From Nitrospiraceae bacterium (GTDB lineage Bacteria; Nitrospirota; Nitrospiria; Nitrospirales; Nitrospiraceae), in assembly GCA_013140715.1 (NCBI GenBank), contig JABFSG010000077.1:1-41148 (forward strand): a stretch of 41,148 nt of DNA. Reading direction: 5' to 3'. The translations under genes and the position numbers were made by a program. The notes below the pieces were generated by a model, which was given only the letters and a program-made list of their open reading frames with translations, was not told the DNA's origin and made no database searches. Positions within the stretch are counted from its first letter, which is position 1, and every line of letters starts with the position of its first letter. Shown here piece after piece: positions 1 through 41,148 of this stretch.

Positions 1-64
1 GGATGTAGAGGCGTGCTTGCTCATCGATCTTATCCGGTTGCAATACGGTCACAAGTTTCGGCAT
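1..64 (-). CDS. N-terminal fragment of an unrecognised protein (runs off the left edge)
   Basis: An ATG at 62-64 opens a minus-strand frame that stays open to the window edge, giving 21 residues that begin MPKLVTVLQPDKIDEQARLY. A G-rich Shine-Dalgarno-like run (GGTGGGGGACT) lies about 5-13 nt upstream. The fragment is too short to assign a family. It would be the next gene downstream of the HD-GYP gene, after a 464-nt gap, so it probably has its own promoter. Confidence 0.45.
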   Translation of the reverse strand, partial: MPKLVTVLQPDKIDEQARLYI

Positions 65-528
65 CGTTGAGTCCCCCACCACAAAGGCTACCTGCCTTCT
101 CATACTCGAGAAGTCAAGGCAGCAAGGCGGCGGCATCATACCATCCTTCCACCGCCTGTTGCATGAAGGAGTAACAGGAAATATCGACATTCGGCCGGGC
201 CTGATGTCTCCCACTCCCGGTCGGTGCCCACAAAAGATGTGCATGGCTTGTGGACAACCATGTGGATGAGCGGCCAATACTATGCAGCACCACAGCACCT
301 CGCACATTGCCCAATCGATAGGCAACACAATCCATGCAATTTCATCGAGATACGATTTGCGCTGAGAATCTTATGAGGCTGGGAGAGCAGTTTCTACACG
401 GACTGGAAGGGGTTTTTACGATGTGGCGCACAGAAGTGTGCACAAAACAGGCAAACGGCGAGTGGCATAAGGCGAGGGAAAGACATTCCCTCCGCGATTG
501 CACCGGAGACGCTCATACATATTCTGGG
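65..528. other. Intergenic region, no gene supported
   Basis: This 464-nt gap separates the end of the chemosensory operon from the next minus-strand gene. Short open frames exist on both strands, but none has a convincing ribosome binding site or protein-like sequence. It holds the end-of-operon hairpin at 472-495 and a short DNA palindrome around 242-262 (CATGG...CCATG). I see no convincing promoter for the downstream gene. Confidence 0.5.
472..495 (-). terminator. Possible end-of-operon hairpin (no T-tract)
   Basis: GAGGGAA at 474-480 and TTCCCTC at 486-492 form a 7-bp stem with a 5-nt loop. GCG/CGC flanks extend it with one bulge. It lies about 35 nt past the stop codon of the HD-GYP gene. 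No T-run follows on the minus strand, so it is at best a Rho-type or 3'-end-stabilising hairpin. Confidence 0.35.
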
Positions 529-2613
529 TTAGACCGGCAGGATGTCGCTAATGGCCGACCGTTCAACGCGTCCGATGTTACTCCACTGCTCCGCCATCGG
601 AATCAAGGCATGCACCCTCGTTTCTACCGTTCCCAGTCGCTGCGCCAGGGTCGAGGTTTTTCGGTAGGCCGAGACCATGAGAAACGAACGCAGTCCTTGT
701 AAAAACATTGTAATCATCGTTGCCTGCACATGGCTGGCCAAATCGTAGAGCGACTCGACTTGTTCGAGAATCGGGTCAAGTTGAGACGAGGTCACGAAAT
801 CCGTCGCGCCTTGAGCGCGTAAATTTGCCAGAGCGGAACTGATGATCGGAACCCGCCGACGGACTTCTTGAAGGAATTGGTCGTCGAGCTGGTCGAGCTC
901 AGTCAAGATGCGCCCGACACCTGCGACATCGAGACGATCGGCTTCCTGCTCTGCTCGCTGGATCACAGCCTCAAGCACATCACGAGCCGGCTGCATCGAT
1001 CGGGCACGAGCCTGCTGCAAGTCCCGAAGGGCGTGAATGAGCGGGACGCTGGTACTCACGGTAAGGGGAACCTGTAACCGGGGAATCTCAGGCTGTTCGA
1101 CTCTGACGGCAGGAAGATTCTGCGGAGTTTCACGTGCCGTTTCCACAGGAGGAGCAGCAGTTCTAACCGGTTCGATCGCTGTATTACCTGCTAAACGGCG
1201 CACGGCCAGAGTGATCCGATCCAACCCATCCTGAAGCGATTGAAGCGCTGCCGTCACCTCATGCGGTTCCTGTTGTTCCACATCGTGGAGAATCGAAAGC
1301 AGATTCGAAGCCATCTGCTCGATGGTTCGAAGCTGCGCGGTCGACGCAGATTTGGCGAGATTCGTAATGCCGTGCAAGAGAATCACGTGCAGCTTCGGGC
1401 GCACCGTTCCGTTGGCCCCTGCAGCGATCTGTTTCACCGCCATCTGAATTTGCGCGAGCCATTGATGAGCCTCAAGTGCGAATAACCCGATCACTTCTTT
1501 GTCAAAACTGGCATCCGAAAACTCTGGCACTGGAGGGAGATCTATCCGTCGACGTTCACTGGACTGCGACGCAGTCCCCTCTCCAGGCATAGAACTTCTG
1601 GACTCGACCGCTCCCTGAATCGCGCTCGCAAGAGCGTCCAACCCTTCCAAGAGCGATGTGAACTGATCCGAAGCAGAAGGGACGAGATCGGATGTTTTGA
1701 CACGCGCCTCCTCTGAGGGAAAAGAAATAAGTACGTCGTCCGGAGGTGCAAGTGTTTCAATGATCGACAGAAGCGGGGTGAGGCGCAGATCGATTTGCCG
1801 CCCCTCTTGGCCGCAGGTTTCATCGCCTTCGACCCACACGACTGGACGAAGTGGATAGCGGGTATTGATGCGAATGACCGTGCCGACTTCACCAGTGCTC
1901 AATCGCACAGAAGTTCCTAACGGATAGGCCGACAGTTGTTCGACCAAGGCTTTGACGATCTCGCGAGGGAATGCCGTCCGCTCCGCCACCAGCAGCTCCC
2001 GCACCGCTTCATGTGGCACGAACCGACGACGATAGGTACGCGGGCTCACGAGGGCATCGAAAATATCCACCACACCGATGACTTGGGCAAACTCCCCGAT
2101 CTGACGCCCCTTTAACTTTTTTGGATACCCCTGTCCGTTCCACCGCTCATGCGCCTGGCTTATCACCTCTGCCAGCCAGTCATACTTTGGACCAGCCTGC
2201 CGAATCGCTTGGCAGCCAAGTTCAGGATGTTGCTCTATGAGCGCACGTTCATCCTGCGTCAACCGGCCTGACTTCGTGATCAGCGACTGCGGCACGGCAA
2301 AGAGACCGATGTCGTGCAGAAGGCCCGCAAAAGTCAGTCGCTCCAGTTCATTCCCGTGATATCCCAACCCGAGAGCGACCTTTGTCGCCAGAATGCCGAC
2401 GTTCACCAGATTGGTGATCAAAGGCGAACCTGCAGAACCCCTCATAACTTGAACGAGCAACTGATCGCTTTCCTTCACCGCCTCTGCAATCCCTGTCGCC
2501 AGAATGGACAAGGATTCCAAGTTGAGCGGCTCTTGCCGCTGGACGGCAAGAGCCACTCCGGTCAGTTCATCCTGTGCATGACGATACCAGTCTGTCATAT
2601 CTCGTTCGCTCAT
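529..2613 (-). CDS. HD-GYP domain protein with degenerate active site, His-less Hpt-like domain and novel C-terminal module
   Basis: 694 aa. Residues 55-225 are an HD-GYP domain, a family that hydrolyses c-di-GMP: LLHDIGL (H100, D101), HP at 129-130, AHERWNGQGYP (H155, E156, GYP 162-164) and VVDIFDAL (D183). Several canonical residues are replaced: the first metal His is N68, the Lys of HDxGK is L104, the first His of HHE is A154, and the Asp before G is N159. Activity is therefore doubtful and it may only bind the nucleotide. Residues 370-475 resemble an Hpt four-helix domain, but the phosphoacceptor position is T417. Residues 525-694 form a helical module that is 21/58 identical at its end to the 315-aa protein at 4179-5126. 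The gene is last in the chemosensory cluster, 152 nt after the ATPase gene. The start at 2613 has only a weak Shine-Dalgarno, and M6 is an alternative. Confidence 0.85.
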   Translation of the reverse strand: MSERDMTDWYRHAQDELTGVALAVQRQEPLNLESLSILATGIAEAVKESDQLLVQVMRGSAGSPLITNLVNVGILATKVALGLGYHGNELERLTFAGLLHDIGLFAVPQSLITKSGRLTQDERALIEQHPELGCQAIRQAGPKYDWLAEVISQAHERWNGQGYPKKLKGRQIGEFAQVIGVVDIFDALVSPRTYRRRFVPHEAVRELLVAERTAFPREIVKALVEQLSAYPLGTSVRLSTGEVGTVIRINTRYPLRPVVWVEGDETCGQEGRQIDLRLTPLLSIIETLAPPDDVLISFPSEEARVKTSDLVPSASDQFTSLLEGLDALASAIQGAVESRSSMPGEGTASQSSERRRIDLPPVPEFSDASFDKEVIGLFALEAHQWLAQIQMAVKQIAAGANGTVRPKLHVILLHGITNLAKSASTAQLRTIEQMASNLLSILHDVEQQEPHEVTAALQSLQDGLDRITLAVRRLAGNTAIEPVRTAAPPVETARETPQNLPAVRVEQPEIPRLQVPLTVSTSVPLIHALRDLQQARARSMQPARDVLEAVIQRAEQEADRLDVAGVGRILTELDQLDDQFLQEVRRRVPIISSALANLRAQGATDFVTSSQLDPILEQVESLYDLASHVQATMITMFLQGLRSFLMVSAYRKTSTLAQRLGTVETRVHALIPMAEQWSNIGRVERSAISDILPV

Positions 2614-2765
2614 ACCCTGCAGTCGTCCTCGCGAAACATTCGATCAGCCATTCAATAGCCTGCTCAACCCACCGAACAGCTGATCCTTAATCTGTGAAAC
2701 CAGTTCCATCAATCCGGCACAGAAGTATCGGCCGTGCCGGGATCTTCTCAAAAACCACGAGACGG

Positions 2766-4103
2766 CTATCCCCGAGACTCGTTCAGTTTCATATAGGTGC
2801 CCCGCCAAAATGTTTTGAGCTCCCGTTCCATCTGAAGGAGGGACTCAAACACCTGCACCCGCTGCGATGCACGCTCTGCATCAGGGAAGCTCACTCCTAA
2901 AACCTTGGTTTTTTCTTGTTCGACAGCAAACGCTCGCTCCAACGTCCTTACTCGTGCGGCAACTTGTTCACCCATGGACTCAAGTTTCTCTACCCGATCG
3001 GCAGCGCTAAAAGTCTCCGTGAGTTTCTTCTTCAGCAGGGCAACCTGCTCTCGCTCCTCTGCCAACATCGATTCAAGTTCCTCGACACGGCCCAACTCCT
3101 TTTCGAGTTGTGCCACCCGCTCTACACTGCGCATCGCACGATCTCGCTCGACCCGGAGTTCTTCCACTATCGGCACCAATCCTGCGATCGACCGCCGATA
3201 GGCTTCTACTTCCTCGTCGCTCATACGCGTGCTGCGATTTGACTCGATGGATTCGGTCGCCTCCTCGACACGCATCACTGCTGGCGCGGACGCATCTTTG
3301 ACCTGCCCAATCCGTTGGACGAGCCGGTCATCGACCTGCGAAGCCTCTTCTATCGCTCCGGCAAAGAGACTTTGATCGCACAGGGCATTGATCAGCCGCC
3401 CAATCCCCTTACTTTGTTCGTAAATGATTGCTATCGCCTCTTTCGTAAATATATCGGTCCGATCTGTGGCAGCTTCCATACGAGCGGTAATATACGCCGT
3501 TGTCTCCTCTGCCGTGAAGGGGCCCAGATGCGCGCGCACCGCAATCCGTTGGTTCAACTGTGGGATGTCCATAACACGATCTCGCAATTCCGGCTGGCCG
3601 ATCAGTACGACGGTCAATAGGTATCGATCGTTGAGCTGGAAATTCGTCAGCAATCGAAGTTCCTCGAACCCATTGCTGCTTTCAATCGATTGGGCTTCGT
3701 CCACCACCAGCACCGAACTGATCCCCCGCTGCTCATTCAATTGCAAACGTTCATTCAGCGTTTGCAAACGCGCTGCCTTCGATTGCCCGAGGCCGAGTCC
3801 AAACTGCGACAAGACCTCTTCCAACAACTCGGAGGGAGACAACGCAGGATTTGCAACGAGCGCGACATCGTACCCGTCAGGCGGCAGTCCGAGGATTAAA
3901 CGACGACTCAACAGCGTCTTCCCGCACCCGATGTCACCCGTGAGCAAGAGCATGCCTTTGCGGGTTTGAATTCCATGGCTTAACCATCTGAGCGCCGTAT
4001 CATGTTGAGTGCAGGGGACATAGAATCGTGGATCCGGCACATTGTCGAACGGAAGAGCCCGGAGTCCCCAATATCGCCTATAGTCGCCTGCTGACTTCAT
4101 CAT
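2766..4103 (-). CDS. ExeA/GspA-type AAA ATPase with C-terminal 31-residue-repeat coiled coil
   Basis: 445 aa. Residues 8-265 match the ExeA/GspA-like AAA family: N-terminal FYVPCTQHDTALRWL, Walker A GDIGCGKT (56-63), Walker B VLVVDEAQ (131-138) and a LIGQPEL motif (168-174). ExeA relatives couple ATP hydrolysis to envelope assemblies, and other members serve transposition or pilus systems. Residues 310-435 are coiled coil, with RVxxLE starts at 339, 370, 384 and 415 and spacings of 31, 14 and 31. The tail, including the linker, is homologous to that of the receiver protein at 5182-6489. There is no transmembrane segment and no peptidoglycan-binding domain, unlike classical ExeA. GGAG lies about 8 nt before tandem ATG codons at 4098-4103. 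The context suggests an ATPase output or localisation factor for the chemosensory system, but this is inference. Confidence 0.85.
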   Translation of the reverse strand: MMKSAGDYRRYWGLRALPFDNVPDPRFYVPCTQHDTALRWLSHGIQTRKGMLLLTGDIGCGKTLLSRRLILGLPPDGYDVALVANPALSPSELLEEVLSQFGLGLGQSKAARLQTLNERLQLNEQRGISSVLVVDEAQSIESSNGFEELRLLTNFQLNDRYLLTVVLIGQPELRDRVMDIPQLNQRIAVRAHLGPFTAEETTAYITARMEAATDRTDIFTKEAIAIIYEQSKGIGRLINALCDQSLFAGAIEEASQVDDRLVQRIGQVKDASAPAVMRVEEATESIESNRSTRMSDEEVEAYRRSIAGLVPIVEELRVERDRAMRSVERVAQLEKELGRVEELESMLAEEREQVALLKKKLTETFSAADRVEKLESMGEQVAARVRTLERAFAVEQEKTKVLGVSFPDAERASQRVQVFESLLQMERELKTFWRGTYMKLNESRG

Positions 4104-4178
4104 GTCATCTCCATCGCTCAGAGGTTACGACTCACCGCACACATCAACAAATCTTTGCGCAGGGTTCTGATTCAACCA

Positions 4179-5126
4179 CTACGAGTGGCTGGCGGGGAAC
4201 AACTGATCGATCGCAGCACGTTGGGCCCGACCCTGTTCCACCCACTGACGGATGGCATCGCCCATCGCACAGAGACGCGCTTTCACGGATTCAACCCTGG
4301 TGGAAGCCAGAAGGATATGACGTTGCGCCACCACGACCAACAGACTATGTAGCCCTGTAAAGAACATCATGGCCGACCCTGCATTCACCTGCTGTGCTTC
4401 TGTACGCAGACTTGCGACATCTTGAAGGATGACCTCCAGAACCTTCATGCGCGAAGAAACATCCCGCCCATCCGTCTCAAGCACGCTCATCTTCTTGAAA
4501 ATCTCCGGTACTCGCTCATCGATCGCCTTCAGAAACGACTCTTCCGCTTCGGACACCCGCGCAAGATATCCTTGAATCGCCGTGACATCGATACACTCGA
4601 CACCTGCCTGAACCTGTCCTTCAATCTGCCCGATCAGACTGCGGAGATAGTTACACCCGGATGAAGCATGGGAAAGTTCATTTTTTTGCAATTCATGGAG
4701 CGCCTGCAAAAACTCTCTGGGTGAGAGCCCTGCGCGCGGAACCTCTTCCCTCGCGCCGTTCCCAGCTTCTTCAAAAGAGAGCCCCGTTGCACAAGTCAAG
4801 GCCGTCTGGATTTGTCCCAGCTGTCTACAGAGCGCAAAAAAATCCTGAACGGATAGCGCCATCGATGGGTCTTTCAGGGCTTGCACGAAGGGAACTGCCG
4901 CAAAACTCGCCTCTTTGACGGTGGGAAGATTAATCGTGGCAGCAGACACGCAGAGATTCGTCACTCCGGCCAACATCGTCTCAATCAGTTGTTCATGCCG
5001 TTCCGGCGCAGGCCCCTGTTGTAGCTCGTCGAGAGCGACATGAATGTTCTGAAGCCATTCATGGGCTTCCTCAATAAAGAGGTCGATCAGCTCTTTCTGA
5101 AAATCGTCTGCTGTTTCTGCAGGCAT
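4179..5126 (-). CDS. His-less Hpt-like signalling protein
   Basis: 315 aa. The N-terminal ~110 residues resemble an Hpt domain (LIDLFIEEAHEWLQNIHVAL), but the sequence aligned with HTLKGSA is T56-N-L-C-V-S-A62, so the phosphoacceptor His is missing. The rest is helical. Its last ~60 residues (from MFFTGLHSLLVVVAQR) align without gaps to the end of the HD-GYP protein at 529-2613, with 21/58 identities. Both proteins share the same two-part layout and are paralogues. AGGA lies about 9 nt before the ATG at 5126. There is no signal peptide and it is presumably cytoplasmic. A plausible role is scaffold or decoy binding a receiver or CheA, but no family name is known to me. Confidence 0.75.
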   Translation of the reverse strand: MPAETADDFQKELIDLFIEEAHEWLQNIHVALDELQQGPAPERHEQLIETMLAGVTNLCVSAATINLPTVKEASFAAVPFVQALKDPSMALSVQDFFALCRQLGQIQTALTCATGLSFEEAGNGAREEVPRAGLSPREFLQALHELQKNELSHASSGCNYLRSLIGQIEGQVQAGVECIDVTAIQGYLARVSEAEESFLKAIDERVPEIFKKMSVLETDGRDVSSRMKVLEVILQDVASLRTEAQQVNAGSAMMFFTGLHSLLVVVAQRHILLASTRVESVKARLCAMGDAIRQWVEQGRAQRAAIDQLFPASHS

Positions 5127-5181
5127 GACATCAGTCCTTTATGACAATGACGATCGACCCAAATGGCCGACAGGATCGGGA

Positions 5182-6489
5182 CTATCGCTTGCCGTTCCCC
5201 AGCTGAGAAGCCCATCCAGCGATCTCACCAAGTTTAGTCGCCACCTCTTCAAATCGTTTGGTGGCAAGCCCGGAAGCCTGTTCCGCATCTGATATCCGTC
5301 TCGCCAAAATAGCATTTCGTTCTCGTTCGGCTAACAGCAGAGACTCGAATTCCTGCGCCTTGTGCAAAGCGCGCTCCACCTCGTGGAGACGCCCGCCAAG
5401 GTCTCTATTTTTTTCCTGTTCGGCAGAAAGCGCTTGCTCAAGCATGTCCACTCGTGCGGCAACCCGCTCATGCTCGGCCGCACGACGAGTCAAATCGCTC
5501 GTCCGTTCCCGCTCCTGAACAAGCGCCTCCGACAATTCACGAGAATGGGCTACCGCAACTTCCATCTCAGTCACTTGTTGCGCCAGCTGCATGGCTGCCT
5601 GACGCTCCGCATACAAATTCGCCTCCAACTCTTGGATACGACTCGCGTTCATCTGCTGCTCGGCCAGACGGGTCGCCTGCTGCACATTGGCTTCGCGTTC
5701 TTTCTGAAGAGCTGCCTCCAGCTCCCAAACACGTCTACCCAGGCTATCCGCCGCAGAGGCTTGGTTTTTGGCCTCTACCGTCCGCTCTCGTTCGACCTTG
5801 AGGAGCGACTCAAGGTCTTTTACTCGCGTAGCAACACTGTCCGCCTCTGCAAGTTTATTCTTAAGCTGAGCAGCCTGCTCTCTCTCCCACGCCACCATCG
5901 ACTCAAGTTCCTTGACACGACTAGACGGTCCTTCCAACGGCATGAACCGCTGTGCACCAAGCATTGTTCGATCTCGGTCAACACGCGGCTCTCCTTCAAG
6001 CGGACTCAACCGTGGAACTGCCTGTTGATAGTCCTCCCCCTCACTCATACGCAAACGTTGTATGGACTCGATCGCTTCGATCGTTTTGTCGATAGTCTTC
6101 GCCGCAGGCGTGGCCGCACCTTGCCGTTTTGCCAACAGCTCTAGCACCCGATCCTTGAGAGACGTACCCTGAAACGGTTTTTTCAACACCCCATCCGCAT
6201 GACAGGATTCAGCCTGTTTCGTCACCTCATCGTTCACAATTCCTGAGATCAAGAGCACCGGTGTATTCGCTAGCCCTATGCGCGCTCGCACAAATGCGCA
6301 GACTTCATACCCGCTTTTATCCGGCATAATCACATCGGATACGACCAAGTCCGGCGTCTCTTTGGACAAATAGGCCAAGGCCTCCTCGCCGTTCGCCGCG
6401 AGTGTGACACCAAAACCAGCCTCCGTCAGCAACCGTTCGGCAACTTTCCGGACTGCAATGCTATCGTCGGCAATCAATACATTTGGCAT
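5182..6489 (-). CDS. Response regulator receiver fused to seven 31-residue coiled-coil repeats
   Basis: 435 aa. Residues 1-122 are a CheY-like receiver with D8, D9, phosphoacceptor D52, S82 and K104. A linker (~130-190) leads into seven tandem 31-residue units starting at 191, 222, 253, 284, 315, 346 and 377, each close to RVxxLExxLxxERE. There is no DNA-binding, GGDEF or enzymatic output domain. The linker plus repeats are homologous to the tail of the ATPase at 2766-4103, which suggests the two proteins interact through, or inherited, the same rod. GAAGGAA lies about 8 nt before the ATG at 6489. It is probably phosphorylated by the CheA kinase at 7556-10912; that is inference from context. 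Confidence 0.9.
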   Translation of the reverse strand: MPNVLIADDSIAVRKVAERLLTEAGFGVTLAANGEEALAYLSKETPDLVVSDVIMPDKSGYEVCAFVRARIGLANTPVLLISGIVNDEVTKQAESCHADGVLKKPFQGTSLKDRVLELLAKRQGAATPAAKTIDKTIEAIESIQRLRMSEGEDYQQAVPRLSPLEGEPRVDRDRTMLGAQRFMPLEGPSSRVKELESMVAWEREQAAQLKNKLAEADSVATRVKDLESLLKVERERTVEAKNQASAADSLGRRVWELEAALQKEREANVQQATRLAEQQMNASRIQELEANLYAERQAAMQLAQQVTEMEVAVAHSRELSEALVQERERTSDLTRRAAEHERVAARVDMLEQALSAEQEKNRDLGGRLHEVERALHKAQEFESLLLAERERNAILARRISDAEQASGLATKRFEEVATKLGEIAGWASQLGNGKR

Positions 6490-6512
6490 GGCTAATTCCT
6501 TCCCCGATATCC

Positions 6513-6980
6513 TTAATGTCTGGCTACATCCTGTCTTATCTGGCCAAGTCGCTGCAAAGCCACAATGGCCACATCGTTTCCGCCTATCGTAATCGAACCC
6601 AACGTTTCGATATCGCCTCTGCCGGTCTGTCGAATCGCCGCTGCGTCCACAGTCTCAAGAGTCGGCACCTCGGCATCGATGCAGATGGCCATCGGTCCAT
6701 CCAGGTGACGGGCTGTCAGACACAGCAACGGCTCTCCCAGAGGTTGGCAGTTCAACCTGGTCGCTAAATCGTAGACCGGCATCACCAGATTGTCGCGTTT
6801 CAGCATGGCCTGCACAAACGGCGTGCGACTAGGAACCGGTATGCTCGGAACCCAAGGCGATATCCCCCCCACATCCTCAGTCCGAGCAGCCAGTTTTATC
6901 CCGCCAACCGAAAAGAAGAGCATATTCCATGATCGTTTCGTAACTTGAGCCTGCTGCTGCCCATGAGCCGCCCTTAACAT
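6513..6980 (-). CDS. CheW-like protein (divergent)
   Basis: 155 aa. The beta-rich pattern resembles CheW: LFFSVGGIKLAARTEDVGGI, then VPSRTPFVQAMLKRDNLVMPVYDLATRL, which corresponds to the usual GV-NLRG-IPV-DL segment, and a C-terminal VAIVALQRLGQI. CheW proteins bridge receptors and CheA. It starts 7 nt inside the preceding CheW-like gene, indicating translational coupling. It is considerably more divergent than the CheW at 12883-13407, so it may be specialised for a different partner. The N-terminal ~18 residues before MLFFSV look poorly conserved, and that Met is an alternative start. Confidence 0.7.
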   Translation of the reverse strand: MLRAAHGQQQAQVTKRSWNMLFFSVGGIKLAARTEDVGGISPWVPSIPVPSRTPFVQAMLKRDNLVMPVYDLATRLNCQPLGEPLLCLTARHLDGPMAICIDAEVPTLETVDAAAIRQTGRGDIETLGSITIGGNDVAIVALQRLGQIRQDVARH

Positions 6981-7492
6981 GGTCCACCGACTGCAGCTGA
7001 AGTCGCCAGAAAGATCTGCTCAGGCTGCGCTACAGAAACAAGCGCGGCAGCAGCTACTCCACCCAGTGCCCACGACGGATTCAAGATCAATACAAGCTGG
7101 TCCTGATACAGCAACATCCCGGCAAACCAATTTCGTTCATCGCACTGAAACTGTAAGGGCAATGGAAAACAATCCTTCCGTTCTACGTCTGCCAAACCGA
7201 CAACCTGCGTAACACGAACCGCACCGTGAGAGTGGCCGTTAGAGTACAGCACGGTCCTCATGTCAGGACCGGACAGGTCGGCAATCAAGAGTAGCCGTTG
7301 AGCAAGATCGATCGATGGGTAGACGTTTCCCGCAGCCGTCATAGCCTGCTCATCGCCGGTTTCGTCTTTCGTGAGAACGCCACGAACTCCATCCGCGGGC
7401 AAAGCCATGCAGCTGGCACCCAGACGCACGATCAAAAAGCTGGCGGTCTCTACCGACATATTCGTCGAGTGATTCCGACCTCGTAAACTCAT
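6974..7492 (-). CDS. CheW-like protein (divergent)
   Basis: 172 aa. It follows the CheW pattern loosely: SFLIVRLGASCMALPADGVRGVL at 18-40, VYPSIDLAQRLL, RTVLYSNGHSHGAVRVTQVVGL and a final LVLILNPSWAL. It lacks a clear NLRG motif. It follows the CheA gene after about 63 nt and overlaps the next CheW-like gene by 7 nt. The ATG at 7492 has a weak AGGATG upstream, and M12 (MSVETASFL) is an alternative. Together with the neighbouring paralogue it could provide the CheA docking surface for receptors other than the one encoded here. Confidence 0.65.
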   Translation of the reverse strand: MSLRGRNHSTNMSVETASFLIVRLGASCMALPADGVRGVLTKDETGDEQAMTAAGNVYPSIDLAQRLLLIADLSGPDMRTVLYSNGHSHGAVRVTQVVGLADVERKDCFPLPLQFQCDERNWFAGMLLYQDQLVLILNPSWALGGVAAAALVSVAQPEQIFLATSAAVGGPC

Positions 7493-7555
7493 AGTCGATA
7501 CATCCTATTCGACAATCCGCGCCAGGGACTCCCCAAGCATCGGTTGTCAGCGGAC

Positions 7556-10500
7556 CTACTGCCGTGCAGCGGCTTCTCTCCCGATCAAACGCTCAATTTC
7601 CTGAATCAATGCCCGCTCCTCCACAGGCTTGGCAATATAGGAGCTCGCTCCGATATTGAGCGCCATTTGTCGGTGCTTGTCGCCGGCTCGCGTCGTCATG
7701 ACAACGATCGGCGTCTGTTGCGTTTGCACTCGACTACGCAATCCTTGGATCACTTCATAGCCATTGACCTTCGGCATCTCAAGATCGGTGAGGATCAGTC
7801 GATAAGACTGCGCAGACGCCATACGGAGGCCTTCTTCTCCATCCATTGCGGTATGAACTTTATACCCGGCCGATTCCAACATTCGTCCCACAAACTTTCG
7901 AATGCTCAAGGAGTCATCGATCAATAGAAGCCATTGTTCAGACGATTTCGACTCAGTCCCCTCGACATACAGAGTCGGCGAGTCTATCAACGCCGTCGCA
8001 CTGGGCGGCAGTTCCTCCACCGCAGCTGCTCGCGCCCCTCGCGTAAATAGTCTCGCAGGGTCCAACACAAGGACCACACGTCCTTCCGGGTCGATAGTGG
8101 CGCCGCCAAAGCTGGAACGGTCCAATGACTTGAACGCCCCCAAGGGCTTAATAACGATTTCCTGACGACCGAGCAATTCATCGACCAGCAGGCCGATCAA
8201 CCCGGCTGACGTTCTCACGATCACGACAGGCTTTCCGGTCTCCACCGGCACGCTACTTCGATGGAGCACCTGCTGCAGCGGCTGAACTTCGATCGCTTCC
8301 TCGCCGATATGTAAAATCGACCGTTCTCCCATTCGCTGATGCGAGGTGATGGTCAGCATGGTGACTTCACGGACCGCAGGTAAGGGGATCGCGTAGCGCT
8401 CAGTCCCTGCGCGCACCATGAGAGCCGTTGCAATCAACAATGTGAGCGGGAGACTCAAGGTAAACTTCGTTCCCACACCGAGAATGGATTCAACGTCGAT
8501 ATGGCCGTTCATACTTTCGATGACCCGCTTGACGACATCCATACCGACGCCTCGTCCAGCCTGATCGCCGATCGAGTCTGCGGTAGAAAATCCCGGCATG
8601 AAAATAAACTTGACCACTTCCGATTCAGGCAATGAACGGGCTACCTCTGGGCGGATCAGCCCCCGCTCGACCGCCTTGGCCCGGATCTTCTCAATATCGA
8701 GCCCGGACCCGTCGTCTTCCACTTCGATCAATACCGCATTTCCTCGATGCGCCGCGTGGAGATAAATCGTGCCGGCTGCAGGCTTTCCCTTCGAGAGACG
8801 CACGGCAGCAGACTCGATTCCATGATAGACCGCGTTGCGAACGAGATGAATTAAGGGGTCGACTAACCGCTCGACAACACCCGTATCGACTTCGGTATGT
8901 TCACCGGACGTCACCAACGTCACTTCTTTTCCTGTCGCACGCGCCATCTCGCGGGTCGCTCGGCGGAATCTGGTGAATGGCGTACCGACAGGCACCATTC
9001 GGGCCCGAGCGATTTCATCCCTCATACCGAGGGTTAATTGTGCCAGGTGACTCATGTCTTCATGTGAATTGCGGATCGAGCCTCTCAATTGGGTCATAGA
9101 CTCTGAAATATCGGCCGTTACCTCGCCGATGCGTCGAGCCAGAATATTAAAATCGTCGTATTTATCGAACTCAAGACTGCCGAAATCACGAAGCCCACTG
9201 ACTCCTTGAACTGAGCCGGTTGCTGGGCCGGAGGAGACGGACGGAAGGGTAAAGGTATGTTCCTCCGCAAACAAATGAACCGATTCAACCAGTCGGCTCT
9301 TGTACGTCAGCACTTGTTGCGAGAGCTGCTCAAGTACGTGCAGCCGCTGCTCGAGCCGCCCTCGACCGATGACGAGCTCACCGACCAGATTCAGCAATCG
9401 TTCCAAGCGATCGCGACTGACACGAATGACATCTCGATCTTCTGCGGCTTTGGCAAACTCAGTTTCTTCTTGATCGCGTTTCTGCTCTCCCAATGCCCCC
9501 TCAACAGGACGAAGGGCTGGCCCAGCTTCCACCGCCTGAGCCGCCAGCGGCTGATCTAATCGTATGAGTCCGCTCATTGCCGCAGCATATCGCTGGCGCA
9601 ACACATCGAGATAGGCAGGGTCTCGCCGCATCAAGAAACGCACCACATCGACGGATCGTAACAGCACGTCCGTATGCCCGGGAAGAATCTTGACGCGGCC
9701 ATCACGCACGGAACCCATGAAATCTTCGACATAGTGTGTCAGGTCACCAATCGACTGAAACCCAACTGTATAAGCGGATCCCTTGAGTGTATGCGCGGTG
9801 CGGAAGAGTTGATTGATCACTTCAGGGTTTTCCTGCTCCTTCTCCAGACGAAGCAGCTGGGCTTCAAGAGACTCCAGATATTCCTGCGCTTCCGGGGCAA
9901 AATAGGAAAGCACCTCGGCATCGAGAGGCGGCAACAGATACTCATCGGTCAACGTACTCGCCGCAGAAGACGATTTCACATTGGAGTCCACAGACTTCTC
10001 GGTGCGACCCGTGACAGCCATCGAAGCCGCGACCACCGGAGCGATTGGAACAGCCGCCTGAACCGCCCCAGCCAACAGTTCGCCATTGCAGATCCGAATC
10101 AAGGCCTGAGTGACTTCCGGGACATCCTGCCGGAGCTGGGCGATTGTCCCGCTGTCTCGGCGCATCAACAGCCGAATAACTTCGACTGCCCGACCGATCA
10201 CCCCCAATACATCCGGCGAGAGAGAAAGGCGTCGCTCACGAATCGCCGCTAGACAATCTTCTGCCGGATGAGCCATGTCCCCGATCACCTTAAACCCAAC
10301 TGTGTACGCAGATCCTTTGAGCGTGTGGAGCGTGCGGTACAGCGCGAGAATGCCGCCCTCATCATTGGAATCCAGGCGCAGGCGGTGAAGCAGCGACTCG
10401 ATGGTTTGCAGATACTCATCCGCTTCCGGATCGAAATACGACAGAATCTCTGTATCGAGAATCGGCACGAGATAGTCCAGAGCGAGCAACTTCGGTTCAA

Positions 10501-10912
10501 CTGCGACATCGGCTGACAGAGAGGGGAATAACCCGGCCACTTCGCCTTTCCATCGTTCACTCACCGACAGGTCTTCAGCGCCTCCCTGTGCGATAACTTT
10601 CAATTGGGACGCGAAGGATAGCGCCATCCCACGTAAAATCGCCACCGCTTTCGGCCACGAGGCAGCCTCGATAGACAGGGCCTCTTCCAGAGTCGATTCA
10701 AGCAACGCTCCCATCAAGGCCAGCCCCTCGTATCCGTAGAGCCCTGACGCCCCTCGTATTTTATGCGCCCATACATACTGCTCTTGCAGTCGCTCAGGAC
10801 TCGGCATTACCCCGTCGGACGGATGGAAGGCCTTCGTGAGCGCATCCATCGCTTCCGATGCCTCGATGACGAAAATCTCGACGAGGCTCTGTCGGTCAAG
10901 TTCGAAACCCAT
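7556..10912 (-). CDS. cheA: CheA-type hybrid histidine kinase with three Hpt domains and a C-terminal receiver
   Basis: 1118 aa from ATG at 10912 (AAGGGTGAGC upstream; a GTG two codons earlier sits directly on the Shine-Dalgarno and is unlikely). Domains in order: Hpt1 (WAHKIRGASG, His50), Hpt2 (LHTLKGSAYTVG, His196), Hpt3 (AHTLKGSAYTVG, His374), dimerisation segment ~495-640, HATPase ~650-825 with N-box HLVRNAVYHGIE (N693), DDGSGLD (733-739) and GRGVGMD (786-792), CheW-like domain ~826-960, and a receiver at ~990-1115 with D1043 and K1095. Hpt2 and Hpt3 are an internal duplication. The layout recalls ChpA/PilL kinases of type IV pilus or alternative-function systems. It should phosphorylate its own receiver and the receivers at 13413-13775 and 5182-6489. 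Confidence 0.95.
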   Translation of the reverse strand: MGFELDRQSLVEIFVIEASEAMDALTKAFHPSDGVMPSPERLQEQYVWAHKIRGASGLYGYEGLALMGALLESTLEEALSIEAASWPKAVAILRGMALSFASQLKVIAQGGAEDLSVSERWKGEVAGLFPSLSADVAVEPKLLALDYLVPILDTEILSYFDPEADEYLQTIESLLHRLRLDSNDEGGILALYRTLHTLKGSAYTVGFKVIGDMAHPAEDCLAAIRERRLSLSPDVLGVIGRAVEVIRLLMRRDSGTIAQLRQDVPEVTQALIRICNGELLAGAVQAAVPIAPVVAASMAVTGRTEKSVDSNVKSSSAASTLTDEYLLPPLDAEVLSYFAPEAQEYLESLEAQLLRLEKEQENPEVINQLFRTAHTLKGSAYTVGFQSIGDLTHYVEDFMGSVRDGRVKILPGHTDVLLRSVDVVRFLMRRDPAYLDVLRQRYAAAMSGLIRLDQPLAAQAVEAGPALRPVEGALGEQKRDQEETEFAKAAEDRDVIRVSRDRLERLLNLVGELVIGRGRLEQRLHVLEQLSQQVLTYKSRLVESVHLFAEEHTFTLPSVSSGPATGSVQGVSGLRDFGSLEFDKYDDFNILARRIGEVTADISESMTQLRGSIRNSHEDMSHLAQLTLGMRDEIARARMVPVGTPFTRFRRATREMARATGKEVTLVTSGEHTEVDTGVVERLVDPLIHLVRNAVYHGIESAAVRLSKGKPAAGTIYLHAAHRGNAVLIEVEDDGSGLDIEKIRAKAVERGLIRPEVARSLPESEVVKFIFMPGFSTADSIGDQAGRGVGMDVVKRVIESMNGHIDVESILGVGTKFTLSLPLTLLIATALMVRAGTERYAIPLPAVREVTMLTITSHQRMGERSILHIGEEAIEVQPLQQVLHRSSVPVETGKPVVIVRTSAGLIGLLVDELLGRQEIVIKPLGAFKSLDRSSFGGATIDPEGRVVLVLDPARLFTRGARAAAVEELPPSATALIDSPTLYVEGTESKSSEQWLLLIDDSLSIRKFVGRMLESAGYKVHTAMDGEEGLRMASAQSYRLILTDLEMPKVNGYEVIQGLRSRVQTQQTPIVVMTTRAGDKHRQMALNIGASSYIAKPVEERALIQEIERLIGREAAARQ

Positions 10913-10969
10913 GCTCACCCTTATCTTTTATCTTTCCCGAGCATTCACTGAATGCTCTTGACGGAGGAC

Positions 10970-12844
10970 CTAGGCCAATTTGAACTGAGAGACCGAAGAC
11001 GTCAGTCCTTCGGCCAGTTTTGCCATGTCTTCGACTGTCACGCGCGCCGAGTCCGTCGCTTTTTGTGTCGCGACCGCGCCGCCGGCAAAGTCCTTCAGCG
11101 AACGGCCCACCTGATCCGTCGAAGCAGTCTGGTTGACCGCCGCACTAGCAATGACCTCTGCCAGCTCCGCCGAGCGATGAGCGATCCCTGAAATTTGGTT
11201 GAACACTTCGCCGGTACGCAGCGCCGAGGCCGACCCTGCTTCCACGGCCTGAGTTTCCTGCTCCATCGAGACAACGGTGTCCTGCGTTTCTGCCTGAATT
11301 ACCTTCACAAGATCGGCAATTTCCCTGGTGGCCTGTGTCGAGCTTTCGGCCAGCTTTCTGACCTGATCGGCAACGACGGCAAATCGGACACCGGCTTCGC
11401 CGGCGCCGGCCGCCTCAATGGCTGCATTCAATGCAAGGAGGTTCGTTTGATTGGCGATATCGCGGATCGTCGACACAATGGTCGAAATTTCCAAGGACCG
11501 ATCGCCCAGCGCCTTGACCTGCTTCGACATACGTTGCACAGTTGAACGAATGTTCTGCATGTCCTGCATGGTTTCTTGCACAGCCGCGCGCCCTTGTTCC
11601 GTCGCCTGCAGCACTTGCTTGGCAGATTCCGATGAAGCATTGGCGGTTTCCGATACCTGCCGCATGGACGAGGTCAACTGCTCGACCGCGCTCAAGGTCT
11701 TGATCGATTCGTCCGCTTGCTTCTTCGCCGTGCCTGCCATCTGGTTGGCGTTCTCGCGGAGCGTCCCGGTCGACTTGTTCACACGTTCGGCTGCCTCACG
11801 GACTTGTCTCATCAACTGACCAAACCGCTGAGTCATGAGATTAAACCCGTCTGCCAAGTTTCCGAACACGTCGGCTGTCACTTCACCACGCTTCGTCAGA
11901 TCTCCCTTACCGACGTCAGACACCAGAACAAGGAAAACCATCAATCGTTTCTGCATTTCGTCGCGCTCATTTTCCGTTGTTTTAAGGGACGTGATAATGC
12001 GATCCAACATAGCGTTGAACGCCGTTGCCATCTGGCCCATTTCGTCTTTCGATATGATTTTTGCGCGGGACTGGTAGTTGCCGCTGGCCGCCAACTGCGC
12101 AACCTGCGCGATGTGACTGAGGTTGTTCGAGAAGAATTTGGCAATCCAAAATCCGATTCCGAGTCCGACTACCATTGCGACAAGTCCGCCGACAATCAAG
12201 GTGATCGTCCCGTTGAAAGCCGTAGCTTGAGCATCTTCGTTGAGATCCTTCGCCACATCCTCCAAGTCCAGCACCTGCTCTTGATGGCGTGCGATAACCA
12301 AGTCGAATGGCTGCTGTAGATTCACTCTCAGAGCCAACACTCCGAGTTCCCGGAGATTCTCGGCCTGTGCCGGCGTCAGAGACTTCCCGAAACTGTCGGC
12401 CAGCGCACTCAGAGCTCCTTCAGACTCCTTAAAGTATTGCTCGATGGCCGGCTTTAACATCGCCAAATCCTTCGTCTCGTCCCGCCCAGATCGAGATACG
12501 CGAAGTACAGTCGCCGAGTAGTCGGTGAGCACGCGGTTCACTTTTTCGCGATACGGCGCCAGTCGTTTGAATTCCGACACGAAGTCCACATGCTTCGTAA
12601 TATTCGTCATGTTGGTCAAGATCTGATGGTGCGCTGTCAGTGCCGAGCCCATTTCTGCGAAGTCGGCCAACGGGACCGTATAGTCGACGTACACGGCCTG
12701 CGATGCGGCGCTCAACTGTCGGAGCGTCAGCACACCGAACGTGGCCATCACAACGATGACGAGACTGACAAGACCGAAGCTCGCAAGCAGCTTTGTCCGT
12801 GTCGTGAGATTCAGTAATACGTTGCTGCGATCTGTCTTAGCCAT
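10970..12844 (-). CDS. Methyl-accepting chemotaxis protein
   Basis: 624 aa from the ATG at 12844, which is preceded by GGGAGGACGAG. An upstream in-frame start at 12883 would overlap the cheW stop and is rejected. TM1 is at about 20-42, followed by a helical periplasmic region, TM2 at about 195-220 ([18 protein letters not shown]), then HAMP and a second HAMP-like segment. The signalling hairpin is [17 protein letters not shown] followed by [31 protein letters not shown] differs slightly from the usual ARAGExGRGF. There is no CheR-binding tail at the C-terminus (ends VSQFKLA). It is the only full receptor in the cluster and lies between cheW and cheA. Confidence 0.95.
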
Positions 12845-12882
12845 CTCGTCCTCCCTCTCCCTCTTGTATTGGATCGGCCCCA

Positions 12883-13407
12883 CTAGTTCGTTCCTTCGAA
12901 GTGGGAAAGCACCACCGACGCTTCCAACAAGCCTCGAAATCGATCTTCCAACTTGACGACAGTCGATACGATGGGAAAGCCTCCCTCTCCCATGCCGGAC
13001 GGAGCCGGCATAAATTGCTCCCTGGAAAGGGTCCGAATTTCCGGCACGCTATCGACCATGACCCCAACTTGCCATTTTTCGTGTTTTACCACCACGGCAT
13101 ACCGCAACGGCGCATCTGAATTCAGGAGAAACATCGGTCGCAGATCGAGCAACGGGATCACCGTTCCGCGGAGATTGGTCACCCCCACCAAACCGGGTGG
13201 CATTCCAGGAACCGGAGTGATGGTTTCAATGACGAATACTTCTCGAACGCTTTTCAGGTCGATCGTAAAGATCTCTCCACCCAGAGAGATGACCGCTGCG
13301 CGCATGGTCGAGGCCGCCCCCCCCAAAGGCTGGCCTGGATCCGACGAAGCAGTCGCCTCCGTAATCGAACCACGATCGATAACCGGCAATGGCTGAATGG
13401 AGTCCAT
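12883..13407 (-). CDS. cheW: Chemotaxis coupling protein CheW
   Basis: 174 aa. Canonical CheW features: [44 protein letters not shown] (about 49-93, the GV-NLRG-IP-DL motif), then [20 protein letters not shown] 35-residue N-terminal extension precedes the domain. It links the receptor to the CheA hybrid kinase. It starts 5 nt after the regulator gene and ends just before the receptor gene, consistent with one transcript. The start at 13407 has only a weak Shine-Dalgarno and may depend on translational coupling. Confidence 0.93.
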
Positions 13408-13412
13408 CCGCG

Positions 13413-13775
13413 TTAGCTCAACACCTTCTTAACAGCGGCTAACAGGTCATCCGACTTAAATGGCTTCACGACATAGCCGTTCGCCCCTTGCTGCTGTCCC
13501 CAAAACTTATCGCTTTCATTACCCTTGGATGTACAGAGGATGATCGGAATGTCCTTGCAGCGATCGTCGTTCCTCAGGTCTCGGCAGGTCTGAAAGCCGT
13601 TACGCCCAGGCATGACCACGTCCAATACGATCAAGTCCGGCTTCTCGATGGCCATCTTCTCTTCCAGCTTATCGCTGTTAGGCAACGAAACAACCGTATG
13701 GTTTGCTCCCTTCAAACAGCCTTCGATCAACTGAAGCTCCGCATAGGAATCATCCACGACGACGATCTTGCTCAT
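13413..13775 (-). CDS. CheY/PilH-like single-domain response regulator
   Basis: 120 aa, a complete receiver with no output domain: D8, D9, phosphoacceptor D52 (VLDVVMP), T82 and K104 (VVKPF). GGAGATGACTC precedes the ATG at 13775. The sequence QQQGANGYVVKPF and the operon context resemble PilH/CheY proteins of alternative-function chemosensory systems. It is the likely diffusible output or phosphate sink for the CheA at 7556-10912. Confidence 0.92.
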   Translation of the reverse strand: MSKIVVVDDSYAELQLIEGCLKGANHTVVSLPNSDKLEEKMAIEKPDLIVLDVVMPGRNGFQTCRDLRNDDRCKDIPIILCTSKGNESDKFWGQQQGANGYVVKPFKSDDLLAAVKKVLS

Positions 13776-13844
13776 GAGTCATCTCCATATCGATTAGGTT
13801 TATGAATGGCATTACGCAGGCAGCTTGGAAACCACCATTTCCTA

Positions 13845-14576
13845 TTATTTCAGGGGCAGGACCAGGCTGATCGCTCCGGCGAATTCACCTTCTTTCCACC
13901 CTTCCTTCTTCATTCCTGTGATATCCCGCTCACCCTTCGGCACACCGTGACAACTCAGACAGGAAACAGCTGCATATTCCGGATCCATGACCCGCAACAC
14001 CGGTCTTCCGTCGACCATCGTATTACGAGCATAGACTTGGCCTTTCGGATGGCGCTGGTCGCTGAACATTCGAAGCACTTCCAGCTCGAAATCGTCCGGC
14101 TTGCTGCGCGAGTTTCGATAGTCGATACCCGTCAGCTTCATGCGAGCACCGGTCTTCTGATAGAAATGTTCTCCAACTCGTCTGGCAAACACCGCATGGA
14201 GAAAGCCCTTAAACCCAACTCCCTGCCTATTGATGACCGGCTGTGCTTCGTCGACCACCTCTCTCTCTGCTTCCAGCATGGCAACGTAGGTGTTGGCATG
14301 AGGCACCACATTGGGGATGCGAAGATCGATCTTGGTTTTCTTCTTGAACCGCTCCATAACCTCATCCGCCATAAACTCACCGGTAAACCCCTTGTCCGCT
14401 TTCGCCGCATCGTTAATGGTGGCTTGATGTTCCAATACCACTGTGCGGCCGATATTCACCAATTCGATCAAATGCTCAGCTATTTCGGTCTCGTTCGCAG
14501 CCCTCGTCGACGTACTCCAGACCAATGAGAGTATCGCGATTCCCAAACCCACCATCCTGGGAACCTGTCTGCACAT
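13845..14576 (-). CDS. Periplasmic c-type heme protein, Tll0287-like (DUF3365)
   Basis: About 243 aa with an N-terminal signal peptide (MVGLGIAILSLVWSTSTRAA) and a Tll0287-like domain found alone or as the sensor domain of bacterial kinases and receptors. The motif C206-L-S-C209-H210 is a single covalent heme c site near the C-terminus. I chose the ATG at 14576, which has AGGGGG 6 nt upstream; an in-frame ATG at 14597 would add seven residues. It precedes the CheY/CheW/MCP genes on the same strand with a 69-nt gap. Plausible role: a redox or gas sensor feeding the receptor, inferred from family and position. Confidence 0.85.
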   Translation of the reverse strand: MCRQVPRMVGLGIAILSLVWSTSTRAANETEIAEHLIELVNIGRTVVLEHQATINDAAKADKGFTGEFMADEVMERFKKKTKIDLRIPNVVPHANTYVAMLEAEREVVDEAQPVINRQGVGFKGFLHAVFARRVGEHFYQKTGARMKLTGIDYRNSRSKPDDFELEVLRMFSDQRHPKGQVYARNTMVDGRPVLRVMDPEYAAVSCLSCHGVPKGERDITGMKKEGWKEGEFAGAISLVLPLK

Positions 14577-14597
14577 AGCCATCCCCCTGTATTGCAT

Positions 14598-15208
14598 CGC
14601 CTACTATGCACCTACTCCTATATCTCAGGTTCATAGCACGAAACTCGAGTGTAGCCTGTCATCATCTATTAGCAAGCGAATCGACAATTTCGACAGCGAA
14701 TAACTGATATGCCATCGTTCGTCCTTCGGGCTTCACAAAAAACCTCCAGCCACTAGGATATCGACAGTTCTTGCGGATTCCAGCAACATGCATGCCGACA
14801 TAAGAACTTGAAAGAATGACCGATTTTCTAGCGAGCCGGTTGATGGGCACAAATGCTGTGAAATCAACAATCACTGACCTAAATGCTATCGATTGCCGTG
14901 GACCTATCCAGTATCTTCACATTTGTGCATAGTTGTGCATCGCAGTCGAACTTTGGACTTTCATCGGGCTGTCGCGTTGCAGCAACGAATCCGTCGACAC
15001 CAATCGTCTGTATCTGCGGGTTCCTATTTCCCGCATGGTGACAGGGGAATGAGCGCTTACGTATTGCCCACTATGGAATCATGGGCATCCTCCGCAGGCT
15101 ATAGAAGAATCGAAGGGCTACAGTCATGACGGCTGCTGCCGCCATCTATATCGATCGACTGAGGAACCATGTCGAAGATCGCCATTCATCGGATGTAGGA
15201 GGTAGCGT
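14598..15208. other. Divergent intergenic region
   Basis: This 611-nt gap separates the heme-protein gene (minus) from the HAMP-protein gene (plus), so promoters for both directions should lie here. I see only weak candidates, such as TTGCTA-N16-TACACT around 14645-14685 on the minus strand. It contains one small open frame (14662-14874, listed separately). No repeat or RNA gene is evident. Confidence 0.4.
14662..14874 (-). CDS. Possible small protein, unrecognised
   Basis: A GTG-started frame of 70 codons ends 64 nt before the heme-protein gene. Its C-terminal half (GWRFFVKPEGRTMAYQLFAV, then EIVDSLANR) looks protein-like, and a weak AGGTCA lies just upstream of the GTG. I recognise no family. 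It could be a first gene of the chemosensory operon, a remnant, or chance. Confidence 0.25.
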   Translation of the reverse strand: MIVDFTAFVPINRLARKSVILSSSYVGMHVAGIRKNCRYPSGWRFFVKPEGRTMAYQLFAVEIVDSLANR

Positions 15209-16390
15209 ATGTTTCGCAACCTGACTGTCCCAGGCAAACTTGTATTACTCGGAATCGTGTTCAGCCTACCGATCGTCGTACTGCTGTACCTCCTCATCAA
15301 GGAGCAAAATATCGCAATCGAGTTCGGTCAGCAGGAACGCAAAGGCGTCGAATACATCAAGCTGGTTCGGCAAATACTCCATGACATGCAGAAACATCAG
15401 GTCGCGTTTCTCACCGGTTCGACTGACGCATCGACCTTAGAGAAACAGATCGACCAGGATATTCGAACGGCCCAAGAGGTAGACTCCCGTTATGGAAAAG
15501 AATTCAAAACGACCCATGCCCTGGCCGGATTGGCAGAGAAATGGTCCACGACAAGATCGTTAGTCCTCCGCAGTTCCAGTTCCGGCAAACCTGAAAGCAT
15601 CAACTCTGCGTACGACGATCTTGTCGGCAAAACAATCTTCCCGCTCATCATCCAGGCTGGAAACACTTCGAATCTCATCTTGGACCAGGATCTGGACAGT
15701 TACTACGCAATGGATAGTGTCATCAATGAACTTCCTGAACTTGGGCAATTGATCGGACAAGCCCACGCCCACGCCGTCGACCTGCTCCTCACTCGCGAGA
15801 ACAGCGAATCCAAGAAACAGCTCATCTCGTTCATCCTGGCGAGGATCGAGCCGGCCTTAGAGACAATCAATAACGGACTGCAAACATCCATTACCGAGAA
15901 TCCCTCCTTACGCAGCAAACTCGGCGCTCCTATCCGCGCACACATCGAATCGGTACAGGCCTTCGACGACATGCTCCGACGCCAGGTCCTGGATGCGGGT
16001 CCGAGCGAATTCTCCAGAGTCGATCTGAAGTCCGTCACGGCGATCGGATTGAAAACCCTTGAATCGAATTATGCCTTGTACGACGCTTCGGCAAACGTGC
16101 TTGACGGTCTCCTCGAAGCCCGCATCGACAAGTTTAATTCACGCCGGAGCTTGTCTTTCGTGATCGTGGGAATCAGCGCGTTGATTGCGTTGTTCTTTAT
16201 CGCATCGATTGGACGCAGCATCAGCAGGCCGCTTGCCGAGCTTAAAGAGGTAACGGATCGTATCAATAAGGGAGATCTGAGCACCCCGGCCGACATCAAC
16301 CGGCACGATGAAATCGGTCAACTGGCCGATGCGATCAACCGGTTACAGAAGACTCTACAAAGCGGCGGTAAGCTGAAGACAGCAGCCTAA
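15209..16390 (+). CDS. Membrane sensor ending at a HAMP domain (receptor without signalling module)
   Basis: 393 aa. TM1 is at about 10-30 (VLLGIVFSLPIVVLLYLLI), followed by a helical periplasmic region of ~280 residues rich in the pattern of four-helix-bundle sensors. TM2 is at about 313-331 (FVIVGISALIALFFIASI), then HAMP (RPLAELKEVTDRINKGDLS, DEIGQLADAINRLQ). The protein stops about 15 residues after HAMP, so it has no methyl-accepting, kinase or GGDEF domain. The frame ends cleanly and no downstream signalling domain is visible in other frames. AGGAGG lies 6 nt before the ATG. It is transcribed divergently from the chemosensory operon and may modulate the receptor there. Confidence 0.85.
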   Translation: MFRNLTVPGKLVLLGIVFSLPIVVLLYLLIKEQNIAIEFGQQERKGVEYIKLVRQILHDMQKHQVAFLTGSTDASTLEKQIDQDIRTAQEVDSRYGKEFKTTHALAGLAEKWSTTRSLVLRSSSSGKPESINSAYDDLVGKTIFPLIIQAGNTSNLILDQDLDSYYAMDSVINELPELGQLIGQAHAHAVDLLLTRENSESKKQLISFILARIEPALETINNGLQTSITENPSLRSKLGAPIRAHIESVQAFDDMLRRQVLDAGPSEFSRVDLKSVTAIGLKTLESNYALYDASANVLDGLLEARIDKFNSRRSLSFVIVGISALIALFFIASIGRSISRPLAELKEVTDRINKGDLSTPADINRHDEIGQLADAINRLQKTLQSGGKLKTAA

Positions 16391-16559
16391 AACCTAGATC
16401 TCGGCACGGTGGGAGAGAATAAATAAGGCGATGGAGCAGACAGTGGAATAAGAACATTGAGCGCAATGCTATCAGCGAAGAAGACTCCGCGGTTTCACGT
16501 GAAGAGGTTCCCAATGTGACGGCTCAATGGGAAAGGCGACGGGATACGAAGGACGCAGT

Positions 16560-17150
16560 TCACATACCCTTCGTATCTCGTTGCCACAAGAACTCCGGTT
16601 CATTCTGCTGCTTAGCCATCCAACGGGCCAAGACAAACAGCGTATCGCTCAGACGATTGAGAAAGCGCACGAGCGCCGGATCCAGAGGCTCTTCTTTCCC
16701 CAAACGCACACAGAGACGTTCCGCCCTCCTACAGATCGTTCTAGCCTGGTGCAATAAACTGGAAATCTTGCCGCCTCCTGGAAGAATAAATTCCTTCAGA
16801 GGCGGCAAGGCTTTCTGACACTCATCAATGAGTTGTTCCAGCCGAGTTACATCTCGGGCTGTGACCGTGGGCATATTCTTGAATGTTTGACCAGGCGCTG
16901 TAGCCAACAGTCCGCCGACATCGAAGAGCTTATTTTGCATCCAACACAATTCCTCTTCTAACCGATCCGCAGACGGGCGAATCCCGACTGACTCCGCATT
17001 AAACGCCCTCACGACTCCGATCGTCGAGTTCAGTTCGTCCACATCTCCATAGGCCTCCACCCGTAAACTGTCCTTCCAGACTTGTTGGCCACCTGCCAAA
17101 CGGGTTTTTCCCTTGTCGCCTGTCCTGGTGTAGACCTTGGTGATGCGCAT
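16560..17150 (-). CDS. Cob(I)alamin adenosyltransferase, PduO type
   Basis: 196 aa. Transfers the adenosyl group from ATP to cob(I)alamin to make adenosylcobalamin. Family motifs: MRITKVYTRTGDKGKTRLAG at the N-terminus (ATP binding), AYGDVDELNSTIGVVRAF, and FILPGGGKISSLLHQARTIC followed by RRAERLCV. Most family members begin at this MRITKVYTRTGD. GGGAGG lies 4 nt upstream of the ATG at 17150. An ATG at 17168 overlaps the cobQ stop codon as ATGA but lacks a Shine-Dalgarno. It is last in the riboswitch-controlled operon. Confidence 0.93.
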   Translation of the reverse strand: MRITKVYTRTGDKGKTRLAGGQQVWKDSLRVEAYGDVDELNSTIGVVRAFNAESVGIRPSADRLEEELCWMQNKLFDVGGLLATAPGQTFKNMPTVTARDVTRLEQLIDECQKALPPLKEFILPGGGKISSLLHQARTICRRAERLCVRLGKEEPLDPALVRFLNRLSDTLFVLARWMAKQQNEPEFLWQRDTKGM

Positions 17151-17164
17151 GCCGCCTCCCTTCT

Positions 17165-18706
17165 TCATCGATTGATCAAAACAGAATAGATCACATCCAT
17201 GTTCACATGCTGATCCAAATGGTCAGCCCAACGATCGAGTTCAGCCTGCAGCACACTCCTGACGAGTTCAGACTCATGGAGTGAAATGGGCCAGAGGCCT
17301 TTCCGAGCACGAGCGCGATTCAACCAGCTTCGACGAAAGCCAGCCTGATCGAACAGACCGTGAATACTCGTGCCCCAGACAAGACCATCCTCACTTACAG
17401 CGCCCTCATCTCCCATCCGGTTGTCTGCCAAGATCTCAGATGCGTCAATCTGAAAACACGGGTTGGCATTTCCACGAATAGTACGCCCCATATGGATTTC
17501 ATAACCCTGGATCGGCGCATGTTGTTCCACGCCATGAAGCAATGATGCAGCACGAACTTGCCTGCAGATCTTCGGCGTATCGAGCTCCGTCACGACATCG
17601 AGAAAGCATAAGCCTTTTAAGGTCCCTCCCCGCTCCAACCCCTTGGGATCCGTGATTTCTTTTCCGAGCATCTGATATCCCGCGCAAATTCCAACGAGTT
17701 CGCCTCCTCTCTGAACATGGGATTCCAGGACCTCCGAGAATCCTGCGGTGATAAGATAGTCGAGGTCTTCGAGAGTATTCTTGCTCCCGGGAATAATCAC
17801 AACGTCAGCCTCTCGGAGATCCCCCGGCAAAACGGCAAACCGAAGCACTACATCCTTTTCAGCATCCAATACATTAAAGTCCGTGAAGTTGCTCATCCGA
17901 GGCAGAAGCACCACAGCCACATTTATGAAGTCCGACTTGAATCGAATTGACCGGGAACGAGTGAGGTCGAAGCTATCTTCCTGATCCAACCGAAGATCAC
18001 GAAGAAAGGGAACGACTCCCAGGACCGGAAGACCTGTGCGCTCCTCGAGTATACGAACACCATCTTCGAACAATCGACGATCCCCGCGAAACTTATTGAC
18101 GATCACGCCGAAGACCCGCTCACGTTCATGCGGTGCTAATAAATCCAACGTCCCGATGATCTGAGCGAAAACTCCACCCCGATCGATGTCCGCCACCAAG
18201 ACGACTGACGCACTGGTCAACTCGACAACAGACCAATTCACCATGTCCCGATCGCGAAGATTGATCTCCGCAGCGCTCCCTGCCCCTTCGACCACGACAC
18301 ACTCATACTCGGATGCCAACCGTGTATAACAGTCACGAATGACCTTGAAGAGCGTCTCTTTCCGGTCAAAATACGCCGAGGCATCCAATGCCTCGTAGAC
18401 TTTCCCTTTCACAACCACCTGGGAGCGTGAATCAGATTCTGGCTTCAACAGAATCGGATTCATGTCTACCGTCGGCTCAATACCGCAGGCCTGAGCTTGC
18501 AGCGCCTGTGCTCGGCCAATCTCTCCGCCATCGAGCGTGACGAATGAATTCAGCGCCATGTTCTGCGCTTTGAATGGCGCGACCCGCAAGCCCTTTCGGG
18601 ACAAGAGTCTGCAGATTCCGGAGACAATGAGACTCTTCCCAACATCCGAGCCGGTTCCAAGAATTGCTACAGTTTTTACGTGCCCTCTGGCGTTGCCTGA
18701 ATACAT
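17165..18706 (-). CDS. cobQ: Adenosylcobyric acid synthase (CobQ)
   Basis: 513 aa, normal length for the family. Amidates the corrin ring side chains b, d, e and g using glutamine and ATP. The N-terminal dethiobiotin-synthase-like domain has ILGTGSDVGKS (15-25), APFKAQNMALNS and VVVEGAGSAAEINL. The glutamine amidotransferase domain has the nucleophile C341 in GICAGYQMLG and the catalytic His in SIHGLF near residue 450. It starts 12 nt after the stop of the TonB receptor gene, without a clear Shine-Dalgarno, which suggests coupling. Placement behind a B12 riboswitch with a receptor indicates salvage of corrinoids; no other corrin-ring genes are in the window. Confidence 0.96.
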   Translation of the reverse strand: MYSGNARGHVKTVAILGTGSDVGKSLIVSGICRLLSRKGLRVAPFKAQNMALNSFVTLDGGEIGRAQALQAQACGIEPTVDMNPILLKPESDSRSQVVVKGKVYEALDASAYFDRKETLFKVIRDCYTRLASEYECVVVEGAGSAAEINLRDRDMVNWSVVELTSASVVLVADIDRGGVFAQIIGTLDLLAPHERERVFGVIVNKFRGDRRLFEDGVRILEERTGLPVLGVVPFLRDLRLDQEDSFDLTRSRSIRFKSDFINVAVVLLPRMSNFTDFNVLDAEKDVVLRFAVLPGDLREADVVIIPGSKNTLEDLDYLITAGFSEVLESHVQRGGELVGICAGYQMLGKEITDPKGLERGGTLKGLCFLDVVTELDTPKICRQVRAASLLHGVEQHAPIQGYEIHMGRTIRGNANPCFQIDASEILADNRMGDEGAVSEDGLVWGTSIHGLFDQAGFRRSWLNRARARKGLWPISLHESELVRSVLQAELDRWADHLDQHVNMDVIYSVLINR

Positions 18707-18718
18707 GTGTGACCGAAA

Positions 18719-20848
18719 TTACAAGCCTTCAAATCGATAGCTCAGGCCACCGTAGATTGCGATGCCCGGAGCCGGCATCACGAAACGCTCAACGGCACCC
18801 CCGCCCGTCACTGTATTTTGCGCTATGATGCCGGAAGTATAATAGCGCTGATCCATCATATTGTTGGCCATTACGAATCCGCTCAGATGCCCGCCGGGAA
18901 CAGGCTGCTCATACGCAATTCGGCTATTGAGAGTAAAATAGCCGGGAATGCGCGGTTGCGCGTTTTCTTCATCGCCCGTATGAAACTGTGTGCCCACATA
19001 GATCCCCATCAGTGAGATGGTCCACCCAGACGCAGGATGAAAATTCCCCGTGACACTCAATCGATTCTTCGGAACAAGAGGGATACTGTCACCCTTCTTA
19101 ACGTGCTCCAGAAATGGCACTGAGAATGGAACGCCTGGCACAAAGTATGGATTCAGGACCAGATCAGTCTGAAACGTCGCTTGGGTGTAGGTATAATTCA
19201 CCATTCCATCAAAATACTGGTTGAATTTTGTTTTAAGAGTGGCTTCAATTCCCTGACGCCTGGACTCTGGGATATTCTGGTTCGCCGGAGAACCAGAGTT
19301 ACAAGTGCTGGGATCCCCACAAACGAGATAAATTTCATCCCGCACGTCGGCACGGAACAGGGCCATGCTCACCTCGCCCCAGGTTTGAATTTGCACCTTC
19401 GCGCCCACCTCGTAATTGTGCGATCTCATAGGCCTGAGGTTTGGATTACCCTGTCCAAATGGACCGAGACCGGATCCAAACAGCTCGTTATAGGTCGGCA
19501 CACGAAATCCCTGCCCATAACTGAAGTACAGGCTCGCACCCGGGGCAACTAGATAAGTTAATCCTGCACGAGGGGTTGTTCGATGAAAGGCTTTTGAGCC
19601 GTTATTGGTCACATCAAGATTGTCGATGAAATCTAGGTCGTTGCGATCGTACCGAACCCCACCGGTTACAATCAGCTGCGACGTCAGATTCAATGTGTCT
19701 TGGGCATACAGCCCGAGAATTGTCTCGTCCGTCGACCGTAGAGAAGAAGATGTCCCAAAGGGAAAGAGGGCTAGACTTCGATTCCCAAAATCGTTCCTGG
19801 TGTATTCACTTCCCAAGACAAGGGCATTGGAATAACCGAGGACTTGCCCATTATGGTTCAGCTGGAATACCCCCCCCTTTGATTCGGTCATTATATTGTT
19901 GGTGCCTCTCCCGCTCTGAAACACTGTGAACTGTTCTTGCGCCAGACGGCGGTAGAATCCGTTGGCGTTCACAGAAAACCCGAGAGGAAATTCATGCCGG
20001 GCATTCAATCGCACAACGTTTGTCTCGGAATCGTAAAAATCGCCGGGCGTGAAATTGCGCTTAGGGTCGACCGCGGCTTGGCTGAGAGGAAGGGTGCCGG
20101 CCTGCTGCAGCCGATCTTTGACATAGGTATAGGATACGGTAATGTCCGTATGCTCAGTTGGGCGATAACCGAGCTTGCCGAAAAACCGTGAAATGCGCGC
20201 GGCAGATTCGTCTCGAAAACCCGATTCTGTTTCTCGGCTGAAATTGCTGTAGTAATCGAATTTACCTATCGGCCCGCTCGCATTGAGGGTGTAGCGTTCC
20301 CGGTGGAAGCTGCCGAATAGGGTCCCACCCGTTGCCTGATGTTTATCTGTGCCACGTTTCGTGATGATATTGATTACCCCTCCCATGGCATTCTTGCCAT
20401 ATATCGCAGCGGCTCCCGGGATAATCTCGATCCGGTCGATCGTTTCATACGGGATAAGGTCGAAGTTGACGGTATTGAAATCCGGTTCGTTCATCCGCTG
20501 ACCATCCACGAAAACCGTCGTATTCGGAACCGGCTGCCCATTGAAGCCTCGAAGATCGATCGTCTGCTGAAAGGCATTGCCGATACCGTCGTACATCACG
20601 ATGCCCGTTGCCCGTTCTATGGCTTCTTGTACCGTCTTGGCACCAGATTTTCGGATGTCTTCTTTCGTGATGACGGTCACTTTTGCCGGAAGGGTTCTGG
20701 CATCGACAGGAGCATCAGGAAGGCGGGTGCTGGAAACGACGACTTCCCGCGTCTCAATCACATCCTCTGACTGAGCATGGGTGGTGGAGGCAGCAAGGCA
20801 GGATAACAGGACAACACAAGCAGAGAAACCCGTAAGATGGATATGCAC
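18719..20848 (-). CDS. btuB: TonB-dependent outer-membrane receptor, probably for cobalamin/corrinoids
   Basis: 709 aa. Signal peptide to about A25 (STTHAQ), TonB-box-like EVVVSS, plug domain at about 50-165 (GFNGQPVPNTTVFVDGQRM, then IEIIPGAAAIYGKNAMGGVINI) and a 22-strand-type barrel to the C-terminus (GLSYRFEGL). The substrate assignment comes from context: an adenosylcobalamin riboswitch ends 40 nt upstream, and cobQ and the adenosyltransferase follow in the same operon. AAGGGAGG precedes the ATG at 20848 and lies in a hairpin that could hide it. The last residue is Leu rather than the usual Phe/Trp. Confidence 0.9.
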   Translation of the reverse strand: MHIHLTGFSACVVLLSCLAASTTHAQSEDVIETREVVVSSTRLPDAPVDARTLPAKVTVITKEDIRKSGAKTVQEAIERATGIVMYDGIGNAFQQTIDLRGFNGQPVPNTTVFVDGQRMNEPDFNTVNFDLIPYETIDRIEIIPGAAAIYGKNAMGGVINIITKRGTDKHQATGGTLFGSFHRERYTLNASGPIGKFDYYSNFSRETESGFRDESAARISRFFGKLGYRPTEHTDITVSYTYVKDRLQQAGTLPLSQAAVDPKRNFTPGDFYDSETNVVRLNARHEFPLGFSVNANGFYRRLAQEQFTVFQSGRGTNNIMTESKGGVFQLNHNGQVLGYSNALVLGSEYTRNDFGNRSLALFPFGTSSSLRSTDETILGLYAQDTLNLTSQLIVTGGVRYDRNDLDFIDNLDVTNNGSKAFHRTTPRAGLTYLVAPGASLYFSYGQGFRVPTYNELFGSGLGPFGQGNPNLRPMRSHNYEVGAKVQIQTWGEVSMALFRADVRDEIYLVCGDPSTCNSGSPANQNIPESRRQGIEATLKTKFNQYFDGMVNYTYTQATFQTDLVLNPYFVPGVPFSVPFLEHVKKGDSIPLVPKNRLSVTGNFHPASGWTISLMGIYVGTQFHTGDEENAQPRIPGYFTLNSRIAYEQPVPGGHLSGFVMANNMMDQRYYTSGIIAQNTVTGGGAVERFVMPAPGIAIYGGLSYRFEGL

Positions 20849-20853
20849 AGAGA

Positions 20854-20873
20854 CCTCCCTTAGACTCGAAGGG
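20854..20873 (-). promoter_or_regulatory. Hairpin sequestering the btuB ribosome binding site
   Basis: In RNA sense CCCTT (20873-20869), a 7-nt loop, then AAGGG (20861-20857). The 3' strand is part of the Shine-Dalgarno AAGGGAGG of the TonB receptor gene. Lying just downstream of the riboswitch, it fits a translational expression platform. No T-run follows, so transcription termination is unlikely. Confidence 0.6.
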
Positions 20874-20887
20874 TCCAGTCGAAAGCT

Positions 20888-21115
20888 CCGTCGGATGGGT
20901 CTCCTGACTTGCGGCTCGTCGTTCCCCTGCGCCTTCCCATCTGGAGACGTAAATCGTGAATCACTATTCGTTAATCGAAAAGATCTGCTCTTGCGATTAA
21001 CGGTTCACGAACAACGTTTAACGTCTGCAATGACAGTGGCTCTTGTGCAGGATCACTCCCCGCTTACAGTGGCGGCACCGTGATGGATTTGCACCATCTT
21101 CCCCGTCCCCGACGG
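20888..21115 (-). ncRNA. Adenosylcobalamin riboswitch upstream of the TonB receptor operon
   Basis: Read on the minus strand the conserved B12-box elements appear in order: GGGGAAGATGGTGCAAATCC, GCCGCCACTGTAAGCGGGGA, GCCACTG, GGGAAGGCGC, and AAGTCAGGAGACC. The closing helix pairs CCGTCGG (21115-21109) with CCGACGG (20894-20888). The peripheral arm between GCCACTG and GGGAAGG is enlarged by an 80-nt palindromic element. It should repress uptake and synthesis genes when adenosylcobalamin is high. Confidence 0.95.
20946..21025. repeat. 80-nt palindromic element inside riboswitch 1
   Basis: Two 32-nt arms (GACGTAAATCG... and ...GTTTAACGTC) flank a 16-nt centre containing AGATCT. The outer GACGT and inner 9 bp CGTTAATCG pair perfectly, and the middle is imperfect (22/32 complementary). 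The same element, 71/80 identical, sits at 24384-24463 inside the second riboswitch. Confidence 0.85.
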
Positions 21116-21207
21116 TGTATTGACTCGAACAACCTATCTCCCCGGTTAAACAGCACCCCCTGGAACCAATAGGCGGCTCTGGTGCAAAAGCTCGCCCATG
21201 CTAAAAC

Positions 21208-22107
21208 TCATAGCATCCCGGACACAGCAACGGTCTGATGACAATCCTGGCCAGGCAAGGAGACACGCGGCAGCCCCGTCTCCGGATGTACGTCAACCAG
21301 AACCCGGCAGCCATAGACCTCATTCAACACTTGAGGATGAATCACCTCCTGAGGAGAACCGATGCAGACTAGAGCCCCCTGTTTCATGAGCAATATACGA
21401 TCACAGTATTGGCTGGCCAGATTGATGTCGTGAGAAACGAACAACACCGTCATCTCCAATTGAGCGTGAATACGTTTGAGAATCCGGCATACATCGAGCT
21501 GATGGTTGAGATCGAGATGCGCGGTCGGTTCATCGAGCATCAGCACGCGAGGCGCCTGGGCCAAGGCGCGCGCGAGCAACACTCGCTGTCTCTCTCCCGC
21601 TGACAGCGTATCGATCATCCGATGGGCCAGATGCGTAACATCCGTCTGGGCCATAGCCTCTTGTGCTACGGCAAGATCTTCTTGCTGCTCCCACCCGACA
21701 AGATTCCACAGCCCGCTTCGGCGATGAGGAAACCGCCCCATCAACACCATGTCCAACACGGAAAATGGAAAGTCATACGAGAGATCCTGCGGCATATAGG
21801 CCGCCTGCCTGGCGATCGACTCACGCGACAATGTCTCAAGCTCAACCCCAAAGAGACGTATCACTCCATTTTCAGGCCGCACGAGCCTCATCAGCAGCTT
21901 CAGCAAGGAGCTTTTCCCGGACCCGTTGGGCCCAATCACGCCGACAATTTCGCCCTGCTGGACGGTGAACTCCATTCCATTGATGGCCCAAGATGAACGG
22001 TTGCCGGACTGACTGCCCCGGACAGAATCGTACCGAAACGCTATCTGCCGCACCTCGATGGCCGGCAGAGGAGAAGGCCCAATGTTCTCTGATATTTGTT
22101 CGCTCAT
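21208..22107 (-). CDS. btuD: Cobalamin ABC transporter ATP-binding protein
   Basis: 299 aa from the ATG at 22107, which overlaps the permease stop codon as ATGA. A longer frame exists upstream but lies inside the permease gene. Walker A is GPNGSGKSS, the signature is LSAGERQRVLLARAL, Walker B is VLMLDEPTAHLD and the switch His is in FVSHDI; all are intact. It is an FecE/BtuD-type ATPase of the metal-chelate/B12 importer class, powering BtuC in the inner membrane. The assignment to B12 rests on the upstream riboswitch and the btuF and btuC partners. The C-terminal ~40 residues (VDVHPETGLPRVSLPG) extend past the core. Confidence 0.95.
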   Translation of the reverse strand: MSEQISENIGPSPLPAIEVRQIAFRYDSVRGSQSGNRSSWAINGMEFTVQQGEIVGVIGPNGSGKSSLLKLLMRLVRPENGVIRLFGVELETLSRESIARQAAYMPQDLSYDFPFSVLDMVLMGRFPHRRSGLWNLVGWEQQEDLAVAQEAMAQTDVTHLAHRMIDTLSAGERQRVLLARALAQAPRVLMLDEPTAHLDLNHQLDVCRILKRIHAQLEMTVLFVSHDINLASQYCDRILLMKQGALVCIGSPQEVIHPQVLNEVYGCRVLVDVHPETGLPRVSLPGQDCHQTVAVSGML

Positions 22108-23225
22108 GCGAAAAACCGATACTTTCGAGTCATCAAGAGATAGATGAAAAACGGTCCGCCGATCAATGCCGTAATGACGCCGACTGGAATCTCTGCCGGA
22201 GCGACGACTGTACGAGCAACCGTGTCCGCAACCATGAGCAGTATCCCCCCACCCAACGCGGAAACCGGTAACAGAAGCCGGTGATCCGCCCCGCACAAGA
22301 TCCGCACAAGATGCGGAACGACCATGCCGACGAAGCCGATCATGCCGCTGACCGACACAATGGCCCCCGTCAGCACAGCTGACACGAGGAACACAGTCCG
22401 TTGTACTCGATCCGAGTCGACCCCTGAAGAACGAGCCGCGTCCTCCCCCACCGCAAGAAGGTTCAAAGCCTGGCTTTCACGAAGGAGAAGGACAACAGCG
22501 ATCAGCAAGCAACCGCCAATCCCGATCAGTGCCGTGAGGCTCGGTGCAGTGAGGGTCCCCATCAGCCACAGGACAACCCGATAAAGAGAAGTCGGGTTCA
22601 AGATGGATGTCGCAAACATCATGAGCGCCGAACAGATAGCGTTCACAATCACTCCTGCGAGCAACAACTTGTGCATCGGAAGCTGCCCTTGCGAGGCGGC
22701 AATCCTATAGACCAGCGCGATCGAGAGACCGCCTCCGATAAAGGCGCACAACGGCAACCCGAGCCCGCCAACCATAGAGCCAATCCCGATGGCAAACCCG
22801 ATCGTCGCTCCAAATGCGGCTCCACTTGAAATACCCAGCACGTAGGGATCTGCCAGCGGGTTACGCACGAGAGCTTGTAGCGCAGCTCCTGTGATCGCCA
22901 ACGATGCTCCCACAAATAGGCCCATCAGGACCCGCGGAAACCGGATATCCCAGACGATGATGCCTGCCACGTCCTCTCCCCCAGCCGTGGAGAATGTCAG
23001 GGCAGACCACAACTCTGCCATGGTCAGCGTATGAGCTCCGAACTGAAGACAGAGCGCGATAACCCCGCAGGTCAGAAGAACCATAGATCCCATCACCCCA
23101 TACCACCGGCGAGCGCGCAGGGCCTGCCACGATGCGATGCCTTTATAGATCGGCAACGGAGCAGGCGAGGCTATCGCCGGTTGATCCGACAGGTTGGTCT
23201 GGGATGGAGAGGGATGGACGATCAT
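22104..23225 (-). CDS. btuC: Cobalamin ABC transporter permease
   Basis: 373 aa from the ATG at 23225, overlapping the btuF stop codon as ATGA. It is an FecCD/BtuC-type permease with about ten transmembrane helices. Family motifs are ITGAALQALVRNPLADPYVL, GISSGAAFGATIGFAIG, LLAGVIVNAICSA and GFVGMVVPHLVRILCGADHR. The N-terminal ~45 residues before the first helix (rich in Ser and Pro) are an unusual cytoplasmic extension. It forms a homodimer with two BtuD subunits. Confidence 0.95.
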   Translation of the reverse strand: MIVHPSPSQTNLSDQPAIASPAPLPIYKGIASWQALRARRWYGVMGSMVLLTCGVIALCLQFGAHTLTMAELWSALTFSTAGGEDVAGIIVWDIRFPRVLMGLFVGASLAITGAALQALVRNPLADPYVLGISSGAAFGATIGFAIGIGSMVGGLGLPLCAFIGGGLSIALVYRIAASQGQLPMHKLLLAGVIVNAICSALMMFATSILNPTSLYRVVLWLMGTLTAPSLTALIGIGGCLLIAVVLLLRESQALNLLAVGEDAARSSGVDSDRVQRTVFLVSAVLTGAIVSVSGMIGFVGMVVPHLVRILCGADHRLLLPVSALGGGILLMVADTVARTVVAPAEIPVGVITALIGGPFFIYLLMTRKYRFFA

Positions 23226-24232
23226 GGATTCTTTATGGGAAACGGTCCCGTCAACACCTCGGGATGAATGGCCTTCGCGAGAAGTTCGAGTCCATCCACG
23301 ATCCTCGGCCCCGGCCGGTCGACTAACACACTGGGCACGAGGACCAGACGATTGTGTTTGACCGCCGACAGGTTCGACCACCGCCGCCACTGCTGCTGAT
23401 CTTCATCGGGAATACCTTCTGCTGTACCGACTGGAAAGATAATAAGTTCCGGATCGCGGGCCAGTACCTCCTCCAGCGCGAACCTTGGATAGGGTATCGT
23501 CGTGTCCGCTGCGATATTGACGCCGCCCGCTGCTTCGATCAGTTGATGAATAAAACTCCCAGGCCCTACCGTTTGTAGCGGGTCTGTATTCAATACATAG
23601 AGGACGCGTGGACGGCTCAATGATTGTGTACGCTCCTTAACGACCGCAATACGTTGCCGAATGGTTGCGGCCAACTCGTCCCCTGCCTTGCTCCGATCAA
23701 ACAACCGGGCAATCGTTTGAATCTGCCCAAGCACATCGTCAAGCTGTGCGGTTTGCAACACGAAGGTGGGAATCTTGACCCGATCGAGCTGTTGGAGAAG
23801 ATCCGGCTGGATAAAGTCCTGTGGCACCAAGACCAGGTCCGGCTTGAGGGCCAGAATTTGCTCGATGCTCGGATTCATCCCTCCCAAGTGTGTCTTGCGC
23901 TGCGCTTCGAAAGGATAGTCGCAGAATGGCGTTACTGCCACGACCTTCTCTTCAAGACCGAGCGCGAAGAGTATCTCCGTGACGTTCGGCGCCATCGACA
24001 CCACTCGGCTTGGGGCCTTTGCAAGAAAGAGCTTTCTCCCCAATGCATCCACAAATGTCCGTGGTGCAACGTGCGCCATAAAGGGCATGCCGGTCAAAAT
24101 TCCCTGTTGTCGTCGCTTCATATTATCCATCTCATCGTCAGGAGTAGCCGGCGCCGACCACAACACGAGCAGCACGACGGCGCTGAGCACACAACCAACC
24201 ACTCGGCTTGTATGAAATACGTCGGAGCCCAA
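23222..24232 (-). CDS. btuF: Periplasmic cobalamin-binding protein
   Basis: Up to 336 aa. An N-terminal hydrophobic signal (VVGCVLSAVVLLVLWSAPA) is followed by a BtuF/FecB-type fold: RVVSMAPNVTEILFALGL, VAVTPFCDYPFEA, LGGMNPSIEQILALKPDLVL, and GGVNIAADTTIPYPRFALEE. It captures corrinoid in the periplasm and delivers it to BtuC. The start is uncertain: TTG at 24232 abuts the T-run of the riboswitch terminator and lacks a Shine-Dalgarno. GTG at 24202 would remove ten residues and still leave the signal peptide. Confidence 0.92.
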   Translation of the reverse strand: MGSDVFHTSRVVGCVLSAVVLLVLWSAPATPDDEMDNMKRRQQGILTGMPFMAHVAPRTFVDALGRKLFLAKAPSRVVSMAPNVTEILFALGLEEKVVAVTPFCDYPFEAQRKTHLGGMNPSIEQILALKPDLVLVPQDFIQPDLLQQLDRVKIPTFVLQTAQLDDVLGQIQTIARLFDRSKAGDELAATIRQRIAVVKERTQSLSRPRVLYVLNTDPLQTVGPGSFIHQLIEAAGGVNIAADTTIPYPRFALEEVLARDPELIIFPVGTAEGIPDEDQQQWRRWSNLSAVKHNRLVLVPSVLVDRPGPRIVDGLELLAKAIHPEVLTGPFPIKNP

Positions 24233-24233
24233 T

Positions 24234-24268
24234 AAAAAATCCCCAAGGCCTGGACAGACCCTGAGGAT
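24234..24268 (-). terminator. Intrinsic terminator of riboswitch 2 expression platform
   Basis: In RNA sense AUCCUCAGG (24268-24260) pairs with CCUUGGGGAU (24248-24239) with one bulge across an 11-nt loop, followed directly by a run of T at 24239-24234. It lies between the riboswitch and btuF, so ligand-dependent termination is the likely control mode. Confidence 0.75.
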
Positions 24269-24325
24269 TGCACCCGCAACTCATCCTCGCCGACTCCCCA
24301 GCCCACGAGGGAATCTTGGGCAATT

Positions 24326-24549
24326 CTCCTGGCAGGTCTTCTGGCTCATGGTTCACCCTACTCCCCGCACCTTCCCATCTGGAGACGTGAATCGTAAATC
24401 GTTATTCGTTAATCGAGGAGATCTACTCTTGCGATTAACGGTTCACGAATGACGTTTAACGTCCCAAAGACAGTGGCATTCACGGGTTTCGTCCCCATTT
24501 ACAGCGGCGGGACCGCGAGGGACTCGCACCCTCTTCCCTTACCCAGGAG
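24326..24549 (-). ncRNA. Adenosylcobalamin riboswitch upstream of btuFCD
   Basis: On the minus strand: AAGGGAAGAGGGTGCGAGTC, CCGCCGCTGTAAATGGGGAC, GCCACTG, GGGAAGG and GAGCCAGAAGACCTGCC in B12-riboswitch order. CTCCTGG (24549-24543) pairs with CCAGGAG (24332-24326) as the closing helix. It carries the same 80-nt element as riboswitch 1 in the same arm. Confidence 0.95.
24384..24463. repeat. 80-nt palindromic element inside riboswitch 2
   Basis: Second copy of the element at 20946-21025; 71 of 80 positions are identical and the length is unchanged. Arms of 32 nt are 25/32 complementary, more than in copy 1, around a 16-nt centre with AGATCT. Both copies are flanked by CTTCCCATCTGGA on one side and GACAGTGGC on the other. 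Confidence 0.85.
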
Positions 24550-24565
24550 TCACAATGTGGGGGGC

Positions 24566-24595
24566 ACTCTAGGAGACCGGGAAGCGGGTTGTCAA
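24566..24595 (-). promoter_or_regulatory. Sigma-70 promoter for riboswitch 2 and btuFCD
   Basis: TTGACA at 24595-24590, an 18-nt spacer, then TAGAGT at 24571-24566. The -35 is a perfect match and the -10 matches 4 of 6. The predicted transcript start is about 10 nt before the riboswitch closing helix. Confidence 0.65.
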
Positions 24596-24798
24596 GTTCA
24601 TTAATGTCCGACTTTCCATCCCCTGCGCAAGTGTGGACAGGAACCTGTCAAAACCCATCGGAAACAGAGTGAAAGACTGATGTTTTTCACAACAGCCCAC
24701 GGCATGGGCTTTGCTCAGCTCTGGGGGATGACGTCCGGGCCTCGGACAGAGTCTCAGATGAATGACCGACCCCAGTTACGACGGTTCCAGTCATATCT

Positions 24799-26226
24799 AT
24801 GAAACATCTGATCATCGGCGTCGTCGTCATCTGGGCCATCTTCCAGATATCGAGCTTCATTTGGTCTTCAAAAGGTCAATCGCCCAGCGCCACCTATACC
24901 AAACTCCTTGAGTCACCGCAGTACCGTCTCACCAACCCCTATGAGAATGGCTACTTCTACCTTCTCGGCTTTACGGCAGCTGCGTCTCTCGATCCAGCCA
25001 AGGTTGGTCATGAAATGTGGCTGGAAATCTCTGCCGCTCGAGGCTCGAACTCATTCGATTACGGTAAGCCAGGACGGGCTGAACTGCAGATTGACACACC
25101 GCTAGAAGAGGTCATCCCCGTCTGGAACTCCGAGAATCCGGCGAACGAGTTCCGTCATCTGCAGACGCGGATTCAGACTCTGTCCGGTCGCGACCGCACC
25201 CTCTTGATGCGCTACGAACACTGGCTTGCCATGCCTTTCGAGGACATGGGGTTCGGACACCGAGCCACGCCCCGTTTTCTGGACATGCAGGTGGCGCACC
25301 GTCTCTATATCGCCGACGGATTTTCTCGTCAGACGGGGCTAGGCATGCAGCGACTGAAACAGGATCTGCATATGTGGCGGAGCGTACTTCGGAATGCGAC
25401 GACCGTTAGCACAAAAGTCATAGCGCAAATCGTCATCGTCGACGATCTCCGCCTTCTTTCGAATTTACTATCGCAGCCTACCGTCGACCAAACCGTTCTC
25501 GCGATGACCCCCAACATTGCCCCTCCATTCACGACAGCAGAATCATCCCTCCACTGGCCGCTTCGACATCAATTTATTCTCGGCGTCCATGCCGATCGTA
25601 TCGGAGAGTCCTCCACAGAGAAGCAAACTGAATCCCTGATTGCACAGGAACAATGGTTGGCAAACATGGCTCATCTTCCACAAGAGGCCTTTCGCCGGAT
25701 CTCACACCCCCGTACGCCCTCATTCCTTGGAATCCCGCTACAGACGCGCGAGACCTGGGAAATGTATGCGACCTACTACGACGCAGTGATTCAAGCGACA
25801 GAAACAGGACAGAGCGCCTTACCGAAAATTCATGCGCTTGGAGGAACCGCACGTCAGGGCATCTTTGAGAGCCTTGTCAGCCCAAACTCCTTCGAGCCGG
25901 ACTGGGATCCCTTCCATCAGCAACTGCGGGAAACCGATGCCAGACTGCGCCTCGCCTCGCTGCAAGTCGTCTTGCAACGACCGAGCGCACAGACCACAGT
26001 GCCGAATCGACTCGCTCAAGTCGGCTCGTCCTACTACGATCCCTTCAGTGGATTGCCGATGTTGTGGAGCCCGACCCAACAGAGGATCTATAGTGTGGGA
26101 AAAGACCGTTATGACGATGGAGGCGACCTGACTTTCGACATCAGCGTACCCGCTATCGTCTCTCACAAGCCCGCACCTAAAGAATCGCAACCAACTACTC
26201 CAACCAAACGGACTAATCCCCGTTAA
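24799..26226 (+). CDS. Hypothetical membrane-anchored protein with pseudopilin-like C-terminus
   Basis: 475 aa. One N-terminal hydrophobic segment (IIGVVVIWAIFQISSFIW) anchors or exports it, and the remainder is soluble and mainly helical. Near the C-terminus LRLASLQVVLQRPS is followed by YYDPFSGLPMLWSPTQQRIY and SVGKDRYDDGGDLTFDI. This resembles the DP(F/W)xGxPxxY...YSxGxDxxDDGG tail of type II pseudopilins, including the acidic calcium-site-like loop, but no prepilin cleavage motif is visible. I recognise no family for the body of the protein. No strong Shine-Dalgarno precedes the ATG. It is not in an obvious operon; a convergent palindrome separates it from the next gene. Confidence 0.75.
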   Translation: MKHLIIGVVVIWAIFQISSFIWSSKGQSPSATYTKLLESPQYRLTNPYENGYFYLLGFTAAASLDPAKVGHEMWLEISAARGSNSFDYGKPGRAELQIDTPLEEVIPVWNSENPANEFRHLQTRIQTLSGRDRTLLMRYEHWLAMPFEDMGFGHRATPRFLDMQVAHRLYIADGFSRQTGLGMQRLKQDLHMWRSVLRNATTVSTKVIAQIVIVDDLRLLSNLLSQPTVDQTVLAMTPNIAPPFTTAESSLHWPLRHQFILGVHADRIGESSTEKQTESLIAQEQWLANMAHLPQEAFRRISHPRTPSFLGIPLQTRETWEMYATYYDAVIQATETGQSALPKIHALGGTARQGIFESLVSPNSFEPDWDPFHQQLRETDARLRLASLQVVLQRPSAQTTVPNRLAQVGSSYYDPFSGLPMLWSPTQQRIYSVGKDRYDDGGDLTFDISVPAIVSHKPAPKESQPTTPTKRTNPR

Positions 26227-26250
26227 CTCATCACGTACAAGGATGTTCAA

Positions 26251-26310
26251 ATTGGTTTGTTTAGTTTATTTGCTTGATTCGGTTCCTCCGATTAACCAAA
26301 CAAACCAAAT
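26251..26310. terminator. 60-nt inverted repeat between convergent genes (likely bidirectional terminator)
   Basis: ATTGGTTTGTTTAGTT at 26251-26266 pairs with AACCAAACAAACCAAAT at 26294-26310, with one or two mismatches, around a ~27-nt centre that can itself pair (TTGATTCGG/CCGATTAA). It lies 25 nt past the stop of the plus-strand gene and 18 nt past the stop of the minus-strand gene. The stem is AT-rich with no clean T-run, so repeat-element status is also possible. Confidence 0.5.
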
Positions 26311-26328
26311 AACGGTTTTAGAATCCTG

Positions 26329-26586
26329 TTAGCCCCGATAGCGCAGCTTGAGTACTAAGATCGCACCGGTTAACAGCAGTGTGACGAAATTCGTCAGAAT
26401 GATCGGCCAGGACTGGAGAACCAGTCCATAGAGCAACCAGAGACAAACACCGGTTGAGAAAATGGCCAGCATGCCCATCGATACATCACCGGCAGATTTC
26501 GTAGCCCACGTCTTCTGCAGCTGGGGCCAGAAGGCACAGGTGGTAAACGCCCCTGCTGCAAATCCTAATAGATCGATTCCCGTCAT
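26329..26586 (-). CDS. SemiSWEET-type sugar transporter (MtN3/saliva family)
   Basis: 85 aa with three predicted transmembrane helices, the size and layout of bacterial SemiSWEETs, which dimerise to move small sugars by facilitated diffusion. Key motif: TCAFWPQLQKTWATKSAGDV contains the PQ pair (P21, Q22) at the end of helix 1, followed by FSTGVCLWLLYGLVLQ (helix 2) and a third helix near the C-terminus. GGAG lies about 8 nt before the ATG. It appears monocistronic. Confidence 0.9.
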   Translation of the reverse strand: MTGIDLLGFAAGAFTTCAFWPQLQKTWATKSAGDVSMGMLAIFSTGVCLWLLYGLVLQSWPIILTNFVTLLLTGAILVLKLRYRG

Positions 26587-26719
26587 TTCGAATCTCCGTC
26601 TTTTGTTCCCATGTAACTCCTCCCCCTCCTATCAAACTTGCTTGTCAAGACCATTAGCCCTGTGGTAAGTTCTCACGTTCATAATTTGTATCGATTCCAG
26701 TAGATGAAGGAGTATCCCC

Positions 26720-26911
26720 GTGGCATTTACATGCGATCTCTGCAGCAAACGCCGGCAGTCAGGCCATAACGTCAGTCACGCCAATAACAAGACCAAACGG
26801 ATCTTCAAGCCCAACCTCCAGCCGGTTCGAGCCCTGATCGACGGTCAGACAAAGCGTATTCGGGTTTGCACACGCTGTCTCCGTAGCGGCAAGGTCCAAA
26901 AATCCATCTAG
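26720..26911 (+). CDS. rpmB: 50S ribosomal protein L28
   Basis: 63 aa, starting at GTG (AAGGAG about 8 nt upstream). Zinc-type L28 with two CxxC pairs (C5/C8 and C50/C53) and the conserved [33 protein letters not shown] and CLRSGKV segments. A structural protein of the large ribosomal subunit. It is monocistronic here and rpmG is not adjacent. Confidence 0.97.
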
Positions 26912-27046
26912 CCACTCAGCCTAACCTCGACCTCAGCCTTCCTCAGATGCTGCGGCCTTGCTGGACGAACTTTTTGAGCATCCTGCATTGTGCTCGACTG
27001 TTGTCCTAGACTTCTAGATCTTCGTACTTCTTTGCCCCCGACTCCT

Positions 27047-27348
27047 CTACGGAGCCGACCAGAGCACGTGGCCGTTCTGATCGGACAGCTTCACAGCAAA
27101 TCGATCGTCTGGCGAAAAAGCCAGCTTTCGATTCCCATCACGAGACCTACCTCGCCGTTCTTATCCAGGCCTAATCCTGCTCGCGCATTGCCATCCACAT
27201 CCAATAGGAAAAATTCCTCAACATTCACCTCGTTAACCTTCTGCGCCGCAACGCGGGAAGGAGCCAACCACCATCCCCTTAACGCCCATCCTGTAATGCT
27301 TCAGACTACGGTCACAACGACTAAGAACCAAAAATGCCACCGGCTCAC
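27047..27348 (-). pseudogene. Decayed gene for a short anchored protein ending in LWSAP
   Basis: A GTG at 27348 with AGAGGAG just upstream opens SRWHFWFLVVVTVV, a membrane anchor. Codon 16 is then an in-frame TGA (27303-27301). The same frame continues WWLAPSRVAAQKVNEV, EEFFLLDVDGNARAGLGLDK and NGEVGLV. Near 27131-27141 the reading frame shifts, and in the new frame it continues GNRKLAFSPDDRFAVKLSDQ then NGHVLWSAP and a TAG at 27049-27047. Both frames together read as one ~100-residue protein with DxxGxxRAxLxLxxxG-type repeats, a family I associate with Nitrospira genomes. One stop and one frameshift mark it as broken, unless these are sequencing errors. Confidence 0.7.
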
Positions 27349-27505
27349 AACTCCTCTTTCCTGTAACACAGAATTGCTAACGCCTGTTTTTGTGGACGAT
27401 GCCAGTCTAACGTGGGCGACGGCGGCGACTCGCCAGGCTCCTGTCCCCCCGCACGTCCTGTGTTCCCCCATGGGTCTTGCGACTCGCACTCGATAAACGA
27501 GACAC

Positions 27506-27543
27506 AAAAAAAGACTTGGAGGCGCGTGCCTCTCAAGTCTTTT
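27506..27543 (-). terminator. Intrinsic terminator downstream of tRNA-Gly
   Basis: On the minus strand AAGACTTGAGAGGC, loop ACGC, then GCCTCCAAGTCTT forms a ~13-bp stem with one bulge, followed by seven T (27512-27506). The symmetric T/A flanks also give a short T-run on the plus strand. It lies about 40 nt beyond the tRNA 3' end. Confidence 0.8.
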
Positions 27544-27545
27544 AC

Positions 27546-27575
27546 CTCACACGTGTGACGCTTCACGCCTCACGT
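27546..27575. repeat. Short palindromic TCACG-rich element
   Basis: CACACGTGTG is a perfect 10-nt palindrome, followed by ACGCTTCACGCCTCACGTC. The TTCACG and ACGTC words recall the arms of the elements inside the two riboswitches. It lies between tRNA-Gly and its terminator. It is short, so the relationship is tentative. Confidence 0.3.
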
Positions 27576-27581
27576 CTTTTT

Positions 27582-27656
27582 TGGAGCGGGCGAGGGGATT
27601 TGAACCCCTGACAACTTGCTTGGGAAGCAAGGACTCTACCACTGAGCTACGCCCGC
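27582..27656 (-). tRNA. tRNA-Gly (anticodon CCC)
   Basis: 75 nt including encoded CCA. Acceptor GCGGGCG pairs with CGCCCGC, with discriminator T. The D-arm is AGCTCAGTGGTAGAGT. The anticodon stem CTTGC/GCAAG encloses TTCCCAA, giving anticodon CCC, which reads GGG codons. The T-arm is AGGGGTTCAAATCCCCT. It lies 37 nt past the end of tyrS, with its own promoter overlapping the tyrS stop region. Confidence 0.97.
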
Positions 27657-27668
27657 TCGCTGTGTCGA

Positions 27669-27697
27669 ATCCTACGCTGGGCCTGATGCCAAGTCAA
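27669..27697 (-). promoter_or_regulatory. Sigma-70 promoter for tRNA-Gly
   Basis: TTGACT at 27697-27692, a 17-nt spacer and TAGGAT at 27674-27669; the tRNA 5' end follows 12 nt later. The -35 overlaps the end of tyrS. Confidence 0.6.
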
Positions 27698-28923
27698 GAA
27701 ACTCCTGGCGATGAAGCTTGCAATTCAACCAGCGCAAATTTCCGTCGGCCGATCTTCAGTCTATAGGATCGTCCAGCCACGATGGATAACATGGCATTTG
27801 CGTCGCTCTGCTTTTGATCGTCGATCTCTAAGCCGCCCTGGATGATCAGCCGCCGGGCCTCGCTCTTACTCGGCATCAGCTTGGTCTTGGTGACAAGATC
27901 GATCAGACTGATCGTCTGCCCCTCGCGTAGATCGCTCGGAGTCAAGACTACTCGAATATCCGGCTCGCTTGGAAATTCCCGTTCCTGAAATTTCTGTTGA
28001 AACGCCGTCCTCGCCAACCGTCCGGCCTCAGCCCCATGATACCGTGCGACAATCAACGCCGCGAGCGACTGCTTCGCTTCCATCGGGTGAGCAGCCTTCA
28101 CGCCGACCATATCTTCTGTCGTAAGCAGCTCGTAGTACCGAAACATCAAGGCATCGCTGATCGACATGAGTTTTCCGAACATGTCGTTCGGTGTGTCTTC
28201 CAGTGCAATATAGTTACCCTGGCTCTTGCTCATCTTCTTAACGCCATCGGTTCCCTCAAGCAACGGCATCGTGAGGACGACTTGTGGCTCTTGGCCATAG
28301 TCCCGCTGCAGCTCACGCCCCATCAAGAGATTGAACTTCTGATCTGTGCCGCCCAGCTCGACATCGGACTTCAGCGCCACAGAATCGTAGCCCTGAACGA
28401 GGGGATACATGAACTCATGGATACTGATCGGCCTCTGTTCATGATAGCGCTTATGAAAATCGTCCCGCTCCAGCATCCGCGCGACGCTGCTATGCGCACT
28501 CAAGTGGATCAACCCTTCTGCCGTCATCGTACTCATCCATCGACTATTGAAATCCACCAGGGTCTTCGCAGGATCGAGAATCTTAAAAATCTGCCGCTCA
28601 TAGGTTTTCGCATTCTCCAGCACTTTCTCTTTCGAAAGCGCCACGCGTGTCTCCGATTGGCCGGTGGGATCCCCGATCATGCCGGTAAAGTCACCGATCA
28701 AGAAGATGACGTGATGTCCGAGTTCTTGAAAATGTTTCAGCTTGTGGATCAGGACCGTATGGCCCAGATGCAGGTCCGGGGCAGTCGGATCGAACCCGGC
28801 CTTCACGCGCAACGGCCGGTTCTCTTTCAAGGCACGCGTCAGTTTCGATTCAAGCTCAGCCTGCTGAATGACCTCCACGGCTCCGCGGAGAATTAACTCG
28901 AGTTGACGGGATAGTTCGTTCAT
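27694..28923 (-). CDS. tyrS: Tyrosyl-tRNA synthetase
   Basis: 409 aa, class I synthetase charging tRNA-Tyr. The Rossmann catalytic domain has the HIGH-type motif HLGH (52-55) and a [10 protein letters not shown] segment; KMSKS is at 230-234. It ends in an S4 RNA-binding domain ([20 protein letters not shown]). The HLGH/KMSKS form and length fit the TyrRS subtype often called TyrZ-like. The ATG at 28923 overlaps the comEA stop as ATGA. It is last in the operon, followed by the tRNA-Gly gene. Confidence 0.97.
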
Positions 28924-29396
28924 GTCCGCTTCTTCCCTCTACCGGCAGATCCGCCATCCGGCATGACCGTAACCAATGGACGTATCCGCTCAAGCTTCTT
29001 TTTCCCGATCCCCTTGACATCTCGCAGTTCATCGAGGGAGTGAAACGCCCCCACGGATTGCCGATACTCCACAATTCGTTCGGCCAAGCGGGGACCGATC
29101 CCAGGCAACGCATCAAACTCCTGTTCCGTCGCACGATTTAGATCCAGTCGCTCCACCCGAGATCCTTTTGGGACAAAGACGGCGGAAGATTGATTCGGCA
29201 GAAAGGAGACAGGAGACGAAGTGGCCTCCACTGCTTGCCCTCCGCTGGAAGCGGTCTCCACCTGCAAGCCCTCGAGCGATTGGATACCAAGATCGTGGGA
29301 TCGGTCCGACGAGGCCGGCAGGGTCCACCCAATCCAGAAGACGACTCCCAGGGTTGCCGCAAACATACCGAGTTTAAGAAGAAGCGACTGCCACAT
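28920..29396 (-). CDS. ComEA-like helix-hairpin-helix protein
   Basis: 158 aa. An N-terminal membrane anchor ([20 protein letters not shown]) is followed by a ~60-residue linker and a ComEA-type HhH domain: [40 protein letters not shown] and [15 protein letters not shown]. ComEA proteins bind double-stranded DNA during uptake for transformation. A basic tail (GRGKKRT) ends the protein. It overlaps lpdA upstream and tyrS downstream, so it is expressed with housekeeping genes rather than with other competence genes. Confidence 0.88.
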
Positions 29397-30820
29397 TATG
29401 CTGTCCGCTTTCGTGCCTGATGAATCGCCTGCCCCGCGACATCTTCAGCCGCTTCCATGAGACCTTCAGCCAACGTCGGATGGGCATGGATCATCTCCGC
29501 CATTTGCGTCACCGTCGCGCCGACTTGCATCGCCAAGGCCGCTTCATGCACCAGATCGGCAGCGTGGGTTCCGACGATATGGACGCCAAGAATTCTACCG
29601 CTTGGGGACTCAGCAACGACCTTGAAGAAGCCTGTCGTGTCCCCTGTCGCCTGGGCCTTGCCTACTCCGGCATACCGAAATCGTCCCACTTTCACCGCCA
29701 TGTCGGGATTGAGTCCGGCCGTCTGCACACGCTCACGAGCCTGCTGTTCCGTCTCACCCACACGACCGATTTCCGGCAAGGTAAATATTCCTGCAGGAAT
29801 GACGTCATAACGGACCGTGGTCTGATGCCCCATGATATTCTCGACTGCAACCTTACCCTGCGCCGAGGCCACATGCGCCAACATGACCTTGCCGACGACA
29901 TCGCCGATTGCGTAAATCCCCGGCACAGTGGTTTCCATCCGCTCGTTGACAAGAATCTCCCCACGATGCCCCGTCTGCACTCCCACCTGGCCCAGTCCGA
30001 TGCCGTGACTGTTCAATCCCCGACCGACAGACACCAGTAACTTTTCAGCCATGATCTGCGTGCCGTCTTTGAGATGCGCGGTGAGGGCTGTCGGTGACTG
30101 CTCCAATCCCTCGACGGTGGTCCCGGTCAGGACCGTCACGCCGCGTTTCTTCAGTTCCCTCTCCATCGTCGATGAGATATCTTCATCCTCCAACGGCAGT
30201 ACGCGCGCCATCAATTCAACGATCGTCACCTCTGTCCCTAAACCGCTATAGAGCGCTGCAAACTCGCAGCCCTCCACACCAGCCCCGACGATCAGCAGAC
30301 TGGCAGGAATCTGCTCAAGGTCCAAGAGATGTTGGCTCGTCAGGATCTTCACGCCATCAACGGGAAATTGTGGAAGATTCGGCCAGGACGATCCAGTGGC
30401 AATCACAATTGCATCGGCCTGAAAATCCCTCATCGTGCCATCGTCTGCTGTCACCCTAACTGTCTGCCGATCTCGTAGCGATCCGGTTCCCCGCACATGT
30501 TCGATATTCCATGCCTTAAAGAGCGTGGCAATGCCTTTCACCAGCGTCTCCACCACCCTATTCTTTCGTGCGACCATCCGAGCGAGGTCGTAGGTAACCG
30601 GCCCATGGACCAGCAACCCCATGTCCTCTGACTTTTTGACCTTATCACCGAGTTCGACGACTGAGAGAAGGGCCTTGCTGGGAATACAGCCAGAGTTCAA
30701 GCAGACACCGCCGAGTGCGTGGGACTCAACGACGGTCACACGGGCGCCGAGCTGGGCTGCCCGGATCGCGGCAACATACCCGCCTGGTCCTGAGCCGAGA
30801 ATGGCAATGTGCTTACCCAT
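29396..30820 (-). CDS. lpdA: Dihydrolipoyl dehydrogenase
   Basis: 474 aa. FAD/NAD disulfide oxidoreductase that reoxidises dihydrolipoyl groups. Motifs: FAD-binding ILGSGPGGYVAA (7-18), redox disulfide C40-LNSG-C45, NAD-binding GAGVEGCEFA, and the C-terminal catalytic His in HAHPTLAEGLMEA. It starts 9 nt after gcvH with no clear Shine-Dalgarno, suggesting coupling. Neighbouring gcvH suggests GcvH as one substrate; it could also serve 2-oxoacid dehydrogenases. Confidence 0.96.
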   Translation of the reverse strand: MGKHIAILGSGPGGYVAAIRAAQLGARVTVVESHALGGVCLNSGCIPSKALLSVVELGDKVKKSEDMGLLVHGPVTYDLARMVARKNRVVETLVKGIATLFKAWNIEHVRGTGSLRDRQTVRVTADDGTMRDFQADAIVIATGSSWPNLPQFPVDGVKILTSQHLLDLEQIPASLLIVGAGVEGCEFAALYSGLGTEVTIVELMARVLPLEDEDISSTMERELKKRGVTVLTGTTVEGLEQSPTALTAHLKDGTQIMAEKLLVSVGRGLNSHGIGLGQVGVQTGHRGEILVNERMETTVPGIYAIGDVVGKVMLAHVASAQGKVAVENIMGHQTTVRYDVIPAGIFTLPEIGRVGETEQQARERVQTAGLNPDMAVKVGRFRYAGVGKAQATGDTTGFFKVVAESPSGRILGVHIVGTHAADLVHEAALAMQVGATVTQMAEMIHAHPTLAEGLMEAAEDVAGQAIHQARKRTA

Positions 30821-30829
30821 CGGAAGGAA

Positions 30830-31216
30830 TCAATGTTTTTGCGTGGAAAGGAAGGCCTCGTACTGTGCGGCGGTCATCAGCTTATCCACTTCGCTCGCAT
30901 TCGACAGATCGATCGTCACCATCCAGCCTTTGCCGTAGGGATCCGAGTTCACCACTTCCGGGTGATCTTTCAAATCGACATTGACCTTGGCGACAGTGCC
31001 GCTCACGGGCGTGTAGATCGTGGAAGTGGTCTTAGTCGATTCGACCTCCCCGATTTGCTGCCCAGCCCTGACCGCAGCACCAGGTTTCGGCATCTCGATG
31101 AAGACAATATCGCCCAACGCATCCTGTGCAAAATGACTGATGCCGACAGTAGCCTGCATGCCGCTTACCCGCACCCATTCGTGCTCTTGGTGGTATCGAA
31201 GATCTTTCGGGATCAT
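30830..31216 (-). CDS. gcvH: Glycine cleavage system H protein
   Basis: 128 aa, the family's usual size. Lipoyl carrier: the lysine K62 lies in GEVESTKTTSTIYTPVSG, replacing the more common ESVKAASD. N-terminal DLRYHQEHEWVRV and GISHFAQDALGDIVFIEMP are typical. It shuttles the methylamine group of glycine between GcvP, GcvT and Lpd. Only lpdA is adjacent here. AAGGAGAGTAC precedes the ATG. Confidence 0.95.
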   Translation of the reverse strand: MIPKDLRYHQEHEWVRVSGMQATVGISHFAQDALGDIVFIEMPKPGAAVRAGQQIGEVESTKTTSTIYTPVSGTVAKVNVDLKDHPEVVNSDPYGKGWMVTIDLSNASEVDKLMTAAQYEAFLSTQKH

Positions 31217-31253
31217 GTACTCTCCTTGGGAGGTCTAAGTGGAGGCGACCTCT

Positions 31254-31673
31254 TTACCCGACTAAATCTGTTTCAGGGAAAAAATAGGCGATCTCAAATT
31301 TGGCCGTCTCAGGCGAGTCGGACCCATGCACCGCATTAAATTCGATGTTCGTCCCATGCGCCTTACGAATCGTGCCAGGCTCCGCCTTAGCTGGATCGGT
31401 TGCACCCATCAGTTCCCGATTTTTCTTAATGGCATTATCACCCTGCAGCACCAGCACGACGACGGCGCCAGAGCACATGAACGAGCAGAGACTCCCGAAA
31501 AATGGACGGGCCTTATGCACCGCATAAAACCCTTCGGCGGTCGATGTTGAAAACTGCATCATCCTCATAGCCACCGGCTTCAGGCCTGCTTGTTCATAAC
31601 GGGCAATAACATCGCCGATCGCATGTTTCTTCACCGCATCCGGCTTAATGATGGCTAATGTTCGTTCACTCAT
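31254..31673 (-). CDS. ndk: Nucleoside diphosphate kinase
   Basis: 139 aa. Transfers the gamma phosphate of NTPs to NDPs through a phosphohistidine, H116 in NAVHGSDS. Other motifs are [12 protein letters not shown], the Kpn-loop region and [14 protein letters not shown]. First gene of the ndk-gcvH-lpdA-comEA-tyrS run, with 37 nt before gcvH and a good promoter upstream. Confidence 0.97.
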
Positions 31674-31726
31674 GGGATCTGAGGCTCCTCCAGGCAGTTA
31701 AAGAATAGATTGAATAGCGCTAGCGC

Positions 31727-31755
31727 ATTATAAGTGGTTGATAATAGGCTTGCAA
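31727..31755 (-). promoter_or_regulatory. Sigma-70 promoter upstream of ndk
   Basis: TTGCAA at 31755-31750, a 17-nt spacer and a perfect TATAAT at 31732-31727. The predicted transcript begins about 45 nt before the ndk ATG. No other good promoter is visible before tyrS, so it probably drives the whole operon. Confidence 0.7.
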
Positions 31756-31844
31756 GCTGGTACTAACGGAGAGACGATCCGGCCGGTTTGTCTGGCAGTC
31801 TGCAGAAACACTCCCTCAGCAGTCAGCGCTTCATCAGCCCCCAG

Positions 31845-32570
31845 CTAAATCTTATGCTCCAGGACGACGAATAGTCGAAATGCAAGGAACGGCGCCAGCC
31901 ATCCCAACCGTTTTTCAAGCTTAAGGGTCGGCGCGACAAAGCAATTTGGAAGCATGGATGGGTGGTCGAATCCTCCACTCAACGGATAGGCAAAGAACGA
32001 AAGCCGTCTGACCTGTCGAACAGCCAAACGTGGATAGCGCGCTCGAAATCGCGTTAATTCCTTTTCAAACAAAATCGTCGCGATGGCTTGATTGGAATCA
32101 AAGGGCCGCCGATCGGCCAGGGGAGTCGTATGCAGCAGCGGGTCTTGGGTCAGATCAACAGGCTCGGGATGGAGGTATCGATAGACAGGCCAGGAAACCC
32201 AGGAGATGTAGGGATCCATGATGATGATCCGGCCATCGCCCTTTAACGTGCGCAGAGCCTCATCGAAGAACAGTGAGACATTTTCAACGTGGTGTAACGC
32301 ATCGAATAGCACCAGATTGGCGAGGGAACCGGTCTGAAATGGCAGCCGCTGCGCATCGGCCACCGCATCGAGCCATGGAAGCGAGACGACATCGGTACAG
32401 CAAACTCCTGAAGCATATTCCTTGAGATTTCCTGTTCCTCCGCCGATCTCAACTGTCCGTCCCGGGGTCAACCAAGCGGCGATGTCCCGATACCAATCCC
32501 TGTAGAGTTGCCGAAGCAGCGGCTTACGTTGCCAGACTTCTCGATGTCGGTGCAGAACGGCATCGGACAT
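31845..32570 (-). CDS. Class I SAM-dependent methyltransferase
   Basis: 241 aa from the ATG at 32570, which overlaps the stop codon of the upstream fusion gene (TAATG); a longer upstream frame lies inside that gene. The SAM-binding motif I is TVEIGGGTGNLKEY, followed by the methyltransferase-11 pattern LVLFDALHHVENVSLFFDEA and LRTLKGDGRIIIMDPY. The C-terminal ~90 residues may hold a membrane-associated stretch (LGWLAPFLAFRLFVVLEHKI). Substrate unknown. The coupling to a polyprenol-type glycosyltransferase suggests modification of a lipid-linked glycan. Confidence 0.85.
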   Translation of the reverse strand: MSDAVLHRHREVWQRKPLLRQLYRDWYRDIAAWLTPGRTVEIGGGTGNLKEYASGVCCTDVVSLPWLDAVADAQRLPFQTGSLANLVLFDALHHVENVSLFFDEALRTLKGDGRIIIMDPYISWVSWPVYRYLHPEPVDLTQDPLLHTTPLADRRPFDSNQAIATILFEKELTRFRARYPRLAVRQVRRLSFFAYPLSGGFDHPSMLPNCFVAPTLKLEKRLGWLAPFLAFRLFVVLEHKI

Positions 32571-34030
32571 TACACGGCCTTCAGTCGAAAGAATCCATAG
32601 ACCGTCATCTTCAGCAACAGCCACCCATGGGCGAATCGACGGATATTGGTACTGCCATAGGTTCGGTCTCGATAGCGAATCGGAATCTCCAGAATATGGA
32701 GATTCAACTTCGAGGCACCGAACAACAAGTCGAAATCGCCGAACGGGTCGAAATCCCCAAAGTAATGCCGATTCGCCACCAATCGCTCGTAGTCGCGACG
32801 CCATAACACTTTCGTTCCACAGAGCGTGTCTTTGATCCGCTGGTTCAGCAGCCAGGAAAATGCCATGCTGAAAAACTTATTCCCCAATAGATTCAGCACT
32901 CTCATCGCCTGCAACTCCATAGGGTAGACAAGACGGCAACCGTTGATAAACTCGCCTTTGCCGCTCGCAATAGCGTCATAAAACTTGGGAAGATCCTCCG
33001 GCGGCATCGTCAGATCCGCATCCAAGATCATCAGAATATCCCCTGTGGCCTGCGCGAATCCTTTTCGCACCGCATCGCCTTTCCCCGTTCCGTCTTGCAC
33101 CAATACGCGTATATCCTTGTCCGGATAGGCCGCTACGACACGGTGAATTTCTTCGATCGTTCCGTCGGTCGAATGACCGTCCACGAAAATAATTTCCTGG
33201 TGACCTCCGAATGGGGGTATCCGCTGCACAGCTGCCTCAATGTTTCCCCGCTCATTGCGGCACGGAACGACGATCGTGCTGGAAAAGACCGTCTCCATTT
33301 CGCGCACGCGTGGGCGCGCGACGACGTAGTGACACAGGCACAGTTTGTTCACCACAGGAAGATAGGCCAAGAACTTATTGCACAGTACGGACAGGAGTGG
33401 AATGTATATCGGAAACAAAAGCCGCCGTTCTGTCTTCACGACTTCGAAGTCTGCCAAGTGCAGGAGATTGGCAATATCGGCCGGCGACAGCCAATTCTGC
33501 TCCAACTGAGGCATTTTCATGCCAATCTTCTCCCCCAGTCGGAGGACAGGCTCCCAAAGAGAGTTGTAATACGACACGATGATTCGAGTCTCTGCGGTGC
33601 AGACCTGATGCAACCGAGCGAGCGCAGCCTCGATATCCAACAGATGCCCAATCACATCGGCCAGAATAATGACGTCGAACGTTTCCTGGAGATCCAATGT
33701 TTCTGCATCGCCGACGAGAAATTCCAGCAAGGGGTGCCTTCGAGTCGCCTCGCCGACCATCTCCTGACTGAGGTCCACTCCGACTCCACGATAAGGCTTG
33801 AGAGTAGCCAGCAGATTCCCAAGGCTCGATCCGACTTCGAGAACCCGAAGCTCTTTGGGAACCAGAAATTGGAAATACCTCGCCTGATCTTCATAGTAGG
33901 TGGATGCCTTGTCCTGCCAATAGGCACGCTCACTCGCCAGGCGGTTGAAGTGCTCACGAATCGCCTGTTTCTTCTCACTGATCCGATGGTTCTCGATCAG
34001 GGAAAGGTTGGGAATCAGGGTAGAAGGCAT
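32570..34030 (-). CDS. Fusion: SAM methyltransferase plus family-2 glycosyltransferase
   Basis: 486 aa. Residues ~20-245 are a methyltransferase domain (RVLEVGSSLGNLLATLKPY at 62-80; GVDLSQEM; FDVIILADVIGHL). Residues ~250-486 are a GT2 domain of the dolichyl-phosphate-mannose-synthase type: STIVVPCRNERGNIEAAV, EIIFVDGHSTDGTIEEI, MILDADLTMPPEDL (DxD) and GTKVLWRRDYERL. The GT2 part ends without transmembrane helices. It should transfer a sugar from a nucleotide donor to a polyprenyl phosphate or glycan, with the fused domain methylating the product or a precursor. Specificity is unknown. Confidence 0.88.
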   Translation of the reverse strand: MPSTLIPNLSLIENHRISEKKQAIREHFNRLASERAYWQDKASTYYEDQARYFQFLVPKELRVLEVGSSLGNLLATLKPYRGVGVDLSQEMVGEATRRHPLLEFLVGDAETLDLQETFDVIILADVIGHLLDIEAALARLHQVCTAETRIIVSYYNSLWEPVLRLGEKIGMKMPQLEQNWLSPADIANLLHLADFEVVKTERRLLFPIYIPLLSVLCNKFLAYLPVVNKLCLCHYVVARPRVREMETVFSSTIVVPCRNERGNIEAAVQRIPPFGGHQEIIFVDGHSTDGTIEEIHRVVAAYPDKDIRVLVQDGTGKGDAVRKGFAQATGDILMILDADLTMPPEDLPKFYDAIASGKGEFINGCRLVYPMELQAMRVLNLLGNKFFSMAFSWLLNQRIKDTLCGTKVLWRRDYERLVANRHYFGDFDPFGDFDLLFGASKLNLHILEIPIRYRDRTYGSTNIRRFAHGWLLLKMTVYGFFRLKAV

Positions 34031-34235
34031 GCAACACCTAGTCGCAATTGTGAGTCGAGATGCAATCGCGGGGAATATTCGATCGGTAAATTCTGCGCAG
34101 ACATCTTGGAATTTACCGTATCACTAGGTTTAAGAATTCGCACCACTTCCGTGCAAATCCAGCAGCCTGAAATCACCACTATTGCGGATGGATTGATATG
34201 ACATCGCCGACAATGACGATCACTCTGAGAACTAA

Positions 34236-35267
34236 CTACGATCGAAATTGTGCGGCGAGTTCAGCCGGCTTGAAGACGCCCCGTTCGGTCACGATGCCTG
34301 TGATGAATTCTGCCGGTGTTACGTCGAATGCAGGATTATAGACAGCCACGCCGCTCGGTGCGACCGGATGGCTGCCGTGAATAGTGGTCACTTCTAGGGG
34401 GTTCCGTTGTTCGATCGGAATGTCCGCACCTGTCTTGGTCTTCAAATCGATCGTGGAATAAGGGGCTGCCACGTAGAAGGGAATCCCGTGGGCCTTGGCC
34501 AGGACTGCGACGGAGTAAGTTCCGATCTTGTTGGCCACATCTCCGTTGGCCGCAATCCGATCGGCCCCCACGATACAGATCTGAATTTTTCCCTGCCGCA
34601 TAAGGGAGCCGGCCATATTGTCCGTGATGAGGGTCACAGGAATCTTGTCCTGCATCAACTCCCAGACCGTAAGCCGCGCTCCTTGCAGTACCGGCCTGGT
34701 TTCGTCTGCGATGACCTGAATCTTCTTTCCCTGTTCCCAGGCTGCGCGGATGACTCCCAATGCCGTGCCGTAGCCGGCAGTGGCCAAGGCACCGGCATTG
34801 CAATGGGTCAGAACCGTTTGGCCGCTCGCAATCAGTTCTGCTCCGTGCCGTCCCATCGCCCTACAAAGTGCGATATCTTCATCGAGAATCACTTGTGACT
34901 CCCTCAGTAGTGCAACTTTGATCGCAGCGATTGGCTGAGTACGTAACGAAGCCATCACACGTTTCATTCGTTCGATGGCCCAGAAAAGATTGACTGCCGT
35001 CGGCCTCGTAGCGGCAAGATGATCGCAAATCTCGAGCAGTTCCTTGGCAAAACTGTCGTAGTCGGACGCCGTAAGGGTCTGGGCGCCGAGTGCCACCCCC
35101 ATCGCCGCGGTTACGCCGATCGCCGGAGCACCTCTGACTTTGAGGCTACGAATGGCCTCGGCTACGGTCCGATAGTCCCGGCAGTCCAAAAACTCGACCT
35201 GCTCTGGAAGCCGACTCTGGTCGAGCAGCCGTACGGCTCCATCTTTCCACTCAACGGTAGAAACCAT
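34236..35267 (-). CDS. mtnA: Methylthioribose-1-phosphate isomerase
   Basis: 343 aa from the ATG at 35267; a TTG twelve codons earlier has no ribosome binding site. Converts 5-methylthioribose-1-phosphate to the ribulose form in methionine salvage. Motifs: [40 protein letters not shown] (catalytic Cys at 156), and [18 protein letters not shown] (Asp at 236). It sits between glycan genes, 49 nt after the WecA-like gene; the other mtn genes are not in the window. A 205-nt gap with no visible feature follows (34031-34235). Confidence 0.96.
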
Positions 35268-35316
35268 GCGGAATCTTGTAACGGGAACTGGGATGGAGTG
35301 CAAGAGGGGAAAGAGG

Positions 35317-36486
35317 CTAGCGTCTCTGGCGACCGCTCCACTCCAAAATCGTGATCATGGCCACGATTAAGCAGGCCTGCACGAGTAACAGCAACGCCTC
35401 GGATGTTCCCGCATGGCGGAGGGCTAGGGCGGCTAGCCCAAGGCAAATCGTCATAAGAAAGATCATTGCGACACTGGCTTGGCGAGACCCCAACGCACGT
35501 TCCAGCCGATGATGGAGATGGTCTTTACCCACATAGTCCAGCCATTCCTTGACGGAACGGACTTTTCCTGTCGCCACCCGTTCCACCGTGATATGGACCA
35601 TATCGTAGATCAGTACGCCAAAGATCAGGAGCGGATTACTGAACGAGACGATCGGACTATGGTCTGCCCAATTCCCTTTGACGGCCAGACAGGCAAGGGT
35701 AAATCCGAGGAACGTCGCTCCACCGTCTCCAAGAAAAATCATGGCAGGCTTGCGGCCTCGGAAATTGTAGGGAAGAAATCCGATCCCTGCCCCAATGATG
35801 GCGATGGCCAGCCAGCCCAGCCCAGGCTGGTCGGTTTCAAATGCCACAGCTCCCATAAATCCGGCGATCAAAATCGCAAGCCCTGTGGCGAGGCCATCCA
35901 TGCCGTCAAAAAAATTGAACGCGTTCGTAATGCCGACGATCCAGATCAACGTCAGGACGATGTTCGCCACATCGCCGACAGGGCCGCTGGGAAACAGCGT
36001 CAGAACCTTTCCTGTAGCGATGACGATACCGGCCGCCACAAGCTGAGCGACCAACTTCGATACAGCCGGCAATTCCCAGACGTCATCGATGACACCGACG
36101 ATCAATAATAGGGATCCGGCAACCAGCGTAGCGATCATCCAATCCGGCAAGATCGAATTCAGCAGTACTGAGCCGAGGAATCCAAGATAGACGGCCACGC
36201 CGCCGAGTCTCGGAGTCGGCTGCACATGGATTTTCCGCTCCGACGGTTGATCGACCAATCCCCACTGGTGACTGAGATGGACCATGAGCGGCGTCAGGGC
36301 CCCGGCACCGAGGAATGCGAAGAGGAGGATGTAGAGCCACCGAAGACCTTCGAACACGAAGAGTTCACGAGTTGCGGGAACCGCTAAGGCCACTACTCCG
36401 AGCAGAGCCCCCAGTGCAGCCGGTGTCAGCCAGCGCTTGCTGCTATGCAATGCAAAGGATGAAACTTCGACGTCAATGGCTTTCAC
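35317..36486 (-). CDS. Undecaprenyl-phosphate sugar-1-phosphate transferase (WecA/MraY superfamily)
   Basis: 389 aa, multi-pass membrane enzyme with about 10-11 helices. It transfers a HexNAc-1-phosphate from UDP-sugar to undecaprenyl phosphate, starting a surface glycan. Motifs: [44 protein letters not shown], and [18 protein letters not shown], plus a cytosolic GKDHLHHRL loop. These fit WecA/TagO rather than MraY, and the mid-chain HxxxHHR fits WecA-like members. The ATG at 36486 overlaps the aminotransferase stop codon as ATGA. Confidence 0.92.
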
Positions 36487-37562
36487 GAAAGAACCTTGCG
36501 CAAGGATTGATGGATCTGCTGCACTTCGTCGTCCGTGAGGTCGGGATAGAGAGGAATCGACAAAGCCGTTCGGTCCGCTTCATCGCTATTGGGGAAACCG
36601 GACTGATGCAGATAGAGGTGAAGCGGTCGGAAGACCGGCTTACGACAGTGAACCCCCTGCTGCTCCAAAGCACTCATGAGACCAAGCAGGCCGTCAGGGG
36701 CGGTTTTGAACTGCGGCAGCCTGATCACAAATCGATAGTATCCATGCGTCCTGCCAGGAGATACGCTCGGCAAAAAGGCGGCCTTGGAGGACAAGGCTTC
36801 CCGATAGGTTTCCGCGAGAAAACGCCGCCGTTCCTGAAAGGCCTGCAATCGTTCCAACTGAGAAAGTCCGAGCGCTGCTTGCAAATCAGTCATCTTCAGG
36901 TTGAACGAGGAAGGGTCCAGCGTCGGGGCGCCATCATATTCACGCAACGATCTGACTCGATCCAGTGACTCTCCATCGTTTGAAAGCACCATGCCCCCTT
37001 CGCCGGCACAAAGCAGCTTCGTCGCATAGAAGGAACAGACAGTGAGTCGTCCAACCGTACCGATAGGCCGGCCCTGTTCCGTTACCCCCAGCGTCTGTGC
37101 GCAATCCTCAATCAGCGGAACCCCCAGCTTCTCAAGCGCCGTCAGGTCAGCCGGGAGGCCAAACAAGTGTGGGACAATGATCGCGCGAGTTTTGTTAGTC
37201 ACAGCCCGACTGGCTGCAACCGGATCGATGTTGAAGGTCTGCAGATCGATATCGACGAGCCTGGCTTCCGCTCCCACCCGCTGCGTCGCCAGCCATGGAG
37301 CCTGGCAGACGTAACTCGGCATGATAACTTCGTCGCCGGCTCCAATCCTAAGCGCACGTAGCGACAGCTCAAGCGCCGCAGTCCCTGAACTTATCGCCAC
37401 CCCACCCTGTAAGCCAAAGAGCCCTGCCATCGCGACTTCAAATCGCTCGACATAGGGCCCTTGAGCAATCTGCCCAGAACGAACCACTTCGGCTATCGCC
37501 CGCAGGTCCTCCTCATCGATCGAAGGCCGTGAGTGGGGAATCATGGATGCCACCGTCGTCAT
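36483..37562 (-). CDS. DegT/DnrJ/EryC1 family sugar aminotransferase
   Basis: 359 aa, PLP-dependent. Motifs: SSGTAALELSLRAL (cofactor phosphate binding), MPSYVCQAPW, VPHLFGLPADL, LIEDCAQTLGV and SFYATK with the PLP lysine K182, then EGGMVLSND. Members aminate keto-sugar nucleotides for surface glycans. The Met codon at 37562 overlaps the deacetylase stop codon as ATGA, and its own stop overlaps the WecA-like start, so the three genes are tightly coupled. Confidence 0.93.
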   Translation of the reverse strand: MTTVASMIPHSRPSIDEEDLRAIAEVVRSGQIAQGPYVERFEVAMAGLFGLQGGVAISSGTAALELSLRALRIGAGDEVIMPSYVCQAPWLATQRVGAEARLVDIDLQTFNIDPVAASRAVTNKTRAIIVPHLFGLPADLTALEKLGVPLIEDCAQTLGVTEQGRPIGTVGRLTVCSFYATKLLCAGEGGMVLSNDGESLDRVRSLREYDGAPTLDPSSFNLKMTDLQAALGLSQLERLQAFQERRRFLAETYREALSSKAAFLPSVSPGRTHGYYRFVIRLPQFKTAPDGLLGLMSALEQQGVHCRKPVFRPLHLYLHQSGFPNSDEADRTALSIPLYPDLTDDEVQQIHQSLRKVLS

Positions 37563-38203
37563 ATGCCGATATTAATAAACAATCGCAGCGGAACAAAGCC
37601 TTCTGCATTTTTCACCCGACCCTGGATCCCACGGAAATGGGCTCCGGCCCGAATGACATCCACAATACTCAGACCTTCAATGTTAGTTTTTTTCACCTGC
37701 GATGCATGGGCCTCAATCGACTTGATCTTTTCTTCAAGCACCTGGTCGATATCCACAAAGACGGTCGGTGAGAAATTCTGTGTGGTCGGTCCCTCATAGA
37801 ACAGCACGTTTTGAGTATAGCGAGTCGCAGTGATCGTACTCATTGCCAGATGCCGATGGTCCTGATGGGTGTCGTCGTGAAAGTGTGAAAATATGAAGTG
37901 CGGCTGTACCTCCTTCACCACCTGCTCGATCTCCTGAATCAATTCTCGCCCCATCGGCACCGCCGTGTCTTCATACCCGCCCCAGAAAATCTTTTCAGCC
38001 CGCAATTGTTTCGCGGATTGTTCCTGCTCTAGCTTGCGAACCCCGCCCGAGCCACCCTTATCGCCTGACGTCATCACCATCAGAAAAATCCGATGTCCCT
38101 TCTGCGCGTACTTCAGCAATGTGCCACCACAGCCGGCTTCGACATCATCCGGATGCGCGCCGATTGCCAAAATCCGCATCGGCACTCTACGTTCGCTTGC
38201 CAT
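37559..38203 (-). CDS. PIG-L (LmbE-like) N-acetylglucosaminyl deacetylase family protein
   Basis: 214 aa from the ATG at 38203; AGAGGAGAAAAG lies directly upstream, inside a longer GTG-started frame. The zinc motif AHPDD is at 16-20 (H17, D19, D20), and the C-terminal part of the site is HFHDDTHQDHRH. The family removes acetyl groups from GlcNAc-containing glycans or glycolipids. Context with a WecA-like transferase and an aminotransferase suggests deacetylation of an amino sugar on a surface glycan. Confidence 0.93.
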   Translation of the reverse strand: MASERRVPMRILAIGAHPDDVEAGCGGTLLKYAQKGHRIFLMVMTSGDKGGSGGVRKLEQEQSAKQLRAEKIFWGGYEDTAVPMGRELIQEIEQVVKEVQPHFIFSHFHDDTHQDHRHLAMSTITATRYTQNVLFYEGPTTQNFSPTVFVDIDQVLEEKIKSIEAHASQVKKTNIEGLSIVDVIRAGAHFRGIQGRVKNAEGFVPLRLFINIGI

Positions 38204-38224
38204 CTTTTCTCCTCTCACTCAAGG

Positions 38225-38932
38225 CTACGCCGCCGTGACCACTTTCTGTCCCGCCCTGGCATCGCGCAATCGAGTCATCGCCTCAGGGCCGCAGTAGAAC
38301 AAGAGATCGATTGCCGCCATCGCCGGCATAAATGGCTCATAGGCCTGCCGATACAAGGGGTGCTGAAACTGCTGAATCTCTAGTCTCAGGCCTGACGATT
38401 GAAATCGCACAACGTCCAGATAGCGCTCCCCGCCGGGACCGGAAAGATATGTTGTCGCGCCAACGGCATGGCAGAGATCGATCAACCGGTCGGTGGGCTC
38501 TTCCCGCACCGCCCACTCCGACGCACAGCGAACGGGAGTTGTAATGCCAAAAGCTCCGAGCAGCCAGCGAATCACCGCCAGGTTCAAATCGTGCAACCGT
38601 TCCCACGATATTGCATAGAGACTGCGTAACTCCGACAGATAGCGATCGCGGAACGGCGCCCGCGCGTAATGCATCTCGATGGCGCGCAGGTGCTGCTCTC
38701 GCCAGGTTACAGTCTGATTAATCCGGACATCTTTCACCAGTTGACCAAAACGATGGAGGACCGGTACGGTGATCCATTGGCAGCCGTCGGCGGTTCTGAT
38801 CCGATTGCGATTTTGCCACTCGTTTTTTTTGAACTGTACGGAGTCCAATGCGATGAACAGATCCGCTTGATCGATCTTATCCAGATACCCAAGCCAAGGT
38901 AGAAACTGCGGTTGATGAATCGTGACTCGCAT
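38225..38932 (-). CDS. WbqC-like family protein
   Basis: 235 aa. Begins with the family hallmark IHQPQFLPWLGYLDKIDQAD and continues with FKKNEWQNRNRIR and TYLSGPGGERYLD. WbqC-like proteins are found in O-antigen and other surface-glycan clusters, and their biochemical role is not established. It starts at the ATG at 38932 and ends 21 nt before the deacetylase start codon, consistent with one operon. Confidence 0.9.
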   Translation of the reverse strand: MRVTIHQPQFLPWLGYLDKIDQADLFIALDSVQFKKNEWQNRNRIRTADGCQWITVPVLHRFGQLVKDVRINQTVTWREQHLRAIEMHYARAPFRDRYLSELRSLYAISWERLHDLNLAVIRWLLGAFGITTPVRCASEWAVREEPTDRLIDLCHAVGATTYLSGPGGERYLDVVRFQSSGLRLEIQQFQHPLYRQAYEPFMPAMAAIDLLFYCGPEAMTRLRDARAGQKVVTAA

Positions 38933-38938
38933 AAACTC

Positions 38939-38966
38939 AGTGATCCGTGACGAGTGATCCGTGACG
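38939..38966. repeat. Tandem 14-nt direct repeat
   Basis: Two exact copies of AGTGATCCGTGACG lie end to end just upstream of the WbqC-like gene, in the 84-nt gap after the PHP gene. The words GTGA and GTGACG recall the other short repeats in this window. Confidence 0.6.
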
Positions 38967-39016
38967 AGGATCGACCTGCAAAAATTCCTTTTGATGCCCT
39001 AACCCCCTCGCATCAC

Positions 39017-40513
39017 TCATGACCGATCGCCCATCACTCCCCTCACAAAAATCGGATTGCTCAACAGCTCGCCGCTGCCTGTGATCTCCACGCGATAGGT
39101 CATGGGCTCGTCCATCGACGCAGTGGTATCCGGCCAGTCGACGCGAAACGGTGTCTCTCCCGAAAACTGAGCCAGCACCTCGCCGGAGCGAATCACCCGC
39201 ACCTTCACGGGATGGCGGCCGCGATCGTTCGCCGTGACGGACAGCTGGACCGTAAGATCGTTCGCGCCGGCTGGATCCAGTCTATCTCCGATCGAAGCCG
39301 ACTTGGCTCCAGCCTGACAGGCTACTCGAAACTCATCCAGTCGCAGTTGGACATGATGGTCTCCCTCTCCCACCGCATAGGCCTGACCTGATCGGAGTGC
39401 CTCCAGAACACCGGCGACTGTCCGTTCTTTCACCCATAATACCGTCACAAGACGGTGGAGGTCCTTACCGGCATCCCGTAATCCATGAAATGCTAGCTCA
39501 CCGATAAGCACCGGAGGCGAGCTCCGCTGGCTAGTAGGCAAGTTCAACAACCGGTCCCACAATTCTCCAGGCTTGATGTTTGTTCGCCCATCCTGATAGA
39601 GCCCACCAAATCCTGTATATCCCGTCGTCATCAGCAACGCCTCAGCATGAGGCTCCGTCTTAACGGTGACCGTTCCTAAGGGCCAGACCGCATGTTCTTG
39701 AAAGTCCCTCGCTTCCGTCATCGACCAAAACACAAGCCCACCTTTCCCTCTTACATCATCGATGAGGGCCTGATAGGGACGATATCCCAGCTGGTCATCG
39801 TACGAACTAAATGCCGGCTGACTCAGGGGCCAGGCATTTGCCACCAGCATCACCGCCAAAACGATCAGGACACAGGAAACAGACCGTCGTAGCGAGCGTC
39901 GATCGGAGGCGTACCGGCGTTGCCTCCACAGCAAGAGGGCCGGAATAAACAATAAGATAGGTGCCCCATTGACCGCCCCGCGCCAATCAAATGTATAGGA
40001 CCCAGGATTCCCGCTGACAGGAAGAGATCGATAGTCCTCCGGCTTGGTCAAGCCGAGCACCAGCAGATTGCGTTGGGCATTGTGCATCGTCAAATTGCGT
40101 CCTACTAACGAACCGGTCCAATAGTAATAGGGAGCGACTTCAACGCCAGGGAGGATGATCAGCTTCGGATGGCGGCCTTGCACCTCCGCGATCTCTTCCA
40201 CATAGCGATCGATCCCATACTCCAATACAGATGGGAAACGAACTTGCCGTTTCAAAAGACCAGTCAAAGGCCAGAATCCGTACTCATAACGGAGAGAGAA
40301 ATTGTCGGTCAGAATCAGCACATCCAGACCAAGCTGTTCTGCCCGTTCGGCCAGCGCCTCAATGGTCAATTCACCTGTGCTGGCAGTGCTATGAACGTGC
40401 ACCGAGGTCAACAACTGCTGCCGATCGTCCGACGCTTCTGCATGCGCGACAAAGCCCGACAGACACAAGGCCCCGATCATCGCTGTCAGTATCAGTCTTC
40501 GCGTTCTTCTCAT
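39017..40513 (-). CDS. PHP-family (CehA/McbA-like) exported protein with internal membrane segments
   Basis: 498 aa from the ATG at 40513, four nt after the upstream gene's stop; GGAAGCGAAG lies upstream, and a longer GTG-started frame overlaps that gene. A signal peptide (LILTAMIGALCLSGFVAHAE) is followed by a PHP-like domain: SVHVHS (37-42), GLDVLILTDNF, PGVEVAP. Canonical TDH is TDN, the GHxN motif and the AHP motif are not recognisable (GGLVFWSMTEA), so metal binding is doubtful. Two hydrophobic stretches near 184-196 and 212-230 interrupt the domain. The C-terminal ~110 residues resemble a beta domain (VQLSVTANDRGRHPVKVRVI). Function unknown. Confidence 0.8.
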   Translation of the reverse strand: MRRTRRLILTAMIGALCLSGFVAHAEASDDRQQLLTSVHVHSTASTGELTIEALAERAEQLGLDVLILTDNFSLRYEYGFWPLTGLLKRQVRFPSVLEYGIDRYVEEIAEVQGRHPKLIILPGVEVAPYYYWTGSLVGRNLTMHNAQRNLLVLGLTKPEDYRSLPVSGNPGSYTFDWRGAVNGAPILLFIPALLLWRQRRYASDRRSLRRSVSCVLIVLAVMLVANAWPLSQPAFSSYDDQLGYRPYQALIDDVRGKGGLVFWSMTEARDFQEHAVWPLGTVTVKTEPHAEALLMTTGYTGFGGLYQDGRTNIKPGELWDRLLNLPTSQRSSPPVLIGELAFHGLRDAGKDLHRLVTVLWVKERTVAGVLEALRSGQAYAVGEGDHHVQLRLDEFRVACQAGAKSASIGDRLDPAGANDLTVQLSVTANDRGRHPVKVRVIRSGEVLAQFSGETPFRVDWPDTTASMDEPMTYRVEITGSGELLSNPIFVRGVMGDRS

Positions 40514-40517
40514 CTGT

Positions 40518-41148
40518 CTACTTCGCTTCCTGATGAACACCTAGCGCCTCGGAAAAAATCGACTCGATTGCGTGAACCATCGAAACCGACCCATAGCGGC
40601 TGTCCACACTGCGGCTTGCCGCGGCCCCTAACTGTGCAGCCCATTTCGGCTGGGCGAGCAGCCGGCGCAACGCGACGGCCAAAGCGCCGATATCCCCAGG
40701 CGGCACTAGCAAACCGGTTTGTTCATGGCTGATGACGGCTGGAATACCACCGACACGGGAGGCAATCACCGGCAATCCTGCTGCCATGGCTTCAATCAGC
40801 GCACGCCCCATCCCTTCATTCAGCGATGGCAATACAAACAGATCCATCCCGGCGAGGCAGGCTTCGATATCGTCTCTATGACCCAAGAGATGCACGGCAG
40901 CCCTGAGGCCAGCCGACTCCGCTTGCTGCAACAATGCATCGTGCCGATCTCCACTCCCGACGATGACGAGATGGAGAGGGGGAAAATCTTGCTTCAATTT
41001 AGCTATTGCTGCGATCAGATACTCGTGACCCTTAATATCGGTAAGCCACCCGACCGATCCGACCACCAACGCATCCGGTGGGCAGCCAAACCAATCCAGC
41101 TGTTGTTTCCCCTGAAATCTCGCCCGCATAAACCGCTCGCGGTCAATC
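40518..41148 (-). CDS. Family-4 glycosyltransferase, C-terminal part (cut by window edge)
   Basis: The frame is open to the right edge, with IDRERF just before the first visible Met, matching the GT4 NGIDxxRF motif, so the N-terminal acceptor domain lies outside the window. Visible motifs are VGSVGWLTDIKGHEYLIAAI, VGSGDRHDALLQQA and the donor-site E-x7-E in PSLNEGMGRALIEAMAAGLP, then VIASRVGGIPAVI. It uses an NDP-sugar donor with retention of configuration to extend a glycan. The stop is 4 nt before the next gene's start. Confidence 0.92.
   Translation of the reverse strand, partial: IDRERFMRARFQGKQQLDWFGCPPDALVVGSVGWLTDIKGHEYLIAAIAKLKQDFPPLHLVIVGSGDRHDALLQQAESAGLRAAVHLLGHRDDIEACLAGMDLFVLPSLNEGMGRALIEAMAAGLPVIASRVGGIPAVISHEQTGLLVPPGDIGALAVALRRLLAQPKWAAQLGAAASRSVDSRYGSVSMVHAIESIFSEALGVHQEAK

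Follow-up and report, generated by a model that had tools for sequence, protein, structure and literature searches.

In a Nitrospiraceae genome, the outward hairpin tip of two cobalamin riboswitches probably serves as a tolerant landing pad: dispersed heptad palindromes settle there and then pass between the riboswitches. One arm of a regulatory RNA would lose and regain repeat palindromes again and again, and be exchanged by conversion, while the aptamers stay distinct. The window analysed here, 41,148 nucleotides in length, is one entire contig (C64) of a genome of 3.58 Mb, the close relatives of which are Nitrospira MAGs.

Two cobalamin riboswitches and the genes behind them

Both riboswitches lie on the reverse strand, ahead of B12 transport genes. 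The first, here called F (24314–24596), is the leader of a btuF-btuC-btuD operon and matches the complete RF00174 model (positions 1–189) at 93.0 bits; the second, B (20877–21143), is the leader of a btuB-like TonB receptor gene and also matches positions 1–189, at 79.8 bits. Since both scores exceed the gathering score of 31.5 and both matches include the B12 box, F and B are by their sequence RF00174 cobalamin riboswitches, predicted to bind B12 and to regulate the genes that follow. Behind F, on the same strand, are genes for a btuF-like periplasmic binding protein (23222–24130; PF01497, E 3e-36), a btuC-like permease (22104–23225; PF01032 FecCD, E 2.9e-90) and a btuD-like ABC ATPase (21208–22113; PF00005, E 2.5e-32); behind B is the gene for a btuB-like TonB-dependent receptor (18719–20848, reverse strand; PF00593, E 4.8e-63, and PF07715, E 6e-24). 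That these genes transport cobalamin is deduced from the riboswitches.

When F and B are compared with one another, the 5′ core is 55% identical, the 3′ core 42% and the flanks about 20%, whereas the whole arm is 87% identical. Each riboswitch has its own orthologues across species, with core identities of 95–100%; against those of the related locus L098, for example, the 5′ core of F is 100% identical and the core of B 95%. F and B would thus be old paralogues at most.

The RF00174 searches also brought out other unusual riboswitches. In the window's own genome, a divergent match to RF00174 that scores below gathering (L013, G000:C100:94852-95057) may be a third cobalamin riboswitch, whether degraded or odd; it has counterparts at G003:C6:33881, G017:C22:3168 (96 bits, well above gathering) and G009:C26:30613. 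Two cobalamin riboswitches in tandem (L017/L042, G029:C6:88646-88836 and 89059-89260) share a strand and are separated by about 220 nt, seemingly within a single leader. The btuF riboswitch of L098 (G003:C89:120312-120594) has an aptamer identical to those of its relatives and diverges abruptly downstream of the B12 box, so that its expression platform seems to have been replaced.

Position, sequence and predicted fold of the arm

The arm comprises 94 nt in F (24377–24470) and 95 nt in B (20939–21033), both on the reverse strand, and is bounded exactly by GCCACTG (24471–24477 and 21034–21040, respectively) and GGGAAGG. Within it, the 80-mers at 24384–24463 and 20946–21025 are identical at 71 of 80 positions (89%) with no gap (E 1.4e-23), and extension of the alignment with the GGGAAGG flank gives 90% identity over 94 nt (E 2.5e-31). 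In the Rfam alignment the 80-mers fall within an insert of 86–88 nt, at the terminal loop of a long peripheral extension. The claim of the original prediction, that the same 80-nt element fills the same arm of both B12 riboswitches and is more alike than the aptamer around it, is thus borne out.

Each strand of the arm is a run of tandem heptads in an inverted array, CGTNNNN on one side and ACGNNNN on the other (5′ CGTTAAA CGTCATT CGTGAAC CGTTAAT CG ... CGATTA ACGAATA ACGATTT ACGATTC ACGTC 3′), and the period of 7 is clear in both F (0.57) and B (0.51). Among 13 arms of this CGT type, CGT on the 5′ strand and ACG on the 3′ strand come back at intervals of 7 nt and are near-invariant, while the 4-nt spacers vary; in the RNAalifold consensus the triplets are paired and the outer spacers form internal loops. 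Covariation over the arm alignment, a check that the prediction had proposed, found two-sided (compensatory) change in 1 of 23 consensus pairs and was carried no further because the paired triplets hardly vary; it neither proves nor disproves selection for the stem.

Folded singly, the arms form long imperfect hairpins, as had been foreseen, with energies of −25.2 kcal/mol for F (z −3.9) and −23.1 kcal/mol for B (z −2.6). The energy of arm B is the weakest predicted among 37 long arms from the genus, as expected of a hybrid stem with strands of different origin. The predicted pairing of arm bases is 0.69 internal and 0.03 with the rest of the riboswitch, and the arm is accordingly modelled as a self-contained hairpin at the tip.

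Length and heptad kind across the genus

A search of 32 genomes of the genus with RF00174 gave 67 matches, 59 of them with a readable arm. Arm length is bimodal, with 22 of the 59 at 13–15 nt, 37 at 81–103 nt and none between. Every one of the 37 long arms repeats best at a period of 7, with a mean match of 0.55 compared with about 0.22 at lags 3–6 and 8–13, and the 25 strict inverted heptad arrays found in the riboswitches all lie in arms. The heptads themselves are of several kinds: in the genus and its relatives the arms carry CGTKAAN (the type in the window), CGTAAAA, GTGAYSN, TCAGCNN or GTCAAYN, and the arms of L145 have a looser GACGC type of heptad.

Short and long arms interchange often. 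On a tree of BtuC proteins, which may differ from the species tree, at least nine changes are required for F and at least eight for B, a count that gives no direction. Sister species can be quite unlike, with both arms long in L112 and both short in L113, and both short in L129 and both long in L130; such species, with and without the module, form natural sets that make the effect of peripheral length on B12 sensing testable. Across 15 pairs, identity is 80% in the arm, 95–96% in the core and 60–74% in the flanks, so that the arm evolves faster than the core and nearer to the rate of the flanks. For the B riboswitches of L130 and L143 the cores are 96–100% identical and the arms 67%, which suggests an arm replaced while the aptamer stayed. 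The F arms of L101 and L102 differ in length by 7 nt. Many long and short arms have common TC..GAT ends, and no target-site duplication could be recognised by eye.

Arm lengths in F and B tend to agree within a genome (20 both long, 9 both short, 5 discordant; Fisher p 2e-4), but with phylogeny taken into account this agreement is not significant (3.3 pairs against 0.1, a number too small).

In the phylum as a whole, the RF00174 matches inspected have mostly minimal arms, although they were ranked by score, which favours short arms. The arm is neither a recent insertion, as had been proposed, since orthologous btuF arms are 96–99% identical in three other species, nor the standard conserved extension of most Nitrospirota riboswitches that would have spoken against insertion.

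Members of other families of the phylum (L276 in G062, L286 in G039) have a different palindrome in the same arm, of the kind CCCTCTCCC...GGGAGAGGG, of 66–68 nt and without a clear 7-nt period. This suggests that the tip accepts other palindromes too.

Heptad arrays dispersed through the genomes

Searched through the whole genome, the 80-mer of the window has two copies, both in the B12 riboswitches, and the best match elsewhere is 70% identical; it is the class of array that is scattered. The suggestion of a mobile palindrome at a length-tolerant site is upheld for this class, by the dispersed arrays, their turnover and the minimal arms of 22 riboswitches, but fails for the exact 80-mer, which is not dispersed. 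The 70% relative (L003 1501-1586, G000:C29:12929-13014) begins right where the preceding gene ends, at its stop codon, in a gap apparently between ispD and ispF, genes named by eye from their reading frames. Dispersed arrays of the arm's kind are 70–79% alike.

A sequence-independent scan of 441 kb of the window's own genome found about a dozen inverted heptad arrays of 60–114 nt, of several heptad kinds and mostly in short gaps just 3′ of stop codons. The resulting density, some 27 per Mb, is rough, since under the relaxed thresholds lags of 5 and 9 also yield many matches, and the sample (about 400–441 kb) is partly biased in that the window, L196 and L197 were known in advance to hold matches. 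A strict scan of 726 kb around btu loci gave 43 arrays at period 7, mostly the arms themselves, compared with 0–4 at periods of 5, 6, 8, 9 and 10. At 38936–39034, in a short gap between two genes, the window holds a second and weaker inverted heptad array, whose unit is of the GTGATSN kind.

Among the 32 genomes, dispersed copies number 2–169 per genome for the pattern CGTKAANCGTKAANCG and 0–78 for GTGATSNGTGATSNGTGA, with reversed-pattern controls near 0. A dispersed heptad is commoner where the arms use the same kind, with medians per Mb of 19.7 against 7.4 (p 4e-5) and 15.0 against 1.4 (p 8e-5); the genomes being related to one another, these p values are only indicative. The contents of the ispD-ispF gap vary between species (CGTKAAN, GGTTCGA, GTCAAYN or GCGGGAC-like arrays, and no array in six), and between L311 (G003) and L196 900-2600 (own genome) the array behind a gene differs, in these two close species, by 91 and 21 nt, or 13 and 3 heptads. 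These comparisons show array sites turning over between species, with changes of length by whole heptads. No Rfam RNA lies under the dispersed arrays at 40 loci around them; only tRNAs and one 5_ureB_sRNA match (L071 1689-1981, beside an array at about 1501) were found nearby.

Probable exchange of the arm between riboswitches

The F arms of four species, that of the window included, are 95–99% alike, and the F arm therefore predates these species. Between the window and L098 it is 99% identical, as conserved as the aptamer, and the upstream flank is 91% identical. The B arm of the window, in contrast, is 85–88% like the F arms, compared with 79% and 75% for its own orthologues in L098 and L104. 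Across its loop and 3′ strand it agrees with F at 7 of 8 diagnostic substitutions and at one indel, whereas a B-like base survives at the 5′ end. In the arm tree it falls among F arms (support 95/96), and a clade of btuB arms is rejected (p 0.020) by an AU test that used 94 columns and was decided on after the alignment had been seen. The core tree, on the other hand, places B of the window among B cores (100/100), with F and B separate.

Because the two trees disagree for B of the window, we infer an ectopic gene conversion from F to B in the window's lineage, limited to the arm. The F-like tract, the loop and 3′ strand, would be at least about 58 nt long (20939–20996, reverse strand). The proposed duplication of one riboswitch, coupled with gene conversion, is therefore half right: the trees argue for conversion, of the arm alone, and the separate orthologues and dissimilar cores argue against duplication.

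The same exchange appears to have taken place elsewhere. In L145 (G222) the F and B arms are 95% alike and the next best match in the genome is 76% and partial; in L109 they are 86% alike and the cores 64–66%. One specific array recurs in four B riboswitches and one F riboswitch with 89–98% identity, and the next full-length match in those genomes is 76%.

Origin and role of the arm

How does one arm come to hold such different palindromes? We suggest that it caps the long peripheral (P6) extension as a terminal hairpin, with a basic state of 13–15 nt, and that in many Nitrospira this basic hairpin has been replaced by one of the short palindromes resident in the genome, inverted arrays of 7-nt units. 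Replacement would be possible because extra length at an outward tip spares the ligand pocket. Arrays would then lengthen or shorten by whole heptads, as examples show, presumably by slippage. An array in one riboswitch could be copied to its sister by ectopic gene conversion, presumably helped by short sequences common to both around the arm, and conversion of this kind would homogenise the arms of a cell's two switches; in the lineage of the window, sequence from the btuF arm would have replaced that of the btuB arm across the loop and 3′ strand. Insertion itself we can only infer, because neither a mobilising enzyme nor a target-site duplication nor an empty-site junction came to light.

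The chief competitor is local growth, in which slippage and template switching enlarge the existing hairpin, with no part for a dispersed element. Changes of length by whole heptads, the existence of arms of one riboswitch family without a close dispersed copy, and the growth by repeat copy number described for Nostoc P6b (PMC3488679) all speak for this, but two observations speak against it: which heptad an arm carries follows the kind dispersed in that genome, and no arm lengths fall between 15 and 81 nt. The rather unlikely status that we give it contrasts with that of a recent duplication of one riboswitch from the other, arm included, which we regard as almost certainly wrong. The identity of the arms at 71 of 80 positions is what such an event would give; cores only 42–55% alike, flanks about 20% alike and a core tree that splits F from B at 100/100, with separate orthologues for each, contradict it. 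A standard extension, inherited vertically since the Nitrospirota ancestor, is highly improbable as well, for although the F arms of four species are so alike, it is contradicted at genus level by the 22 minimal arms and the unlike heptads of the others, and the inspected riboswitches of the phylum, in a ranking that favours short arms, point the same way.

Could the arm instead be a functional module under positive selection, with heptad RNA that binds a protein or second RNA, or a stem that alters pausing or co-transcriptional folding, to the profit of both riboswitches? The tendency of F and B arms to match in length, the high occupancy, the near-invariant CGT and ACG triplets and the 99% identity of the F arm to that of L098 would all fit. 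Several unrelated heptads, however, occupy the same arm and 22 of 59 riboswitches do without, the arm diverges much more than the core, the matching of F and B loses significance once phylogeny is respected, and a single consensus pair has compensatory change, so that we consider such selection quite unlikely; the protein or RNA binding mentioned in the original prediction stays a candidate that found no support in this analysis. On the landing-pad model the hairpin most probably rides along as a passenger, either without effect or of slight use as an insulated stem. Against this, conservation of the F arm like that of the aptamer, between the window and L098, could mean constraint, and the occupancy of 37 in 59 is far above that of average noncoding DNA, an excess that tolerance alone does not explain. 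The tip might be a true hotspot, with preferential acquisition, conversion limited to the arm, and retention for folding or factor binding, making the dispersed repeat family an exchangeable module of a regulatory RNA, but this stronger version we think unlikely.

Comparison with known systems

Inverted heptad arrays are apparently an abundant and undescribed class in Nitrospira; in the open-access literature we found no report of heptad arrays in a riboswitch or of such Nitrospira palindromes. STRR heptads are found in cyanobacterial RNase P RNA. Like REP/BIME elements, the arrays are short palindromes placed right 3′ of stop codons, many per genome. REP/BIME elements have many near-identical dispersed copies, whereas here the own genome has two and then a 70% match, and the Nitrospira units are period-7 arrays of varying heptads with copies 70–79% alike. 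What does characterise the arms is a period of 7 in both strands of the hairpin (37 of 37) and the presence of dispersed members elsewhere in the genome.

Dispersed arrays of paired heptads have a parallel in Geobacter metallireducens, where tandem 7–8-nt repeats on opposite strands, mostly paired, form classes 1–3, class 3 being heptads, and are proposed to be DNA sites for IHF/HU binding and global regulators (PMC2700814). The Geobacter heptads are, however, unrelated to those of Nitrospira, and none is reported inside a riboswitch. TAACTGA heptamers, abundant between genes in Beggiatoaceae, cyanobacteria and Bacteroidetes, differ in being direct rather than inverted tandem repeats, and are proposed to be translational control sites (PMC4679880).

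The closest described case comes from the tRNA-Leu(UAA) group I intron of Nostoc: its variable peripheral stem, P6b, contains degenerate heptanucleotide repeats that base-pair as a hairpin, with classes of different heptads and a length that varies by repeat copies and indels (PMC3488679). The likeness to the Nitrospira arm lies in hairpin strands of period 7 at the variable periphery of a structured RNA. The Nostoc RNA is, however, a cyanobacterial group I intron rather than a riboswitch; it has no paralogous partner with which the arm is exchanged, and no correlation with dispersed copies is described in the text consulted. The peripheral elements of cobalamin riboswitches are themselves known to vary (PMC11260477). 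With complete aptamers and a B12 box, the Nitrospira riboswitches resemble other RF00174 members that have the P6/P8-P12 extension; those with long arms differ in their terminal hairpin, which is a repeat palindrome of 81–103 nt in place of about 14 nt.
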